Source of the DNA: Fimbriimonadaceae bacterium | GTDB taxonomy: Bacteria; Armatimonadota; Fimbriimonadia; Fimbriimonadales; Fimbriimonadaceae | Assembly (NCBI GenBank): GCA_019638775.1 | Contig: JAHBTD010000001.1 | Coordinates: 992,001 to 1,056,000, forward strand | Reading direction: 5' to 3' | DNA length: 64,000 nucleotides | Shown here: piece by piece, positions 1 to 64,000 of the stretch | Layout of the letters: every line of letters begins with the position of its first letter | Position numbering within the stretch: position 1 is the stretch's first letter | Program-made: the position numbers and the translations under genes | Notes under the pieces: model-generated | Databases searched by the model: none | Told to the model about the DNA's origin: nothing | The model's input: the letters and a program-made list of their open reading frames with translations, nothing else

Positions 1-1
1 C

Positions 2-1354
2 GTAGTTGCTCTCGCCTCTGGATTAATGATCACAAGAACGATCAGTGGAGCGTTATCTCAGGTGCAAAAGGCTGCAAAAGGCTTAGCAGTGGGCGACATC
101 AATCAAGAGATCACCATCAATACAAAGGACGAATTTGGCGACCTTGCGGCGGACTTCCGAGAATTGATTGACCAGCAGTCGCAGATTGCACGAGCTGCGG
201 AAGCAGTAGCAAGCGGAAATCTTGCCGTTCATGTACAACCTAAGTCGACCAATGACGTTCTCGGGCAAGCTTTCTCAAGCATGCTGGATAACCTTCGAAA
301 CCTGGTTTCAGAAGTTGCGAAAACGACTCAAAATGTGACGAAGTCCAGCGAGTCACTGAGCGCCATCGCCACTCAATCGAGCTCGGCATCAGAAGAGATC
401 AGCCTTGCGATACAGCAGGTTGTGACGGGCGCTACAGAGTCCGCTGAAACGAGCACACAGATTGCTCGTGGCAGCGAACAGCTGGCTATCGGCGCTTCCG
501 ACGCAAGCATCGCGATGGAGAAGCTGGATAACGCTGTCGCCCAGGTTCAGGAAGGCAGCGAAAAGCAAACCACTGCCACCGCACGTGCCAATGAAACGGC
601 AATGGAAGGCGGCAAAGCTGTTCAAGCGACAATTGAAAGCATGGATCGCATCTCGAAGCAGGTTGCTATCTCTGAGGAAGCGGTTCGTGACCTTGGTGAA
701 AAGCAGGCTCAGATCGGCGCGATTGTCCAAGCTATCGACGAGATTGCCGAGCAGACAAACCTGCTTGCCCTGAATGCCGCTATTGAAGCAGCAAGAGCAG
801 GCGAGCATGGCCGCGGCTTTGCCGTCGTTGCCGAAGAGGTTCGCAAGCTTGCCGAGCGATCCAGCGAATCGACTAAAGAGATCGCCTCGCTTATCTCTAC
901 GATTCGAGCGGGCGTCGACCGTGCTACTAACTCGATGGCGACAAGCGCCGAAGAGGTTGCCGAAGGGTCAAAATTCAGCGATGCCACCAAGAATGCTCTT
1001 GCGGAAATCCTTGAGGTTATCGCGAATGTTCGAGAGTTGGCAGAGCAGAATGCGACCTTGGTTGCAAGCATGGGTACCAACGCACGCACCGTCAGTGACG
1101 CGATCACCAATGTGGCTTCCGTAAGTCAAGAGACGGCTGCAGGAGCCGAAGAGATGAGCGCATCTGCTGAGGAGATGGCTGCAGCAACCGAAGAGGCCTC
1201 TGCCGCAGTTCAGCAGCAGACGGCTGGGATTTCGGAGGTTAGCCGAATGGCTGGCGATCTCATGGCAGTTTCTGTTGAACTGCAAGAGCTGGTCGCCAAG
1301 TTCACACTCGGTGATGACGGAGACAACAGCCATCCGCTCACCCTTGCAGCATAA
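2..1354 (+). CDS. Methyl-accepting chemotaxis protein, C-terminal part (5' end outside window)
   Basis: The reading frame is open from base 2, so the gene begins outside the window and the ATG at 26 is internal. The visible part starts with the end of a membrane helix, followed by a HAMP linker (about residues 1-60 counted from that ATG). A long Ala/Glu/Ser-rich coiled-coil signalling domain follows. The hairpin tip that binds CheA and CheW is clear around residues 235-265 ([18 protein letters not shown] and [16 protein letters not shown]). Such proteins pass ligand signals across the inner membrane to the CheA kinase. The sensor domain cannot be seen, so the stimulus is unknown. No other chemotaxis gene is in the window. 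A strong terminator follows at 1380. Confidence 0.93.
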
Positions 1355-1379
1355 GCACAACCAGAACCTGCAAATCAAA

Positions 1380-1418
1380 GATGGCGAATGGCTTTATCAG
1401 CCGTTCGCTATCTTTTTT
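1380..1418 (+). terminator. Rho-independent terminator after the chemoreceptor gene
   Basis: A 13-bp stem (GATGGCGAATGGC with GCCGTTCGCTATC, including G-U pairs) closes a 7-base loop and is followed directly by six T. It lies 25 bases after the chemoreceptor stop codon and before the convergent hexosaminidase gene. Confidence 0.85.
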
Positions 1419-1444
1419 GCGCTCGGGGCTAACCGCTGCTTATC

Positions 1445-3634
1445 TCACCTCCCCCAAACCCTCAACTCCACAAGGTGAACACCTTCATTGGCGGAGTTGG
1501 AGAGCATGTTCACCTTGACGTATCGCGCAGAAACGGGGCTAATCGTGTGCTCATCTCCTGAAGCCGACACGGGAACGGAGTTCTCACTCTTGTCCACGAC
1601 CTTTGTCCAGGCTTTGCCGTCGGCGCTAACCTCGACTGTGTAGCGGTAATATCGCCGCCCATCCCAGTAAGGAAACACGTCGATCTTGTCTATGCTGTAG
1701 ACCTTTTGTAGATCGACCTGGAGCCACTGGGGTGATGGGCTTGCCCACCAGCTTGAGCCGAGATTGAGGTTATTATCCACTGCAAACTCGGGAACCTGGG
1801 GGCCCTGTGTCCCTCCCGAAACCGTCACCGGCTTTCCGGTAGCGAGGTTCGGTTTTCCGCTGACGTCTTTGTAAAACGTACGGGTGGACTCTCGCAGTGC
1901 AGCGAGCTTCTTGCCGTTGAGTGAGGTGAAAATGGCGCGGATCGTTGTTGTTTTATCAATCATGATAGGCTTGCTATAGACCAGAGAGTCGGGCGTCGGT
2001 CTTTTGCCGTCGGTGGTATATCGGATGGTGAGGTTTCTTGAGTCAGCTTGGAGACGGACCTCGATGCTGTCCTCAAACCTTGCGATATCGTAATCGTCGG
2101 GTCCGTTTTGCATCAATCCAGACACTTTGAAGACGGGCCCCGCCGCCAATATGTGCAGAGCCTTGTCCGTCTCAGTTAGCCTCGTTTCGAACTGTTCGTA
2201 AGTGATCTTGGGATTCTGGTTCCACGTCCGCTCTGCCATCGCCGGGACCACCCTCCTAAGGTGGTCAAAGACCAGATACTCCGGCTGCTCCCAGGCGCAC
2301 ACCTGCCCACCGATGATCCGCTCGTAAGTGGGCACTTCAAACCAAGTTGCAGCCGGATAGAAAGTGGTGTGTCGCCCGAATTTACGCAGATCCCAATCAA
2401 AAACTTTCTTGGGTGGCCAAACGTGCTTATTCACGACATACAGAGGAGTCCACGCGGCGTTGATGACGGTATAGCCATCGTCGAGGAGATCGGTGGGCAA
2501 GTAATAGGCCGACTCGAACTCCATAATCGTGACGTCTTTTGGGATGGGAAACTTGCTGCTCTTGTTGCGACCGAACCCCTCCCACACGATCATCTTCTTG
2601 CCCCGCTTCTTCACCATCTCGTTGGCTTGGGTGAGAAAGAGCCGAAAGATCTCGTGGCTGGCATTGCCGGATAGCCCATGCTTGAGAAACGCTGCCTGGA
2701 AGTCGGCGTGTTGGTGGGCGTTGGAATAGTCGGCCTCGTCGCCGCCGATGTGGAAGTAGGGCGATGACTTGAAGACTTCGCACATCTCCCCAATCAGCGT
2801 ATCGACGGCATTCAGCACCTTTTCATTGGCGAAGTTGAGCGTGGAATGATGCTCGTAAGGCTTTGTGCCGAAGATCTTGAACAGTTCGGGCATGGTGCGT
2901 ATCATCGCCGCGGTGTGCCCGGGAATGTCGAATTCGGGGATAATGGTGACCCCTCTTGCGTCGGCATAGGCCACCAATTCTTTCAGTTCTGCTTCTGAAT
3001 ACGTCGGCCCGCCGTGCTGATTGCTTGAATTGAGCTTGGGGAAGGCTTTACTGGGGAACGTGAAAGCCTGGTCGTCGGTGAGGTGAAGTTGGAGATAGTT
3101 GATTTTGTACCAGCGGCACATCAGCACGATCTGCTTAAGCGTGTCGATGGAGTGGTACTTGCGGGCGACATCGACGAGGACCCCGCGATATTCGGAGTCG
3201 GGGGTGTCGCGGATGGTGACGGAGGGAACATGGGATTGCTGCGAATTCGGATTCATCGTCTTGACGTCAATCATCTGGAGGAGCGTGGTCATTCCCCAAG
3301 CCAGAGCTTGTGGATCGCGCCCGACAATTTCAATCTTCTCACCGCTCTCGATGCGATAGGCAGTCGGTAGAGTGCGGTCGATCTTCAGCGTCAAGGCAGC
3401 ATCTTTTGGGTTTTGAACAAGTTTCCAGGAGCATCGGCCCGCGTCGGTACTGTCTTGCATAAAAGCTTGAACGTACGGGGCCAGCGTCTTGTCAGAGAAG
3501 TTCAGTGGGACATCTTTCGCCAGAATCAAACCCTCGCCTTGTCTTTGGATCACCGACTTAGGCTGGGGGAGGAGAGGCAAGTCCCTTGCGGCTGTGGCCT
3601 GTGAAAACGTAAGCGCAGCAAGACAAGCAATCAT
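1445..3634 (-). CDS. Secreted beta-N-acetylhexosaminidase, GH20
   Basis: The 729-residue product has a short signal peptide (residues 1-16, ending SQATA). A GH20 N-terminal domain follows, then a TIM-barrel catalytic domain from about residue 145. The hallmark HIGGDEAD places the catalytic Asp-Glu pair at 299-300. Residues 520-590 look like the chitobiase-type C-terminal domain (TIRYTTDGKRPT), and the last 130 residues look like an F5/8 type C (discoidin) carbohydrate-binding domain. The family removes terminal GlcNAc or GalNAc from glycans such as chitin, glycoprotein or peptidoglycan fragments. A GH78-like gene lies 65 bp upstream on the same strand, which suggests a glycan-degrading pair. 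A possible -10 (TAGAAT, minus strand 3649-3644) would give a leader of about three bases. Confidence 0.92.
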   Translation of the reverse strand: MIACLAALTFSQATAARDLPLLPQPKSVIQRQGEGLILAKDVPLNFSDKTLAPYVQAFMQDSTDAGRCSWKLVQNPKDAALTLKIDRTLPTAYRIESGEKIEIVGRDPQALAWGMTTLLQMIDVKTMNPNSQQSHVPSVTIRDTPDSEYRGVLVDVARKYHSIDTLKQIVLMCRWYKINYLQLHLTDDQAFTFPSKAFPKLNSSNQHGGPTYSEAELKELVAYADARGVTIIPEFDIPGHTAAMIRTMPELFKIFGTKPYEHHSTLNFANEKVLNAVDTLIGEMCEVFKSSPYFHIGGDEADYSNAHQHADFQAAFLKHGLSGNASHEIFRLFLTQANEMVKKRGKKMIVWEGFGRNKSSKFPIPKDVTIMEFESAYYLPTDLLDDGYTVINAAWTPLYVVNKHVWPPKKVFDWDLRKFGRHTTFYPAATWFEVPTYERIIGGQVCAWEQPEYLVFDHLRRVVPAMAERTWNQNPKITYEQFETRLTETDKALHILAAGPVFKVSGLMQNGPDDYDIARFEDSIEVRLQADSRNLTIRYTTDGKRPTPDSLVYSKPIMIDKTTTIRAIFTSLNGKKLAALRESTRTFYKDVSGKPNLATGKPVTVSGGTQGPQVPEFAVDNNLNLGSSWWASPSPQWLQVDLQKVYSIDKIDVFPYWDGRRYYRYTVEVSADGKAWTKVVDKSENSVPVSASGDEHTISPVSARYVKVNMLSNSANEGVHLVELRVWGR

Positions 3635-3643
3635 GGCAAGTTC

Positions 3644-3649
3644 ATTCTA
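3644..3649 (-). promoter_or_regulatory. Possible -10 box for the hexosaminidase gene
   Basis: TAGAAT on the minus strand ends nine bases before the ATG at 3634, so transcription would start about three bases before the start codon. This is close to the geometry seen at other genes in the window. No convincing -35 is visible. Confidence 0.35.
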
Positions 3650-3699
3650 GCCACAAGGGCACTGCTGTGAAGTCAATCTTAGGGGATCGATTGCTCGAT

Positions 3700-6168
3700 C
3701 TAACCTATGGTGTGCGTTCCTGGAATCAGCACATGCTTCATGCCTTGCCAGAAGAATTCAGCCTCAACTGGCGTCTCCACTAGTACTTTCTCATCCTCGT
3801 ACCGCACGCGGAGCAGCCCGTCAGGATGGGCGATCTGGGCATCGAAGCGTCTGAGCGACCCTGGCTTGGGCGCGATGCGGGCTCTCTTCCATCCGGGTGC
3901 AATGCTGGTGACCCCGGCAACGAGCTGGAAGAAGCCAAGAATCGGATGTGCCGACCAGGCATGGCAGTCCGACCGCGTGGGCTCCGGCGTCTCGGCAAAG
4001 GTCGTCAGGCCGTTTTCAATCATCTCCTTCCACGGCCCCATCAACGCCATATAGTCGTCGGGCTGCATGGCGAGGTGCTTGTAATACTGGAAGTAGTAGG
4101 TGCATTCGGGGGCGTTGGCGGCTTTGAGGGCTTCAGCGGGCCAGGGGTAGGGGGCGTTGCCGTGAAAGAGCTGGAACACACGGCGCAGCGCCTCCGAATG
4201 CTCATCAGCGATCTGCTCCATCTTGGGGAAGGTGGGATCACCGAAGCTCCCGTCTTGCAGCCAATCCCTGGCAGCCTGCGCTAACCGCAGAAGAATCTGG
4301 TGCATCGGCGCGTGAAGCCCGCCGCTTGGCACACCCCACCGCCATCCTGGCACCCAGTCGCCAAAGCACCAGAAGGGAGCCGCTTCAGGCAGGCTCTTGA
4401 ACGCCTCACAGATTCGGTCAATCTTGCGGATCAGGTCGGCGCGGGCTTCCTCGCCTATACTGTGAGCAAATTCTGGGTCGTAGAAGACGGCATCCCATAC
4501 CATCATCACCCACCATAGGCTGAACGGCGGGATCACTTGCGGCTGGCGCGACGGATACCGCGACTGCGTCAGCCCATTCTCCATGATCGACCAGCCGAGC
4601 GTCTCGACAGCGTTGCGGGTGAGCGCCCGGTCTCGGCCCAGGTAATAGCCGATCAGCGCTTGGATGCGGGTGTCGCCGACATACTGGAGCTGCTCGTAGT
4701 AGGGGCAGTCGAAGTAGGTCTCTCCGGCGCATCGCTCTGCCGTGCGTACCGAGACACGCCAAATCTTCTCGACCCAAGGATCGTCCGCCGTGAACCTCGA
4801 TTCCTCTTGAAGCGGGTAGCCCGTTTCGATGGCGTCGATAGCCTCGATCTGTACAGGAATATCGGTTTCTATTTGAATGTATCGATAGGTTCTCCACCAA
4901 AGTGGCTCGGCGACGCCACCCCCATGATCGAAAAGGAAGCGGTCTTGATAGCCCCGAATCTCTTTGCCCTCAAGCTCGTCGCGGTGGCCCTTTTCGTTCT
5001 TGCCGACAACCCACGGAGCCTCGGCATAGGTGACCTTCACCGTCGCCTTCTGCCCCTTCTGTAGGGTTCTTGCCGCGATCCGGGGATAGGCGCAAAGGAG
5101 CTCGCCGTAGTCGAGGATCAGGGGTTGGCCGGGAAACAGATCGATTTTAGATTTTGGATTTTGGATTTTGGATTGATCGGTCGGCTGGGAGATGTCAGAT
5201 CTCTGATCGTTGATCGCCGATCGCGCAGCCGGAGAAGCGGCCCGGACCTCATACCGCATCAGCGGGATCGAGCGCGGAATCAGCATCCACGGCGTGCCTC
5301 CGCTCAATGTTCCGCGCTCCTCGGCTTGGCTGATGACGTGGGGGGGACGCCACTCCAGTGTATCCCACGGATTCAGAATGATTTCTGGGGGGAAGTAGGG
5401 AGGGGGCTGCGAGCTCGTTAGGTAGGGAGGAATGAAGCCGCCGGGTTTGGGCTCCGGTTCTTCAGACGCGGGAGTACCCCACCCCCCTGCCCCCCTCCCC
5501 ATCGCGACTTCGTCGAGACGAGGAGAGGGGGTTAAGCTGGTGTCGATGATTTCCCCCGGACCGTTGTCGATATAGAACTCTCCGATTCCTGAGTGCATCA
5601 TGTCGAAGGTCCAGCCGTCCAGCCGTGTAACTTTCCAGTCGGCGGGGGTGGATATGAAAGCATGTTGCAAGTACGCGGGGTGCCTAGAACCAGGCTCCTC
5701 CCCCTTGAGGGGGGAGGCAGTGAGCGTTAGTGAACTGGGTGGGGGTGAGGCAACGCCCCCGCTCTGGCCCTTTTCACCCCCACCCCATCCCTCCCCCGTC
5801 AAGGGGGAGGGAGAACGAAGAGATTCCATCACAAACGCCGTCCGAACCGTGTGCTGGGCCATCGGCGCCCAACGCCCGAAGTTCCAGACCAGCGCAATGA
5901 TCTCGTTGGAGCCTTCGACTAGATAAGGAGCCAGGTCCAGCGTCTCGTAGAACCAATGCTTCTCGTCCCCGCGCTGGGGACCAAATGCCAGCATCTGCCC
6001 ATTCACATAGAGCTTGTAGCGGTTGTCGGCGCTGACCCTCACCCAAAAATCGGGCGTTTTCGTTTCGAGGGTAAAGGTGCGGCGGAAGGCAAAGACGCCG
6101 AGGTCTTCGCTCGGATGTGCGGCAGGGCCGATCCACTTGGCGTTCCATTGGCCGGGGTTGAGGTCCAC
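3700..6168 (-). CDS. Alpha-L-rhamnosidase-like GH78 family protein carrying repeat-derived inserts
   Basis: This is an 822-residue protein with a GTG start. The N-terminal part resembles the beta-sandwich of GH78 enzymes (KWIG, RVSADNRYKLYVNG). The C-terminal half is a six-hairpin (alpha/alpha)6 barrel, with an acidic catalytic region near FDCPYYEQLQYVGDTR. No signal peptide is visible, so it may act in the cytoplasm on imported oligosaccharides. Three segments do not look like enzyme: about 116-162 (Pro/Gly-rich, LTGEGWGGGEKG), 211-240 (LTPSPRLDEVAMGRGAGG) and 315-343 (DQRSD...IQNPKSKI). Each is translated from a dispersed repeat that also occurs between genes here. The frame stays open, so the gene may be functional with loop inserts. 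Exact substrate specificity is uncertain. Confidence 0.85.
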   Translation of the reverse strand: MDLNPGQWNAKWIGPAAHPSEDLGVFAFRRTFTLETKTPDFWVRVSADNRYKLYVNGQMLAFGPQRGDEKHWFYETLDLAPYLVEGSNEIIALVWNFGRWAPMAQHTVRTAFVMESLRSPSPLTGEGWGGGEKGQSGGVASPPPSSLTLTASPLKGEEPGSRHPAYLQHAFISTPADWKVTRLDGWTFDMMHSGIGEFYIDNGPGEIIDTSLTPSPRLDEVAMGRGAGGWGTPASEEPEPKPGGFIPPYLTSSQPPPYFPPEIILNPWDTLEWRPPHVISQAEERGTLSGGTPWMLIPRSIPLMRYEVRAASPAARSAINDQRSDISQPTDQSKIQNPKSKIDLFPGQPLILDYGELLCAYPRIAARTLQKGQKATVKVTYAEAPWVVGKNEKGHRDELEGKEIRGYQDRFLFDHGGGVAEPLWWRTYRYIQIETDIPVQIEAIDAIETGYPLQEESRFTADDPWVEKIWRVSVRTAERCAGETYFDCPYYEQLQYVGDTRIQALIGYYLGRDRALTRNAVETLGWSIMENGLTQSRYPSRQPQVIPPFSLWWVMMVWDAVFYDPEFAHSIGEEARADLIRKIDRICEAFKSLPEAAPFWCFGDWVPGWRWGVPSGGLHAPMHQILLRLAQAARDWLQDGSFGDPTFPKMEQIADEHSEALRRVFQLFHGNAPYPWPAEALKAANAPECTYYFQYYKHLAMQPDDYMALMGPWKEMIENGLTTFAETPEPTRSDCHAWSAHPILGFFQLVAGVTSIAPGWKRARIAPKPGSLRRFDAQIAHPDGLLRVRYEDEKVLVETPVEAEFFWQGMKHVLIPGTHTIG
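5143..5225. repeat. TTTTGGA heptamer array plus GATC-type repeat inside the GH78 gene
   Basis: From 5143 to about 5175 the plus strand reads as tandem ATTTTGG/TTTTGGA heptamers. This is followed by a degenerate repeat of TCTGAT/GATCGCCGAT units to about 5225. Read on the minus strand in the gene frame, the first part gives SKIQNPKSKI. The same heptamers occur in metG (51634-51667) and, in brief form, in mutS. Confidence 0.85.
5476..5535. repeat. G/C-rich palindromic repeat inside the GH78 gene, copy 1
   Basis: A run of CCCCACCCCCCTGCCCCCC is followed by a TCGCGACTTCGTCGAGACGA segment and a G-rich arm. It resembles the CCCTCCCT...AGGGAGGG palindromes at 12288 and 17731. Here it is translated as a Gly/Pro/Arg-rich insert. 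Confidence 0.7.
5690..5822. repeat. G/C-rich palindromic repeat inside the GH78 gene, copy 2
   Basis: Contains CTCCCCCTTGAGGGGGGAG and, further on, CCCTCCCCCGTCAAGGGGGA, with GTGAGCGTTAGTGAAC between. The element is an imperfect nested palindrome of the same family as the intergenic copies at 12288-12364 and 17731-17816. It adds about 45 codons to the enzyme without a frameshift. Confidence 0.8.
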
Positions 6169-6186
6169 GGCTTATTCTGGCTTTCT

Positions 6187-6257
6187 TGATGAGTTGATGT
6201 CTGAGATCAGAGACCGGAAATCAGAAATCTGATCTCCGGTTTCCGATTTCTGACTGC
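6187..6257. repeat. GATC/CTGAT-type degenerate repeat upstream of the GH78 gene
   Basis: The sequence between the rhamnosidase start and the dnaA stop is mostly TCAGAGACCGGAAATCAGAA and related units (TCTGAT, CTCCGG, TTTCCGATTTC). The same unit types occur in mutS (13165-13370), after gdhA (43850-43906) and in metG. Confidence 0.75.
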
Positions 6258-6265
6258 CACGCAAC

Positions 6266-7642
6266 CTAATGATCCGGATACAAGCTCCGCATCAGGCTCT
6301 TCACCTGGACGCGCAGTTCTTTATCCCGAGTGATCATATCGCTGATCTTTTGGTATCCGTGCATCATCGACGTGTGGTCGCGGTCGCCAAAGAGCGTGCC
6401 GATATGCTTCCAACTGTCGCGAGTCAGTTCGCGCGTAAGAAAGACGGCGATATGGCGAGCGTGCACGATGGGAGCCTTTCGCGAGATGCCGCAAATGTCT
6501 TCGACGGGGATCTTGAAGTGCCTGCTCACCGAATCGACGATCTCGGTGAATCCGGGCTTGGAGTTCGGTCTTTCGCGGTAGTGTGCCTCAATCAGCTTTT
6601 CGGCGAGCGAACGGTCGATCTGAAGATTCTCGATGCTTGCGAGTGCGGCGAGTTTGGTGAGCGCCCCTTCCAGTGTTCGGATGTTTCCGGGAACGCTCTC
6701 GGCGAGGAACATCGCCACTTCCGGCTCCACGGTCACCCGCTCTTGCTCAGCCTTCGAAAGCAGGATTGCGCAACGCGTTTCGGTATCGGGCATCGCGATG
6801 TCTGCGACAAGACCCGATTCAAAGCGTGATCGGAGTCGCTCGTCCATAAGTGTCAGATCGCGTGGCGGTCGGTCGGATGTAAGAACGATTTGTTTACCCA
6901 GCGAGTGAAGATAGTTGAACGTATGGAACACCTCTTCCTGAGTTTTGTCCTTGCCAGCGACAAACTGAATGTCATCCACGAGCCAAATCCCGACGTTGCG
7001 CTGCATGCGTCGAAACTGCTCGATTCGGTTCGTTTGCAGGGCGTGGACGAACTGCTCGGCAAACTGTTGCGCCGAGATGTAAACCAGCGGGTAACGCGGG
7101 TCTTTGGCTAAGATCGTCCTTGCGATCGCATGGAGTAGGTGGGTTTTGCCAAGCCCAGATGGGCCGTAAATGAATAGGGGATTGTACTTGGCACCGGGCT
7201 CGTCGGCGACGGACTTTGCTCCGGCAAAGGCGAGTCGGTTGCTTTGGCCAACCACGAACGTTTCAAAGCAGAACTTCTCTGCAGGTCGAAACGAGGGATC
7301 CGCCCCAACGGACAGCTTCACGCTGGAGTCATCTGCTTTACCAAGCAAGGCTGATTTTTCACGGGCCTCGCTCAACAGGTTGACGGCGATCTGCTCGCCA
7401 AGTTCATCGCTGAGCATCTCGGTCAGTTTGTCGAGGTATCGCTCGCGGACCCATTCGTGGACGAATCTTCCAGGGGCAGCCAGAACGACCACACCCTCCT
7501 CGAATCCGGCGGCCTTGAGCGGCTTAATAAAGCGCTCAAACCAAGCCGGTGAGATCTCGGCAGACAAACGCCGAAGCACCTGCTCCCATGCGCCGCGCAG
7601 CCGTATCTGTAAATCGGAATCGTCCAAATTGTACTGGTCCAT
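6266..7642 (-). CDS. dnaA: Chromosomal replication initiator DnaA
   Basis: The 458-residue protein has all four DnaA domains. There is a short N-terminal helicase-loading domain (to about 90) and a linker. The AAA+ ATPase has Walker A GPSGLGKTH and Walker B WLVDDIQF. The C-terminal DNA-binding domain ends with the signature RDHTSMMHGYQKI. It binds DnaA boxes at the origin and melts DNA to start replication. The start chosen (MDQYNLDD) has an AGGA four bases upstream. dnaN and recF are not next to it, unlike in many bacteria. A DnaA box lies about 65 bp upstream (7707-7715), so the gene may be autoregulated or lie near the origin. Confidence 0.98.
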   Translation of the reverse strand: MDQYNLDDSDLQIRLRGAWEQVLRRLSAEISPAWFERFIKPLKAAGFEEGVVVLAAPGRFVHEWVRERYLDKLTEMLSDELGEQIAVNLLSEAREKSALLGKADDSSVKLSVGADPSFRPAEKFCFETFVVGQSNRLAFAGAKSVADEPGAKYNPLFIYGPSGLGKTHLLHAIARTILAKDPRYPLVYISAQQFAEQFVHALQTNRIEQFRRMQRNVGIWLVDDIQFVAGKDKTQEEVFHTFNYLHSLGKQIVLTSDRPPRDLTLMDERLRSRFESGLVADIAMPDTETRCAILLSKAEQERVTVEPEVAMFLAESVPGNIRTLEGALTKLAALASIENLQIDRSLAEKLIEAHYRERPNSKPGFTEIVDSVSRHFKIPVEDICGISRKAPIVHARHIAVFLTRELTRDSWKHIGTLFGDRDHTSMMHGYQKISDMITRDKELRVQVKSLMRSLYPDH

Positions 7643-7706
7643 AAGGTCCTACTTAAAGGAAAATCAAGGGCCCCGAAATCTCTCTTGCCGAGAGCTGGGA
7701 ACAGCA

Positions 7707-7715
7707 TTATACACA
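7707..7715 (+). promoter_or_regulatory. DnaA box (TTATACACA) upstream of dnaA
   Basis: TTATACACA fits the consensus TTATNCACA exactly. It lies in the 247-bp region between dnaA and the divergent thiamine pyrophosphokinase gene. Only one good box is seen, so this supports autoregulation better than a full origin. The rest of 7643-7889 is moderately A/T-rich (7760-7840) without another clear site. Confidence 0.55.
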
Positions 7716-7877
7716 GGATTGGCGGGCGTGAAAAGGGCTTTCGGAGATCATTTTGAAAGAAAAGGTCGACCTGCTCTAAATAGTGACTTTAGGTGTCATG
7801 CTGAGTGTTATTTTGAACTTAAAACCTAGCCAAATACATGTCACATGTGTGATATGTGCAACGCTCTCGCGGACAAG

Positions 7878-7883
7878 TACAAT
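7878..7883 (+). promoter_or_regulatory. -10 box TACAAT, leaderless start of the thiamine pyrophosphokinase gene
   Basis: TACAAT is followed by exactly six bases and then ATG at 7890, so the expected transcription start is the A of the start codon. There is no room for a ribosome binding site, which decides the start codon in favour of 7890 over the upstream in-frame ATG at 7845. Confidence 0.6.
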
Positions 7884-7889
7884 GGTTCC

Positions 7890-8531
7890 ATGACAAAAGC
7901 GTTGGGAGTGCTGGCTGGGCAAGACATGCCAGATGACTTGCTCATGAAATGGGCATCCAGCGCAGACCTCCTTTTCGCCGCCGATGGAGGTGTCAACCGC
8001 CTTCACAAGATTGGGATAAAGCCCACGGTCGTGATCGGCGACATGGACTCCGCCGAAGGCGGACCGCTCGCCGAAGCCCTTGCAGAAGTGATACACCTAC
8101 CAGGTCAAGAGGTGACCGATTGCGACAAGTTGCTCGAATATGTGGAAGCCCAAGGACACAGCGCGATCACCCTTGCCGCCGTCGAGGGCGATAGAATGGA
8201 TCACATGCTCGCCACGCTGCACAGCGCCGCTCGCTCGGGGCTTTCGATTCGACTGGCCTTGCGCACGGGAATAGGCTGGGTCTTGCGTGCCGGAGACGAG
8301 GTCGATCTTGCGACCCGTGTGGGGAGGCAAGTGTCCTTATTGCCGCTCACCGCCGTGGAAAGCTGCAGTTTCAGGGGGGTTGAGTGGCCCCTTGAGAAAT
8401 CTCCTCTAAGTCCCCTCGGACCGACGAGCATCTCCAACCGCGCAGTTACGGAGCACGTTCATGTGCATCTGATCGACGGTGCGGCAGCGGTCTTTCTTGA
8501 AGTTCCCCCAGAGGAGCTTCCCCAATGGTGA
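7890..8531 (+). CDS. Thiamine pyrophosphokinase
   Basis: The 213-residue protein resembles the Thi80/YloS family that makes thiamine diphosphate from thiamine and ATP. The catalytic N-terminal half has FAADGGVNRLHKIGIKPT, then IGDMDS and the TDCDKLLEY stretch. A DRMDH motif follows, and the C-terminal part has the beta-sandwich that binds thiamine. An in-frame ATG at 7845 would add 15 poorly fitting residues. The leaderless promoter geometry favours 7890. The gene is followed closely by a sodium:solute symporter gene, which could supply a substrate, but the symporter's substrate is not known. Confidence 0.9.
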   Translation: MTKALGVLAGQDMPDDLLMKWASSADLLFAADGGVNRLHKIGIKPTVVIGDMDSAEGGPLAEALAEVIHLPGQEVTDCDKLLEYVEAQGHSAITLAAVEGDRMDHMLATLHSAARSGLSIRLALRTGIGWVLRAGDEVDLATRVGRQVSLLPLTAVESCSFRGVEWPLEKSPLSPLGPTSISNRAVTEHVHVHLIDGAAAVFLEVPPEELPQW

Positions 8532-8541
8532 TGGAGGCGGG

Positions 8542-9999
8542 TTGGGACAGTTAGCGACGCTGGATTGGGTGGTTGTTCTCGCCTTTATCGGGCTGATCCT
8601 TGCGCTCGGATTTTCAGCAAAACTGCGCGACAATTCGGTTCTGCAGTATCTCACCGCTGGGCGCGCGCTCACTCTTCCGGTCTTTGTCGCCACTTTGGTG
8701 AGCACCTGGTACGGCGGCATTTTGGGGATCGCCGAATCTGTCAGTTTCTACGGTATCGGCACATGGGTGATGTTCGGGGTTCCCTTCTACGTCTTTGGGC
8801 TCATCTATGCGTTTTTCCTGGCGAAGAAGGTGCGTGAAGCGGACCAGATCAGCATCCCTGAAAGGCTCCAGCTACGCTACGGGCGGGGTGTTGCCGTCAT
8901 CGGTGCGACCCTCGTCCTGATGCTCGCCGTTCCTGCCGCCCATGTGCTGATGCTAGGGGCGCTTGTCCACTTCTTGACCGGGTGGAGCCTCGGCGCGTCC
9001 GTCCTCATCGCGGCAGTTGTCGGCACGCTGTTCCTCTATAAGGGCGGGCTTCTTGCGGACGCTCGGGTATCGGTTCTGGCCTTTCTGATGATGTACGTCG
9101 GGTTTGCCGTGATCGTGATTTGGTGCCTGATGCGGATGTCTCCAGGAGAGGCAGTCGCTGCCATCGGCAACACGCCAAAACAGGGGCATCTCCTTCAATG
9201 GGACGGCGGGGCTGGCATCGTTCAAGTTGTTAGTTTCTTCATCATCGGCGCGTGGACGCTGGTCGATCCAGGTTTTCATCAGCGCGTTGCAAGCTGCAAG
9301 AGTCCAGAAGTAGGAAAGAAGGGCGTATTGGTCAGCGTTGGGTTTTGGGTTCTCTTTGATTTACTGACCATCTCCACTGGCATGTACGCGATCGCCATGA
9401 ATCACCAATCGCCTTCTGAGGCAGGCGCTCTTGGCGGGATGCTCCTCTTCCCTTCATTTGGTCAAGCCGTCCTGCCGTCGGGCTTGTACGCCGTTTTTCT
9501 TTGCGGGATGCTTGGCACGATCGTTTCCGCGATGGTCGGCTATACGCTCGTGAGCGGAGCAAGCATTGGGCGCGATATCGTTGCTCGGTTCAAGCCAGGC
9601 GCTGACGATGCCCATATCAAGCTCTGGACGCGTATTGGCTTTGGTATCGCCACCGGACTGGCGATTACGCTTGCGCTGAACATCGAATCGGTGGTTAGTC
9701 TGTGGTATTTGTGGAGTGGAATTGTCGTCGGAGCCCTCTTAATCCCGGCTCTTTCGGCGTATGGAAAGAGAAGTCTGAATGTCTCGCCGCTCTGGATTAT
9801 TGTCTCGATGGTCGTCTCGTCCCTTGCGACATTGGGCTTGTTGATCTACGGACTGCGAACCGGAGACGCATTTCTAACCGTCACCTGGTTAGGAAAGACA
9901 TTCAGCATAGGAACGCTGGCCCCAGGATTGGCAATTTCAGCTTTTATCCTTGGGTTAGGCAAAACCCTAGCCATAATACGGGGTAAGCACCATGGTTGA
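8542..9999 (+). CDS. Sodium:solute symporter family (SSF) transporter
   Basis: About 485 residues with some thirteen hydrophobic helices. The protein has typical SSF features: YLTAGRALTLPVF near the start, then STWYGGILGIAESVSFYGIGTW, and a region (GMLGTIVSAMVGYTLVSGASIGRDIV) matching the helix that contributes to the sodium site. It should import a solute with sodium across the inner membrane. No ATG fits. I chose the in-frame TTG at 8542, ten bases after the previous stop. An upstream in-frame start at 8479 would overlap the previous gene by 53 bases. Position next to thiamine pyrophosphokinase hints at thiamine or precursor uptake, but this is only context. Confidence 0.86.
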   Translation: MGQLATLDWVVVLAFIGLILALGFSAKLRDNSVLQYLTAGRALTLPVFVATLVSTWYGGILGIAESVSFYGIGTWVMFGVPFYVFGLIYAFFLAKKVREADQISIPERLQLRYGRGVAVIGATLVLMLAVPAAHVLMLGALVHFLTGWSLGASVLIAAVVGTLFLYKGGLLADARVSVLAFLMMYVGFAVIVIWCLMRMSPGEAVAAIGNTPKQGHLLQWDGGAGIVQVVSFFIIGAWTLVDPGFHQRVASCKSPEVGKKGVLVSVGFWVLFDLLTISTGMYAIAMNHQSPSEAGALGGMLLFPSFGQAVLPSGLYAVFLCGMLGTIVSAMVGYTLVSGASIGRDIVARFKPGADDAHIKLWTRIGFGIATGLAITLALNIESVVSLWYLWSGIVVGALLIPALSAYGKRSLNVSPLWIIVSMVVSSLATLGLLIYGLRTGDAFLTVTWLGKTFSIGTLAPGLAISAFILGLGKTLAIIRGKHHG

Positions 10000-10459
10000 G
10001 AACGATAACCTATCTGTAGCAGAGGTCGAAGAACCGACCGATGCAGTCGTCGAAGAGACGCCTGAAACCGCTGATGCGTCAGCCGATGTCGAAGCGCCAG
10101 AAGCACCGGAGCAGGAGGAAGATTTTGCCCCTGCAGGTCAGGCGCGTTTGATCGTTAAACGGCAAGGCATTGAGACCGACAGCGTTTTTCCGCTTAATCC
10201 TCCTTCGACAATTGGACGCTTTGATCCGGGTGTTGGCCCTATCGATGTCGATCTTGCCGATCTACCCGAGGGTGTTTATGTCTCTCGAAAGCACGCCAAG
10301 ATCACTTGTGAGGATGATGTTTGGAAGATCGTCGATCTCGGCTCATCGAACGGCACTTTCGTTCTACGCGACGACTTTGAGCGTGTGGAAGAGGCCGAAT
10401 TGGCGGATGGCACCGAGTTTGCGCTGGGCAACGCGCGGTTTGTCTTCCGTCTGAGTTAA
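9992..10459 (+). CDS. FHA-domain protein
   Basis: The 155-residue protein starts with an acidic, Glu/Ala/Pro-rich tail (1-48). A forkhead-associated domain follows (about 50-155) with the conserved IGRFDP, SRKHAKI and SSNGTFV motifs that contact phosphothreonine. It probably binds a phosphorylated partner in the cytoplasm. No Ser/Thr kinase gene is nearby. Its start overlaps the symporter stop by eight bases, so the two are cotranscribed. A strong terminator follows. Confidence 0.9.
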   Translation: MVENDNLSVAEVEEPTDAVVEETPETADASADVEAPEAPEQEEDFAPAGQARLIVKRQGIETDSVFPLNPPSTIGRFDPGVGPIDVDLADLPEGVYVSRKHAKITCEDDVWKIVDLGSSNGTFVLRDDFERVEEAELADGTEFALGNARFVFRLS

Positions 10460-10475
10460 GTCCAGACCCGATTGG

Positions 10476-10513
10476 AACATAGAGGCCATCGTTAGCGATG
10501 GCCTCTATGTTTA
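10476..10513 (+). terminator. Rho-independent terminator after the FHA gene
   Basis: A perfect 15-bp stem (ACATAGAGGCCATCG with CGATGGCCTCTATGT), a four-base loop and a short T-rich tail (TTTAT). It ends the thiamine pyrophosphokinase-symporter-FHA operon. Confidence 0.85.
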
Positions 10514-10634
10514 TCTATGGCGGCACGATCCAGCCGCTTTTGTGCGCCTACCTTCTGAGATACAGGCCCAGGCCCTTAGGAACATCTTTCTTCGTTCCGC
10601 CCTTTTCTCCTCCAGCACTACGCTGGAGACAAAG

Positions 10635-11102
10635 ATGAACATCAAAAAGATCGCACTTCTCGTCGCTATTCCCGTCCTCGCCATCGGTTGGTATCTCTTT
10701 CATCCCGAACTGCTGTTCGTGAACAAAAGTGTCAACGAAGGTCTCCCTGCTGCTGGGCAGATGGTTCAGACGATCTCGCAAGGGAGCTTTCAGAGCTATG
10801 CTCACGAGACCAAGGGGATTGCGAGCGTTGTTGAAAGCGACGGTAAGAAGTACCTTCGTTTAAGCGAGTTTTCGACCTCGAACGGCCCCGACGTCCGTGT
10901 GTATTTGGTGAAGGGCTCGGACAGCGCTGAGGACTCTGTCAAGAAAAACGGTTACGTTGAGCTGGGCAAGCTGAAGGGGAATATCGGAGATCAGAACTAT
11001 CACATTCCAGATTCGGTGAACCTCGACGAGTACAAAGCCGTATCCATCTGGTGCGCTCGCTTTAGCGTTGGGTTTGGAGGGGCAACGCTTAGCCAGAAGT
11101 GA
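10635..11102 (+). CDS. DM13-domain protein, membrane-anchored
   Basis: The 155-residue protein starts with one hydrophobic helix (about 5-22) that anchors it or serves as a signal sequence. A DM13 domain follows: LRLSEFSTSNGPDVRVYL, then LGKLKGNIGDQNYHIP and SIWCARFSVGFGGATL. DM13 domains are proposed to carry out electron transfer through a conserved cysteine, seen here in WCARF. The start was set at 10635, where GGAGAC precedes the ATG. An upstream in-frame start would add 31 residues without domain character. Confidence 0.82.
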   Translation: MNIKKIALLVAIPVLAIGWYLFHPELLFVNKSVNEGLPAAGQMVQTISQGSFQSYAHETKGIASVVESDGKKYLRLSEFSTSNGPDVRVYLVKGSDSAEDSVKKNGYVELGKLKGNIGDQNYHIPDSVNLDEYKAVSIWCARFSVGFGGATLSQK

Positions 11103-11250
11103 CGGATTAGGAATGATTGAGGCATGGGAGGAGGCTGCGATGTCATGCCGCTTGGATCGCTTTCTTCAAGGCATCGAGTACGGAGATTGGCCTCTCTTCC
11201 CATTCTTCATCCCTCAACCTTGCTAACTGGGTACCCTCACGGCACAACCG

Positions 11251-12276
11251 ATGCTCCAACGCCATCAGCCGCTTGCGATATACATGGAAGGAGCCCTCGA
11301 TGTCGATATCGGCAAGATGGGCTTTGGGATTCTCCGGTATTCGCCGAACCCAGTGGCGTGCGTTATCGACTCCCGCTTCTCGGGCAGAGATCAGCAAGAC
11401 ATCACTCGCATACCCCGCTCTTGTCCGGTAGTCGGCAGCGTGGCAGAAGCCATTTCGAAGGGCGCAGAAGTGCTTGTGCTGGGAACTGCCCCACCAGGAG
11501 GCTTGATTCCGCAAGCTTGGAACAGCGCTATTCAGGAGGCCATCAATGGAGGACTGAGCATCGTCAATGGCCTTCACGACCTCCTGGCCCCAAGGTTTCC
11601 GAATCTCAAACCCGGGCAGTGGGTTTGGGATGTTCGACTCGAACCCAAAGACCTTGGCGTGAACGAAGGCCGCGCCCGATTACTCCCAAACAAGCGCGTG
11701 CTGATGATCGGCACAAGTATGGCGGTCGGCAAGATGACGGCCGGCCTGGAGATTTACCGAACCGCGCTGAGCCGGGGTATTAAGGCGGAGTTCGTCGCCA
11801 CCGGCCAGATCGGAATCACAATCATGGGCTCGGGCGTACCACTTGACGCCGTGCGTGTGGACTATGCCGCAGGAGCCATCGAACGCGAAGTGATGTGCGT
11901 TGCCGAGGCTGAACTGATCATCGTGGAAGGTCAAGGCGCGCTGATTCATCCGGGAAGCACCGCCACGCTTCCTCTCTTGCGCGGCTCGATGCCCACCCAC
12001 CTCATCCTATGCCACATCGCCGGCATGGACATGCTAAATCGCGTGTCGTGGGTGAAGGTGCCGCCCCTTCGCGACTACGTGCGCCTTTATGAAGACCTTG
12101 CCGAAGCTTGCGGCACATTTCCCCGGCCCAAGACGGCGGGAATCTGCGTGAACACGTTCGGGTTGGACGAAGCCGCTGCGAGGGAGGTCATCCAACGAAC
12201 ACAGGACGAAACGGGACTGCACGTGACTGATCCTGTGCGGTTTGGGGTGGATGGACTTTTGGAAGCCTTAGGGTAG
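11251..12276 (+). CDS. DUF1611 family P-loop protein (DgcN-like)
   Basis: The 341-residue protein matches the DUF1611 family. There is a Rossmann-like N-terminal domain (GFGILRYSPNPVACVIDSR) and then a P-loop domain with MIGTSMAVGKMT. VEGQGALIHPG follows, then a C-terminal region with CHIAGM and GICVNTFGL. Some members (DgcN) take part in D-glutamate breakdown together with the epimerase-like DgcA. No dgcA-like gene is beside this one, so the substrate is uncertain. The start is set by homology to the family N-terminus. The 148 bp upstream (11103-11250) hold nothing I can support. Confidence 0.8.
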   Translation: MLQRHQPLAIYMEGALDVDIGKMGFGILRYSPNPVACVIDSRFSGRDQQDITRIPRSCPVVGSVAEAISKGAEVLVLGTAPPGGLIPQAWNSAIQEAINGGLSIVNGLHDLLAPRFPNLKPGQWVWDVRLEPKDLGVNEGRARLLPNKRVLMIGTSMAVGKMTAGLEIYRTALSRGIKAEFVATGQIGITIMGSGVPLDAVRVDYAAGAIEREVMCVAEAELIIVEGQGALIHPGSTATLPLLRGSMPTHLILCHIAGMDMLNRVSWVKVPPLRDYVRLYEDLAEACGTFPRPKTAGICVNTFGLDEAAAREVIQRTQDETGLHVTDPVRFGVDGLLEALG

Positions 12277-12287
12277 AACACCCGCCC

Positions 12288-12364
12288 TCGGTTCGCTATC
12301 GCTCACCGTCCCTCCCTCCAGGGAGGGAAGTTCAAAGCGAAGCGTGACACAGGGAGGGTGCTGT
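12288..12364. repeat. G/C-rich palindromic repeat between the DUF1611 gene and mutS
   Basis: An imperfect long palindrome with centre CCCTCCCTCCAGGGAGGGAA, flanked by TCGCTATCGCTCACCG and AAGCGAAGCGTGACACAGG, ending in GGGAGGGTG. It is the same family as 17731-17816 and the two copies inside the GH78 gene. It sits between convergent genes, where it could also act as a terminator. Confidence 0.8.
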
Positions 12365-12386
12365 TCGACCTGGACGTAACGAGCGC

Positions 12387-15176
12387 TTAGCTCTTCGCGC
12401 CGAACTTTCGCTTCCAATCGTCGATCAAGCGCAGAGCTTCGATGGGGGTTAGCCGGTTCACGTCCACTTTGTCCAGCTCCTTCATCACCGGAGGCGGTTC
12501 CACGTCGAACAGCGTGAGCTGAAGCTTTTGGCTGGTGGTGGAGACTTTTGGCGCAGAAGAGCCCTGCTCTAGCTCGTCCAACAGCTCCTGCGAACGGATC
12601 AGCACCGAATGCGGCACGCCCGCCATCTTCGCTACGTGGATGCCGTAGCTGCGGTCGGTGCCGCCGGGAAGGACGCGGTGCGTCCAGACCACGTCGTCCC
12701 CAATCTCCTCCACGCTCACACGGTAGTTAGAGACAGTGGGAAGTTGATCGGCGAGGGCGTTCAGTTGGTGATAGTGAGTCGCAAAAAGCGTTTTTGCCCC
12801 AACCATTGCCAGGTGTTCGATCATCGCCCAGGCGATCGCCATGCCGTCGTAGGTGCTGGTTCCTCGCCCAACCTCATCGAGAATGACCAAGCTCCGCTCG
12901 GTCGCGTGGTTGAGTATGTTCGCGCTCTCGATCATCTCGACCATGAAGGTGCTCTGCCCCAGCGCAAGCTCGTCCTTCGCGCCGATGCGGGCAAAGATGC
13001 GGTCGCATATCCCCAGGCGGCAACTCCTGGCGGGGACGAAGCAACCTACCTGAGCCAGCAGAACAATGAGCGCGGTCTGGCGCAGGTAGGTGGACTTTCC
13101 CGACATGTTGGGACCGGTGAGGATGACGATTCGATTTTGGATTTGGGGAGCGGAGTTGGGGGCATTGGATTGTAGATCGTTGATTGCAGATTGTTGATTG
13201 ATTGGCTCTCCGGCCTCTACAGGATTGCCGATAGCTGATAGCTGATCGCCTAATCCCTCCCGATCTCCGGTCTCCGATCTCTGATTTCCGATCTCTGATT
13301 TCTGATCCCCGATAGCTGATTGCTGATCGCTTGAACCCTCCCGTTCTCCGGTCTCCGATCTCTGATCTCCCAACTCCAAATCATTCGGCACAAACGCCGA
13401 ATTCTGCGCCTCAACGACTGGATGTCGCCCTGCCTCGATCTCCAGTACATCCTCGTCAACCAGTTCCGGCCGCACATAGCCCCGGTACGCAGAGACCTCG
13501 GCAAAGGCACACAGCACATCAATTTCGGCGATCGTCTTAGCGGTTTGGAGCAGCGCCCGAGAATGTTCCGTTACACGGTTTCTCAGTCTGTAAAAAACAT
13601 CCGTCTCCAGCCCGATCGCCTTTTCGTCGGCTCCCAGCACCAGGGATTCGTGCTCCTTCAGCGCAGCGGTGATGTATCGCTCCGCATTTGCCGTGGTCTG
13701 CTTGCGGATGTAGTGGTCAGGGACTTTGTCCAACTGCGACTTCGATATCTCCAAGTAATAGCCAAAAACTGAATTGAATCCAACTTTCAGATTGTTTATT
13801 CCAGTGGATTCGCGCTCGGCCTGTTCGAGGTCGGCGATGTACTTCCTCCCGTTTCGGGAGAGGTCGCGCAGCTTATCCAGTTCGATGTCGTAACTCTCTT
13901 TGATGATGCCTCCGTCACGGATGGTTAGCGGTGGCTCGTCCTGTAGGGCCGAATTCAAGAGATGCTTCAGCTCGTCATGATCCGAGACCAAGCCCAACAA
14001 CTCCAACAACCTGCCACTTGACAGCCGCCCGAGCTTTCCAACCAGCGACGGCAATGCTTGGAGGGAGTTGCGCAGGCCGACGAGATCGCGCGGTCCCGCC
14101 ATCCCGGTGGCGCATCGTGAGACAAGGCGCTCAATGTCGGAGATTTTGCGCATCTCGTCTTGAAGATCACCCCTGATCAGATTCTCCCGGACCAGCTTCT
14201 CCACCGCTTCATGACGCAGCTCGATCGTCTTGCGGTCAAGCAGAGGCTGCTCCAACCACCTGCGCATCTGGCGCGATCCCATCGGGGTGCGCGCGGCATC
14301 AACAACCGATAGCAAGGTGTACTTCTTGGAACCGTCCTGTAGGTTTTGGGTGATCTCCAGCGAACGGCGGGTGGAGCCGTCCAGACGCATAAAGCTTTCA
14401 ACGGAATACGTCGATAGCGAGTCGATATGAGCAAGCGGAAGGCCGTTCTTCTCGGCGTAACTGAGAACCATTGAGGCCGCGATCACAGCGCTCGGTTTGT
14501 CGTCGCAGCCGAAGCCATCCAATTGCGCCACATTGAGCTGCTCAAGCAGTCTTCTGCGTGCTCGATCCAGTGCAGGTTGCTGGACCTCAGTCACCGCAGA
14601 GCCCAAGCCTGTCGCTGAGATTTCGCCAAATGGCGACGACGAGGGGCCGACCAAAAGCTCGGTAGGCTTGAGCCGGGCAAGCTCTTGTACCATCCGGTCA
14701 TCCAGATCGCTCCCTTCAACTTCCGTGACGGCAAACTCCCCGGTGCTGGGATCGAGTACGGCAAGTCCGATTCGTCCATCAAGCGAACAGATCGCGGCAA
14801 GGAAGTTGTTCTGCCCGGATTGGAGCATCGCATCCTCAACTAAGGTTCCAGGCGTAAGGATGCGGGTGATGCCGCGCTTGACGAGGCCCTTGGCCTGTTT
14901 GGGGTCTTCCAGCTGCTCGCAGATGGCAACCTTTATCCCCTGCGAAAGCGCCTTGGCGAGATACTTTTCAAAGGCATGATACGGCACTCCCGCCATCGGC
15001 ATGCGGTCGCCTCCGTCCTCGCGCGAAGTGAGCGTAATCTCCAACGATGCGGCGGCCTTCTCGGCATCCTCGCCATAGAATTCGTAAAAGTCCCCCACAC
15101 GGATCGCCATGAGCACACCCGGATGCTCCGCCTTGAGGGCGAAGTATTGTTTGAGCATGGGGGTGTTGCCTTTCAC
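12387..15176 (-). CDS. mutS: DNA mismatch repair protein MutS with a repeat-derived insert
   Basis: The 929-residue MutS has the N-terminal mismatch-binding domain with its Phe-X-Glu motif (GDFYEFYGEDA), then connector, core and clamp domains. The C-terminal ATPase has Walker A TGPNMSGKSTYLRQ, DEVGRGTSTYDG and ATHYHQL. It recognises mismatches and recruits MutL. I chose the GTG at 15176 (VKGNTPMLKQY) because AGGAAA precedes it and the family starts there. The frame stays open 31 codons further up. Residues of about 600-680, just before Walker A, are an extra linker of GDQRSETGDRE-like repeats translated from the dispersed GATC-type repeat. The usual family has only about 15 residues at this place. 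Confidence 0.96.
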   Translation of the reverse strand: MKGNTPMLKQYFALKAEHPGVLMAIRVGDFYEFYGEDAEKAAASLEITLTSREDGGDRMPMAGVPYHAFEKYLAKALSQGIKVAICEQLEDPKQAKGLVKRGITRILTPGTLVEDAMLQSGQNNFLAAICSLDGRIGLAVLDPSTGEFAVTEVEGSDLDDRMVQELARLKPTELLVGPSSSPFGEISATGLGSAVTEVQQPALDRARRRLLEQLNVAQLDGFGCDDKPSAVIAASMVLSYAEKNGLPLAHIDSLSTYSVESFMRLDGSTRRSLEITQNLQDGSKKYTLLSVVDAARTPMGSRQMRRWLEQPLLDRKTIELRHEAVEKLVRENLIRGDLQDEMRKISDIERLVSRCATGMAGPRDLVGLRNSLQALPSLVGKLGRLSSGRLLELLGLVSDHDELKHLLNSALQDEPPLTIRDGGIIKESYDIELDKLRDLSRNGRKYIADLEQAERESTGINNLKVGFNSVFGYYLEISKSQLDKVPDHYIRKQTTANAERYITAALKEHESLVLGADEKAIGLETDVFYRLRNRVTEHSRALLQTAKTIAEIDVLCAFAEVSAYRGYVRPELVDEDVLEIEAGRHPVVEAQNSAFVPNDLELGDQRSETGEREGSSDQQSAIGDQKSEIGNQRSETGDREGLGDQLSAIGNPVEAGEPINQQSAINDLQSNAPNSAPQIQNRIVILTGPNMSGKSTYLRQTALIVLLAQVGCFVPARSCRLGICDRIFARIGAKDELALGQSTFMVEMIESANILNHATERSLVILDEVGRGTSTYDGMAIAWAMIEHLAMVGAKTLFATHYHQLNALADQLPTVSNYRVSVEEIGDDVVWTHRVLPGGTDRSYGIHVAKMAGVPHSVLIRSQELLDELEQGSSAPKVSTTSQKLQLTLFDVEPPPVMKELDKVDVNRLTPIEALRLIDDWKRKFGAKS
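13128..13375. repeat. GATC/CTGAT-type repeat array inside mutS
   Basis: About 250 bases of degenerate tandem units such as CTGATTTCCGATCTC, GATAGCTGATTGCTGATC and CTCCGGTCTCCGATCT, ending with one or two TTTTGGA units near the Walker A codons. Translated in the mutS frame, this gives repeated (R/K)SE(T/I)G(D/N)(Q/R) and SAIGNQ-like peptides. Confidence 0.88.
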
Positions 15177-15354
15177 GGTTTTCCTATCAAACGTAACGAA
15201 TATGTAGCCGCACACTAAGCCTGCATTCCAGGGTTGAGACTTAAAGCCTGTGGCTGCTACGACGTACACTCACGGCAAAGCATCCTGCCTTGCGATTTCT
15301 CGCACCTTGGAGTATGACCCACGTGCAGGGCTCGTCAATTTGCCTGCGCCGAGA

Positions 15355-15360
15355 TACAAT
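15355..15360 (+). promoter_or_regulatory. Possible -10 box TACAAT for the holin-like/yvcK/gmk operon
   Basis: TACAAT lies 21 bases before the chosen ATG at 15382. TCGTCA, 17 bases further up, is a weak -35 (four of six matches). Confidence 0.4.
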
Positions 15361-15381
15361 GATGAGGGCGCAAAAGTACCA

Positions 15382-15783
15382 ATGTCCAACCTTCTTCTTA
15401 AATGGGTTCTCACTGCGGTGGGAGTTGTGGTTGCCGCGTGGCTCACGAGCTTGGTCGGCCTGACACTTAAAGCCGACATCCAAACTTGGGGGCACGCCGC
15501 CCAACTTTTGGTGGGTGTGGCTATCCTAGGGCTCCTCAATGCAACGCTTGGCAGGATTCTCAAGCTACTCACGGTACCATTGAACTGTCTCACTCTGGGG
15601 TTATTCTCGCTGGTTATCAATGGGCTGATCTTGTGGATCACTTCACGGCTCGACATGGGCTTCACGATTACGGGAACGCCTTGGCAACAGTTCTTGTCAG
15701 CCGTCTTCGGAAGTATTGTGATTTCAGCGGTGAGCGGCATCCTGCGCGGCCTGCTGAAAGAGAACAAAGATAAAGATGATTAA
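15382..15783 (+). CDS. Phage-holin-like family IV small membrane protein
   Basis: A 133-residue protein with four hydrophobic helices (about 5-27, 38-58, 62-88 and 101-122). It contains the motif GLLNATLGRILKLLTVPLNCLTLGLFSLVINGL in two parts (LLNATLGRILKLLT and LTLGLFSLVINGL), typical of the DUF360/holin-superfamily-IV membrane proteins. Despite the name, these chromosomal proteins are not known to be lysis holins, and their role is unknown. The start at MSNLLLKW removes a charged N-terminal stretch from the longer frame. Its stop overlaps the yvcK start by eight bases. Confidence 0.8.
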   Translation: MSNLLLKWVLTAVGVVVAAWLTSLVGLTLKADIQTWGHAAQLLVGVAILGLLNATLGRILKLLTVPLNCLTLGLFSLVINGLILWITSRLDMGFTITGTPWQQFLSAVFGSIVISAVSGILRGLLKENKDKDD

Positions 15784-17083
15784 CCGGTACCGCTGGCAAA
15801 GACTCCGAGCCCGCGCGAAGGGGATGCGAACGGCATTCCTGATCCTCGCGCTGGGCGGTCTGTGCTTTGTGGTTGGCTCCGCGCTGAGCTTTAAGCTCAT
15901 CATCCTGCCCGTCCTCGAATCCGTGGAGCGGCTGGCCAACGAATCTCTTTCTACAGCCGTAAGCTCTCAGAACATGGAGGAGGCTCGGCACTTCGTCGGC
16001 GGCATTCTTCTTTTCCTTGGGTTCTATCTCATCTACCTTGGCTTGCGCGGCGTGATCATCCAGTTCGTCGAGACGGTGACTGGGCAAAAGGGCGAGGTCA
16101 TGGACGTCTACAAGCGACGACGCGATCTTTCACAAGGACCCCGGATTGTGGCAATCGGGGGCGGCACCGGTCTGAGCACGCTCTTGCGCGGTTTAAAGAA
16201 GCACTCTTCAAACATCACGGCCATTGTCACGGTGACCGACGATGGCGGCAGCAGCGGACGTCTTACCCGAGAAAAGGGCATGATCCCCCCTGGTGATATC
16301 CGCAACTGCTTGGTGGCCTTGGCGGATGCAGAAAAGGCGATGACCGACCTTTTTCAGCATCGCTTTAAGAGCGATAGCGGAACGCTCAGCGGGCACAGCA
16401 TCGGGAATCTGCTCATCGCCGCGCTCGTCGACCAGTCGCAAGGGGACTTCGAAAAGGCGGTTGAGAAAGCAAGCGACGTTTTGCTCATTCGCGGACGAGT
16501 CGTCCCTTCGACCCTCTCACATGTACGACTTCGTGCGCTCATGGAGGACGGCACTGAGCTCTGCGGAGAGACGAAGATCGCGGCGACCGGGAAGCGGATT
16601 CGACGCATCTATCTGGACCCCGAAGACGTCGTGGCCCACCCCGGCGCGGTGGAAGCGATCCGTGCGGCAGATTTGATCTGTATCGGCCCGGGAAGTGTCT
16701 ACACCAGTATCATCCCAAACCTTCTCGTCCCCGGGATTGCGGAGGCGCTGATGGAATCTCACGCCCCAAAAGCCTATATCTGCAACGTCATGACCCAGCC
16801 CGGCGAGAGCGACGCCTTTACCGCAGCGGAGCACGTCACGGTTATCCGCGCCAATACCGATCACAAAGTGTTCGACTATGTTCTGGTCAACATGGCTTTG
16901 CCAAGCTCTCACCTCGTTGAGAAGTACCGAGAATCGGGTCAGTTCGTCGTGGAGGCGGATATGGACCGGATTCGTGCGATGGGATATAAAGCGATCGGCG
17001 GAGACTTTATGAGTGAGACGGACTTTGTCCGTCACGACCCGATGCGGGTTGCAGAGCGGCTGATGAGCCTGCTGACGCGGTAG
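15776..17083 (+). CDS. yvcK: YvcK/GlmR-like protein (CofD-like fold) with N-terminal membrane anchor
   Basis: The 435-residue protein has two N-terminal membrane helices (about 18-40 and 73-94). From about residue 122 it has a YvcK domain with IVAIGGGTGLSTLLRG and VTVTDDGGSSGRL, which in the family bind UDP-sugars. YvcK/GlmR stimulates amino-sugar synthesis for cell-wall precursors and supports growth on gluconeogenic carbon. Bacillus YvcK is near 317 residues, so about 115 residues here form the membrane anchor. It is translationally coupled to the holin-like gene, and gmk follows after 15 bases. Confidence 0.9.
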   Translation: MINRYRWQRLRARAKGMRTAFLILALGGLCFVVGSALSFKLIILPVLESVERLANESLSTAVSSQNMEEARHFVGGILLFLGFYLIYLGLRGVIIQFVETVTGQKGEVMDVYKRRRDLSQGPRIVAIGGGTGLSTLLRGLKKHSSNITAIVTVTDDGGSSGRLTREKGMIPPGDIRNCLVALADAEKAMTDLFQHRFKSDSGTLSGHSIGNLLIAALVDQSQGDFEKAVEKASDVLLIRGRVVPSTLSHVRLRALMEDGTELCGETKIAATGKRIRRIYLDPEDVVAHPGAVEAIRAADLICIGPGSVYTSIIPNLLVPGIAEALMESHAPKAYICNVMTQPGESDAFTAAEHVTVIRANTDHKVFDYVLVNMALPSSHLVEKYRESGQFVVEADMDRIRAMGYKAIGGDFMSETDFVRHDPMRVAERLMSLLTR

Positions 17084-17098
17084 AGTCTAAGCAAGCCT

Positions 17099-17653
17099 AT
17101 GCCCGGAAAGCTCGTCATCCTTAGCGGCCCCAGTGGGGTCGGAAAAGACACCGTAATCAATGCTTGGCGCGACGCCAACCCTCGAGTTGAGCGGGTTGTT
17201 GCCTACACCACACGACAGCCCAGACCGGGTGAGATTCCCGATGTCGATTACCACTTTGTTTCGGTGGAGCGCTTCCACAAGCTTGCAGCAAGCGGAGCAT
17301 TCTTGGAGCACAAGGAGGTTCACGGTAACTTCTATGCAACGCCTCTCACCGACATGGAAACGATGCTTGCCGAAGGCAAGATTGCAATCTTGAAGATCGA
17401 TGTTCAGGGCGCTCTTGCCGTGATGGAGCTGCGTGCGGATGCAATCTCTGTCTTCATCCTGCCTCCCAGCGAGCTTGAGTTGCGAAGACGGATCGAAGGT
17501 CGGGGGCAAGACTCCCCGGACGTGATCGAAAAGCGGATGCGGAACGCGCTGGGGGAGATTGCGCTGGCGGACCGGTATCTGCATCGGGTGGTGAACGACG
17601 ATCTGGAGCGGTGTGTGGGGGAGCTTGAGGGGATTGTGGGGCAGGGGCTTTAG
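17099..17653 (+). CDS. gmk: Guanylate kinase
   Basis: The 184-residue enzyme phosphorylates GMP to GDP with ATP in purine nucleotide synthesis. The P-loop GPSGVGKDT is at 9-17. The GMP-binding region has TTRQPRPGE and VDYHFVS, and FLEHKEVHGNFYATP follows. The length is slightly under the usual 190-210. It begins 15 bases after yvcK on the same strand. In many Firmicutes gmk sits beside remA, but here remA is 22 kb away. Confidence 0.96.
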   Translation: MPGKLVILSGPSGVGKDTVINAWRDANPRVERVVAYTTRQPRPGEIPDVDYHFVSVERFHKLAASGAFLEHKEVHGNFYATPLTDMETMLAEGKIAILKIDVQGALAVMELRADAISVFILPPSELELRRRIEGRGQDSPDVIEKRMRNALGEIALADRYLHRVVNDDLERCVGELEGIVGQGL

Positions 17654-17666
17654 CTCTGGGGGCTCA

Positions 17667-17703
17667 CCCTATAGGACTTATAGGTCAAATAAGTCCTATA
17701 GGG
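17667..17703. repeat. CCTATAGG palindrome after gmk
   Basis: Perfect 15-bp arms (CCCTATAGGACTTAT at 17667-17681 and its complement at 17689-17703) surround the loop AGGTCAA. A second copy with the same loop lies at 53355-53389. Both sit at 3' ends of genes, so they could also act as transcription end points. Confidence 0.88.
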
Positions 17704-17730
17704 CACAGTGTCAACCTCGCAAATCATTCA

Positions 17731-17816
17731 CCCTCCCTGTTCACGCTTCGCTTAGAACTTCCCTCCCTCTGAGGGAGGGAAGAGTGAGCGTAGCGAACTC
17801 AGGGAGGGTGCCTCTA
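17731..17816. repeat. G/C-rich palindromic repeat between gmk and aroF
   Basis: A nested palindrome from CACCCTCCCTG to CAGGGAGGGTG with centre TTCCCTCCCTCTGAGGGAGG and inner arms CGCTTCGCTTAGAA and GAGTGAGCGTAGCGAA. It ends about six bases before the aroF stop codon. It is the best-formed copy of the family also seen at 12288 and in the GH78 gene. Confidence 0.88.
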
Positions 17817-17821
17817 AACGC

Positions 17822-18868
17822 TCACCGCTGACTCGGCACAGGCGCCTGCACGCTCCGACCGACCGCTTCAGCCAAGCGTGCAAAGTCCGGCATCATCTTT
17901 TCAAATGCCCCAATTGTCACGCTCTGCGACCCGTCCTTGATCGCGTGATCCGGGTTCGGATGCACCTCGATAATCAAGCCATCTGCCCCACATGCGATGG
18001 CGGCAAGACTCATCGGCCCGATCAGATCGCGCTTTCCGGTGCCCTGCGAGGGATCGACAATGATCGGCAAGTGGCTGAGTGATTTCACGGTCGGCACCGC
18101 CGCCAGGTCCAGCGTGTTGCGCATCGAAGGCTCGAAGGTGCGGATGCCACGCTCGCAAAGGATGATGTTTTCGTTTCCGTTGCTTGCGATGTACTCGGCG
18201 GCAAGCAGCCACTCTTCGATCTTCGCGCTCATGCCGCGCTTGAGCAGAACTGGAATTCGTGCTTGCCCGAGCTCGCGTAGCAGATCGTAGTTCTGCATAT
18301 TTCGAGTGCCGATTTGGAGCAGGTCAGCGTACTCGGCGATCATGTCGATCTTGCGAACGTCCATGACCTCGGTAACGACTTTGAGTCCGTAACGATCTGC
18401 CGCGGCCCGTAGAATCTCAAGCCCCGGCACTCCCATGCCTTGATAGCTGTAGGGCGAAGTCGAGGGCTTGTAGGCTCCCCCGCGCAAGATTTTGGCTCCG
18501 GCTGCGCTCACCGCTGCCGCCGTCTCCATCACCTGATCTTCCGATTCAACGGTGCATGGGCCAGCCATGATGACGACTTCATCGCCACCAACGCCAACGC
18601 CGTTCACATCGACCACCGAACGCGTCGGTTTGTACTCCTTGGAGACAAGCTTGTAAGGCTTGGTGATGAACAAGACATCTTCGACACAGTCGAGCGCCTT
18701 GAGCTGGTCGATGAGGTCTACCTTCGCGTGCTCTTTCCCGCCAACTGCGGCAAGGATCGTCTTCTCTTCGCCAAAGATGGGATTTACGACATAGCCGATT
18801 TCGGCAAGCCGCCAAGTAACAAGATCGATCTCCTCCCGGTTACTCCCCGGGCGCATCACCACAATCAT
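17822..18868 (-). CDS. aroF: 3-Deoxy-7-phosphoheptulonate synthase (type I-beta DAHP synthase)
   Basis: The 348-residue enzyme joins phosphoenolpyruvate and erythrose 4-phosphate in the first step of aromatic amino-acid synthesis. Residues 1-75 form the ferredoxin-like regulatory domain seen in Thermotoga-type enzymes. The barrel follows with MAGPCTVES, RGGAYKPSTSPYSYQG and a C-terminal metal/substrate region (DPSQGTGKRD). The N-terminal domain predicts feedback control by tyrosine or phenylalanine. Its ATG overlaps the hisC stop by four bases (ATGA), so the two genes are one operon. Confidence 0.96.
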   Translation of the reverse strand: MIVVMRPGSNREEIDLVTWRLAEIGYVVNPIFGEEKTILAAVGGKEHAKVDLIDQLKALDCVEDVLFITKPYKLVSKEYKPTRSVVDVNGVGVGGDEVVIMAGPCTVESEDQVMETAAAVSAAGAKILRGGAYKPSTSPYSYQGMGVPGLEILRAAADRYGLKVVTEVMDVRKIDMIAEYADLLQIGTRNMQNYDLLRELGQARIPVLLKRGMSAKIEEWLLAAEYIASNGNENIILCERGIRTFEPSMRNTLDLAAVPTVKSLSHLPIIVDPSQGTGKRDLIGPMSLAAIACGADGLIIEVHPNPDHAIKDGSQSVTIGAFEKMMPDFARLAEAVGRSVQAPVPSQR

Positions 18869-19980
18869 GCGCGCACCTCCCGATGAACGGTAGAGTGCAG
18901 GGCTTCAATAAAGGCGTCCACTTCATGATCGGATCCGATGCTGACCCTCAGAAAGGTCGGCAGACCGAGGGCTTCGCCGGATCGAACGATCACACCCTGC
19001 TTGAGCATGGCCTGAAAGATAGGGCCAGCGGGCGTGTGCATGTCGGCAAGGATGAAGTTGGCATGTGTTGGGTAGGGCGTCGCGCCGACGCTGCGGAAAG
19101 CGTCTGCCATGCGCGTTGCACCCTGATGATTGTTTTCGAGTGTTTTCACGAGATGCTCGTCGTCCTCTAGCGCAGCGATAGCCGCTGCCTGAGCAAGGCT
19201 GTTGACATTGAAGGGCGGGCGACATCGATTGAGCGCATCTGCGAGCTCGGCACTCGCCCAGCCATAGCCGCAGCGAATACCAGCCAATCCGTATGCCTTC
19301 GAGAAGGTGCGCAGGCCAACCACGTTGTTATGACCATTCTTTAGATATTCAAGACTGTTGGGATAGTTCGGCTCTCCCGCCGCGAACTCGAAGTACGCCT
19401 CGTCGAGCACAACGCAAACGGTGCTCGGAACATCGCTCAGAAAGGCGTCTACTTCGCTCTTTCCCACCATCGTACCGGTGGGGTTGTTTGGGTTGGCGAT
19501 GAAGACGATCTTGGTGTTGTCGGTGACGGCTTTCGCCATCGCCTTAAGATCGATCCTCAATCCGCTGTCGACGGGGATTCGGATCAGCTTGCAAGGCGCC
19601 TCCTCGGCGACGTGATTGTAGACAACGAACGAAGGATCTCCTGTGATGATCTCATCTTCGGGCGAGTCGATTAAAACCCAGCCGATCATGCGGATCAGTT
19701 CGTCGCTGCCGTTGCCGATCAGAAGTTGCTCTGGAGACACTCCGAATCTTTCACAGAGAACCTTTTTCAGTTCAAAACAGGCCGCATCTGGATAAAGATG
19801 AAGTTGGGTTAAGGCCTGGGCCATCGCCTGTACGGCTTTCGGAGAGGGGCCCAGCGGATTCTCGTTGCTCGCGAGCTTGATGACCTCTTCAACACCGAGT
19901 TCACGACGGACCTCGTCGATCGGTTTTCCAGGCGAATATGGGGCCATCGCCAGGATGTTCTTTCGGATCGGAAGGGCCAT
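18865..19980 (-). CDS. hisC: Histidinol-phosphate/aromatic aminotransferase
   Basis: This is a 371-residue PLP enzyme of the class I/II aminotransferase fold. It has the HisC-type start (PGKPIDEVRRELG and KLASNENPLGPSPKA), the PNNPTG motif and the PLP lysine in TFSKAYGLAGIRCGYG. The family transaminates imidazole acetol phosphate in histidine synthesis, and many members also work on aromatic amino acids. The operon with the aromatic-pathway gene aroF suggests an aromatic role here, which is inference from context. CAAAAT, six bases before the ATG, may be a weak leaderless -10. Confidence 0.94.
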   Translation of the reverse strand: MALPIRKNILAMAPYSPGKPIDEVRRELGVEEVIKLASNENPLGPSPKAVQAMAQALTQLHLYPDAACFELKKVLCERFGVSPEQLLIGNGSDELIRMIGWVLIDSPEDEIITGDPSFVVYNHVAEEAPCKLIRIPVDSGLRIDLKAMAKAVTDNTKIVFIANPNNPTGTMVGKSEVDAFLSDVPSTVCVVLDEAYFEFAAGEPNYPNSLEYLKNGHNNVVGLRTFSKAYGLAGIRCGYGWASAELADALNRCRPPFNVNSLAQAAAIAALEDDEHLVKTLENNHQGATRMADAFRSVGATPYPTHANFILADMHTPAGPIFQAMLKQGVIVRSGEALGLPTFLRVSIGSDHEVDAFIEALHSTVHREVRA

Positions 19981-20060
19981 GAACCTATTTTGTCCGATTC
20001 ATGGCCCGATTCGATGAGCCGTCCCGCCAACGCAGGTCGCGTTCTCAGAGAAATCGCCTA

Positions 20061-20918
20061 CTATCTGTCGCTTTCTCGCACTGTTGCAGAGATGGACGGT
20101 CGCACTCTCGTTGGCTCTGCAGAGTCAAACAGGTCGAGCCCGAGGAGTTGGCTAAAGTGTGCCCGTTGAACATCACTTCGCAGGTAATCGAATGCCAGCT
20201 TCCCTCCCTCGTCGCAATGCCCAATCGTCACGCCCTTGCCAAGTGCAGCTCTCACAAAAGCGTCGATATCGACCCACTGCTCCGGATGAGGCTCCGCCGG
20301 GATACTGCGTGAGAGCAGATGCAAAATGGGACTGCGCATCAAGCTCTGCTTGTTGAGTCTGTGATCCTCCGTCATCATCGTTGTCGCCGCCTTATACTTC
20401 TGCTCAACGAGGGCTCGCTGAAGCCCAGACATCCCGAAACGTTTGGACACTCCAACCGCCGAGGCTCCTGCGCGCACGAGCGCACGCGCAACTTCGGGGG
20501 AAGACGCATAGCACAGCGCGGGTTCGGTAGCCGTATCCACTTTGGCAACCTCGGCGTAGCTTGATAGTGCCGTGATCGCCTCGACGCTTCCCGACAGCGC
20601 TGCCCATGCGTACGGTGAGAGTTCATCGCTCTCAGAAGTTGGGTCTGCCCCAGCGTCAAGAAGGGCCATGACGATATCCGAACTTCCCATCTTGCATGCG
20701 AGATTTAATACGGTCATCCCGTTGCTGTCTTTGACGTTGGGATCCGCTCCAGTTGAAAGAAGCTGTCGGACGCGCTGGGCCGACTGTGATTTAACCGCCG
20801 CAAAAAGCTCGTTCGACGCGGGAAGCCGCACAGCCCAAACAATGGCTCCAAGCAGCGATAAGGTGACGAAAGTGATTGAGAGCGTTCTTCTCAATCCGTA
20901 GCCGACTTTGCCGATCAT
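20061..20918 (-). CDS. Membrane-anchored ankyrin-repeat protein
   Basis: A 285-residue protein with an N-terminal hydrophobic helix (about 10-32). Two clear ankyrin repeats follow (LLSTGADPNVKDSNGMTVLN and MALLDAGADP) and then weaker ones to about residue 200. It is probably held on the outer side of the inner membrane and binds another protein. A strong GAGGAG lies seven bases before the ATG, so this gene is translated in the leadered way. I do not recognise a closer family. Neighbouring genes give no clue. The 156 bp upstream (20919-21074) hold only this ribosome site. Confidence 0.8.
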   Translation of the reverse strand: MIGKVGYGLRRTLSITFVTLSLLGAIVWAVRLPASNELFAAVKSQSAQRVRQLLSTGADPNVKDSNGMTVLNLACKMGSSDIVMALLDAGADPTSESDELSPYAWAALSGSVEAITALSSYAEVAKVDTATEPALCYASSPEVARALVRAGASAVGVSKRFGMSGLQRALVEQKYKAATTMMTEDHRLNKQSLMRSPILHLLSRSIPAEPHPEQWVDIDAFVRAALGKGVTIGHCDEGGKLAFDYLRSDVQRAHFSQLLGLDLFDSAEPTRVRPSISATVRESDR

Positions 20919-21074
20919 TGTGTTCTCCTCGTATTTCGTGATCGAGCAATACCAAGCAAAAGAACAACTGTCGAAGGGAGCTACGCAGGTGGCGGTGGGG
21001 GCTCGTTCCTGGGCCTAGCGAATTCGTTGAACGCATTCAAGAATGCTTCGCGGATACAGGTTTTGGGTAGGCCA

Positions 21075-22385
21075 TTAGACGTGCGACTTGAGGACGCGAA
21101 CGGAAAGCAACCACCCAATAAAGATGCAAACCGCACACCCAAGGAAGGGTGAGTAGCGCCCAAATGCTTCGCCAAGTCCGAGTTGGACGCCAACGGGCTG
21201 GAGCTTGTCATAAAAGACTCCGCCGAGGGGCAGGCCGATGATCGCGCCAACACCCTGCGCGGTCATGATTGCCCCCAGGTTTGCACCGCGCTTCTTCGGG
21301 TCAAGGTCGCTAACACTGGCATACCAAGCCGGAATCGTGAGCAAGAATCCGATACCGACAGGCATACCACCGATAGCGATCACCCAAGCCGATCGCATGA
21401 ATGGGAGAAAGGCACCTAGCGCGATAACGGTTGTGCCAGCCATACACAAGAACAGGCCGACATGCACGGCCCGAGCACGTCCGATTCGCTCTCCGAGCTT
21501 TGACATGGGCACGCTGAACAGGGCCATCGCAGCGACCGCTGGCAAGACCATCAGCCCAAATGAGGACTCCGACATTCCAAACTGCTCCTCGGCAAAGAGC
21601 TTAACGATAGACATCGGAAAGCCTACGCCCATAAACGTCACGACAGCCAGCGCGAGGTACTGGGGAATGTCGCGCATCGAAAGAAGGAGGTCCTTGAAGG
21701 AGGCTTCTTGATGTTCGCCAGCGGCCTTGGCCTCGTTCCTGCGTTTGGTGTCTGATGGCAGGAAGAAGTAAGCGGTAACCGCGACGGCGGCAAAGAGGAT
21801 CGCCGCCAGCCACAGCGAGGCCGATCTTTCCCCGGTGAATGTGGACAGATGCGGGCCGATCACATCGTTCATGAACCCGCCGACAGGGAAAGCAAACGCG
21901 ACACCGCCGAGATAGCACAAGTTCAGCAGCGACATGCCCTGCTGTCGCTCATCATCCTCCACGGTATCGCCCATAAGCGCAAATGCAGCAGGCCAGAGCA
22001 TCGCCGCCCCGATGCCGTCGAACGCGCGCAAAGTAACCAAAGCAATGGTCTCCCAAGCGCCTACATCGTGGGGGACGATCAACGTCGCCAAAGCCGTGAA
22101 TACAGTTAAGGCCGGGCCGATGACGACGAGCCGCTTACGACTGATCTTGTCGGCAAGAGCCCCCATTGGGCTCTTGAAGAGGGCTTCAGTGAGGACGAAG
22201 GCAACCAATACCACGCCGATGACCGATGCCGAATACCCGCGGTCGAACTGCAGGTAGACCGGCATCGTAGATAGGTTAAGAACGGCGTAGCCGATCTCGG
22301 CAAGAAGGGCGATGAGAAGCAGACGTGCGACCGCTGGTCGACGTAATAGGGGCTTCCGTTTTTCGACCGCTTCAGGTACTGCCAT
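21075..22385 (-). CDS. Major facilitator superfamily transporter
   Basis: A 436-residue protein with twelve predicted membrane helices and the MFS loop motif GALADKISRKR between helices 2 and 3. A second, weaker copy (SKLGERIGRAR) lies in the matching place in the C-terminal half. The pattern resembles multidrug or sugar efflux members, but the substrate cannot be read from the sequence. The central loop (about 206-220) is charged, as usual. The gene is flanked by transketolase upstream on the same strand. Confidence 0.9.
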   Translation of the reverse strand: MAVPEAVEKRKPLLRRPAVARLLLIALLAEIGYAVLNLSTMPVYLQFDRGYSASVIGVVLVAFVLTEALFKSPMGALADKISRKRLVVIGPALTVFTALATLIVPHDVGAWETIALVTLRAFDGIGAAMLWPAAFALMGDTVEDDERQQGMSLLNLCYLGGVAFAFPVGGFMNDVIGPHLSTFTGERSASLWLAAILFAAVAVTAYFFLPSDTKRRNEAKAAGEHQEASFKDLLLSMRDIPQYLALAVVTFMGVGFPMSIVKLFAEEQFGMSESSFGLMVLPAVAAMALFSVPMSKLGERIGRARAVHVGLFLCMAGTTVIALGAFLPFMRSAWVIAIGGMPVGIGFLLTIPAWYASVSDLDPKKRGANLGAIMTAQGVGAIIGLPLGGVFYDKLQPVGVQLGLGEAFGRYSPFLGCAVCIFIGWLLSVRVLKSHV

Positions 22386-22508
22386 GGATGCGTTTATCCC
22401 ACCGTTGTAAACCGGGATCGGGCTGTCGTGGTTGCAGGGCAGTTTACTTGACCCACGAAATTGGTACCTTTCTGTTCAGTCGGTGTTGCCCTCGGGAGGG
22501 CTACCAAC

Positions 22509-24503
22509 TCACTCGGACGCGAGGAGTGCGTTTGCCTCGGCGACAACACGCTCTACCGTAAACCCGAGATGTGCATAAACCACTTCTCCCGGGGCGGATT
22601 CTCCAAAGCGATCAATGCTGACGATTCGTCCGCCATCACCAACATACTTTTGCCATCCGGTACCCACGCCTGCCTCAAGGGAGACTCGCTTAGAGCCGGG
22701 GATAAGCACCGATTCTTGATACCCTTCTGGCTGCTTATCGAACAGCTCCCATGAAGGCATAGAGACGACGCGCACCTGCTTCCCTTCCGATGTTAAGACC
22801 TCAGCAGCCGACAATGCCAGACTCACTTCTGAACCCGTGGCGATCAGCGTTACATCGGGCTTGCCGTTATCGGCGTCACGCAAGACGTATCCGCCCATCT
22901 CAAACCCCATCTGGACAGTCTCCTTATCGGCAGAAAGCACGGGGACAACCTGACGTGTAAGCACGATCGCCGAGGGTCCTTCAAGCTTGAGCGCCTCTTT
23001 CCATGCCTGTGCCGTTTCGTAGGCATCGGCGGGCCGGAAAACGGTGAGACCGGGGATAAGCCGCAGCGACATCACGTGCTCAATCGGCTCGTGGGTGGGG
23101 CCGTCCTCGCCGACAAAAACGCTGTCGTGAGTGAAGACGAAGAGACTCTTCGTTTTCATGAGCGAGGCGAGGCGGATCGCGCCGCGCATGTAGTCACTAA
23201 AGACGAGGAACGTCGATCCGAAAACGGGTAACCCAGTAAGGGCGATCCCGTTCATTGCCGACCCCATCGCGTGCTCGCGCACGCCAAACCACAGGTTTCT
23301 GCCCGAACGCTCGGTCGCGCTGAAATTGCCACTGTCGTCGATAATCGTCTTTGTGGAGCTGGCAAGATCTGCTCCGCCGCCGATCAAGAACGGAATCTCC
23401 TTGGCTGCAGCGTTCAATGCAGCTTTCCCGGCATCACGGGTAGCGATGGGCTTGTCTGCAAATTCCAAGCTGTCGAGCGCAGCGTCCCACCCACCAAGAA
23501 TCTCTCCGCGCTGGAGCGCTGCGATCTCCGAGGCGAGAGTCGGCTCCTCGGCGCAATAACGGTCGTAAGCCCCGCGCCAATCCGCCTCCAGTCTCGCTCC
23601 GTTGATTCGCGCCTCGGCTTGGAGTGCGGCGACATCTTCGGGCACATAGAATGCAGGCTCGGTTGGCCAGCCCAGCTTTTCCTTCGTCGCAACAGTCGCC
23701 TCAGCGCCAAGAGGAGAACCGTGCGCCTTTGCGCTGTCCTGTTTTGGGCTGCCGTAACCGATGTGCGTTTTGACCTGGATCAGGGAGGGACGCTCGGTTT
23801 CAGCCTTGGCGTTGGCAATGGCGGTTTCGATTGCAACGAGATCGTTGCCGTCCTCGACGCGCTGGACGTGCCAGCCGTAGCCCTCAAATCGTGTCTTCAC
23901 GTCCTCCGAGAAGCTCAGGCTGCAGGGTCCGTCGAGTGAGATGTCGTTGTCGTCGTAAAGGTAGACCAGCTTTCCGAGCTTGAGATGTCCTGCGAGCGAG
24001 GCCGCCTCAGCCGCGACGCCTTCCATCAAATCGCCATCGCTCACGATCTCATAGATGTGATAGTCGATTACATCGCCGTACCGCGCATTTAGGAAGCGCT
24101 CAGCAATGGCCATACCCACGCCCATGGCAAATCCTTGACCGAGCGGCCCGGTGGTCGCTTCGATACCCGTTGTAAGACCGTATTCGGGGTGTCCGGGCGT
24201 TTTGCTTCCGAGCTGGCGAAATCTTTTCAATTCGTCGAGCGGCAGGTCGTAGCCGAAGATATGGAGAAGCGAGTAGTTCAGTGCAGAGCCATGTCCTGCC
24301 GAGAGGACAAACCGATCTCTATTGATCCATTCTGGGTTTGCGGGGTTGAAGCGCAAGAACCGACTCCATAAGACATAAGCCATCGGCGCTGCGCCGAGCG
24401 GCAAGCCTGGGTGACCGGAGTTCGCCTGCTCTACTTGATCGACAGACAGGAAGCGAAGAGAGGAGACGTAGAGTTGATCCCGGGAAGTCAGCGTTGCGTT
24501 CAT
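22509..24503 (-). CDS. tkt: Transketolase
   Basis: The 664-residue enzyme transfers two-carbon units between sugar phosphates in the pentose phosphate pathway and makes erythrose 4-phosphate, a substrate of the aroF product nearby. The thiamine diphosphate motif [31 protein letters not shown] and the pyrimidine-domain [18 protein letters not shown] are all present. I chose the ATG at 24503 ([12 protein letters not shown]). The frame runs 27 codons further up to 24584, but that part does not resemble the family. The 123 bp between the transketolase and MFS genes hold no clear site. Confidence 0.96.
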
Positions 24504-24621
24504 GATGGTGTCCAGCGGCGGCCCTTTCTGCCGGAATGCAGAGTTTACTTGGTCCTCACTCGGAACCCGAAGGCCATTACTCACGTTAGAGCTTTGGGCT
24601 TAACCTACCGGTGCAGTCCGG

Positions 24622-24640
24622 TAGAATCCCTGCGAGGAGA
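24622..24640 (+). promoter_or_regulatory. -10 box and ribosome binding site of the cyclase-like gene
   Basis: TAGAAT at 24622-24627 is followed by AGGAGA at 24635-24640, six bases before the ATG at 24647. The ribosome site decides this start over an upstream in-frame GTG at 24611, which would also lie upstream of the promoter. Confidence 0.55.
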
Positions 24641-24646
24641 TGGGCA

Positions 24647-26422
24647 ATGTCGGCACGCATAACTATGGAAGTATCCATCGATGCTGCACAGGCGCTCGCT
24701 AAACGACTGAGCGAGCGGCCCGAACTTGTCCGTTCGAACCCCCAAGAACTCGCACTTGAGTTTAACTTGCCGACCGATTTTGTCGAACAAGTCATTAGCC
24801 AGGTCTCTGCCCAGAAAAGACGGGCTGATCCGGACGACGATAAGGATGCCGCACGTCCCGTTTATGACCTGGTTCAGTCGGCTCGTGCCTTGTTTCGCCG
24901 GCTCACCGCCGACCCCCTAAAGTTCATCTGGATCACGGCCTTGGTGGCGATTCTCGGACATGCCGTACTGAACTACTTCATTGGCACTAACGCAGGAAGC
25001 GGTTCCGAGGGCTCTTTGCAGCTCACAGGCGGGCTTGTCTTTGTTGCCTTTGCGACACCAACCTTTGCCCTTCATATGCTCTGCTATCTGAGGCATGGAA
25101 TGGCGCGCTATGCCCTTTTGGGCGGGGTCGTCTGCTGGGTGATTTCGGCAGTCGTCACGATGGTGAGCACCTATCTGAACTCCCCGGCGAATGGTCAAAA
25201 GGGCGTGATGATGATTGTAATCCCAATCGTCATGCTGTTCCTTTGCATGCTCTATGTGGGAGCGGGACTTGCCTTCTCGGTTCTTGGTGGCGCATGGCGA
25301 GTTAAGAAAGAGGAGAAGAGTCAGCGGAATCTCACTCGGCAAGAGTTGCTTGCTCGCCTCTTCTACCTTCAGGAAGAGTTGCAAAAGGCTTCCGAAAAGA
25401 CGTTTGAGGTCAGAACTTGGAGTTATGATCGCTGGGCGACGATGTTCCGCGAACATTGGCTTTTATGGAGTATTGGGATTGGCATAATCAGCGGCAGTAT
25501 TCAGGTGCTGCTTCAGAGTTTGATGATGGGAGGACTCCCGTCCCCCAATACAAGTCCAACTCCCCTTGTCCTACTCGGCACGTTTGCCGTCCTGATCTTC
25601 TCAATCATTGCCGCCGCAATTCCCGCTTTTCTCTCACGTGCCTTTTGGCAGGCCCTGCTAGCCACGACGGCTCTGCTGGCGTTTAGTACGCTCATGGCGT
25701 TGCTGCCCGTCCCTGGCTATGGATATAGCGGCCTCATGAAGCAATTGGAAACAGCGGACTTTTACTTGGGCACGGCGTTTTTATATCTGATCGCGTTTAT
25801 CGCCTTTGGCGGATCTAAGATTGAATCCCGGGCCTCGCTTGAGCGGCGGTTTCACCGTCGTGACCCAGCGACGCTCCTCGCTGAGATCGTTCGCATTCAG
25901 AGTGTTCTCGCACCACGCACGACCACCGTATGTGTGATGTTCGTCGACGTTGCCAAAAGCTCAGAGATGAAGTCGGCTGTGGACCCGCTCGTGGTGGAAT
26001 GGACGTTTAGGGAGTATCAAGCCTTCGTCTTGAAAGTTTGCGAACGGTACGGCGGCCAGGTGCAATACACTGCAGGAGACGGAACCGTCATCTCCTTCCG
26101 GGATGTGCGCTCGGCATTTACGGCAGGACAAACGCTCCAAGCTGAGATTTCGACCTTTAACAGCACCAAAAGCCGCCTTCACTCTCCGTTCCGAATTCGG
26201 GTCGGCATTCACTGTGGGGATGTTGTGGCAAGCATTGAAGACGTCGAGTTTACGAACGTTATTGACGTGGCTGCCCACGCTCAGAACACTGCTCCCGTGG
26301 GCGGTATCGCCGTCACCGAACCGGTTGCTGCCCAGCTTGATCCTGACGTCTTAATCCCACTGAAGGGGCTGATCGACGGCTATCAAACCTACATTGCGCT
26401 CGATCCCACAGGACAAGGATGA
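24647..26422 (+). CDS. Membrane protein with degenerate class III adenylate/guanylate cyclase domain
   Basis: The 591-residue protein has a soluble N-terminal part (about 1-95) and six or more membrane helices between about 96 and 395. A C-terminal class III nucleotide cyclase domain (about 415-585) follows. The two metal-binding aspartates are present (MFVDVAKSSE and TAGDGTVISF). The usual substrate lysine before GDG is Tyr here (VQYTAGDG). The usual catalytic Asn and Arg (VNxAAR) are Asp and His (IDVAAHAQ). It may therefore bind nucleotide without making cyclic AMP, or use a different substrate. Its stop overlaps the lipB start by four bases. Confidence 0.85.
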   Translation: MSARITMEVSIDAAQALAKRLSERPELVRSNPQELALEFNLPTDFVEQVISQVSAQKRRADPDDDKDAARPVYDLVQSARALFRRLTADPLKFIWITALVAILGHAVLNYFIGTNAGSGSEGSLQLTGGLVFVAFATPTFALHMLCYLRHGMARYALLGGVVCWVISAVVTMVSTYLNSPANGQKGVMMIVIPIVMLFLCMLYVGAGLAFSVLGGAWRVKKEEKSQRNLTRQELLARLFYLQEELQKASEKTFEVRTWSYDRWATMFREHWLLWSIGIGIISGSIQVLLQSLMMGGLPSPNTSPTPLVLLGTFAVLIFSIIAAAIPAFLSRAFWQALLATTALLAFSTLMALLPVPGYGYSGLMKQLETADFYLGTAFLYLIAFIAFGGSKIESRASLERRFHRRDPATLLAEIVRIQSVLAPRTTTVCVMFVDVAKSSEMKSAVDPLVVEWTFREYQAFVLKVCERYGGQVQYTAGDGTVISFRDVRSAFTAGQTLQAEISTFNSTKSRLHSPFRIRVGIHCGDVVASIEDVEFTNVIDVAAHAQNTAPVGGIAVTEPVAAQLDPDVLIPLKGLIDGYQTYIALDPTGQG

Positions 26423-27087
26423 TCGGGAACTGGGTCGATCTCGGGGTAATGGAGTATGCGGCCTGTACCGAACTCCAGCGTCACATTCTTGACCGAGTCC
26501 TTGCCGAGCAGTTGCCGCACACCTTGCTGATTGTGGAACACCCGCCGGTGCTTACCCTTGGAGCGAGTTTTCAACCCGTTAACCTGCTCTATCCGCCGGA
26601 GTTTTACACTGAGAAGGGGATCGCGCTTCACAAGACGGAACGCGGCGGAGATGTGACTTATCATGGCCCGGGCCAGTTGGTCGGCTATCCGATCTTCAAC
26701 GTTGCCGAGCTTGGTAAAGACCTACACAAGTGGTTAAGGGACCTAGAGGAAGCCGTGATTTTAAGCCTGCGCCCGTTTGGGATTGAGGGCTATCGTTCAG
26801 ACGTAAACACCGGGGTTTGGGTGGATGAGAAGAAGATCTGCGCGATTGGCATTAAGATGCGGCGATGGGTTTCGATGCATGGGATCGCCCTGAATTGCAG
26901 CAACGACCTCAAGCCTTTTGAGTACATCGTTCCGTGCGGAATCAAGACGCACGGAGTCACAAGCATCTCTGAACAGCTGGGACGTGAGGTTACTCAAGGG
27001 GAAGTTCTTCCCCATCTTATCGCGGGATTTGAATCTGTGTTCGGGATTCAGCTCACCGAATCCGAACGTGCTCAATTCGTGAGTTGA
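26419..27087 (+). CDS. lipB: Octanoyltransferase LipB
   Basis: The 222-residue enzyme moves octanoate from acyl carrier protein to lipoyl domains, the first step of protein lipoylation. Family motifs include RGGDVTYHGPGQLVGYPI, the lysine in GIKMRRWVSMHG and the nucleophile cysteine in IVPCGI. Its ATG overlaps the cyclase-like stop (ATGA), so translation is coupled. lipA is not in the window. Confidence 0.96.
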   Translation: MIGNWVDLGVMEYAACTELQRHILDRVLAEQLPHTLLIVEHPPVLTLGASFQPVNLLYPPEFYTEKGIALHKTERGGDVTYHGPGQLVGYPIFNVAELGKDLHKWLRDLEEAVILSLRPFGIEGYRSDVNTGVWVDEKKICAIGIKMRRWVSMHGIALNCSNDLKPFEYIVPCGIKTHGVTSISEQLGREVTQGEVLPHLIAGFESVFGIQLTESERAQFVS

Positions 27088-27116
27088 GGCATGTTCTTCA
27101 CGAGTTGAGATTCGCG

Positions 27117-27593
27117 TTAGTGCATCTCGACGTCGCCATACATCCGCTGTATGTAGTTGATTTGTCCGACGTGATACACGGCGTTCCAGTAGGGAAACAT
27201 CATCAGCTCCCAGAACGTAAACGCTCTTCCTCCGCCGAACGGAAGAAACATGGTTTGCTCCATGTCAGCTTCGGGGAAGCGGTCAATGGCGTCGAGCAGT
27301 TTGGGAAGCCGGTTCAAAGCTTCGGCTTCACACGCGTCGATCGTGGTCCACTGAGCTCGCTCATTGCGCATCTCCTCAAACATTGCCTGATCAAAGTCCG
27401 GCATCTTACGCTCGTTCAGCAACCCGACCGTCCAGATAGGAGACTGGGCGCACTCTTGCAACATCTCCATGGTGCTTCGGGCTGTTTCGGCAGGCTTCCA
27501 ATCTAGCTTGTCGGCTTGGGTTGTCCGCGCCGTGCGAAAAAGCTCCTTGAAGGAGTTTTCGGTAAGACGCACAATGAGGTCCTTGCTCGTCAT
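27117..27593 (-). CDS. DinB-like four-helix protein
   Basis: A 158-residue helical protein that resembles the DinB/YfiT-like metal-binding superfamily. The C-terminal helix has AVYHVGQINYIQR, matching the HxxQ-type metal motif. The other metal histidines of the family are not clear. Relatives include thiol transferases and stress proteins, so the activity is unknown. The TAGTGT box exactly six bases before its ATG suggests a leaderless transcript. Confidence 0.7.
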   Translation of the reverse strand: MTSKDLIVRLTENSFKELFRTARTTQADKLDWKPAETARSTMEMLQECAQSPIWTVGLLNERKMPDFDQAMFEEMRNERAQWTTIDACEAEALNRLPKLLDAIDRFPEADMEQTMFLPFGGGRAFTFWELMMFPYWNAVYHVGQINYIQRMYGDVEMH

Positions 27594-27599
27594 TTCTGG

Positions 27600-27605
27600 A
27601 CACTA
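27600..27605 (-). promoter_or_regulatory. -10 box TAGTGT, leaderless start of the DinB-like gene
   Basis: TAGTGT on the minus strand, then six bases (CCAGAA), then ATG at 27593. The expected transcription start is the A of the start codon. No good -35 is seen. Confidence 0.45.
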
Positions 27606-27636
27606 CCCGAACAATTGCCTTTCGGGAAGTGAATAA

Positions 27637-28611
27637 CTATGCTCTGGTTGCCATCGCCGCTTCGGCGTCCGACTCTAAGGATGCCCGAAGGGTGGCTTTC
27701 GCAATCCGTTGCTTATCGACTTCAAATTCGCCCGTTCCATGGGAGTCGAGCTGAAGAAGCGCTGCGGCAAACAGTTTGGAGAAGGGAGCGCTCACGAGCC
27801 GTCGTCCTCGTCTCGGCACGTCCCCTTTTCGCCACATAATGAGAGGGTTCGTGTTGATCTCGTAGGTCTGGACTTGCCCATCAACAACCGAATAATCCAT
27901 CCGGCCGTATTCGATATTTGCTGCCTGAAAAGACTCCCAAACTGCCTGAGCATGGGGGTTGTCTCGAATGTAGTCAAGCTCCTCACGAGCATTTTCAGGG
28001 CTTCGAACCCCAACACCTTTCACCTGCCATTCCGAGTCGAACGTTAGGATTTGGGGCAGGATTCGATCCCCAACTCGGTGAGCGCCATAGCGACGGAATG
28101 CCCCATCTTTGCCCTTTTCTGCCATGTATTCGACGACGAGAAGGTGATGAATCTCGAAGCCCTCCGCTATGAGCGAAGCCGCACATTCTTCCACTTCGGC
28201 GAAAGTCTGGAGCAGCCCCGATCGAGGGCCTTTGTGATCGTTGTCGGCTCGCAGAAACACAGGAAAACGGATTTCTGGAGTGATCTCATGCAGTCGATAG
28301 GCGCGAAATCGATTCTTGCCCTGCTCACTTAGCTTCTTGAGGAGGCCATGCCGGGTGAGCACCTTGTCGGGCTCATTCATGATCCTTCCGTACGGGCGCA
28401 TCTGCTCGGCATAGGCGGCTGCCATTCGGAGCAGCTCTGGACTCATGCGTTCGTGGTCGCTAAAGATGTAAGTGGCCTTTGGCAAGCGATTTTGCGCGAA
28501 TAGCTCGGCGTAGTTCATCGGGCGAACGACTTGCTGCAGGTGCGGTTGCCACTGCTTCATGAGCGTTTTGAGCGTGTTCGTGAACTTGCCAGTGGCGAAG
28601 TAAAGAATCAT
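27637..28611 (-). CDS. ATP-grasp-like protein of unknown role
   Basis: The 324-residue protein has an ATP-grasp-like layout. The N-terminal part has SDHERMSPELLRMAAAYAEQ and MNEPDKVLTRHGLLKKL. A central lid region (PVFLRADNDHKGPRSGL) follows. The C-terminal metal/ATP motif is RMDYSVVDGQVQTYEINTNP, where the Asp/Glu/Asn pattern would bind two magnesium ions. ATP-grasp enzymes ligate a carboxylate to an amine or thiol. The substrate is unknown, and the neighbours do not help. No SD-like site or -10 box stands out upstream. Confidence 0.7.
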   Translation of the reverse strand: MILYFATGKFTNTLKTLMKQWQPHLQQVVRPMNYAELFAQNRLPKATYIFSDHERMSPELLRMAAAYAEQMRPYGRIMNEPDKVLTRHGLLKKLSEQGKNRFRAYRLHEITPEIRFPVFLRADNDHKGPRSGLLQTFAEVEECAASLIAEGFEIHHLLVVEYMAEKGKDGAFRRYGAHRVGDRILPQILTFDSEWQVKGVGVRSPENAREELDYIRDNPHAQAVWESFQAANIEYGRMDYSVVDGQVQTYEINTNPLIMWRKGDVPRRGRRLVSAPFSKLFAAALLQLDSHGTGEFEVDKQRIAKATLRASLESDAEAAMATRA

Positions 28612-28725
28612 GGATGAATGACGATTTTGCCTCGTTTTGGCTTTTGATCGCCAAAACCCGGTAATCCTGGTTCGCAGCTCCCCAACAAAGCACCCAGTTC
28701 ATTCGCCGAAGTACACCGATCTAAG

Positions 28726-28731
28726 TACAAT
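28726..28731 (+). promoter_or_regulatory. Possible -10 box TACAAT for the menG operon
   Basis: TACAAT in the 176-bp region between divergent genes, 56 bases before the menG ATG. The ATG itself has GAGGAT just upstream, so a leadered transcript is likely. Confidence 0.4.
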
Positions 28732-28787
28732 AGAGCCAACGCTCAACCTCAGCAGGTGGCTAGGGGATCGAGCAAGCCCACGAGGAT

Positions 28788-29513
28788 ATGGCGTCAACAT
28801 CCATGGACAAGGCTCCTTGGCAAACCGAGGGGACAGAAAAGCGAACAGCTGTGCAAGGCATGTTCGCCGAGATCGCGCCGACTTACGATCTGCTGAATTC
28901 GATGATGTCGTTTCGGCGGCACGGGAAGTGGCGCGCCGCTGCCGTGAAGGTTCTTGAGCTGAATCCTGGCGATAAGGCGCTTGACGTTTGCTGCGGAACT
29001 GGCGACTTTTTCTTTCCTCTCACCAAAGCGGTTGGGCCAACAGGAGTGGTTGCAGGCGTGGACTTCTGCCAGCCGATGCTTTTGGTCGCCCAAAAGAAAC
29101 TTCATCACCCCAGTCTGTCGCTTGGGGATGCGGGGCAATTGCCGGTGGCAAGTGCGGTTTTTGATGCTGTCACGGTGGGTTGGGGCCTTCGCAATGTCCC
29201 GGATATTAGGCTTGCCTTGAAAGAGATTTATCGGGTGCTCAAACCTGGTGGAAGGTTTGTCACCCTGGATATGGCCAAGCCGAAAAACGTTGTCGTGCGC
29301 AAGGTTTCGCTTTGGACCACGAATACAATCCTTCCCCGATTAGGGTCGATTTTCGGCAAGACGAAGGCTTATACTTACCTGCCCAAGAGCACAGCAAAAT
29401 TCGTCGAACGCGACGAAATGCGGGCGCTCATGGAGGAAGCGGGCTTTTTGGACGTCCAACATAAGGATTTCATGTTTGGCAACATCTGTATGCACTGGGG
29501 GGTGAAGGCGTGA
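28788..29513 (+). CDS. menG: Demethylmenaquinone methyltransferase (UbiE/MenG)
   Basis: The 241-residue SAM-dependent methyltransferase does the last step of menaquinone synthesis. It has the SAM-binding motif DVCCGTGDFFFPL, then GVDFCQPML. The UbiE signatures YDLLNSMMSFRRHGKWR and GWGLRNVPDI are also present. It is followed with a four-base overlap by a polyprenyl diphosphate synthase gene, which would supply the menaquinone side chain. Both facts favour menaquinone over ubiquinone. Confidence 0.95.
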   Translation: MASTSMDKAPWQTEGTEKRTAVQGMFAEIAPTYDLLNSMMSFRRHGKWRAAAVKVLELNPGDKALDVCCGTGDFFFPLTKAVGPTGVVAGVDFCQPMLLVAQKKLHHPSLSLGDAGQLPVASAVFDAVTVGWGLRNVPDIRLALKEIYRVLKPGGRFVTLDMAKPKNVVVRKVSLWTTNTILPRLGSIFGKTKAYTYLPKSTAKFVERDEMRALMEEAGFLDVQHKDFMFGNICMHWGVKA

Positions 29514-30517
29514 GCGTCGGCGCTTTCTCTTCGGCATCAAGCGTTAACAAGGCGCTGGTAGCCCGCGTTGCGCGGGAAGTGGATGAAGTTGAGCACGTCC
29601 TTGAGCAACAGGTCGGCTCGCAAGTCAAGCTTGTCCGAGATGTCGCTTCGCATACCCTGCGGGCAGGAGGAAAGCGGCTAAGGCCAGCATTGGTGGCCCT
29701 GGCTGCCTCCGCAACCGGGCTTGAATACGATCCCGCCCGAGCGCATCTCTTGGGGGCTTGTATGGAACTGATCCATATGGCCACGCTCATCCACGACGAC
29801 GTGATCGACCACGCCGATACCCGTCGGGGCGTGCGAACGGCTGCGGCAGTTTTTGGAAATACTGCGGCGATCCTCTCTGGCGATGTGATGCTCTCGAAGG
29901 CAATGGCCATCCTTGCCGAAGACGGGGATATTGAGATCATCCGCACCGTGTCCAAGTCGGTTGTTGACCTGGCCGAGGGCGAAGTCGCCGAGCTTGAGGT
30001 CCGGGGTGTTTTCGACCTCACGAAAGAAAAGCATTACGAAATCCTCCACCTGAAGACGGCGACCTTTATTCAAACTTGCTGCCGGGTTGGCGCGATGCTG
30101 GCGGGAGCTGATAAGCCCACATGCGAGGCCCTGAGCGAGTATGGCTACCGGATCGGATTGGCTTTCCAACTAGCTGACGATCTGCTGGACTACCGGGGCG
30201 ATCATGCGGTCACCGGCAAGGCCGTCGCCACCGATTTTCAAGAGGGCTGCGCGACGATGCCGCTGCTTTGCCTGTTGCCAAAACTAAGCCCTGCAGAGTT
30301 TGAGCAAACCCAAGCAAAGTTCGGCACCGAATGCTCCGAGGACGACATCCGCATGCTTTGCCAGTGGATGGATACACGAGGCGCGTTCGCCGAGGCTGAA
30401 GAGGCGGCTCGACATGAAGTGCGGTTGGCGGAGAAGGCGCTTTGCGATTTGCCCGAATCGGAGGAGTCGGCGATGCTCCAGGTGCTTGCAGAGCTGATCG
30501 TCACCCGACAGGGATGA
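29510..30517 (+). CDS. Long-chain polyprenyl diphosphate synthase (menaquinone side chain)
   Basis: This is a 335-residue all-alpha prenyltransferase. The first aspartate-rich motif is LIHDDVIDHADTRRG and the second is QLADDLLDYRG. It also has the usual GGKRLRPAL near the start. It extends allylic diphosphates with isopentenyl diphosphate. The chain length cannot be read reliably. The coupling to menG (GTGA overlap) points to heptaprenyl, octaprenyl or similar chains for menaquinone. The next gene also overlaps by four bases. Confidence 0.94.
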   Translation: MSVGAFSSASSVNKALVARVAREVDEVEHVLEQQVGSQVKLVRDVASHTLRAGGKRLRPALVALAASATGLEYDPARAHLLGACMELIHMATLIHDDVIDHADTRRGVRTAAAVFGNTAAILSGDVMLSKAMAILAEDGDIEIIRTVSKSVVDLAEGEVAELEVRGVFDLTKEKHYEILHLKTATFIQTCCRVGAMLAGADKPTCEALSEYGYRIGLAFQLADDLLDYRGDHAVTGKAVATDFQEGCATMPLLCLLPKLSPAEFEQTQAKFGTECSEDDIRMLCQWMDTRGAFAEAEEAARHEVRLAEKALCDLPESEESAMLQVLAELIVTRQG

Positions 30518-31263
30518 TCGACCTCTACATTTTCGACCTTGACGGCACCCTTTATCGGGGGCAGGAGGCTGTGCCTCATTCCGTGGAAGTTGTGCGAGCT
30601 TTGCGGACTCGCGGCAAGCAGATTCGCTTTCTCACCAACAACTCAGGCCTTGAACCATCCCGTATTGCCAAAAAGCTAGGGGATCTAGGTTTTGAAGCTG
30701 CCATTGAGGAGGTCTATTCGACGGCGATGGGGGCAGTTTGGAAGCTGCGTGAACTTGGTGCAAGAAGCGTTTATGTCGTTGGCGAACCCGGGCTCCGAGC
30801 AACTTTGGAGAATGGTGGATTTCAGCTTGTGACCGACGAGTCAGGGGCTTGCGATGTCGTCCTTGCCGGTATTTGCCGATCGCTCACCTATGCGCAGATC
30901 AACACCGCACTTCAGTTCATTCGCAATGGCGCTCGATTTGTCGCCACGAATCGGGACGCAACTTATCCGCTTGAGGGCGGGCGATTTGAACCGGGTGCGG
31001 GGGCAACTGTTGCGGCGATTGAAGCTTGCACGGGAGTTGAACCGTTGGTGATCGGAAAGCCGGAACCGTATTTGGTTGAGCGGATTCTTGAGGATGCAGG
31101 CTTGAAAGCGGATCAAGCGTTGGTCGTGGGCGACCGCTACGAGACCGATATCGTCGCGGGAGAGCGGGCTGGGTGCCAAACGCTGTTGGTGCTGACCGGG
31201 GCGACGATGGATGCACCTGAGGGTGTGCCTTCTGCGTTGGACTTGCGGGCGCTGTTGGATTGA
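30514..31263 (+). CDS. HAD-superfamily IIA phosphatase (NagD-like)
   Basis: A 249-residue HAD hydrolase. Motif I is FDLDGTLYRG, motif II is FLTNNSG, the lysine is in GKPEPYLVE and motif III is VGDRYETDIVAG. The cap domain is the type IIA form seen in NagD, AraL and phosphoglycolate phosphatases. It likely removes phosphate from a small metabolite in the cytoplasm. The ATG at 30514 overlaps the prenyl synthase stop (ATGA), making a three-gene operon with menG. Confidence 0.9.
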   Translation: MIDLYIFDLDGTLYRGQEAVPHSVEVVRALRTRGKQIRFLTNNSGLEPSRIAKKLGDLGFEAAIEEVYSTAMGAVWKLRELGARSVYVVGEPGLRATLENGGFQLVTDESGACDVVLAGICRSLTYAQINTALQFIRNGARFVATNRDATYPLEGGRFEPGAGATVAAIEACTGVEPLVIGKPEPYLVERILEDAGLKADQALVVGDRYETDIVAGERAGCQTLLVLTGATMDAPEGVPSALDLRALLD

Positions 31264-31358
31264 GAATAAGGCCTCGCGCTGAGATGCAAGTTCGCAGAGT
31301 CAGTAGGCCGTGCTCTCCTTGCATCATGCTCGGCTTAAGACTTCCAGGTGTTATTCGA

Positions 31359-31388
31359 TTGATCTTAGGCAACGTATAGCGGTAGATT
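31359..31388 (+). promoter_or_regulatory. Promoter with leaderless start for the 225-residue lipoprotein gene
   Basis: TTGATC at 31359-31364, an 18-base spacer, and TAGATT at 31383-31388. Six bases follow and then ATG at 31395, so the transcript should begin at the start codon. Confidence 0.6.
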
Positions 31389-31394
31389 GTGGAC

Positions 31395-32072
31395 ATGAAA
31401 AGCTATCTATCAGTCTTGTTTGCATTGGCGTGTTTCGCGACATTGGCCGGTTGCAATAAGCAAGCAGAACCCCTGAGTTCCGCACCTGCACCCGTAGCCG
31501 AGGCGCACAAACCTCTAGAACTGGAAGGCCCAGGGGGAACGGTGAGCATAGGAGACGACCTTTCAGCTGCACAAAAGGCATTCCCTGCCCCCACAGACGC
31601 CAAAGAATTCGACTCTTCATTGTCCTTTGCAATGATTGCGCCTGAAGGTTGGGCGTGGATGGATGAGGCGAATGAGGTGAGCTTTGAGGCTGCATCAAAG
31701 GATGGCAAAATTGTTGGTCTGGTTGTCACCAAAAGGAAGAAGTCCGATGGAGAGCCCGGAAGCTTTCTCTCTAAGACCGGTGAGCCCACTCGCAAGGCCG
31801 AAGGCAAGACTGCTCAGATGTACGTTTGGGAAAGCGGCGACAACGCCCGCTTTTGGGTCACTGCGAGCGGTGGCTCGGGTATCTTTGACATCGGCTCCAT
31901 GACGATAATCGGGAACAAGGAGGACCTGAAGCTCCTGAACTATCGATCCGATGACCCGGAGAACTTCGTAAAGCAACTTGACCTCGTGGCTGAGCAAATG
32001 AAGGACGGCTCATCGCTTGTCAAGGATGCCGTTGGAGACGCTAAGAAAAAGGCTGACGCAGGCAAGAAATAG
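31395..32072 (+). CDS. Putative lipoprotein of unknown function
   Basis: The 225-residue product has a lipoprotein signal (LFALACFATLAGC), with the modified cysteine at residue 17. A Pro/Ala-rich spacer follows, and then a globular domain from about residue 45 with SFAMIAPEGWAWMDEAN. The last 20 residues are Lys/Ala/Asp-rich. I do not recognise a family. It should be anchored to a membrane facing the periplasm. The promoter geometry places the start at 31395. A GTG two codons earlier lies upstream of the predicted transcript start. Confidence 0.75.
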   Translation: MKSYLSVLFALACFATLAGCNKQAEPLSSAPAPVAEAHKPLELEGPGGTVSIGDDLSAAQKAFPAPTDAKEFDSSLSFAMIAPEGWAWMDEANEVSFEAASKDGKIVGLVVTKRKKSDGEPGSFLSKTGEPTRKAEGKTAQMYVWESGDNARFWVTASGGSGIFDIGSMTIIGNKEDLKLLNYRSDDPENFVKQLDLVAEQMKDGSSLVKDAVGDAKKKADAGKK

Positions 32073-32196
32073 AGTCACTTACGAAACTATAGTGACGTTT
32101 TCAGACGCGTTGCACCGCACGATCACGCGCGTAGGTGCGGTACCCATGGAGAGCCACGTCGCAAGGCCGGCCCCCCACCATTTTCCTGCCTCAAAG

Positions 32197-32202
32197 TACA
32201 AT
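32197..32202 (+). promoter_or_regulatory. -10 box TACAAT for cysS
   Basis: TACAAT, eleven bases before the ATG at 32214, would give a leader of about five bases. The 141-bp gap before cysS also holds two short inverted repeats (32074-32096 and 32114-32141) of unclear meaning. Confidence 0.5.
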
Positions 32203-32213
32203 TCAGCCTCACC

Positions 32214-33710
32214 ATGAAGAAACGTGAATTCAAACTCTACGATACGATGTCCAAGACCACTAAGGCCTTGGCCACCGTCGAGCCGGATCATTTACGTTTC
32301 TATGCCTGTGGACCGACGGTCTACTCCTACGCCCACATAGGCAACTTCCGCAGCTTTCTCACCTCCGACCTGATCGTGCGCACTGCCAAAGCCATCGGCT
32401 GGAGAGTTACCTTCGTCAACAATATCACCGACGTTGGGCACCTCACCGATGACGATTTTGCCGACGCGCAAGGCGAGGACAAGCTAGAGAAGGCGCTCAA
32501 GAGCAAGGAAGGCGAAGACTTTAACAACGTTTGGGAGCTTGCCGAGCGATACACCGAGGCTTTCGAATTGGATTGGAAAAGGCTCAACATGGTTGAGCCC
32601 GATGTCCGCCCGAAAGCCACCCAGCACGTTCGTCAGCAAATCCTTGCCACACAGGCACTGATCGACCGAGGGCATGCCTATGAGACTCCCACGGGAGTCT
32701 ATTACAGCGTGGAGAGTTTCCCCGAGTACGGCAAGCTCAGCGGCAACACCCAGGAGAATTTGAGGCAGGCTGTGCGCGACGTGGTGCAGGACGACAACAA
32801 GCGCGCCCCTGCCGACTTCGCGCTTTGGAAGAAGGACGACCGCCATCTGATGCAGTGGTTCTCCCCTTGGGGCTGGGGCTTCCCGGGCTGGCACATCGAG
32901 TGCTCGGCGATGGCGCGGGAGTATTTGGGCGACACCGTGGACCTCCACAGTGGCGGCGAAGACAACATGTTCCCCCACCACGAATGCGAGATCGCTCAAT
33001 CGGAAGCTCTGACTGGAAAGCCGTTCTGCAAGCATTGGGTGCACACACGATTTTTGCAAGTCAATGGCGAAAAGATGTCTAAATCAACCGGGAATTGGTA
33101 CACCGTTCGCGACTTGGTGCAGGACAAAGGCGCTGACCCCCTGGCGCTCCGGTATGCCCTCATCAGCGTCCCGTACGGCAAGCCATTGAACTTCACCCTC
33201 CAATCCCTCAAGGATGCAACGCTCGCCATTGAGCGGTTTAAGGAGTGCGATAAGATTGCCTCCCAAGCGGCTGAGAAGGGTTCGGGCGGTGCGGATACAG
33301 TTAGCACAGCATTGGACCAGCTTTACGAAGAGACTTTGGATGCAATGTGCGATGATCTGAACACTTCCGTTGCTCTGGCTAAGGCTTACGAAGGCACGAA
33401 GGTGATTCTGCGCGAGCGTGATAACCTATCCAAAGCCTCTGGCAAGAGCGCCCTCGAATTCCTGAATAAGATCAACGCGCTGCTCGGGATAGTCCGGCAC
33501 GAAACGGAGATCGCCGAGGATATCGATTTAGGACCGAAGCTAGCGCTCGATGAGGCTACGATTCTAGCGAAAATCCAGGAGCGGGCCGATGCCAAAAAGA
33601 ACAAGGATTTCGCGAAGGCTGATGCGATCCGAAATGAACTTGTCGAGCAGGGCATTGAGTTGATCGACACGCCAGACGGCACGACTTGGAAAGCAAAGTC
33701 GGGGATTTAG
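32214..33710 (+). CDS. cysS: Cysteinyl-tRNA synthetase
   Basis: The 498-residue class I synthetase attaches cysteine to tRNA-Cys. The first zinc cysteine is in YACGPTVYSYAHIGNFRS, which also holds the HIGH-type HIGN motif. The second zinc site is WHIECSAM plus HHECEIAQSEA. The KMSKS motif is EKMSKSTGNW. The C-terminal anticodon-binding helices follow (DALCDDLN-like, KNKDFAKADAIRN). Length is normal for the family. Confidence 0.97.
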   Translation: MKKREFKLYDTMSKTTKALATVEPDHLRFYACGPTVYSYAHIGNFRSFLTSDLIVRTAKAIGWRVTFVNNITDVGHLTDDDFADAQGEDKLEKALKSKEGEDFNNVWELAERYTEAFELDWKRLNMVEPDVRPKATQHVRQQILATQALIDRGHAYETPTGVYYSVESFPEYGKLSGNTQENLRQAVRDVVQDDNKRAPADFALWKKDDRHLMQWFSPWGWGFPGWHIECSAMAREYLGDTVDLHSGGEDNMFPHHECEIAQSEALTGKPFCKHWVHTRFLQVNGEKMSKSTGNWYTVRDLVQDKGADPLALRYALISVPYGKPLNFTLQSLKDATLAIERFKECDKIASQAAEKGSGGADTVSTALDQLYEETLDAMCDDLNTSVALAKAYEGTKVILRERDNLSKASGKSALEFLNKINALLGIVRHETEIAEDIDLGPKLALDEATILAKIQERADAKKNKDFAKADAIRNELVEQGIELIDTPDGTTWKAKSGI

Positions 33711-33811
33711 CCTCTGGGACCTGCTGGTGCTTTGTGGCTTTGTGAGAAAAATGCTGCACGGCAACGACAAGCCGCTGTCCTCCCGAACGCGATGAGCCAT
33801 CGCCACTCAAA

Positions 33812-33829
33812 GCGCGAATAAATTCGCGC
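33812..33829 (-). terminator. Possible terminator between cysS and the lytic transglycosylase gene
   Basis: GCGCGAA and TTCGCGC form a seven-bp stem with a four-base loop. On the minus strand it is followed by TTTG, a weak tail, 16 bases after the transglycosylase stop. The rest of 33711-33844 shows nothing else. Confidence 0.4.
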
Positions 33830-33844
33830 ACTCCCAAAGAGGGA

Positions 33845-34849
33845 TCACTTTTTGCCGAGGAAGGAGTAGTACAGCCCTACTACTTTCTTGATGTAGTTCT
33901 GAGTTTGCGCGTACGGGGGAACGCCGTTATACTTCCGTACCGCGCCGCTTCCCGCATTGTATGCGGCCAAGGCAAGGACGAGATTTTCAAAGGCGTCTTC
34001 GCTGTTCTTGCCCTGACGGTCGATGTGTCCGCGAATCGTCCTTACGGTCCCGTAAAGGTTCTGGAGCGTGTCGTAAGGGTCGGTGATGCCAAGGCTCTTC
34101 GCCGTGCCTGGCATCAACTGCCCCAGCCCTTGTGCCCCGGCGCTGCTCGTTGCGTTGGGGTTGAACGAACTTTCGACCATCACCATCGCCAAAATCAGTC
34201 GAGCGTCGACTCCGTAACGAATGCTGAACCCAATGATCCCCTGTGCGATCTCATTCGCCTGAGCGTCGGTCAGGCGCTTGTTGCGACCTTTGATGAAGCT
34301 TGCGTAAATCGGTTGAACTTCGCTGGCGGGAAGATTCCAATTCTCGGCGGACTTGTTGATGTCCCCTCGCGAAAGTGTGTTTTTAGGCGGTGGGCGTTTG
34401 GCATCGCGCTTTGCCTTTTCCTCAGCTGCTTTTCTGGCCGCTTCAGCCTCAAGCGCGGCGATTTTGGATTCTGGCGCCAATGAGATCAGCTTGGCTTGCA
34501 GTTCTCCGCCTTCGGCAACCCGTTGGGCATGAACAAGAAGCCTTGCCGGAACCACTCCACCGCCGATCCAGTCGGGCAAGAAGTCGCTTTCAATCTGGAA
34601 GTTCAGGCCATCTGAGCGCTCGACCAGAAGCATATGCTTCGTGTCGATTGAGAAAGTGCCTTTGATCTTGCCTTGAACTTCGATAACGCGCTTGCCAACA
34701 AAAACTTCAAGCGCTTGGATTCCGGCAGCCTGAGTAATGCCGTACTTTTTTCGTTGAGCGAGGTAGTCGGTCAGAGTTTGTCCAGATGCGCTCATCGCGG
34801 CGGCTGCCGCGCTGAGAATCAGGCCCATTCTCCAAATAACCGCTTTCAT
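33845..34849 (-). CDS. Lytic transglycosylase, SLT-domain
   Basis: A 334-residue exported protein with a signal peptide (MGLILSAAAAAMSASG). A small beta-rich domain (about 45-125) and a Lys/Ala/Glu-rich coiled segment (130-155) follow. The C-terminal SLT domain (about 195-334) has MVESSFNPNATSSAGAQGLG, where the glutamate is catalytic, then GLGQLMPGTA and ALAAYNAGSGAV. It would cut the glycan strands of peptidoglycan in the periplasm with 1,6-anhydro ends. It is convergent with cysS, and a tRNA-Ser gene lies upstream. Confidence 0.92.
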   Translation of the reverse strand: MKAVIWRMGLILSAAAAAMSASGQTLTDYLAQRKKYGITQAAGIQALEVFVGKRVIEVQGKIKGTFSIDTKHMLLVERSDGLNFQIESDFLPDWIGGGVVPARLLVHAQRVAEGGELQAKLISLAPESKIAALEAEAARKAAEEKAKRDAKRPPPKNTLSRGDINKSAENWNLPASEVQPIYASFIKGRNKRLTDAQANEIAQGIIGFSIRYGVDARLILAMVMVESSFNPNATSSAGAQGLGQLMPGTAKSLGITDPYDTLQNLYGTVRTIRGHIDRQGKNSEDAFENLVLALAAYNAGSGAVRKYNGVPPYAQTQNYIKKVVGLYYSFLGKK

Positions 34850-34920
34850 ATCCGCTTGTCCGTGTCCATAGTTCAGGACGCTTGGTCTTCGATATTGCGT
34901 TCGGCAAGGGTGAAATCGAC

Positions 34921-35012
34921 TGGCGGAGAGATCGGGATTCGAACCCGAGAGGCGACTTTCGTCACCTACCCACTTAGCAGGCGGGCGCTTTCGTCCACTC
35001 AGCCATCTCTCC
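34921..35012 (-). tRNA. tRNA-Ser(GCT)
   Basis: Read on the minus strand, it folds as a class II tRNA. The acceptor stem is GGAGAGA with TCTCTCC, and the anticodon stem CCCGC/GTGGG has the loop CTGCTAA (anticodon GCT). A long variable arm (GGTGAC with GTCGCC) follows, and the T arm has GGTTCGAATCCC. The G discriminator fits serine. CCA is encoded at 34921-34923. It reads the codons AGC and AGU. Confidence 0.96.
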
Positions 35013-35177
35013 GCTGAGGTTCCACATTATACCAAGCAGATTATCGGCATAAACAGCATAAAGACCGACTGCTGTTTAGGTAGGCAGACAACACCTGGAT
35101 ACCGTCTGCAGTTCGCCGCCGCTACGTGCCTTATTCCGATATGAACCGAACGGCTGGTCTACGAGCCTCTTCTCAAG

Positions 35178-35183
35178 TAATCT
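35178..35183 (+). promoter_or_regulatory. -10 box TAATCT, leaderless start of the GNAT gene
   Basis: TAATCT followed by exactly six bases and GTG at 35190. TGGTCT, 17 bases upstream, is a weak -35. The region 35013-35177 between the tRNA and this box shows nothing else. Confidence 0.45.
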
Positions 35184-35189
35184 CGATAG

Positions 35190-35666
35190 GTGAAAGACGT
35201 CAGGGTCGAGATTGCCGATCTCTCAAAAACCGAGCACCAGCAGGCCGTGCGGGGCCTCACGAATGCCTACGCAAAGGACTCAAATGCGCTGGGACGGTCC
35301 TTGCCCGACGACGTGCTGGAACGCCTTCCCGATGAGATCGCATCCCACCCGGCTGGCGTTGTCTTCCTGGCTTGGTCTGGCGACAAGCCAGTTGGGCAGG
35401 CCACCTGCTTTATCGGGTTTGCGACCTTTTCAGCCAAACGCCTTATCAATGTCCACGACCTTATCGTGCTCGCCGAATGTCGCGGGCAGGGGGTAGGAGA
35501 AAAGCTGTTGCAGGCGGTTGAGGATTACGCACGAGCGAACGGATTTGCGAAGGTTACGCTGGAGGTCGCCGAAGGCAACCCCGCGAAGCGATTGTATTTG
35601 AGATGCGGCTTTGAGGAAGCAGGGACTTTTTGTGCGAAGTACCTGGTCCAGAACCCGTGGGAGTGA
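35190..35666 (+). CDS. GNAT-family N-acetyltransferase
   Basis: A 158-residue GNAT protein. The acetyl-CoA motif A is VLAECRGQGVGEKLLQAVEDYA, preceded by a core strand with INVHDLIV. The C-terminal NPAKRLYLRCGFEEAGTF is typical. It moves an acetyl group from acetyl-CoA to an unknown amine. The GTG start follows from the leaderless promoter. A metallophosphoesterase gene begins four bases after its stop, so they form an operon. Confidence 0.88.
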   Translation: MKDVRVEIADLSKTEHQQAVRGLTNAYAKDSNALGRSLPDDVLERLPDEIASHPAGVVFLAWSGDKPVGQATCFIGFATFSAKRLINVHDLIVLAECRGQGVGEKLLQAVEDYARANGFAKVTLEVAEGNPAKRLYLRCGFEEAGTFCAKYLVQNPWE

Positions 35667-35670
35667 TTCG

Positions 35671-36396
35671 ATGCAGTTGACGATCCTCCATACCAACGAC
35701 TTTCACGGCTCGCTGAACGCCACAAAGGCGGAGTTCATTCGCAGCCTCAAGTTGGAGACCGATGGCCCAATCCTCTACTGCGACTCGGGCGACTGCATCA
35801 AGGCAGGCAATCTCGCAATCCCCCTGAAACCCGACCCTGCTTGGGGCTTCTTGGGAGATGCAGGATGCGATATCGGGGTGATCGGGAACCGCGAAAGCCA
35901 CGTGCTCGAAGGCGCGTTTGCGAAGAAAATAACTGGGCATCGGCACCCCCTCGTTTGTGCAAATCTAAGGAAGAAGTCCGGCGGACACCCCTTGCCAATG
36001 AGCCATATCTTTGAACTCAGCGGCCTTAAAGTGGGGGTGATCGGCGTGATGGTTCCAATGGTCACGGAGCGCATGGCCACTGCCGCTGCCAGCGCTTATC
36101 TTTGGGATGCACCGATCCCCGTCGCAGACCAACAAGCGCAGACCATGCGCGGCGGCGTGGATTGCCTCATTGCTCTCACACACATCGGGTATCGGCAAGA
36201 TCAAGAGCTTGCCGAGAAGTGCCCTCTTATCGATATCATCCTCGGCGGGCACTCGCACACGATCTTGGAGTCACCCGCAAGAGTTGGCGATACTTTTATC
36301 TGTCAGGGTGGATCGCACGGCAAGTACATCGGCAGATACATTTGGGAAGCAGGCAAAGGGATCGTGAGTTCGGCGCTTGTCGAGCTGCCTAAATAG
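35671..36396 (+). CDS. 5'-Nucleotidase-like metallophosphoesterase lacking the C-terminal domain
   Basis: A 241-residue calcineurin-like phosphoesterase of the UshA N-terminal type. It has ILHTNDFHG (first metal motif), YCDSGDC and GGHSH (last motif). The central motif, normally GNHE, reads GNRES, so the catalytic His is Arg. The usual C-terminal nucleotide-binding domain of 5'-nucleotidases is absent, and there is no signal peptide. It may have a changed activity. It sits four bases after the GNAT gene. Confidence 0.82.
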   Translation: MQLTILHTNDFHGSLNATKAEFIRSLKLETDGPILYCDSGDCIKAGNLAIPLKPDPAWGFLGDAGCDIGVIGNRESHVLEGAFAKKITGHRHPLVCANLRKKSGGHPLPMSHIFELSGLKVGVIGVMVPMVTERMATAAASAYLWDAPIPVADQQAQTMRGGVDCLIALTHIGYRQDQELAEKCPLIDIILGGHSHTILESPARVGDTFICQGGSHGKYIGRYIWEAGKGIVSSALVELPK

Positions 36397-36422
36397 AACC
36401 AGAACACCCCTGGCAATTCTGC

Positions 36423-36428
36423 TAAAAT
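36423..36428 (+). promoter_or_regulatory. -10 box TAAAAT for the Ig-like membrane protein gene
   Basis: TAAAAT with eight bases to the ATG at 36437, giving a leader of about two bases. No good -35 is seen. A ribosome site is lacking. Confidence 0.45.
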
Positions 36429-36436
36429 CAGTCCCT

Positions 36437-37999
36437 ATGAGTTTCATCGTCCGACTGGGTGCGGACCTCATTTCCGTTGAGCCTGGATCCACGATTCCGT
36501 TTTCGATTGAGATCGCGAATCGCAGTGAAACCCAGGATCGCTACGAACTGGAAATCGAGGGGCTTGATCCGGAATGGACAGCCGTCCCCGTGCCATCCTT
36601 CACGGTCGATCGAAACGATCTTCACAACGAGAAGGTTTTTTTCAAGCCTCCGCGAGTGAGCGAAAGTCTGGCGGGCAATTATCCGTTTGTGGTGAAGGTC
36701 CGGTCTTTGGAGTCTGGCGAGGTGCGTACCGCCCAAGCCGTGCTGGAGATCAAGCCGTTCCACCACATGAGCATGGAGATTGACCCCAAGAAGGCATCTC
36801 TTTCGGGGCGCGCGGACAGCATGTCGTACGAGCTCACGCTCATCAACCTCGGCAACCACGAGAACACGATGCAGCTCTTTGGGAGCGACATTGATGACCT
36901 GATCGTCGTGGACTTTGAAGAGGGAACCGTCACGATTGGGCCGGGGCAAACAAAGATCATCCAGGCCAAAGTTACGCCAACGGCGCGTAACCGGTTTGCC
37001 AGTCCGCGGCTTCATGCTCTGTCCTTTAGTGCGCGAAGCGTCGATGTGCCGTCGGTAGTTTGTTCGACGCAGGCTCACCTCGAAGTGCGTCCTTTGCTCT
37101 CCTCTTCGGCACTTGTTGCAGTTGTTTTTGCCTTGATCCTCTTTATTGGGTGGTTTGCTCTACTGCCGAAGCCACCAACCGTGGACTCGCTCATGCTCAG
37201 CACCGTCACCCCAACTAAAGGCGACGTCGTAACAGTGACTTGGGAAGCCTCTAACGCCAAGGGCGTGCGCATCACTCTGAATGGGTTAATGCTTGAGGAG
37301 GCAGGCTCTGCCAAAGGAAGCAAAACGTTTGTCGCATCGGAGTCGGGGACTGTGTCTGCGGTCGCTTTTCGAGACGGACGGGAATCGGAAGTTCGAAACC
37401 GAAGCTACGAAGTCAGCCTTCCTCTGACCTATCCCGATCCCGAGATCACGCAGTTTGACGTGAGTTCAAAGAGCCTCCGTTTCGGCGAAACGTTTGTGGT
37501 GCGATACAAATTCAGCGACTCGGTAGTCCGGGCGACGCTGGCCCCAAATGGCATTGTGCTGGACCCGAAATTGGACTCCGTAACGGTTGAGGCGAACGTT
37601 ACTGGCAAGGTCACTTACACCATCGTCGCCGAGAATGCCGACGGGAAGACCACTCGCAAGGATGTCGTCGTCACAGTGGTCGATTCTAGCGAAGCCACGA
37701 TTGTGAAGTTCGCCGCAGACAAGGAGTCGCTTGACTTCCCTGGCAGCGTGATGTTGACTTGGCAGCTCACTAAAGCCGAAAGGATCGAGCTGAACGATGG
37801 GCAATCCACGATCTTGCTTGATAGTCCCGCTGGCACAAGAGATGTGTTTATTGAGAAAACCACTGAGTTCACGATCACGGGCTATGACGCCCAAGGCAAG
37901 AAGGTCTCCCAAAAGGTCACCGTTAGAGTGAAGCCGATTGACTCACCAACGGCAAGCCCAGTCGGTGTGGGAACAACCACGGGCGGAGGCGGCATTTAG
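36437..37999 (+). CDS. Single-pass membrane protein with Ig-like domains
   Basis: A 520-residue protein. The N-terminal 220 residues look like two Ig-like or CARDB-type beta-sandwich domains (VEPGSTIPFSIEIANRSE, YELTLINLGNHENTMQLF). A single membrane helix lies at about 222-243. Two or three more Ig-like domains then follow (TPTKGDVVTVTWEAS, FGETFVVRYKFSD, FPGSVMLTWQLTKAERIEL), ending in a Thr/Gly tail. No signal peptide precedes the N-terminal domains, so they may be cytoplasmic. The family is not recognised and the role is unknown. purH begins one base after the stop. Confidence 0.72.
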   Translation: MSFIVRLGADLISVEPGSTIPFSIEIANRSETQDRYELEIEGLDPEWTAVPVPSFTVDRNDLHNEKVFFKPPRVSESLAGNYPFVVKVRSLESGEVRTAQAVLEIKPFHHMSMEIDPKKASLSGRADSMSYELTLINLGNHENTMQLFGSDIDDLIVVDFEEGTVTIGPGQTKIIQAKVTPTARNRFASPRLHALSFSARSVDVPSVVCSTQAHLEVRPLLSSSALVAVVFALILFIGWFALLPKPPTVDSLMLSTVTPTKGDVVTVTWEASNAKGVRITLNGLMLEEAGSAKGSKTFVASESGTVSAVAFRDGRESEVRNRSYEVSLPLTYPDPEITQFDVSSKSLRFGETFVVRYKFSDSVVRATLAPNGIVLDPKLDSVTVEANVTGKVTYTIVAENADGKTTRKDVVVTVVDSSEATIVKFAADKESLDFPGSVMLTWQLTKAERIELNDGQSTILLDSPAGTRDVFIEKTTEFTITGYDAQGKKVSQKVTVRVKPIDSPTASPVGVGTTTGGGGI

Positions 38000-38000
38000 G

Positions 38001-39533
38001 ATGCGACGTGCGTTGCTTTCGGTTACCGACAAATCAGGCGTCGTCGAATTCGCACAAGGGCTGGTTGCCCTCGGTTTCGATCTTGTGAGCACGGGCGGCA
38101 CAGCGAAGGCGCTGCGCGATGCGGGCTTAGCCGTGACGGACGTTTCGGAGGTCACGGGGTTTCCGGAGATGCTGGATGGACGGGTGAAGACTTTGCATCC
38201 TTTGGTGCATGGCGGACTGCTCGGTGATGTTCGACAGGAGAGCCACCGCACGGCGATGCTTGAAGCGGATATCACTCCGATTGAGGTCGTTTGCGTCAAC
38301 CTTTACGCGTTCGAGAAGACCGTCACCAACCCACACACGCTTGAAGAGGCCATCGAATCTATCGACATCGGCGGCCCAGCGATGATCCGCGCTGCCGCCA
38401 AGAACCATGCGAATGTGTGCGTGGTCGTCGATCCGAACGATTACGATTCTGTGCTTTCCTCCTTATCCGACGGTACAGAGCGCGATTTGAGAACTAGACT
38501 TGCCGCCAAAGCGTTCCGGCACACGGCGTTTTACGACTCAATGATCTCCCGCTACCTCACGGGAGCATCTGGCGAGGAGGAGCTTTCCGACACTCTTACG
38601 GTTGGCATGCGGAGATCTCTTTCGCTGCGTTACGGCGAAAACCCACATCAGACAGCCGCGCTTTACGTCGATCCATTAGGGGATGCCGGTATTGCCCGCG
38701 CCCATCAACTTTGGGGCAAAGAGCTTAGCTACAACAACATCCTTGATGGAGACGCGGCATGGGAGCTTGTTGCCGACTTGCCGGAAGGATCTTGCGCGAT
38801 TATCAAACACGGGAATCCTTGCGGCGCGGCCAAAGGGGCGACACTTGCCGAGAGCTACCGCACAGCGCGGTCGAGCGATCCGATCTCTGCCTTTGGAGGG
38901 ATTGCGGCTTTTCATGGCTTAGTGGACTTGGAAGCTGCCGAAACCATGGCGGAGAAGGGCAATTTTCTTGAAGTGGTGATCGCCACGGGCTTTACGGATG
39001 AGGCGCGTACGGTTTTTGCCGAGCGTTCGGGCTGGGGCAAGGATGTCCGGTTGCTGGAAACACCATTGCCGCCAAAAAAGAGCAGCCTCTCTATCCGCAG
39101 TATTCGCGGCGGAGCGCTCGTTCAAGGAACGGACGAGGACCCCGGCAACGAATGGCAAATTGCGACCGACAAGAAGCCGACGCCCGAACAAGCGGAGGCT
39201 TTGCGTTTCCTTTGGGCCGTGGTACAGCATGTGAAATCGAACGCGATCGTGGTTGGCGTGAAAGATCGGCTGTTGGGTACTGGGGCTGGACAGATGAACC
39301 GCGTACAATCTGTTCGGTTAGCGTTGGACCAAGCCGGTGAGGGCTCAGTGGGGGCTTGTCTTGCCAGCGATGCCTTTTTCCCATTTCCCGACAGCATTGA
39401 GACTGCAGCAAAGGCAGGGATCGTCGCCGTTATTCAGCCTGGCGGAAGCAAAAAGGACGCTGACGTGGTGGCTGCAGCGAACGAATTAGGAATCGCAATG
39501 GTCTTTACAGGTACGAGACATTTCCGCCATTGA
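38001..39533 (+). CDS. purH: Bifunctional AICAR formyltransferase/IMP cyclohydrolase
   Basis: The 510-residue enzyme does the last two steps of IMP synthesis. The N-terminal IMP cyclohydrolase has [26 protein letters not shown] and [13 protein letters not shown]. The C-terminal transformylase has [14 protein letters not shown], with catalytic Lys-His in [10 protein letters not shown]. The start at 38001 follows the previous stop by one base, and an in-frame start 63 bases further up would overlap the previous gene. Confidence 0.97.
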
Positions 39534-39582
39534 TGTAACCTTCGCGGAATAGGGTATCGTCTACAAGCTCAGAGGGTCAACC

Positions 39583-39882
39583 GTGAAAACGCAGACAGAT
39601 TGGATCGTATTTGCAGTATCGATAGTGCTTGCACTCATCATTTCTGGCATTCTCTTTGCCATGCGGCGACAAGTGGACAAGCCGCAGGCTCCGACGCCAG
39701 TCAACGTCGCCGATCCGGCGTATCCGACAGGAGACGTCGTTTATACGAACGGACTTCCCGGCGCAAACAGCAGCGGCAGTGGTGGAGCAGGCTCCCCAGG
39801 AATGCAGGCTAACGCTCCGGCAGGTGGCGGTGGTGCAGCTGGTGGCCGCAGCCGTCCTTCATTGGGCGTTTCCGGCGGCTAA
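39583..39882 (+). CDS. Small single-pass membrane protein with Gly-rich tail
   Basis: A 99-residue product with a GTG start. A membrane helix spans about residues 8-27 (VFAVSIVLALIISGILFAM). It is followed by a Pro/Val/Ala region and a Gly/Ser/Ala-rich tail (GSGGAGSPG and GGGGAAGG). Such tails are often disordered and exposed. The gene lies between purH and remA, which starts 99 bases later. I do not recognise a family. The frame is well placed after AGAGGG. Confidence 0.6.
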   Translation: MKTQTDWIVFAVSIVLALIISGILFAMRRQVDKPQAPTPVNVADPAYPTGDVVYTNGLPGANSSGSGGAGSPGMQANAPAGGGGAAGGRSRPSLGVSGG

Positions 39883-39981
39883 ATTACTCTTTAGCGGCCT
39901 GGTTACCTAGCTTTATTGAGAATCGGGTTCGGTTTCGGTCACACTATCTTTGGCCGTCGCCGAACCCGGAGTCTTTATTAG

Positions 39982-40248
39982 ATGCCCCTTCCGCCCGTTA
40001 TTAACGTAGGGTTTTACAACTACGTGCTTACCGATAAGATCGTTGCCCTCGTGAGCAGCGAATCGGCACCTATGCGAAGGCTTGTCCAGTCGCTTAGGAA
40101 GTCGGGCAATCTCATCGACGCCACTCAAGGAAGACGCACAAAGTCGATCATTTTTACAACTGGAGACGCGGTTGTACTCTCGGCGATTTCTCAGGAGACG
40201 CTCGCAAAACGCTTGAGCACCGGGGAGGCCGCACTTGACGAAGAGTAA
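39982..40248 (+). CDS. remA: RemA/DUF370 family regulator
   Basis: The 88-residue protein matches DUF370/RemA almost along its whole length. It has [40 protein letters not shown] and [12 protein letters not shown]. In Bacillus, RemA is a DNA-binding activator of matrix and osmolyte genes. The family's partner there is usually gmk, but here it overlaps mreB by 14 bases. This could couple RemA to cell-shape genes, which is inference. Confidence 0.92.
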
Positions 40249-41296
40249 TGGTGGCCTTTGGCGTCGCATCAGCCATCGGTTTACCCGTGACATCGGCATT
40301 GATCTGGGTACTGCGAACACCCTTGTCCACGTGGCAGGTCAGGGCATTGTTCTCCGCGAGCCCAGTGTCGTTGCTATCAACAAGGACACTGGAGAGGTCT
40401 TAGCAGTTGGCGAAGAGGCCAAGCGGATGCTCGGACGGACCCCGGCGAATATCGTCGCGATTCGCCCCCTGAAAGACGGTGTCATTGCCGACTACGATCA
40501 GACCGAGAAGATGCTGCGTGACCTTATCGGCAAGGTCTCCCGACGTTTTGTATTGCAGCAAACCGTCGTGGTTGGCATCCCCAGCGGCGTCACCGAAGTC
40601 GAGCGCCGTGCCGTTATCCAGGCTAGCGAGCGAGCAGGCGCAACTCGGGCCTATGTCATCGAAGAGCCGATGGCGGCGGCGATTGGAGCGGGATTGCCCG
40701 TCGAAGAGCCAATTGGCTCGATGATCGTCGATATTGGCGGGGGTACCACCGAGGTTGCCGTGATCTCACTTGCGGGCATTGTGCACTCTCGTTCGATCCG
40801 CATCGCCGGAGATGAGATCGACGAAGCAATCAGCTCTTACGTGCGCCGAGCCTACAACCTCTTTATCGGCGACCGGACTTCTGAGCAGGTCAAGCTCGAG
40901 ATTGGCAGCGCGTTTCCGCTTGAGCAGGAGATGCAGGTCACGATCAAGGGTCGCGACCTTGTCACAGGCTTGCCTAAGAGCGCGGTCATCACGAGCGAGG
41001 AGGTGCGGATGGCAATTGCCGAGCCCCTTAATCAGATCGTTGAAGCCGTCAAACTCACCCTCGAAGCCACGCCGCCCGAACTTGCCGCCGACGCGATGAA
41101 CACTGGCATCGTACTTGCGGGAGGTGGGGCGCTTCTCAGGGGCATCGAACGTCTTATCAATCAAGAAACCGGGATGCCCGTGTTGATCGCTCGCGATCCT
41201 TTAAGCTGTGTCGCGCTTGGAACAGGAATGGTTGTGGAAGCGCTGCACGAAAACCCGCAGATCCGTCGTATGCTAGAGAAGTCCTCGAAGCTGTGA
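40235..41296 (+). CDS. mreB: Rod shape-determining protein MreB
   Basis: The 353-residue actin-like protein forms filaments on the inner membrane that guide cell-wall synthesis in rods. It has [16 protein letters not shown] (phosphate 1), [14 protein letters not shown] (phosphate 2), and [15 protein letters not shown] (adenosine motif). Length is normal. The TTG start lies inside remA, 14 bases before its end, so the two are translationally coupled. A start further in would lose the conserved N-terminus. Confidence 0.97.
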
Positions 41297-42099
41297 AGCC
41301 AAAACCCTATCGCGATGTGATTGTCGTCATCGTGCTTTGCGCGGTGGGAGTTTTGCTGGGTCGCCTCCAGAATTCGGCGCGCAACGCGGGAGGCCTCGAT
41401 TTTTTCACTTCAAGCGTGCAAATGGCAGTTCGCCCGGGCACGATAGTGTTCACCAGCATCGCCGACAGCGTTGGAAGCTTCTTTTATGGCATCACGCATG
41501 CCTCCTCATTAACCATTGAGAACCGAAGACTCAAAGAGATCGAGGCCAGGGCTGCAATTTACGACGAGCAAACAGAGTATTACCGGCGCGAGATTGACCG
41601 TTTGCGCAAAGACCTCTCGCTCACCACTTTCCCGGGCCGAACCAAGATCCCCACGCGCATTATCGGATATTCGCCGTATGAGAACCGTATCACTCTGGAC
41701 AAGGGGACGGAGGCTGGCATTAAGGCTGGTCTACCCATCCTGACTCCGGCTGGCTTCGTCGGAGTGGTGCAAAGCGCAGATGCCAAGACGAGTCAGGCCC
41801 TGCTGATCTCTTCACGCGCCCTTCAGATCGGGGCGCGCATCGACCGAACTCCGGCCGTGACAGGACTCCTGCGAGGCGACAGCCCGGGCGCTATGATTCT
41901 GGATGGCATCGACTATGCCACGACCCTACAGGTTGGCGATCTCGTGATGACTTCCGGCTTCTCGGATCACATCCCCCGAGGGATTCCTATTGGTAGGATC
42001 ATTCGGATTGAGGACGACGAGGACAACGGCTCGAAGCGCTGCATCGTCTTCCCGAACGTACAAATCGGAGATGTTCATGAGGTGTTTGTCATCCGATGA
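41293..42099 (+). CDS. mreC: Rod shape-determining protein MreC
   Basis: The 268-residue protein has an N-terminal membrane helix (about 7-24), then a coiled coil (about 65-100). The MreC beta-barrel domain follows with [20 protein letters not shown] and GFVGVVQ, then [11 protein letters not shown] and PRGIPIGRI. It lies in the periplasm and links MreB filaments to the cell-wall elongation enzymes. The GTG start overlaps the mreB stop by four bases. Confidence 0.95.
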
Positions 42100-42581
42100 A
42101 CCCTGCCAAGTACATCGTGACCGCAGCGGTGACTCTGTGGGTATGTGCCGCAATGCAGCAGGCTTTAGCCGCTCGGCTGGGGATTTTTGGCGCGAGTCCC
42201 GACTTCCTGCTGGTAGCACTTACGGCCTTGTGTCTGTTCTCTCCCAAACCGATTGGAGGGGCGTATCTTGGATTTGTAGCGGGAGCATTGAACGGGGCGA
42301 TTGCGGGAGCTAATCTGACCCATTACATCTTCAGCCGTGTGCTGGGCGGTTTTTTGGCGGCAAAGTCACGCAATCCTAAATATCCGCCAAAAGCGCCGAC
42401 GATTTTCGCAACAATGGCGGGAGTTACCCTTGTTTCTCAGATCGTCCTTATGTTTTTTGCCCCACCGTCGGGCATCGCTGGCTTCCTGGGGGCTACAATT
42501 CTCTCGGCGCTGTACAATGGCGTACTTTGTCTGCCGTTGCACGCTCTCTTACAACGAATTCTGAAGCCGGTCTATCGGTAG
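42096..42581 (+). CDS. mreD: Rod shape-determining protein MreD-like
   Basis: A 161-residue membrane protein with about five helices. Its place right after mreC (ATGA overlap) and its size identify it as MreD. The sequence alone is less clear, as usual for MreD. It is thought to be part of the Rod complex in the inner membrane. No penicillin-binding protein 2 or RodA gene follows. gdhA comes 16 bases later, perhaps in the same transcript. Confidence 0.82.
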   Translation: MNPAKYIVTAAVTLWVCAAMQQALAARLGIFGASPDFLLVALTALCLFSPKPIGGAYLGFVAGALNGAIAGANLTHYIFSRVLGGFLAAKSRNPKYPPKAPTIFATMAGVTLVSQIVLMFFAPPSGIAGFLGATILSALYNGVLCLPLHALLQRILKPVYR

Positions 42582-42597
42582 CAGGACCGCGAAAATC

Positions 42598-43848
42598 ATG
42601 AGCAAAATCAACGTCTTTGAAATGGCGCGGCAACAACTTGCCATCGCCGCCAAATATCTCGACCTCGACGACGGCCTCCACCGAGTGCTGGCGAGCCCGA
42701 AGCGGCAACTCATCGTCAACTTCCCCGTAGTGATGGACGATGGGCGAGTGGAATGTTTTGAGGGCTACCGAGTTCAGCACAACATTAGCCGTGGGCCGTC
42801 AAAGGGCGGTATTCGCTTCCACCCCGATGTCGATGTGGATGAAACCACAGCCTTGGCCATGTGGATGACCTGGAAGTGCGCGGTCGCCAACATCCCTTAC
42901 GGCGGCGCAAAGGGCTCCGTCAAGGTGGACACCAAGAAACTATCCAAGCGAGAGCTTGAAAAGCTCACACGGCGCTTTGCGTCCGAAATAAACATCGTCG
43001 TGAGCGAGCGCGGAGATATTCCCGCCCCCGATATCGGAACCAATGCACAGGTCATGGCCTGGATCATGGACACGTTCTCGATGCACCAGGGCTACACCAC
43101 CCCAGGCGTCGTCACCGGTAAGCCACTCGAACTAGGCGGCTCCGAAGGTCGTGTCGAAGCCACCGGACGTGGCGTAGTCGTTGCCGCAGAAGAGGCGGCA
43201 AAGACCATTGGAATGGATTTCCAGGGCGCGAAGCTCGTTGTCCAGGGATTTGGCAACGTCGGCTCAATCGCCGCCCGTATCGCCGAAGAGCGCGGCGCGA
43301 TTGTCGTCGGTGTTAGCGATGCCCGAGGCGGCATCTATAATCCAAAGGGTCTTCCCGTAGGAGAGCTTTGTCGCCGCTTTGCTGGCCGCGATGGCGGACT
43401 TCAGGAGTACAAAGAGGCGGAAGCGGTCTCGAACGAGGACCTCCTCGAACTGCCCTGCGACATGCTATTCCCCAGCGCGATCTCTGCGCAGATATCTGGC
43501 GACAATGCCGACCGCATCAAAGCCAAGCTCATCGCCGAGGGTGCGAACGGACCGACAACTCCTGAAGCCGACGACATCCTTTCCGACAAGGGCATCCTTG
43601 TCGTTCCGGACATCTTGGCGAACTCGGGTGGTGTGGTTGTGAGCTACTTCGAGTGGGTTCAGGACCTGCAGAACTTCTTCTGGGAAGAGGACATCGTCAA
43701 CAAGAACCTTGAGAAGATCATGCGGGCATCCTATGCGCACGTGCACGACACGATGATGCGTCACAAGACGAACATGCGCACAGCAGCGCTGATCATTGGT
43801 GTGAAGCGCGTCGCCGATGCGACCGTCATGCGCGGAATCTATCCATAA
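42598..43848 (+). CDS. gdhA: Glutamate/leucine dehydrogenase family enzyme (likely NAD(P)-glutamate dehydrogenase)
   Basis: The 416-residue enzyme has the usual glutamate-binding domain with GPSKGGIRFHPDVD and GGAKGSVKVD (catalytic lysine), then PAPDIGTNAQVMAWIMD. The nucleotide domain has VVQGFGNVGSIAA. It interconverts glutamate and 2-oxoglutarate plus ammonia. The 416-residue length fits the hexameric small type. The cofactor cannot be assigned safely. A GATC-type repeat starts right after the stop. Confidence 0.95.
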   Translation: MSKINVFEMARQQLAIAAKYLDLDDGLHRVLASPKRQLIVNFPVVMDDGRVECFEGYRVQHNISRGPSKGGIRFHPDVDVDETTALAMWMTWKCAVANIPYGGAKGSVKVDTKKLSKRELEKLTRRFASEINIVVSERGDIPAPDIGTNAQVMAWIMDTFSMHQGYTTPGVVTGKPLELGGSEGRVEATGRGVVVAAEEAAKTIGMDFQGAKLVVQGFGNVGSIAARIAEERGAIVVGVSDARGGIYNPKGLPVGELCRRFAGRDGGLQEYKEAEAVSNEDLLELPCDMLFPSAISAQISGDNADRIKAKLIAEGANGPTTPEADDILSDKGILVVPDILANSGGVVVSYFEWVQDLQNFFWEEDIVNKNLEKIMRASYAHVHDTMMRHKTNMRTAALIIGVKRVADATVMRGIYP

Positions 43849-43849
43849 G

Positions 43850-43906
43850 CTATCGGCTATCGGCTATCAGCTATCGGCGATCGGGTCGCAGATAGCTGAT
43901 AGCTAC
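43850..43906. repeat. GATAGCTGAT-type tandem repeat between gdhA and the HD gene
   Basis: A run of GCTATCGGCTATCAGC units and GATAGCTGATAGCTA. The left edge touches the gdhA stop, and the right edge supplies the TAG stop of the convergent HD gene. It belongs to the same family as the repeats in mutS and upstream of the GH78 gene. Confidence 0.85.
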
Positions 43907-44592
43907 TCCAACAGCGTCCCGTTGACCATCAGTCGGAAGCGATAGCCCAGTGTGTCGGCCGCTCGCCGGCACATCACCATGCGTGAGAGGAAGATCTCGA
44001 AGTACTCCATCACGCTGGCGTAACTCGTGTCGATCTCCAGTTCCAGCTCGATGGTGAGCTTTTCGGAATCAATGTTTACGTGGCTCTTCTGCACAGCGTA
44101 GTTCACCCGGTCATGAATGTCGAACGACTCGATGATCGGGTTTTGGACGCGGCTGAAGTGGACGTCCGACTTATCGGCAATGATCAGCGCGGCCGACATC
44201 GTATTCACCGGCACTCCGGCAAGCTCTTCGTGATTGCCGATGGCTCCCAGGATCGGCGCGACTTCGACCGGGTCCATATTCATTTCATTCAGGATCGTGA
44301 AGGCAATGTTTGCCCCGGTCATCGGGTGCCCGATACGATTGACGACATTGCCGATATCGTGAAGGTACGCGGCGATCTGGGCTAGTTCAACCTCGCGCGA
44401 CGGTGCATTCAGCTCGACCATGATGCTGCGCGTGATGCCCGCGACGATCCCCACATGGCGGTGCCCATGTTCGGTATAGCCCATCGCCCGCATGACTTCG
44501 TTGGCGCCGTTGATCAGTGCGATCACCTTGGGGTGGGTCTTAACCTCTTTGTAAGAGACCGGATGATAGGTCCCGGAAATGATAGTTTCCAT
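43903..44592 (-). CDS. HD-domain phosphohydrolase
   Basis: The 229-residue protein has an HD domain. H and HD residues appear in TEHGHRHVGIVAG and AAYLHDIGNVVNRIGHP, and further metal ligands may be in GNHEELAG and IADKSDVHFSR. HD proteins cut phosphate esters of nucleotides or of cyclic dinucleotides. No other domain is attached. The C-terminal part (about 165-229) is not recognised. Its stop codon lies in the edge of a dispersed repeat. Confidence 0.85.
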   Translation of the reverse strand: METIISGTYHPVSYKEVKTHPKVIALINGANEVMRAMGYTEHGHRHVGIVAGITRSIMVELNAPSREVELAQIAAYLHDIGNVVNRIGHPMTGANIAFTILNEMNMDPVEVAPILGAIGNHEELAGVPVNTMSAALIIADKSDVHFSRVQNPIIESFDIHDRVNYAVQKSHVNIDSEKLTIELELEIDTSYASVMEYFEIFLSRMVMCRRAADTLGYRFRLMVNGTLLE

Positions 44593-44667
44593 CGAATTGT
44601 CCTATTGTGAAACACTTGAAAGCATCTCTGGGTTCAGAGCGTTAGGTCTGTGCGCTCGCTCTGCACC

Positions 44668-44695
44668 TTGACAAGAGTCTCGGCTGTACTAAAAT
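44668..44695 (+). promoter_or_regulatory. Near-consensus sigma-70 promoter of the AraC-like gene
   Basis: TTGACA at 44668-44673, a 16-base spacer, and TAAAAT at 44690-44695. The transcript should start near 44702, so the GTG at 44703 (or 44700) is at the very 5' end. This is the best promoter in the window. Confidence 0.75.
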
Positions 44696-44702
44696 AGGGG
44701 TG

Positions 44703-45173
44703 GTGTTGCCGTTTGAAAGCCTGAATACGAGCGTGCCGTTGGTATACCGTCGAAACCTCCTCGACATGGAGACGTTTCGGCGGATGCTCCTTTCGCGCGA
44801 GTTTTTGGCTGAGAACTTTGCAGAACCGATGACCCTAGCCAAAGCCGCAGAGCAGGCATTCTTCTCGCCCTATCACTATCAAAGGCTGTTTACACGGGCG
44901 TTTGGGGAGAGTCCGCAGGAGTTTCTGACACGCTTACGCCTGGAGCATGCCCAGACTCTTTTGCGGGGTCGTGACCTGACCGTGAGCGAGGTCTGCTTGG
45001 AGGTCGGCTACAGCAGCTTAGGATCGTTCTCTACGCTTTTCGCACGGAAAATGGGGTGTCCGCCCACCGAGTTTCGACGTGTGTTTTCTTTCCCTGGATT
45101 GTGGGAGTTGAAGAGCATCCCTGGATGCGTGCGGGCGATGAATGGGCTGTCCCGGCCTGAGGCCGTGATCTGA
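44703..45173 (+). CDS. AraC-family transcriptional regulator, short form
   Basis: A 156-residue protein made of a short N-terminal segment (about 35 residues) and the two helix-turn-helix motifs of AraC-type DNA-binding domains. These are MTLAKAAEQAFFSPYHYQRL and VSEVCLEVGYSSLGSFS, followed by GCPPTEFRR. There is no ligand-binding domain, so it may answer to amount or phosphorylation only. It probably regulates the next genes, such as the VOC gene 88 bases downstream, which is inference. GTG, GTG and TTG codons at 44700-44708 all keep the frame. Confidence 0.85.
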   Translation: MLPFESLNTSVPLVYRRNLLDMETFRRMLLSREFLAENFAEPMTLAKAAEQAFFSPYHYQRLFTRAFGESPQEFLTRLRLEHAQTLLRGRDLTVSEVCLEVGYSSLGSFSTLFARKMGCPPTEFRRVFSFPGLWELKSIPGCVRAMNGLSRPEAVI

Positions 45174-45261
45174 GCGTTCCTGTCATTCCGCAAGATTCGA
45201 GAAGCCAAGCGCCGCATCAATTTGCGATACTCATTGCATTCCGAATGGTCGGGAGAGAACC

Positions 45262-45675
45262 ATGATTCAAAGACTTTCACACGTTTCGATCTTTGTGCTC
45301 GATCAAGACCGAGCCCTCGACTTCTACACGAACAAGCTCGGATTTACCGTGAAGACCGACGCCAAGATGGGCGACGACTTTCGGTGGATCACCGTCACCG
45401 CGCCAGGTCAGCCCGATCTCGAAATCGTTCTCATGGCAATTGCCCCAGGACCGGCATTCGATGCCGAATCTGCGGCGAAACTTCGAGAGTTGGTTGAGGC
45501 GGGCAAGATGGGGGCCGGAGTGTGGAACACCTCCGACATCCACGCCACCTATGAGGATCTCAAGGCCAAGGGAGTGGAGTTTATGAAGCCGCCAACTGAG
45601 GAGTTCTACGGGATCGAAGCGCTTTTTCGTGACGACAGCGGCAACTGGTTTAGCCTCACCCAGCACAAGGACTAA
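45262..45675 (+). CDS. VOC-family (glyoxalase/dioxygenase fold) protein
   Basis: A 137-residue VOC protein with two beta-alpha-beta modules. It starts MIQRLSHVSIFVLDQDRALDFYTNKLGF, split here as IQRLSHVSIFV and DFYTNKLGF. It ends with ALFRDDSGNWFSLTQ, and the metal ligands His and Glu-type positions are near the N-terminus and in LEIVL. Members include glyoxalase I and antibiotic-binding proteins. GGGAGAG precedes the ATG. Its stop overlaps the convergent hydrolase stop by four bases. Confidence 0.86.
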   Translation: MIQRLSHVSIFVLDQDRALDFYTNKLGFTVKTDAKMGDDFRWITVTAPGQPDLEIVLMAIAPGPAFDAESAAKLRELVEAGKMGAGVWNTSDIHATYEDLKAKGVEFMKPPTEEFYGIEALFRDDSGNWFSLTQHKD

Positions 45676-46640
45676 TCCGGCTTTGGCAGGAACCACTCCA
45701 GCATCAATCTGAACACGTTGCGAAACCCGTCCGCTGGCTCCATGCCGGGACGGGCGAAGCCATGATCGGCGTTTTCGAGGCGGACAGCCTTTACTTCCCG
45801 ATTGTGGCTCAGCAGTTCGGCCTCCGCGATGTCGATGGTCGTGGGCCAGACCGCGCGATCTTTGGTGCCCTGGACAAGCAGAATCTTGGCTTTTGATTTT
45901 AGCAATTGCTCAATAGGCGAGGTGGCTAGGAAGGTGGACCAGCGGCGATGGGGATGAGCCCAAACAAACTTTTCGGTGCTCATCGGGTCTTTCTGAATCT
46001 CTTCCCACTGCTTCATGGCAATCTCAGCGTTCGTGATCTGCATCATGTCGAAGAGTTGGGACGGCCCACCACCCGCGAGTGAAGCCGCGTGGGTGACCTC
46101 AGGAACGATGGCAGCAACACCCGCCGCAACGATCCCGCCTTCGGAGTGCCCACTCGCCAACACCTTCGTCTTGTCGATTTCCGGCATCGCCAAGCACGCT
46201 TTGACAGCCGCCGCATTAGCCTCTGCCCAGCGCTCGAATGTGTGCTCTTCGAGGAACTCCTTGGGACAGCCTTCAGCGGTGCCGGGCTGCTTGGGCTCAT
46301 AGCAAAACTCGATTCCTGGCTTTTCGACGATCAGCACACGGGCTGCGTCTGAGGCTGCACTGAGAAGCAGGTTCTGGAGGCCGCCACTGATTCTTCCGTC
46401 GCGCCTGCTCCATACCGACTGCCCGCCCGACCCTTGTACAAATAGAATCAGAGGCCTCTTGTCCTGCACTTTGGGCTTTGAGAGATAGAAGGTGATGGCT
46501 CGGTCGAATTTGTCTTGGCACGTGTAACGGTCAAAGGGGATGCCAAGCTCTGTGGGATCTTTCTTGGCGACATATCTCTGTGCGCAGGCTGGTAAAGCAA
46601 GGGCGATCAGAAACAACGAAATAAATCGTAGGTAAGCCAT
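45672..46640 (-). CDS. Secreted or lipid-anchored alpha/beta hydrolase
   Basis: A 322-residue protein with an N-terminal hydrophobic signal ending in LALPAC, which is a possible lipobox. An alpha/beta-hydrolase domain follows with ILFVQGSGGQSVW (oxyanion region). The nucleophile is in ASGHSEGGIVA, and an Asp/His pair may lie near GTKDRAVWP and ADHGFARP. It is probably an esterase or a peptidase-like enzyme at the cell envelope. The start at 46640 (MAYLRFISLF) gives a normal signal sequence. A TTG six codons up is possible. Confidence 0.82.
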   Translation of the reverse strand: MAYLRFISLFLIALALPACAQRYVAKKDPTELGIPFDRYTCQDKFDRAITFYLSKPKVQDKRPLILFVQGSGGQSVWSRRDGRISGGLQNLLLSAASDAARVLIVEKPGIEFCYEPKQPGTAEGCPKEFLEEHTFERWAEANAAAVKACLAMPEIDKTKVLASGHSEGGIVAAGVAAIVPEVTHAASLAGGGPSQLFDMMQITNAEIAMKQWEEIQKDPMSTEKFVWAHPHRRWSTFLATSPIEQLLKSKAKILLVQGTKDRAVWPTTIDIAEAELLSHNREVKAVRLENADHGFARPGMEPADGFRNVFRLMLEWFLPKPD

Positions 46641-46725
46641 CACGAAGATAGGACGCAAAGGGACTCAAGGAGAGTTCCGGGGTGGGACCAGTATTCCGTC
46701 TCTATCGAGGTGACCAAAGAAGAAG

Positions 46726-46748
46726 AGGCCCTGGCTTCGCCAGGGCCT
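46726..46748 (-). terminator. Rho-independent terminator after the Tricorn-like gene
   Basis: GGCCCTGGC and GCCAGGGCC form a nine-bp stem with a three-base loop (TTC). On the minus strand it is followed by a T-rich stretch (TCTTCTTCTTT). It lies about 25 bases after the stop of the Tricorn homologue. Confidence 0.75.
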
Positions 46749-46772
46749 TACTTATTGTTCTCTTGACTCGAC

Positions 46773-49700
46773 CTACTTCTGACCGCCACCGGGAGGTGGA
46801 ATCTTGTTGAAGTCAGGCGGGCTCAGCTTCTTGCCGGGATTCTTCTTAAGCTGGTCAAGAAGATATTCCACGGCTTTTTCAAGCTGAGGATCGCGCCCAA
46901 TCGATAGCATGGAGGGATCTGCATCCACCATGATGTCGGGGTCGACACCTTTGTTTTCCGCGATCCAGGTCTTGGTTTCGCGGTCGTAGATGCCAAACTC
47001 GGGCGCGGTCACGCCAGAGCCGTCCATGAGCGGCACCGCGCCGCTGATGCCGACAAGGCCACCCCACGTGCGCATCCCGATGAGCGGACCGAGCTTCGAC
47101 TGCCGGAACATCCACGGGAAGAAGTCTCCGCCCGAACCGGCATAGCCATTGATCAGCATCGCCTTCGGTCCCTCAATCGCCACGGCATCGGACCATTCCT
47201 TTGTGCCCCATCGACTGTGGATGCCCGCACGAATCTTGCGAGCAAGGGTATCGACGAACCAAGGCTGGATGAATCCGCCGCCATTGAAGCGCTCGTCAAC
47301 GACGACAGCCTCCTTATGAACCTGGCTGTAGAAGCCCTTGATAAGGCCAATCGCGCCGTTGGTGCTCGTGTTCGGAATGTGCATATAGCCGATCCGTCCG
47401 CCCGACAGCTTCTCAACCATCTTGGCTCGCGATTCCACCCAGTCGGTGTATCGCAAGGCCCCCTCGGTTGAGACGGGCCGCACACGCTCTTCGCGTGCAC
47501 CTGCCATCGTCGGTGTGGAGTTGACCGTCAGGACAACCGTTTTGCCCACTTGGCCAACAAGGAACGAGTTGACGTTGACAGCGGCTGTCACCGGCTTGCC
47601 GTTGACGGCGAGGATGTAATCGCCTTCACGGACATCGACGCCCGGTTCGGTCAGCGGCGCTCGGGTGGATTCGTCGAAGTTCTGCCCGCGCAGAATCTTC
47701 TTGATCCGAATGTTGTTGCCAACGACTTCGTAGTCTGCGCCCAGCAACCCGGTCGGTACCGGATTCGGGATGGAATAGCCGAAGCCTTGGATATAGGAGT
47801 GTCCGGTTTGAAGCTCGCTGATGAGCAGGCCGAGTACATAGCCGAGGTCGGCCTGACTCTGCACCGAGTCCAGGTACTTCTCATACCGCTTGCCGATCGC
47901 GAGCCAGTCCTGTCCGCCGTGCGTTGGGTCGTAGAAGAAATCACGCTCCCAGCGCCAAGCTTCCCAGTACATCTGCTTCCACTCGGCCCGAGGATCGACG
48001 ATCGTTTCCATTCCACTCGTGTTCACACGGCCCTGACCGGCTTGGACGCCCGGTCGAAGGTCGTTGATGAACAAGCCGCCCTGCCCCGCATATGCGAACT
48101 TGGTTCGTGAAGCATTTAGCGATAGGGCGCCAAGCGGGCCTGTGAGAACTGTCTGGCTGCTCTTCGACTTGAAGTCGAACATGCTTAACGAGCCACCACC
48201 GGCGTAGAGAATGCCATCGGCAAGTCCAGCAACCAATCCATAATTCCCGGGGCCGATCGGCAGCGGGATCGCTCGGTCAGCAAGGCCGTCCCAGTCGATC
48301 TTGACGGCAGGAGTCGCGGGAGCTCCGCCTCCTGGTTGACCGCCTTGTCCGCCAGCAGGCTTCTGCCCGCCACCCTCCTCATCTACACTTGGGGTGAGAG
48401 GATTGGGCGTGTCCTTGGCAAGGGGAATGACGTAAATCCGAGAAGAGTCACTAACCTTCAAGCTGTACTCGAAGGTGCCAAAACTCGGCGTGAACGTTCT
48501 GTCGGATATGAAGAATAGATACTTGCCTGTCGTATCGAACACGGCCTGCGAATCGCTGAAAGAACCGTCGGTTACATCCTTTGTCGTACCGGTGGCCACT
48601 TCGTAAAGGGCGACCCGTCCGAACTGATTATCGCCGGCATAGGTCATTGCGATCCACTTGCTATCCGGGGACCAGTCGTAAGGGATTGGACCTGAGAACT
48701 GATTCTCCGCAACTCGGGTCAGCTTCTTCGCGGCAACATCAACCATATAAAGGCTGTATGTGCGTGTCGTGAAGGTCAGGTAACGACCGTCTGGCGACCA
48801 GTCCAACGAGAGCGGCCACAGCGCTTTGTCCGTGGTCAGGGCAACTGCTTCACCACCCATCTGGGGTTGTACATAAAGCTGATACTCGCCGGTTTTGTCA
48901 CTAAAGTAAGCAATCTGCTTTCCGTCGTTCGACCACGCCACGAGCTTTTCGCGAACGTTGGGCGTTTCCGTCATGTTGCGCGTCTCGCCATTCTTGGCGG
49001 GAAGGCTAAAGACTTCGCCGCGTGCCGAAACTGCAATGCGGCTTCCACTCGGAGAAAGCGAGATGTCGGTGATGTTGCTGGCAACGCTCTGACGACTTGG
49101 TCGGGACGACACTTGGTCACTGATCACACGCGGGGCGATCTTGTCGATCTTTCCGCCCGCGATCTGATAGCGGTATACGAACCCGTCGCGCTCAAAAACG
49201 ATGGACTTGCCGTCGCTCGAAGGCCAACGAATGTCGGCGTCCGTGTAGTTTGTGATCTGCGTTGTCCGCTTAGAATCGTTGTCGTAACGGAATAGGTTTA
49301 CCGTTCGCTGATTCCGGTCGCTGATAAAGAAGACCGAGTTGCCGACAGCCATCGGGAACCACGAGTTCTCTTTGCCGTGGGGCAGTTCCCAATACTTGTT
49401 GTTCTTGGTGTCGTAGAACGAGATCCAGCCGTGAAGTCCACCTCGATACATGCGCCACCACTGCATGTTGACTGGTTGGCGATGATAGACGAATGTTGTG
49501 CCATCCGCCATCCACGTGCCTTGGTTGACCTCGCTGATTGCGGTGGGCTTGGGCATGCCGCCATTCGGGCTGACTAGCCATAGCTGAGCCGTAAATGCCG
49601 AGCCATAAGCGCTGGCGCAAGAGACATACTTGCCATCAGGCGTCCATCCAAGCGCATATTCGTTGCCTGGCTCGTAGGTCAGCCTTTTGGGCTCGCCTCC

Positions 49701-50006
49701 CTCGATGGGCATGACGTATATATCGGGGCTGCCGTCGTAAGCAGCGGTAAAGGCGACCGACTTCCCGTCGGGCGAGATTTTGGGGCGAAGCTCCTCAGCC
49801 GGATGAGACGTAAGACGCCTCGCCATTCCCCCATCGACGTTCGACGACCAAAGGTCGCCTCCATAAGCGAAGACAACCGTGTCGCCGTGGACGTCGGGAT
49901 AGCGCATCAAGCGCATCTCAACCGAGTTGCCTTGTGCAGCGAGCAGCGTTGCCGCAATGCATGTGGTTACAATCAAGTGCTTCCTCCTAACAGACGTTGT
50001 CCCCAT
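46773..50006 (-). CDS. Tricorn protease homologue (S41 family)
   Basis: The 1077-residue protein begins with a signal-like helix (CIAATLLAAQG). The six- and seven-bladed beta-propellers of Tricorn follow (about 30-600, with SPDGKSVAFTAAYDGSPDIY repeats). A PDZ domain lies about 770-850, and a C-terminal S41 serine protease domain contains VVDERFNGGGFIQPW and the nucleophile-bearing NGYAGSGGDFFPWMFRQ. Tricorn trims the peptides released by the proteasome in archaea, and this genome has proteasome genes 8 kb away. The signal suggests a periplasmic place, so a link with the cytoplasmic proteasome is not certain. A Gly/Gln-rich insert (GGGQKPAGGQGGQPGGGAP) separates propellers. Confidence 0.93.
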   Translation of the reverse strand: MGTTSVRRKHLIVTTCIAATLLAAQGNSVEMRLMRYPDVHGDTVVFAYGGDLWSSNVDGGMARRLTSHPAEELRPKISPDGKSVAFTAAYDGSPDIYVMPIEGGEPKRLTYEPGNEYALGWTPDGKYVSCASAYGSAFTAQLWLVSPNGGMPKPTAISEVNQGTWMADGTTFVYHRQPVNMQWWRMYRGGLHGWISFYDTKNNKYWELPHGKENSWFPMAVGNSVFFISDRNQRTVNLFRYDNDSKRTTQITNYTDADIRWPSSDGKSIVFERDGFVYRYQIAGGKIDKIAPRVISDQVSSRPSRQSVASNITDISLSPSGSRIAVSARGEVFSLPAKNGETRNMTETPNVREKLVAWSNDGKQIAYFSDKTGEYQLYVQPQMGGEAVALTTDKALWPLSLDWSPDGRYLTFTTRTYSLYMVDVAAKKLTRVAENQFSGPIPYDWSPDSKWIAMTYAGDNQFGRVALYEVATGTTKDVTDGSFSDSQAVFDTTGKYLFFISDRTFTPSFGTFEYSLKVSDSSRIYVIPLAKDTPNPLTPSVDEEGGGQKPAGGQGGQPGGGAPATPAVKIDWDGLADRAIPLPIGPGNYGLVAGLADGILYAGGGSLSMFDFKSKSSQTVLTGPLGALSLNASRTKFAYAGQGGLFINDLRPGVQAGQGRVNTSGMETIVDPRAEWKQMYWEAWRWERDFFYDPTHGGQDWLAIGKRYEKYLDSVQSQADLGYVLGLLISELQTGHSYIQGFGYSIPNPVPTGLLGADYEVVGNNIRIKKILRGQNFDESTRAPLTEPGVDVREGDYILAVNGKPVTAAVNVNSFLVGQVGKTVVLTVNSTPTMAGAREERVRPVSTEGALRYTDWVESRAKMVEKLSGGRIGYMHIPNTSTNGAIGLIKGFYSQVHKEAVVVDERFNGGGFIQPWFVDTLARKIRAGIHSRWGTKEWSDAVAIEGPKAMLINGYAGSGGDFFPWMFRQSKLGPLIGMRTWGGLVGISGAVPLMDGSGVTAPEFGIYDRETKTWIAENKGVDPDIMVDADPSMLSIGRDPQLEKAVEYLLDQLKKNPGKKLSPPDFNKIPPPGGGQK

Positions 50007-50234
50007 TATGAAGCCATCACCGCAATTCTCTCAGGATTGGCGGGCTTGGGGACCATCTACGTTACGCATCGTAGGTTCGAAAGCAACTCCCAGATGCACA
50101 GATAAATTTCTCGAATGTGACTTTCGACGCTTAAAAGGTTTAGTCTTGAACTAAAAACTGTACTGGTAGTTCCGCGAGTTTTTATTCAAATCGCTTCTCA
50201 TATGGGGCAAACATAGTGCAATCATACGAATGCT

Positions 50235-50702
50235 ATGCAACTCATGCCGCCTAATGAGTTCATCGATGAACACCGGCAGATTGGGGGACAACTGATCGAA
50301 GCCCTTACGTTTGAGGCCTTTGTGCTTCACATTCAGGGTCACGATGGGGATCTCTCAGATCACTTTATTCACGGCGGATGCTCCGAGGCTTATGCGAATT
50401 GGTTGGCGGCTAATGTGAAGCGCTCTTGGGCTGAAATCGTAGAATCTAATCCGGTTATCGTACGAACAAACGAAGAACTCGCTGCGAGGGCAAGCCTCGC
50501 CTTTGCCGTTGCGCTCCTTGCCGGAGCCCTGCTCGTGTGGATCCTTGTGGGATCAAACACCGTCGCCGAATGGGTTGTGGTCGGCTTTGTGTCTGTGATC
50601 GCCTTGGGGTCGTCCGTTCTTGCCGGGATCAACGCCGTGCAACTGATCCGAAGATGGATCAACCGCGCCATGGTGCGATTCTCACCGGCTATCGAGGATT
50701 AG
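50235..50702 (+). CDS. Small membrane protein of unknown function
   Basis: A 155-residue protein with a cytoplasmic N-terminal part (about 1-90) rich in His, Asp and Glu, then two membrane helices (about 92-112 and 116-140). A short basic tail ends it. I do not recognise a family. No SD is clear. The 228-bp upstream region (50007-50234), shared with the divergent Tricorn-like gene, shows only an A/T-rich stretch near 50120-50160. A bidirectional terminator follows the stop. Confidence 0.65.
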   Translation: MQLMPPNEFIDEHRQIGGQLIEALTFEAFVLHIQGHDGDLSDHFIHGGCSEAYANWLAANVKRSWAEIVESNPVIVRTNEELAARASLAFAVALLAGALLVWILVGSNTVAEWVVVGFVSVIALGSSVLAGINAVQLIRRWINRAMVRFSPAIED

Positions 50703-50703
50703 G

Positions 50704-50730
50704 AAGGCCTGCGAATGCAGGCCTTTTCTT
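50704..50730. terminator. Bidirectional terminator between convergent small genes
   Basis: AAGGCCTGC and GCAGGCCTT form a nine-bp stem with a GAAT loop, followed by TTCTT. It lies between the stops at 50702 and 50729 of two convergent genes and can serve both. Confidence 0.85.
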
Positions 50731-51055
50731 AGATGGAGGAGGAGTTATCCTTTCTGATCAAGCCGTCGAGCAACGACTTCGCTAGCTCCTGGCGCACAAC
50801 ACCCACGTACCAGTCGCCCAGCGATTCGTCAAGGCATTCATGCCAGTCGTACAGGTAGCCGCCGACTAAGTCGTCGGATTGCACAACATTTGATAATCCA
50901 TGCCGGGGAAGCCAGATTTCGCGTAGAACCGGATAAAACTCGGACGGCATGGGTCCGAGCATGTATTGATAATCATCGGATACGTCTACGACGACGACTT
51001 TTGCGAGATTCCATTCCCACAAGTTGCCTGCGAGTTCTGCCATAGGGGAATCCAT
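50729..51055 (-). CDS. Hypothetical acidic protein
   Basis: A 108-residue acidic protein (MAELAGNLWEWNLAKV, DVSDDYQYMLGP, WHECLDESLGDWYVG). It has no signal or helix pattern for a membrane. The family is not recognised. Of the possible starts, ATG 51055 has AAGGAGG directly upstream but with only one base between. ATG 51043 would give a spacer of 13 bases, and a TTG at 51109 is also in frame. I keep 51055 as the middle choice. Confidence 0.55.
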   Translation of the reverse strand: MDSPMAELAGNLWEWNLAKVVVVDVSDDYQYMLGPMPSEFYPVLREIWLPRHGLSNVVQSDDLVGGYLYDWHECLDESLGDWYVGVVRQELAKSLLDGLIRKDNSSSI

Positions 51056-51110
51056 TCCTCCTTGTGATAGGGACGGAGGGATGAAAAAGAAAGCGTCAGG
51101 TGTGGACAAA

Positions 51111-51285
51111 TCGTGGAGTCGTGAGGCGTGATTGGTGAGTCGTCGCGAGTGAGGCGGTTGTGATAGAGAGCAACGTTTGAGAAACAGCGCGAAGTCTCAG
51201 GAGCGACTTGCAGCTTTGGATGTCGAAGATTACGCAGCCCACCGGTTCTTCGGAACTCACGACTTACGCATCACGATTCACGACT
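51111..51285. repeat. CACGACT-type inverted repeat region next to metG
   Basis: One arm at 51111-51153 has GTCGTGAGGCGTGATTGGTG and related GAGTCGT units. The other at 51254-51285 has ACTCACGACTTACGCATCAC and ATTCACGAC. The two arms are in inverted orientation, about 100 bases apart, and the second runs up to the metG stop codon. No gene is seen here. Confidence 0.7.
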
Positions 51286-53301
51286 TTATCGAACTGTCGT
51301 GCCTTCGGGGGCTTCTTTGTCGGGTTGGAGGAGGATCGCGCCGCCCTCTTCATCTGTGGCTGCCAGGAGCATGCCTTGGCTTTCGGTTCCGCGCAGCTTG
51401 GCGGGTTTGAGGTTGTAAACGATAACGACTTGGCGGCCGATAAGGTCCATCGGGTCGTAGTTCTTGCGGATACCGGCGACAACCTGGCGCTTCTCTTCCC
51501 CGATCACGACCTGGAGCTTGAGCAACTTGTCGGTGCCTTCCAACGGTTCGGCTTCGAGGATGCGGGCAACGCGAAGCTTGACCTTGGCGAAGTCGTCGAT
51601 GGTGATGAGCTCATCTTGGGCGCTGGTGGGCTCTGATTTTGGATTTTGGATTTTGGATTTTGGATTTGCCGATTCCTGATCGTTGCTTTCTGATTTCTCG
51701 TTGTTCATTTTCTTCTTTTGATCGCCGCTTGCGGATGGCTGATCGCTGTTTTGCTTGGCTTCGATCGGCTTTTTGAGGTCGATACGCGGGAAGATGGGCT
51801 GCGGCTGTTCAAGCTTCGTACCAGCCGGGAGCGTGTCCGGATTGCCAATGTTGTCCCAGTTAAAGTCTGGCTGGCAGCCGAGTTGGGCCGCGATCATGCC
51901 GGAAACGGTTGGCATGATCGGCCAGAAAAGGGCTTCGGCGGATCGCAAGCAGAACAGCATGGACCTGATAACCGTGCCAAGCCGAGGATCGTTGTTCTTC
52001 GCGAGCGCCCAAGGGGCCGAAGAGTCAATGTATTTATTCAGAAACCTAACCAAATCGAGAGCGATCTGCGAAGTGCGGTCGATGCGAAACTCCATCATCG
52101 CGACCGCATAATTCTCTTTCGCAAGCTGGACAGCTTCCATGACATCAGGATCAATCTCTGCCTCTGGCACAACACCGTCGACAAACTTATGAGCCATCGA
52201 AAGGCTTCGGTTTAGGGCGTTTCCAAGGTCGTTGGCAAGGTCGTAGTTAAATCGTCCCTCGACCTCCTCGATCGTGTAATTCGTGTCGCCTTCGTAGGGC
52301 AAGAACGCTGCCAGCGAGTACCGCACACCATCGACAGCTGCCTCTTTGGCACAGCCCGACCGCTCGACAAGATGGCTGGCAAGCTCCATCGGGGCGATGA
52401 TGTTCCCTTTGGATTTGCTAATCTTTGTGCCGCCAAAGGTGAACCACCCGTGGGCGATGACGTGCTTGGGCAGGGGCAAGCCGACGCCCATGAGCATCGC
52501 AGGCCAAAGGGTGGCATGGAAGCGGGTGTAAATCTCTTTGCCCATCCAGTGCACATCGCAAGGCCACAGGTCTTCCCAGCCGGGGTTGGGCCAACCGGTT
52601 GCGGCGATGTAGTTGATGAGGGCATCGAACCAGACGTAGATGACCTTGTCGGGATCGCCCGGCACGGGGATGCCCCATCCTGGGTTCTTGCGGGTGATGC
52701 ACATATCGCGCAGCCCCGATTTGATAAAGCTGATGACTTCGTTGCGGCGGGTCGAGGGGAGCAGGAAGTCTTCGTTGGTCTCGATGTGGTCAAGGAGCTT
52801 CTGCTCAAACGCGCTGAGTTTGAAGAACCAGTTCTCCTCGGTTACCCATCGAACCTCGTTGCCGTCTGGGCTCTTGCCGTCCACTAGATCGGCTTCGCGC
52901 ACGAAGGTTTCGGAGCCGACGTCGTACCAGCCCTCATATTTGTCCTGATAGACGAAACCGTTTTCGCGCAGGGTGTCGAAGAACTTCTGGACAGCCTGGA
53001 TGTGACGAGGCTCGGTCGTGCGGATAAAGTCGTCGTAGTCGATATTGATGTCATTCCAGCACTCGACAAACTTGCCGCTGACCTCATCGACGAACTCCAT
53101 CGTCGGCTTGCCGGACTTCTCGGCGGCTTCCATCACCTTGAGTGCATTTTCGTCAGTTCCGGTAACGAACCATGCGTCTTCGCCGCGCATCGTCTGGTAG
53201 CGGCGTGTGGCGTCGCAGACGAAGGTGGTCAGCGCGGTGCCGATGTGGGGGGCGCTGTTCACGTAGTAGATCGGCGTGGTGATGTAGTACTTTTTCGACA
53301 T
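51286..53301 (-). CDS. metG: Methionyl-tRNA synthetase with C-terminal tRNA-binding domain
   Basis: The 671-residue class I synthetase attaches methionine to initiator and elongator tRNA. It has the HIGH-type motif in YYVNSAPHIGT and the KMSKS-type motif in GTKISKSKGN. Anticodon-binding helices follow, and the C-terminal EMAP-like tRNA-binding domain (about 565-671) has VAGIRKNYDP. The zinc cysteines of the E. coli type are absent, so it is the knuckle-less form. Residues of about 510-560 form a linker with KSESNDQE and NPKSKIQNPKSEP. This linker is read from the dispersed heptamer and GATC repeats. TAAAAT at 53316-53311 suggests a leader of about three bases. Confidence 0.96.
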   Translation of the reverse strand: MSKKYYITTPIYYVNSAPHIGTALTTFVCDATRRYQTMRGEDAWFVTGTDENALKVMEAAEKSGKPTMEFVDEVSGKFVECWNDINIDYDDFIRTTEPRHIQAVQKFFDTLRENGFVYQDKYEGWYDVGSETFVREADLVDGKSPDGNEVRWVTEENWFFKLSAFEQKLLDHIETNEDFLLPSTRRNEVISFIKSGLRDMCITRKNPGWGIPVPGDPDKVIYVWFDALINYIAATGWPNPGWEDLWPCDVHWMGKEIYTRFHATLWPAMLMGVGLPLPKHVIAHGWFTFGGTKISKSKGNIIAPMELASHLVERSGCAKEAAVDGVRYSLAAFLPYEGDTNYTIEEVEGRFNYDLANDLGNALNRSLSMAHKFVDGVVPEAEIDPDVMEAVQLAKENYAVAMMEFRIDRTSQIALDLVRFLNKYIDSSAPWALAKNNDPRLGTVIRSMLFCLRSAEALFWPIMPTVSGMIAAQLGCQPDFNWDNIGNPDTLPAGTKLEQPQPIFPRIDLKKPIEAKQNSDQPSASGDQKKKMNNEKSESNDQESANPKSKIQNPKSEPTSAQDELITIDDFAKVKLRVARILEAEPLEGTDKLLKLQVVIGEEKRQVVAGIRKNYDPMDLIGRQVVIVYNLKPAKLRGTESQGMLLAATDEEGGAILLQPDKEAPEGTTVR
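51634..51760. repeat. TTTTGGA heptamer array and GATC-type repeat inside metG
   Basis: About four and a half TTTTGGA heptamers at 51634-51667 are followed by GATTCCTGATCGTTGC, TGATTTCTCG and TGATCGCCGCTTGC-type units. The gene frame stays open. The inserted peptides fall between the anticodon domain and the tRNA-binding domain. Confidence 0.85.
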
Positions 53302-53310
53302 CGAAGGTGA

Positions 53311-53316
53311 ATTTTA
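53311..53316 (-). promoter_or_regulatory. Possible -10 box for metG
   Basis: TAAAAT on the minus strand ends nine bases before the ATG at 53301. The transcript would have a leader of about three bases. Confidence 0.4.
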
Positions 53317-53354
53317 CCGGGGTGGAAGACAGGTCTCACGGCGCGTTGAAGGAA

Positions 53355-53389
53355 CCTATAAGACTTATAGGTCAAATAGGTCCTATAGG
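53355..53389. repeat. CCTATAGG palindrome between metG and fabH
   Basis: Arms CCTATAAGACTTAT and ATAGGTCCTATAGG (one G-T type mismatch pair) flank the loop AGGTCAA, the same loop as in the copy at 17667-17703. It lies ten bases after the fabH stop (minus strand). Confidence 0.85.
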
Positions 53390-53399
53390 TGGCTGCCTA

Positions 53400-54386
53400 C
53401 TACCACCGAATAATATTCGCGCCCCAGACCAAGCCAGCCCCAAAACCAACGGTCATCACAACCATTCCCGACTTGAGCCGACCCTCTTGATGCGCCTCGT
53501 AAAGCCCGAGCGGGATCGAGCCACCGCTGGTGTTTCCGTATTTGTGCACGTTCACAAAAACCTTCTCATCAGGGAGATTCAACCGGCTCGCCGCCGAGTC
53601 GATAATCCGAAGGTTCGCTTGGTGGGGAACAAAAAGATCGATATCTCCCGGTTCCAGGCCAGCCTCGTGCAAGGCTCGGCAACAGGCGTCGCCCATGGCG
53701 TGGACCGCAAAGCGATAAACCTCTGCTCCCGCCATGTAGATGGCCTCACGGGCCTGTTTGCTGTAATCTTTGCCGACCGGATATAGCGATCCACCTGCTT
53801 CATAGGTGATCGATTTCGCTCCAGATCCATCGGAGAGAAGCACAGTTTTGATCACTCCGTGGTCTGTGTTCGCCTGACCTTCGAGAACCACGGCTCCACC
53901 ACCGTCTCCAAACAGGACACAGGTCGAGCGGTCTGTCCAGTCCACGTACTTACTTAGAACATCCACGCCAACGACAAGAGCGCGCTTGACGGAGCCACTC
54001 TCGATCATCCCGGTGACAGTCGCAAGCGAATAGATAAAACCAGCACAAGCCGCACCGATGTCGTACGCGCCTGCGTTCTTTGCTCCGATGTTCTCCTGAA
54101 TGAGACAAGAAGTGGAGGGAAAGATCATGTCGCCGGTGACCGTTCCGCAGGCGATCAGGTCGATGTCCATCGGGTCGATACCCGCCATCTCCAAGGCTTC
54201 AAGAGCTGCCGTCGTGCCAAGCGTCGAGGAGGTCTCGTGAGGTTCGCTGATGCGCCGCTCTTTGATTCCGGTGCGCTGCACGATCCATTCGTCGGAGGTA
54301 TCCACGATCTTCTCGAGATCGTGATTGGTCATGACCTTGGGGGGCACCGCATGCCCCACACCACGGATTACCGCACGAATAGACAT
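53400..54386 (-). CDS. fabH: 3-Oxoacyl-[ACP] synthase III
   Basis: The 328-residue enzyme starts fatty-acid synthesis by joining acetyl-CoA to malonyl-ACP. The active-site cysteine is in IGAACAGFIYS, the histidine in VPHQANLRI and the asparagine in YGNTSGGSIPLG. The start follows GGAGAG. It is eleven bases after plsX in one operon with a DUF177 gene. Confidence 0.97.
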   Translation of the reverse strand: MSIRAVIRGVGHAVPPKVMTNHDLEKIVDTSDEWIVQRTGIKERRISEPHETSSTLGTTAALEALEMAGIDPMDIDLIACGTVTGDMIFPSTSCLIQENIGAKNAGAYDIGAACAGFIYSLATVTGMIESGSVKRALVVGVDVLSKYVDWTDRSTCVLFGDGGGAVVLEGQANTDHGVIKTVLLSDGSGAKSITYEAGGSLYPVGKDYSKQAREAIYMAGAEVYRFAVHAMGDACCRALHEAGLEPGDIDLFVPHQANLRIIDSAASRLNLPDEKVFVNVHKYGNTSGGSIPLGLYEAHQEGRLKSGMVVMTVGFGAGLVWGANIIRW

Positions 54387-54397
54387 CTGCTTCTCTC

Positions 54398-55396
54398 CTA
54401 GTCCTTCTTCACGCTTGCGCGCATCGTTTCGACAAGTTCATTGTCCACCGCTTTTTGAGCGAGCAACAGGGCATTCTTTATGGCTTTAGCGCTGCTCCGT
54501 CCGTGGCAGATGATGCAAACGCCGTTCAGACCGAGCAATGGAGAACCGCCTACTTCGGCGTAGTCGGTCTTCGCCCTGAGCTTTTTCACGATACCCTTGA
54601 GGGGCAGATAAGGAAGTCGTCCAAGAGGACTGTTGGGCAAAGCGTCCTTCATCATCGCTTCGATGAGCTCGCCAACACCCTCCGCCGTTTTGAGCACGAT
54701 ATTGCCGACGAAAGCGTCACAAACCACCACATCGCACTCGGACTTGAACATGTCCTTACCCTCGATGTTTCCCGCGAACCACTCGTGCTTTCGCAGCAAA
54801 TTGTAGGCCTGCTTGGCAAAGGCATTCCCTTTGCCCTCCTCTTCGCCGATGTTCAGAAGGTGGACTTTTGGGTCCGGTCGGCCCATGATCGTTTGGGCAT
54901 AGGCTCGGCCCATGAGGGCAAATTCGACGAGGTGCTCAGGATCGACATCTGGGCTTGCCCCAGCATCGAGCAGGAGAAACCCTCCCTTCCGGCAGGGCAT
55001 CGTGCTGGCGATGGCAGGACGGTGAAAGCCATGCATCTGACGCCAAGAGAGCAGACAAGATGCCGTTGCCGCGCCCGTATTTCCCGCAGAAACAAAGGCC
55101 GACGCTTGCCCTTCCTTCACCAAGTTTGCCCCGACCGCCATCGAAGAGTCTTTCTTCTTGCGCAAGGCCTCCGTGGGTTTTTCGTGCATCTCGACGACTT
55201 CCGATGCCGGATGAATCGAGATATTTGGCGGACAGGGGGTTGGGAGAAACTTCTCAATCTGGTCGGGAATCCCAACAAGCAGGATCGGATGCCGCATCAA
55301 GGGAGCGGCTTGGATCGCCCCGAGCACAATCTGCTCTGGGGCATGGTCCCCACCCATCGCATCAAGGGCGATGTATCTCGGACCACTTGCACTCAC
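54398..55396 (-). CDS. plsX: Phosphate acyltransferase PlsX
   Basis: The 332-residue enzyme makes acyl phosphate from acyl-ACP for phospholipid synthesis. It has IALDAMGGDHAPEQIV at the start and the family region VSAGNTGAATAS. The C-terminal part has GLNGVCIICHGRSSAKA. The GTG start overlaps the DUF177 stop by four bases (GTGA), so they are translationally coupled. Confidence 0.97.
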   Translation of the reverse strand: MSASGPRYIALDAMGGDHAPEQIVLGAIQAAPLMRHPILLVGIPDQIEKFLPTPCPPNISIHPASEVVEMHEKPTEALRKKKDSSMAVGANLVKEGQASAFVSAGNTGAATASCLLSWRQMHGFHRPAIASTMPCRKGGFLLLDAGASPDVDPEHLVEFALMGRAYAQTIMGRPDPKVHLLNIGEEEGKGNAFAKQAYNLLRKHEWFAGNIEGKDMFKSECDVVVCDAFVGNIVLKTAEGVGELIEAMMKDALPNSPLGRLPYLPLKGIVKKLRAKTDYAEVGGSPLLGLNGVCIICHGRSSAKAIKNALLLAQKAVDNELVETMRASVKKD

Positions 55397-55941
55397 TTCG
55401 TGCTACCTTCCTCCTCGTCGCCTTTTAGCAGACTTTGCAGTTTGCTAAATTCGGGACGGCCTTCGGCGGCCGAGGGTTTCAGCCCGGAGTTGGCAGCTTG
55501 CGGACAATCACCATCCCAGCCGTACTGGCAAAGCGGCTGCATGGGTGCGGAGACGATCAGGTCTTGTCGGAGGAGAGCTTGCACGTCAAGCGAATTCTCG
55601 ACGAAGAGCTTGTAAGGCTCCTCCTCTTCGTCCACGCGGGCATAGTCGTTCATGCCATAGCTTGCGGGGACGCCAACAACTGGGAACTGCTCATCCACTT
55701 CAAACTCTACGGGGACTTCTATCGGTCCGCTGCAGCGCGCGCAGTCGGCGATGATCTTAGCCGTGAATGTGCCGGTGAGCAACAGGATGTTTCCGGTGCT
55801 CACAGCCTCAAGAAACCCTTGCATGGGTTCCATGAGCTCGATCTCCGGATCGTTTTCTAAATTGGTTGAGATTTCGATCGAGAGTTTCTTGCCAGGATGC
55901 TGGAGAACCTCGTTCAGATCGAGCAGGTGCTCGCGTTTCAT
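55393..55941 (-). CDS. DUF177 (YceD) family protein
   Basis: The 182-residue protein fits the DUF177/YceD family. There is an acidic N-terminal beta-rich part and the zinc-like cysteine pair in CARCSGPIEVPVEFEVDEQF, here written as CARCSGPIEVP and EFEVDEQF. The C-terminal part has DLIVSAPMQPLCQ. In many bacteria it precedes rpmF (ribosomal protein L32), and the family is tied to 23S rRNA processing. Here rpmF is absent and plsX follows directly. The true start is ATG 55941 (MKREHLL). The longer upstream frame overlaps the divergent gene region. Confidence 0.86.
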   Translation of the reverse strand: MKREHLLDLNEVLQHPGKKLSIEISTNLENDPEIELMEPMQGFLEAVSTGNILLLTGTFTAKIIADCARCSGPIEVPVEFEVDEQFPVVGVPASYGMNDYARVDEEEEPYKLFVENSLDVQALLRQDLIVSAPMQPLCQYGWDGDCPQAANSGLKPSAAEGRPEFSKLQSLLKGDEEEGSTK

Positions 55942-56036
55942 TGGCGTGCGGGCGAGTGTACCTGTTGGAATTCTTGCGTAAATGCTGATAGACCCGTAAC
56001 CCAAAGGGCGGAATAACCCGATAGGTAGTGGTGTCC

Positions 56037-56918
56037 ATGAGTGGTTCACGCCTTGATAGCGATCATGAACGCGTTCAAGCCGTCTGGCTGACCGCAAAGA
56101 AGCTGACTCAACACCCGATGATCGAAGGATTAATCGGGCGCACGGTGATGTTTGCTCAAGTTGAGCCCCAACGCGCATCCATCATGGAGCGGCTCATCGC
56201 CCCCGACAATCCCATCCACCCAAGCCTGAAGGCCGCGCTCGACGTTTTCGTGCCCGGTGAAGAATCTATCAACGCAAAGTCAGAACAGCTTGGCGACGTC
56301 AAGGCTACCGCCATCGCACTTGCGGTTTGTTATCACCAAGTCATCCGGGTTCTATCACCGATAGCAGGGCTCGATTCATCTGCCGTCTTCAAGCAAGCTG
56401 TCGCGGTCGCAACTGCTTCCGAGATCTTTGCCGAACGGTCCTGCCGGTTTCCGCCCATCGAAGCTTTTGGCGCGGGTCTGTTTCATCATCTTGGCGTTAT
56501 TCTCATGGGAGTTACCCACAATCAGAGCTATCGAGGATTGCTTTCTGCTGTGAAGGAGTCTCACGGAAATCTGGCCGATGCAGAGAAAAAAGCGTACGGC
56601 TATTCACACGACGAAACAGCAACCGTGATCGGTGAAGCATGTAACTTGCCCGCTCACATTCAGGATGGAATGGTTTGGCACGATGCTGAGCCTTCGGGCC
56701 AGCGGACGGTCGGGCTTTGCGTCAGCCTTGCAGTTCGTCACTGTCATTCCATGGGCTTCGACGCAGGACTGAGCGACACGATACCGGCGCTCGCACCCAC
56801 TGGATTGCGCTGCGTTGGTGTGGGCGAACACAATTCTGACCGAATTGCCGAACTTATTCGCACACAAGTTGAAAGCTTTACACAAGTCTCCTCAGCGATC
56901 TCAAATCAGGCCGCGTAG
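56037..56918 (+). CDS. HDOD-like signalling domain protein
   Basis: A 293-residue protein that resembles HDOD domains. It has an all-helical N-terminal domain (about 10-210) with AFGAGLFHHLGVILMGV and YGYSHDETATVIGEACNLP. The C-terminal part (about 215-293) is of unknown fold. HDOD proteins are linked to signalling and stress regulation in bacteria, often with other output domains, but this one has none that I recognise. The ATG at 56037 is chosen; a GTG at 56028 is also in frame. The DUF177 gene is divergent, 95 bp away. Confidence 0.72.
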   Translation: MSGSRLDSDHERVQAVWLTAKKLTQHPMIEGLIGRTVMFAQVEPQRASIMERLIAPDNPIHPSLKAALDVFVPGEESINAKSEQLGDVKATAIALAVCYHQVIRVLSPIAGLDSSAVFKQAVAVATASEIFAERSCRFPPIEAFGAGLFHHLGVILMGVTHNQSYRGLLSAVKESHGNLADAEKKAYGYSHDETATVIGEACNLPAHIQDGMVWHDAEPSGQRTVGLCVSLAVRHCHSMGFDAGLSDTIPALAPTGLRCVGVGEHNSDRIAELIRTQVESFTQVSSAISNQAA

Positions 56919-57086
56919 GTTCAAATCTGAACAGAATCGTGCTCAGATATAGCATTTTCCACCTCGGATCGTCTAAAGTGCCAACGTTTGCGGTTTTATA
57001 AACCGTCAGAACAATGAACTCAATCTTGCTATACTGTAGCCACGCATCTGACCGGGCTCAGGTATTGCGCTAGAGGTGAATGGAAT

Positions 57087-58397
57087 TTGAGGAAGTTAGC
57101 GTTCCTATGCGTAGTTGCGTCGTTAGCTATCGCCGGTTGCGGCGGTGGAGGCGGCGGTAACGGCGGTGGTGGAGGAGGCGGTGGCCTTCCACCAACAATG
57201 GCGGTTAACACCACGTTGCTGAGTGTGCCAGGCCGTGCCGACGTTACCTATAACACAGGCCAAGGCCGAGCTCCGGGATCAATTACCGGCGTTTTTCGGC
57301 ACTTGTTAGTCTCCGACAATACATACAACGACATCCGAGACATCGTCGAGACACAGTTAAACCCCGCTCTCCAGATTCAGCTAGACGGATATTCGTCTCA
57401 GCAGATCGGGCTTAACGTTCCGATGACAGGCTTTTCGGTCTTGTTGAATGGTCGAAACTTTGAGACGTTCAGTCTTGAGATTGATCGACTCCGAATTGAG
57501 AATCCTAACGGCACCTACCGCGAAAAGACTGGCCCTGCAGGTCAGCCCGTGGTGTTTGAGCAGTATCCGATGTTCCTTCGCGCCTTCCCAGGCCGACGAA
57601 CTGGCATCACGATCCAGCTTGACGACGCGATTCTCAACGTTGATAATTTTGACAACATCGTTTATGACGATCAGTTGTTCCAAGACCTGAACAACGACCT
57701 CAACGAGGGGATTATTCTCGGTTCGTTCAGCGACTATTTTGGGTTTGACATCAGCAATGTCACCAACAAGCCCGAAATGAGCGACACCTCGGCAGCAACA
57801 CGCGTGTACTTCAGCGGTGACTTCATTGCCCTGAGCGGCAACATCGTTGCCGGTACGAACCCATTTGAAGTTCTCGTACCGTTGAATCCTCCGCTTGAGG
57901 GCCTTGTCTCGCCCCCGAACGTTACGCTAAACACAGACGGCACCTACGCTCTCCGCCAGATCGACCCGCGTGATCTGACCAACACTCAGCGCATCGTATC
58001 GAAGCAGGGCACCTGGCGTGAGTGGCACGATCCCAACAACTTGGGCAAGTCGGCTATCTTGAACCCGGCGCCGGTGATCATGCTGATGCTCCCGCAGCAT
58101 CGAGATGGTGATAAGCAAGAGGTCATGTTCTTCGTTCGCAACTTGGCTGGTCAGATCGTTGATTTCTACTTCGGTGAGGTCAACTACGCAACCAACAAGA
58201 TCAACGTATGGCCGATTGAGAACGTTGACGACGGTGCTCCCGACAACGAGGTTGAACTGAACGTTACTTCCAAGAACTTCCGTGCAGGCGGTTCGGGCAG
58301 CAGCTCGGACATCCGAAGCGGATCGTGGGCGCTCAACGCAGGAACGCTGCCCGCGGCCTTTGGTACAAGCGGCACGTTCTTGGTCGTTCGTCCGTAA
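57087..58397 (+). CDS. Lipoprotein with Gly-rich linker, upstream of dop
   Basis: A 436-residue product with a TTG start. The signal peptide ends in LAIAGC, so the mature lipoprotein begins at Cys18. It continues with a run of glycines (GCGGGGGGNGGGGGGGG) and a large beta-rich domain. The domain has repeated Asn/Asp-rich motifs and a C-terminal Gly/Ser stretch (FRAGGSGSSSDIRSGS). Family not recognised. The stop codon overlaps the dop start by one base (TAATG), so the two genes may be co-translated. A TATACT box at 57029-57034 and GAGG before the TTG suggest a leadered transcript. Its role in the UBact region is unknown. Confidence 0.75.
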   Translation: MRKLAFLCVVASLAIAGCGGGGGGNGGGGGGGGLPPTMAVNTTLLSVPGRADVTYNTGQGRAPGSITGVFRHLLVSDNTYNDIRDIVETQLNPALQIQLDGYSSQQIGLNVPMTGFSVLLNGRNFETFSLEIDRLRIENPNGTYREKTGPAGQPVVFEQYPMFLRAFPGRRTGITIQLDDAILNVDNFDNIVYDDQLFQDLNNDLNEGIILGSFSDYFGFDISNVTNKPEMSDTSAATRVYFSGDFIALSGNIVAGTNPFEVLVPLNPPLEGLVSPPNVTLNTDGTYALRQIDPRDLTNTQRIVSKQGTWREWHDPNNLGKSAILNPAPVIMLMLPQHRDGDKQEVMFFVRNLAGQIVDFYFGEVNYATNKINVWPIENVDDGAPDNEVELNVTSKNFRAGGSGSSSDIRSGSWALNAGTLPAAFGTSGTFLVVRP

Positions 58398-59917
58398 TGG
58401 AGCGGATCCTCGCCGGGATCGAGACCGAGTACGGTCTATGGATCAAAGGTAGAGGAGCCGACAGTCAGGTAGACGACGCGATGATGCTCGTCCGGAGTTA
58501 TCCGGGCGAGCATTTTGCTTCGTGGGATTACCGTTTTGAGTCTCCGCGCGCCGACCTTCGAGGGTTTACGGTAGGGCAACTTGCGTATGACCCCGAAGAC
58601 GCCAAGTTCGATACCGGCAAGAGCCGTGGGTCCGATCACGAAGTCCGATCCGACCGGATTCTGCCCAACGGAGCGCGCTTCTATAACGATCACGGGCACC
58701 CCGAATACGCTACTCCCGAGTGCTTTGAATCCTTTGAGACAGCGCTTCACGATTACGCTGGGCAATATACCGTCCTTCGCGCCGCCAAGGTTTTTGAACG
58801 GGAGGTTGGGCGGGAGGTCAAGGTGTATAAGAATAACACCGATTTTCATGGCGCATCGTACGGCACCCATGAAAGCTTCCTCGTGCCGCGGTCTCTTGGC
58901 TTTGAGAAGATTTACCAATCTGTGCTGCCGATGCTTGTGGTGAGGCAGATTCTGACCGGCGCAGGAAAGGTCGGCAGCGAACATGGCGATTGGGTTCCCT
59001 ATCAAATCAGCCAGCGGGCTGACTTCTTCGTGGAGCCTTTTAACACTGAGACGCTCTACCGAAGGCCGATCTTTAACACACGCGACGAACCCCACGCCGA
59101 TCCCGACAAGTGGATACGCCTACATGTGATTAGTGGGGATGCGAACATGTCTCCAGATTGTTCAAGCATGAAGCTTGGGCTGGTGAAACTGGCTTTACAG
59201 CTTGCGATAGTGGGTGAAGCGCCAATATGGAAGTTTAAGAACCCGGTGGATGCGTTCAAAAGGATTAGTCGGGATATGACTTTTGAATTCAAAATTGAGC
59301 TGGATTCAGGGTCATGGACGACGGCTTACGAAGTTTTCGAGTCTTACTTTTCGGCTGCCGAGGCTGTCTTTGACTTGCCTTCTCTCCCTGATCAACGCCA
59401 CCCAAGCTCTATTCCCGAAACGCCAGAGACCGAGATATACCGAGACATCACGATGGCGCGGCAGCAGCTATCCAAACTCAGGAGTGATTTCAGCGCTTTT
59501 GCGAAGGAAGTGGATTGGGCGGCAAAAAAAGTCATGCTTGAGCAGATTGTCGAATCCGAAGGGCTCACTTGGCGGGATCATAGCCTTCAGGCTTACGACC
59601 TTGAGTATCACAACGTCGACCCGGACGAAGGGCTTTACTTTGCGTTGCGTGAGATGGGCCAAGTCGACGATCTTGGAGATGCTGAAGACTGCTTGGAGGA
59701 CTTCTTTGTCGGGCGTCTTGACACTAGCCGAGCGGTTCCACGGGGCATCGCCGTCAAAGAGCACAAAGCTCATCTGAAGACGGCATCGTGGAGGTCGCTT
59801 GTCTTTGAGGTTGATGGCAAGGCTATCGAAATCGAGCTCGACCCAACAAGAACCTACCGCCGGGAACGACTTCAAGGCTTAGACGTAGTAAGCTTTATTC
59901 AAGCTCTGAGAGGATAG
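58397..59917 (+). CDS. dop: Dop homologue (deamidase/deconjugase of the Pup/UBact modifier)
   Basis: This is a 506-residue protein of the Pup ligase/Dop family, a carboxylate-amine ligase fold. The N-terminal IETEYG (Glu9, Glu11) and the DHGHPEYATPE motif (Asp98) hold the catalytic acids. The stretch WDYRFESPRADLRGF (43-57) is the Dop-type loop, lacking in the ligase PafA, so this is the Dop member. KNNTDFHGASYGTHESF and NTRDEPHADPDKW are further conserved blocks. Dop converts the C-terminal Gln of the modifier to Glu and removes the modifier from targets. No ligase gene is in the window. The UBact gene starts five bases after the stop. Confidence 0.92.
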   Translation: MERILAGIETEYGLWIKGRGADSQVDDAMMLVRSYPGEHFASWDYRFESPRADLRGFTVGQLAYDPEDAKFDTGKSRGSDHEVRSDRILPNGARFYNDHGHPEYATPECFESFETALHDYAGQYTVLRAAKVFEREVGREVKVYKNNTDFHGASYGTHESFLVPRSLGFEKIYQSVLPMLVVRQILTGAGKVGSEHGDWVPYQISQRADFFVEPFNTETLYRRPIFNTRDEPHADPDKWIRLHVISGDANMSPDCSSMKLGLVKLALQLAIVGEAPIWKFKNPVDAFKRISRDMTFEFKIELDSGSWTTAYEVFESYFSAAEAVFDLPSLPDQRHPSSIPETPETEIYRDITMARQQLSKLRSDFSAFAKEVDWAAKKVMLEQIVESEGLTWRDHSLQAYDLEYHNVDPDEGLYFALREMGQVDDLGDAEDCLEDFFVGRLDTSRAVPRGIAVKEHKAHLKTASWRSLVFEVDGKAIEIELDPTRTYRRERLQGLDVVSFIQALRG

Positions 59918-59922
59918 AAACG

Positions 59923-60111
59923 ATGTTTACCAAAGCCGACGACCGCCTTAGAAGGCCCGCCACCCCCGAACCCGAGCGCAAGCTTGGCGACGATGGAGGC
60001 CCCGGCAAACCGGACATACGCAAGCCGGGAGGCGACAATGAGCTTCTCAAGCGCCTCCGCAAGGTTGACCCCGATCAGGCCAAAAAATATAGACAGCGGT
60101 CCGGACAATGA
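59923..60111 (+). CDS. ubact: UBact/Pup-like ubiquitin-like modifier
   Basis: A 62-residue, charged and disordered-looking protein with Pro/Gly at the N-terminal half (RPATPEPERKLGDDGGPGKP). A helical stretch (ELLKRLRKVDPDQAKKY) follows. It ends in QRSGQ, matching the UBact signature R-(S/T)-G-(E/Q) instead of the GGQ/GGE of actinobacterial Pup. The final Gln means that Dop must first deamidate it to Glu before a ligase can join it to a lysine of a target. It lies five bases after dop and overlaps prcB by four bases, a gene order typical of the Pup system. Confidence 0.88.
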   Translation: MFTKADDRLRRPATPEPERKLGDDGGPGKPDIRKPGGDNELLKRLRKVDPDQAKKYRQRSGQ

Positions 60112-60854
60112 TTCAAGCCGAACACAAGACTTTCGCCGAACTCGTTGGGTTCAGCACTTCACGAATGCCCGCCAATGCTGGAGAGACGCATGGGACAACG
60201 GTGCTGGCGTTGAGGCACAAAGACGGTGTGCTCATGCTCGCCGACCGTCGCGCCACGGCTGGCAACCTCGTGATGTTCGATCATGCCGAGAAAATCATCG
60301 CTTTAGACGACTCGACGATCCTTGCCATCAGCGGATCGTTTGCGCGGTCAGTTGAAGTAAGCCGGTTCCTCAAACACTCGTTCAAGTATTACCGCCGGAC
60401 AGTCCTAAGCGAGATGTCGCTTGATGGCAAGCTGATGGAGATATCAAGGGCTCTCGCCGGAAACCTGTCCGCAGCGATGGAAGGCGTTGGTGTGTTCTTG
60501 CCGATCGTCGCCGCCTATGACGCAAAAACCGGTGGGTTTAGTATGCATTTCTTCGATGTCGCCGGAGCAAGATTTCAGAACGCTCAATATGCCTGTGCTG
60601 GCTCTGGCTCGGAGAGGATACGCGGTGTATTCGAGTTTCTGGGTCGCACGAAGAAGCCTTGGGAAACCCGTCCGCTCGACGACGTGCTTGCCGACGGTCT
60701 GCTTATGCTCGATATCGCCGCAGACCTGGATTCCGCAACGGGTGGCTTTAGTAAAATCCTGCCGGCCGCTTTTTCTTTGACTGTCGATGGAATTCGTCCG
60801 GTTGATGAAAAACAGCTTCAAAAAGCGTCGGCAACAGTCCTGAATCGGTCCTAG
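60108..60854 (+). CDS. prcB: Proteasome beta subunit
   Basis: A 248-residue beta subunit of the 20S proteasome. It has a 29-residue propeptide ending in THG, and the mature chain starts with Thr30. Relative to that Thr1, Asp17 (Asp46, in LADRR) and Lys33 (Lys62, in AEKII) are in place. Asp/Ser near LDSATGG and the CAGSGSER loop complete the site. Thr1 is the nucleophile that cuts peptides inside the barrel. The ATG overlaps the UBact stop (ATGA). No alpha subunit gene is beside it, unlike in Mycobacterium. The next gene is an efflux channel. Confidence 0.95.
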   Translation: MIQAEHKTFAELVGFSTSRMPANAGETHGTTVLALRHKDGVLMLADRRATAGNLVMFDHAEKIIALDDSTILAISGSFARSVEVSRFLKHSFKYYRRTVLSEMSLDGKLMEISRALAGNLSAAMEGVGVFLPIVAAYDAKTGGFSMHFFDVAGARFQNAQYACAGSGSERIRGVFEFLGRTKKPWETRPLDDVLADGLLMLDIAADLDSATGGFSKILPAAFSLTVDGIRPVDEKQLQKASATVLNRS

Positions 60855-60887
60855 GTTTGGCCCACTTCATCGCCGTTGGTCATAGGT

Positions 60888-60909
60888 CAATACAATTTCA
60901 GGTGTATTG
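60888..60909 (+). promoter_or_regulatory. Inverted repeat overlapping the -10 of the efflux operon (possible operator)
   Basis: CAATACA at 60888-60894 and TGTATTG at 60903-60909 are a perfect seven-bp inverted repeat with eight bases between. The -10 box TACAAT at 60891-60896 lies inside the first arm. A repressor of a TetR- or similar type could bind here and block transcription of the TolC/HlyD genes. No regulator gene is adjacent, so the binder is unknown. Confidence 0.5.
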
Positions 60910-60920
60910 TTGAAAGCACT

Positions 60921-62231
60921 ATGCGCTGTGACAGGACCTTTCGGAGTACGCTCATCTTGGCCTTTCTGGCCCTGGGGACGCTTGGATTCTCTCAAGGGGG
61001 GGATACTCTCACGCTTGAGCAGGTTATCCAACTAGCGAAGAACCGCAACGGCACTATTCAGGCAGCTTATCTGGATGCCGCAGCATCCAAAGAGCGCACT
61101 CGGCAGGCATGGGCCGCATTCTGGCCGACCCTCACCCCAAACTTTCGATACGACTGGTCACGCAATAAGGTGAACACCGGCCCCTTCGATGGTCTATCAA
61201 AAGGTGACGAAAGCACGTCGAGCGTCACCGCAAGATGGCGACTTTGGGATAGCGGATCGCGGGATACGAGCTACCGGTCGAGCCTTAGAAGCCAACGCTC
61301 GCGTGAATACTCAGCGCTCCAAACCCTTCGAGACACGCTGTTTGGTGTACATGCTCAATACTTCGATGCCCTACGGGCGCAAGAGCTATTGCGGGTTGCC
61401 GACTCACAAGTGGTGCGCACCCGCGAGATCCTTGCACAAACTATCGCACTCATTGAGAACGAGCAATTGCCCAAGAAAGATAAGTTCCAGGCAGAGGCCG
61501 ATCTCGCCAACGCCGAGGTAAACCGCCTTTCTGCGCTGAATCGGACAGCGACAAGTCAGTCGGATTTGAAGGCAACAATAGGCTGGACCGATGCAGACGA
61601 GCTCCCTGCTCTTCAAAGCTACGATGAGCCCGCCGAGTTTGATCAGCTACCCCCGCTTTCTGAGGTCATTGCACTAGGGTTGAAGCAGCGGCCTGACCTT
61701 GCAGCACGCAGGGAGAGCATCGAAGCTGCCAAGTACGCCCTTGCCCAAACACGGCGCGACGGTTTGGCGATCTGGAGTGTTGATGCCACTTACACCAAGC
61801 AGTTCTCACGTGAGAACTTAGACAATCAAGCTTTGGTATTTCAGGTTTCAATTCCTCTATTTGATGCAGGAAGTTCAAAATCTGCGGTTAACGAAGCGAG
61901 TTATAACCTACAATCGCAGCAGAGTTCGCTCGTCCAATCCGAAAGATTGACGCGCAGTGAGATCGAATCAGCGTATAAAGTACTGCAGCAAGATACACTG
62001 AGGGTTCAAGCAGCCAAGAAAGCTCTCGAAGCCTCAAAGGTGAACTTTGATGCTGCGAGTAAAGCTCAGGCGCTTGGTGCGGAAGGAACGACTTTGATCA
62101 CAGTTCTGACCGCGCAAACAAGCTTAGTGACAGCTGAGTCAAATTACGTCGAAGCGATTTACGACTACTATATTTCGGAGATTCGCCTCAAACTTGCGAT
62201 AGGGGAAGTTTTGCCAGGTGAATTGCCATAG
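60921..62231 (+). CDS. TolC-like outer-membrane efflux protein
   Basis: A 436-residue outer-membrane factor with a signal peptide (STLILAFLALGTLGFSQG). Two long helical repeats of the TolC/OEP family span about 40-230 and 240-430. They hold LEQVIQLAKNRNGTIQAAY at the start and a matching SEVIALGLKQRPDLAARR in the second. It would form the outer-membrane exit duct of a tripartite pump. The adaptor gene follows after three bases. An in-frame codon 45 bases upstream is less likely to be the start. Confidence 0.92.
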   Translation: MRCDRTFRSTLILAFLALGTLGFSQGGDTLTLEQVIQLAKNRNGTIQAAYLDAAASKERTRQAWAAFWPTLTPNFRYDWSRNKVNTGPFDGLSKGDESTSSVTARWRLWDSGSRDTSYRSSLRSQRSREYSALQTLRDTLFGVHAQYFDALRAQELLRVADSQVVRTREILAQTIALIENEQLPKKDKFQAEADLANAEVNRLSALNRTATSQSDLKATIGWTDADELPALQSYDEPAEFDQLPPLSEVIALGLKQRPDLAARRESIEAAKYALAQTRRDGLAIWSVDATYTKQFSRENLDNQALVFQVSIPLFDAGSSKSAVNEASYNLQSQQSSLVQSERLTRSEIESAYKVLQQDTLRVQAAKKALEASKVNFDAASKAQALGAEGTTLITVLTAQTSLVTAESNYVEAIYDYYISEIRLKLAIGEVLPGELP

Positions 62232-62234
62232 CGG

Positions 62235-63986
62235 ATGAAAAAAGGCATTTATTGGATCGGTGGAGTTGCAGCCCTGGGTTTCCTGGGCTGGTTTTTCTTA
62301 TTAAGGGGCGGCTCCGGCAACGACGAAATCGAATATCGATACGAGAAGGTTCAGCGAACCGAGCTTGTCCGTTCAATTAGCTCGACCGGGCAGCTCGTTG
62401 CTCTCACGACGGTCGACGTCAAATCCAAAGCCGGCGGCACGATTGTACGGCTTGCCGTTGATGAAGGCTCGAAGGTGAAGATGGGGGATCTCATCGCCGA
62501 GATCGACCCGCGCGACACCAAAGCCACCTACGATCAAGCCACAGCAGACGTGGAAACGGCTCAGGCACGCGCCGACCAAGCGGCTATCAGCTACGACCTT
62601 CAGATTGCGAACAGCCAGACTGCCGTCAAAGATGCTGAGAACGCATTGGTTGCCGCCAAGATTCGCTACGACCGGGCCAAGCTTGAGGCAGACCGTCAAC
62701 CCACGCTGACCAAAGCAAATATCACTTCTGCGCAAGCTGCTTTCGATTCAGCCAAGTCGGATTACGACAAGTACATCAACATCACAGCCCCCCAAGTCCG
62801 ACGAGACGTGCGGGGAACTCATGATCGAGCGAAGGCCGACTTGGCTGCAGCAACTGCCGACCTCGAACGACAGAAGGAACTTTATAGCTTGGGCTATGTG
62901 GCAAAGGCCGTCGTAGAGCGCTCGCAGTCCACGTATGAAGGGGCAAAATCTACCTTCAGCGTCGCCGAACAGAGGCTTCTTACTCTCGACAAAGAGATCG
63001 AAGCTGAAACTACCCGGCTCAAGTTGGCGAGGGATCGCGCTGGAGCCTCGCTTGATGAGGCAAAGGCGAACGGAAGCCAAACCGCAATCGCCTTAAAAAG
63101 CCTACAAGATGCCCAAACAGCAGTCAGAACGGCTGAAATTAATATTCAGAAGGCCAAGGACGCGCTCGCAAACAATAAACTCCGTGCGAGCGAACTCAGC
63201 GCTGCCAAAGCTGGCACTGTTCGAAGCCGAGTTCAACTGGAGAACACCAAAGTCCAGCTCGACAGTACAACGGTCTTGGCGCCTCGCGATGGCGTTGTCA
63301 CGCTCAAGTACTTGGAAGAGGGGACGATCATCCCTCCGGGCACCAGCACGTTCGCCCAGGGCACGAGCATCGTGCAGATCAGCGACGTAACTCGGCTCTT
63401 TGTCGAGTGCGCTGTTGATGAAGCTGACATCTCCGCCGTAAAGGTCGGGCAGCGCGTACGCATCCTCACGGAAGCTTTCCCGGGTGTCGCGCTTGACGGT
63501 GAAGTCGTCCGCGTGAACCCTGCGGCATTGACCGCTCAGAACATCACCGCCATCAAGGTCCGCGTTGAGATCAAGCCCGGCTACAAGATTGAGATCATGC
63601 CTGGCATGAACGCGACCTGCGAATTCATCACGCTCAGCAAGCCGGACATTTTGAGAATCCCTGGACAGGCGCTTATCCGTGAAGACGGAAAGACTTTTGT
63701 GCGCGTCAAGGGCACAGACCCGCTCAAGCCGGAAAGACGGGAAGTCAAGGTTGGGGATACCGGCAACGACGGTGTAGAGATTCTTGAAGGCCTGAAAGAG
63801 GGTGAAGAGGTCGTTGTCGCTGAGATCAACCTGCGAGAGCTGCGTGAGATTCAGGAACGCATGGTCGAGGCCCAGCAGGGCGGAGGCTTGGCCGGTGGAG
63901 GCAGTAGGCCCGGAGGCAATCGAACACGCACCAGCGCGGCAACCGCCGGAGGCACGGGCGGCAGTGGAGGCGGAGGAAACCGATGA
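62235..63986 (+). CDS. Membrane-fusion adaptor of an efflux pump (HlyD/MacA-like)
   Basis: The 583-residue adaptor has one N-terminal membrane helix (about 6-24). The lipoyl-like half near GTIVRLAVDEGSKVKMGDLI follows, then a very long coiled coil (about 95-335, Ala/Lys/Asp-rich). The second lipoyl half has VLAPRDGVVTLKYLEEGTII. The beta-barrel and membrane-proximal domains come next, and the protein ends in a Gly/Arg/Ser-rich tail. It joins an inner-membrane pump to the TolC-type channel. The MacA-like layout fits an ABC partner. The stop overlaps the next ATG. Confidence 0.92.
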   Translation: MKKGIYWIGGVAALGFLGWFFLLRGGSGNDEIEYRYEKVQRTELVRSISSTGQLVALTTVDVKSKAGGTIVRLAVDEGSKVKMGDLIAEIDPRDTKATYDQATADVETAQARADQAAISYDLQIANSQTAVKDAENALVAAKIRYDRAKLEADRQPTLTKANITSAQAAFDSAKSDYDKYINITAPQVRRDVRGTHDRAKADLAAATADLERQKELYSLGYVAKAVVERSQSTYEGAKSTFSVAEQRLLTLDKEIEAETTRLKLARDRAGASLDEAKANGSQTAIALKSLQDAQTAVRTAEINIQKAKDALANNKLRASELSAAKAGTVRSRVQLENTKVQLDSTTVLAPRDGVVTLKYLEEGTIIPPGTSTFAQGTSIVQISDVTRLFVECAVDEADISAVKVGQRVRILTEAFPGVALDGEVVRVNPAALTAQNITAIKVRVEIKPGYKIEIMPGMNATCEFITLSKPDILRIPGQALIREDGKTFVRVKGTDPLKPERREVKVGDTGNDGVEILEGLKEGEEVVVAEINLRELREIQERMVEAQQGGGLAGGGSRPGGNRTRTSAATAGGTGGSGGGGNR

Positions 63987-64000
63987 CCGTTGGCGACAGC
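63983..64000 (+). CDS. Start of the next gene, cut by the window edge
   Basis: ATG at 63983 overlaps the adaptor stop (ATGA) and continues for six codons (MTVGDS) to the window end. By operon context it is probably the ABC transporter ATPase or permease (MacB-like) of the same pump, but the sequence is too short to show it. Confidence 0.4.

What the first reader, a model, noticed from the sequence alone, without database searches (positions are those of the whole stretch)
58397..60854. Dop-UBact-proteasome beta operon without an adjacent alpha subunit or ligase
Three genes are packed with spacings of five bases and a four-base overlap. They encode a Dop-type deamidase, a 62-residue modifier ending RSGQ and a proteasome beta subunit with Thr1/Asp17/Lys33 in place. 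This is a Pup-like protein-tagging system in a likely non-actinobacterial genome. The absence of prcA, pafA and a Mpa-type ATPase in the next genes is unusual, because actinobacterial clusters keep prcB next to prcA. Either the other parts lie elsewhere, or the system works in an unusual form. The link between UBact and the proteasome is known in other phyla from family studies. The loss of adjacency is what I see here.
Basis: partly seen in the sequence, partly recalled or inferred. Interest (0 to 1): 0.88.

Follow-up and report, generated by a model that had tools for sequence, protein, structure and literature searches.

The report
Scattered bacterial ubiquitin-like proteasome system
The window holds half of a complete bacterial protein-tagging and shredding machine (UBact plus proteasome); the "missing" parts sit elsewhere in the same Armatimonadota genome, because this bacterial family has broken up an operon that its relatives keep whole and has put an unknown lipoprotein gene in front of what remains.

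Summary
In detail: Dop (58397-59917), UBact (59923-60111...RQRSGQ) and PrcB (60108-60854) are tightly packed, with no alpha subunit, ligase or ATPase beside them. It is not a stripped-down system. The same 99.9%-complete genome encodes one PafA, one PrcA, one Mpa-type ATPase and one UBact, at four separate loci. Across 113 genomes of the order nearly all parts co-occur, and one reduced genus has lost them together. Other Armatimonadota families and Ca. Fraserbacteria keep one block, Mpa-Dop-UBact-PrcB-PrcA-PafA, so the scattering is derived. In this family PrcA is unlinked from UBact/PrcB in 75 of 75 species, including closed genomes and, very probably, the cultured Fimbriimonas ginsengisoli. 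PrcB stays beside PrcA in the three sister families that have the system. It is found in 77 of 85 genomes of this family and in none of 28 outside it, and lies just upstream of Dop-UBact in 73 of 75. Mpa tails lack the actinobacterial GQYL motif and end in [VI][VIL], but MN here. Verdict: a genuine known system with a new gene layout and an unexplained lipoprotein partner.

The parts
57087..58397 (+). 'UpSec': conserved lipoprotein of unknown family (436 aa, lipobox LAIAGC, Gly-rich linker, beta-rich body), first gene of the unit; stop overlaps the Dop start by 1 base
   Evidence: no Pfam/NCBIfam hit; 30-member alignment with invariant Gly-Cys lipobox; 73 of 75 genomes have it just upstream of Dop-UBact; AF2 pLDDT 86.7
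58397..59917 (+). Dop (deamidase/depupylase-type UBact-processing enzyme, 506 aa)
   Evidence: PF03136 5.6e-126; best PDB match Dop 4b0r 3.3e-82 with catalytic Asp aligned; Dop loop WDYRFESPRADLRGF; tree
59923..60111 (+). UBact modifier, 62 aa, C-terminal RSGQ
   Evidence: PF20513 1.7e-20, NF033388 2e-21; only copy in the genome
60108..60854 (+). PrcB, 20S proteasome beta subunit with propeptide; Thr1 = residue 30
   Evidence: PF00227 4.8e-24; TIGR03690 116.9 bits; actinobacterial PrcB structures; invariant catalytic residues

Best explanation
This is the Dop-UBact-PrcB remnant, preceded by a lineage-specific lipoprotein gene, of a complete UBact conjugation and 20S proteasome system whose other genes lie elsewhere in the genome: PafA on C2 at about 445.2-446.7 kb, PrcA on C3 at about 313.3-314.0 kb, Mpa on C1 at about 1318.0-1319.7 kb. 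Inferred mechanism: Dop deamidates the C-terminal Gln of UBact to Glu and later removes the tag; PafA ligates UBact through that Glu to substrate lysines; the Mpa ring recognises UBact and threads the substrate into an alpha7-beta7-beta7-alpha7 core built from trans-encoded PrcA and operon-encoded PrcB. Ancestrally the six genes were one block. In Fimbriimonadales Mpa left, and in this family PafA and PrcA are away too, so alpha/beta stoichiometry must be matched in trans. Shown here: gene content, layout, conservation and active-site residues. Inferred: the chemistry, the conjugation and the proteolysis.
For: Two PF03136 genes, three PF00227-type genes (PrcB, PrcA, and one small third gene read as HslV), one UBact and one pup_AAA-type Mpa in the genome. 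Across 113 genomes of the order: UBact 100, Dop/PafA 109, PrcA 97, Mpa 104; in genomes of good quality 83 to 85 of 88. Genus g24 (G067, G068; 1.5 Mb, 97% complete) lacks every part, so the parts are lost as a unit. PrcA within 5 kb of UBact: 0 of 75 in the window's family, 12 of 12 in f3/f4; in f2, PrcB and PrcA stay adjacent in 6 of 6. Full block in 11 of 17 loci from other Armatimonadota families and in Ca. Fraserbacteria. Dop and PafA form two clades at 100/100 support. Active-site residues intact.
Against: No experiment shows conjugation here. Dop, PafA, PrcA, PrcB and Mpa all score below NCBI's equivalog cut-offs, which seem fitted to actinobacterial proteins. Mpa lacks the GQYL docking tail, and in this genome even the clade's [VI][VIL] tail reads MN, so docking to PrcA might be weakened. 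The own genome is a 126-contig assembly with 4% estimated contamination.
Confidence: 0.88

Rival explanations
1. Dop-UBact-PrcB is a self-sufficient, unusual system: PrcB works without alpha subunits (HslV-like), or UBact is a regulatory tag without proteolysis.
For: The alpha subunit is unlinked in the whole family and divergent: own PrcA is about 41% identical to those of sister families and scores 61 bits against a 139-bit cut-off. The Mpa tail is atypical.
Against: PrcA is kept in 83 of 88 good genomes of the order, with the pocket lysine (Mtb Lys52) invariant in the aligned set. Mpa and PafA are kept too, and all parts are lost together in genus g24. A separate small PF00227 gene read as HslV exists.
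Confidence: 0.06
2. The apparent separation is an assembly or binning artefact of fragmented metagenome bins.
For: The own genome is in 126 contigs; 59 of 75 family genomes have PrcA on a different contig from UBact.
Against: Sixteen family genomes carry both on one contig, 20 kb to 1.9 Mb apart, several of them single-contig genomes, including one of 5,231,762 bp, the published length of the F. ginsengisoli Gsoil 348 chromosome. The flanks downstream of PrcB are read through in most loci.
Confidence: 0.02
3. The upstream lipoprotein is a passenger with no role in UBact biology, held in place by operon structure alone. (This concerns one part only and is compatible with the best explanation.)
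For: It has a lipobox in 30 of 30 members and should sit outside the cytosol, away from the proteasome. In G044 it stayed at the plsX locus when Dop-UBact-PrcB moved.
Against: It lies just upstream of Dop-UBact in 73 of 75 genomes despite 23-47% identity and shuffled flanks, is confined to the one family where prcA left, and is absent from the genus that lost the system. In G044 the next gene on its strand is Mpa.
Confidence: 0.55

Closest known systems
UBact conjugation/proteasome system (Lehmann, Udasin, Livneh, Ciechanover 2017, BBRC 483:946; paper not held, citation seen in PMC5751360)
   Same: UBact over both curated cut-offs; Dop, PafA, PrcA, PrcB and Mpa homologues all present; Gln/Glu C-terminus
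   Different: Genes at four loci; PrcA unlinked from PrcB; a lipoprotein gene joined to the front of the operon. Whether the 2017 paper noted any of this could not be read.
Actinobacterial Pup-proteasome system (Mycobacterium tuberculosis)
   Same: Same enzymes and expected chemistry; dop-pup-prcB order as in mycobacteria (PMC3511204)
   Different: Gene order is called rigidly conserved there (PMC3511204), and PafA homologues and Pup were called neighbours in all lineages (PMC2588565); here the block is split. Modifier is UBact, not Pup (PF05639 finds nothing). Mpa lacks GQYL and PrcA lacks the Arg26 equivalent.
Membrane-linked Pup systems of Plesiocystis and Rhodopirellula (PMC2588565)
   Same: A Pup-type ligase unit linked to a gene for a membrane/envelope protein
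   Different: Those lack linked proteasome genes and have a ligase with transmembrane segments; here the proteasome is present and the partner is a lipoprotein; the two partner proteins were not compared.

Membership tests
UBact system | UBact modifier over curated cut-offs (PF20513, NF033388) | tested here: met
   73 bits vs 27.8; 76 bits vs 35; single copy
UBact system | C-terminal Gly-Gln or Gly-Glu | tested here: met
   RSGQ here; Q or E in all 59 sequences read: 41, 18
UBact system | Dop and PafA paralogues in one genome | tested here: met
   Two PF03136 genes; Dop loop only in Dop; two clades at 100/100
UBact system | 20S alpha and beta subunits plus Mpa-type ATPase | tested here: met
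   PrcB in window; PrcA L008:8278-8979, Mpa L009:1354-3024
UBact system | Contiguous Mpa-Dop-UBact-PrcB-PrcA-PafA block (typical layout in relatives, not a requirement for membership) | tested here: not met
   Only Dop-UBact-PrcB contiguous; others at three further loci; block intact in outgroups
UBact system | Covalent conjugation to lysine and proteasomal degradation | not testable with these tools
   Needs biochemistry or mass spectrometry
Actinobacterial Pup-proteasome system | Pup modifier (PF05639) | tested here: not met
   No match in the genome
Actinobacterial Pup-proteasome system | Scores over NCBIfam equivalog cut-offs TIGR03686/03688/03689/03690/03691 | tested here: not met
   Each is the best match of its protein but below cut-off: 293.7/551.3, 347.6/492.3, 448.3/504.75, 116.9/191.9, 61.4/139.05
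Actinobacterial Pup-proteasome system | Mpa C-terminal GQYL docking motif | tested here: not met
   Own Mpa ends RKSMN; 35 of 35 relatives end [VI][VIL]
Known lipoprotein or adhesin families (for UpSec) | Profile match or convincing fold match | tested here: inconclusive
   No Pfam match across 30 members; best Z 6.3, rmsd 3.2 over 98 residues; best Z 5.0, rmsd 3.2 over 63 residues for the C-terminal half alone

The most novel reading that the evidence does not exclude
UpSec is a working part of the system in this family: a surface or periplasmic lipoprotein that couples UBact tagging to the state of the envelope, for example as a sensor output, or as an envelope protein whose unexported precursor is UBact-tagged. 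It is found only in the family where PrcA left the operon. In addition, UBact-type proteasomes use a different activator-docking code: a hydrophobic [VI][VIL] Mpa tail paired with an alpha pocket that keeps Lys52 but lacks Arg26.
Probability: 0.2. Interest if true: 0.75.

Novelty: new variant of a known kind. Interest (0 to 1): 0.5.

Why it matters
Papers describe the Pup-proteasome gene order as rigidly conserved (PMC3511204) and Dop/PafA homologues in Armatimonadetes as very sporadic (PMC7947786). Here the system is nearly universal in an order of Armatimonadota (100 of 113 genomes) and present in 167 of 291 genomes of the phylum, while its operon falls apart stepwise. That gives a natural series for asking how 20S alpha/beta balance is kept without co-transcription. 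The lipoprotein partner and the atypical Mpa tail are concrete, testable leads in a cultured species, F. ginsengisoli.

Tried and rejected
1) Second Pup or UBact gene: none. 2) A GTG start at 58325 for Dop, given by the mechanical ORF list: rejected, because ATG 58397 matches the Dop N-terminus (RILAGIETEYG) and gives the TAATG junction. 3) Fold of UpSec: full model and C-terminal half searched against PDB with Foldseek and VIA-align; nothing above Z 6.3 (an adhesin-like beta-sandwich over residues 48-181) or below E 0.005, so no family is assigned. A missing match does not show a new fold. 4) Promoter scan around the operon gave 3 sites against 2.8 expected by chance; no Rfam match in 55000-64000. 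5) New home of PrcA: a secreted M28 peptidase lies just upstream in 6 of 20 relatives, but this is not general. 6) The 2017 UBact paper is not in the library, so prior notice of the Fimbriimonadales layout could not be excluded.
Full report
WHAT IS IN THE WINDOW. The three genes are as described: Dop 58397-59917, UBact 59923-60111 and PrcB 60108-60854, with a 5-base gap and a 4-base ATGA overlap. Profiles identify them without doubt. Dop aligns to the solved Dop of entry 4b0r at 3.3e-82 with the catalytic aspartate region (own FYNDHGHPEYATPE, 4b0r LYVDHAHPEYSTPE) in register. PrcB keeps Thr1, Asp17 and Lys33, and the Ser129 and Asp166 positions, invariant over a 19-member alignment. One gene was missed: 57087-58397, a 436-residue lipoprotein ("UpSec") whose TAA stop overlaps the Dop ATG (TAATG).

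THE MISSING PARTS ARE IN THE GENOME. The assembly (4.3 Mb, 126 contigs, 99.9% complete, 4.0% contamination) holds a second PF03136 gene at C2:445223-446599. It is a PafA: it lacks the Dop loop, has the PafA motif NGARLYIDAVGSHLEYATAE and falls in a PafA clade at 100/100 support. PrcA is on C3 (L008:8278-8979, minus strand), TIGR03691 8e-17; the profile of its family matches solved PrcA chains at about 1e-17. Mpa is on C1, 266 kb downstream of the window operon (L009:1354-3024), TIGR03689 448 bits, with solved actinobacterial Mpa as its best match. A third small PF00227 gene (C2:987028) is read as HslV from its size; this label is an inference. UBact is single-copy, and Pup (PF05639) is absent.

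THE SYSTEM IS ONE UNIT IN EVOLUTION. Over 113 genomes of the order: UBact in 100, Dop/PafA in 109, PrcA in 97, Mpa in 104; in high-quality genomes 83 to 85 of 88. Two genomes of one reduced genus (G067, G068; 1.5 Mb) lack every part. Phylum-wide, UBact is in 167 of 291 genomes. Named relatives are Armatimonadota, including Fimbriimonas. The contig of G015 is 5,231,762 bp, exactly the published length of the F. ginsengisoli Gsoil 348 chromosome (PMC4072686), so a cultured type strain very probably shares this layout.

THE SPLIT IS DERIVED AND STEPWISE. Candidatus Fraserbacteria (L188) carries Mpa-Dop-UBact-PrcB-PrcA-PafA in one run. Of 17 loci from other Armatimonadota families, 11 carry all six genes and 16 keep PrcB next to PrcA; the remaining one is cut off at the end of the stretch. 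In Fimbriimonadales Mpa is elsewhere in the loci examined. Family f4 and part of f3 keep Dop-UBact-PrcB-PrcA-PafA; f2 and most of f3 have PafA apart. In f2, PrcB and PrcA remain adjacent in 6 of 6 even when the pair has left Dop-UBact. Only in the window's family f1 is PrcA away from PrcB and UBact: 0 of 75 within 5 kb, with 16 measured on a single contig at 20 kb to 1.9 Mb. The published statements that the order is "rigidly conserved" (PMC3511204) and that PafA homologues and Pup are neighbours in all lineages (PMC2588565) do not hold here; nor does the view that Armatimonadetes carry these genes very sporadically (PMC7947786).

THE LIPOPROTEIN PARTNER. UpSec has an invariant Gly-Cys lipobox after a hydrophobic stretch, a Gly/Ser/Thr-rich linker and a beta-rich body. 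A profile from 30 members finds it in 77 of 85 f1 genomes and, at comparable strength, in none of the 28 other genomes of the order. In 73 of 75 genomes that have both, it lies within 4 kb upstream of UBact on the same strand, usually a few bases from Dop. The exceptions are G066, where the contig ends in Dop just after UpSec, and G044, where Dop-UBact-PrcB moved away and Mpa now lies downstream of UpSec. No Pfam family matches; fold searches with the whole protein and with the C-terminal half gave nothing decisive. An exported protein locked to a cytosolic degradation system is unexplained; a passenger role is at least as likely as a functional one. A loose precedent is the linkage of Pup ligases to membrane proteins in Plesiocystis and Rhodopirellula (PMC2588565).

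AN ALTERED DOCKING TAIL. M. tuberculosis Mpa opens the 20S gate with a C-terminal GQYL; its Tyr contacts alpha Arg26 or Glu119, and the terminal carboxylate can pair with Lys52 (PMC9599533). In 35 of 35 relatives examined, including Fraserbacteria, Mpa ends [VI][VIL] with no Tyr. In the matching PrcA proteins the Lys52 position is invariant in the aligned set, but the Arg26 position varies. The two changes fit each other, though this rests on sequence alignment alone. The window's own species is odd even here: its Mpa ends SMN (AGC ATG AAC TAG) where its near relatives have SVI.

MECHANISM. By homology to Pup: Dop converts the terminal Gln of UBact to Glu, PafA ligates it to lysines, Dop reverses this, and Mpa feeds tagged proteins to the 20S core. 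In species whose UBact already ends in Glu (several here), Dop would be needed only for removal. Content, layout and conserved residues are shown; the reactions are inferred.

LIMITS. No expression or biochemical data; the 2017 UBact paper could not be read; family labels f1-f5 are the tool's own; gene counts in fragmented genomes are lower bounds.

Noticed in passing
L009:3013-3024 (own genome, C1 about 1,319.7 kb): Mpa C-terminus reads ...RKSMN in this species, while all 35 relatives examined end [VI][VIL]; this may affect docking to the proteasome alpha ring.
   Followed up: partly
L119, L121, L126, L128, L131, L132 (PrcA loci); own L009:29-1099: A secreted M28-family peptidase lies 26-117 bp upstream of prcA in 6 of 20 sampled relatives, while in the own genome its homologue (48-63% identical) sits just upstream of mpa instead.
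   Followed up: partly
G067 and G068 (genus g24): Two 1.5-Mb, 97%-complete genomes of the same family lack UBact, Dop, PafA, PrcA, PrcB, Mpa and UpSec altogether, a natural loss of the whole system.
   Followed up: no
L169 (G007:C6:60500-70500): In one f2 genome PafA and Dop are near neighbours on one contig, while UBact, PrcB-PrcA and Mpa lie on three other contigs: a different way of breaking the operon.
   Followed up: no
L191:4156-5406 (G069): A second, diverged UpSec-like lipoprotein gene away from the UBact operon in G069, and also in G070.
   Followed up: no
tree: Dop has a long branch leading to family f1 (0.53 changes per column, against 0.22 for PafA), so Dop seems to have evolved faster where the operon broke up.
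   Followed up: no
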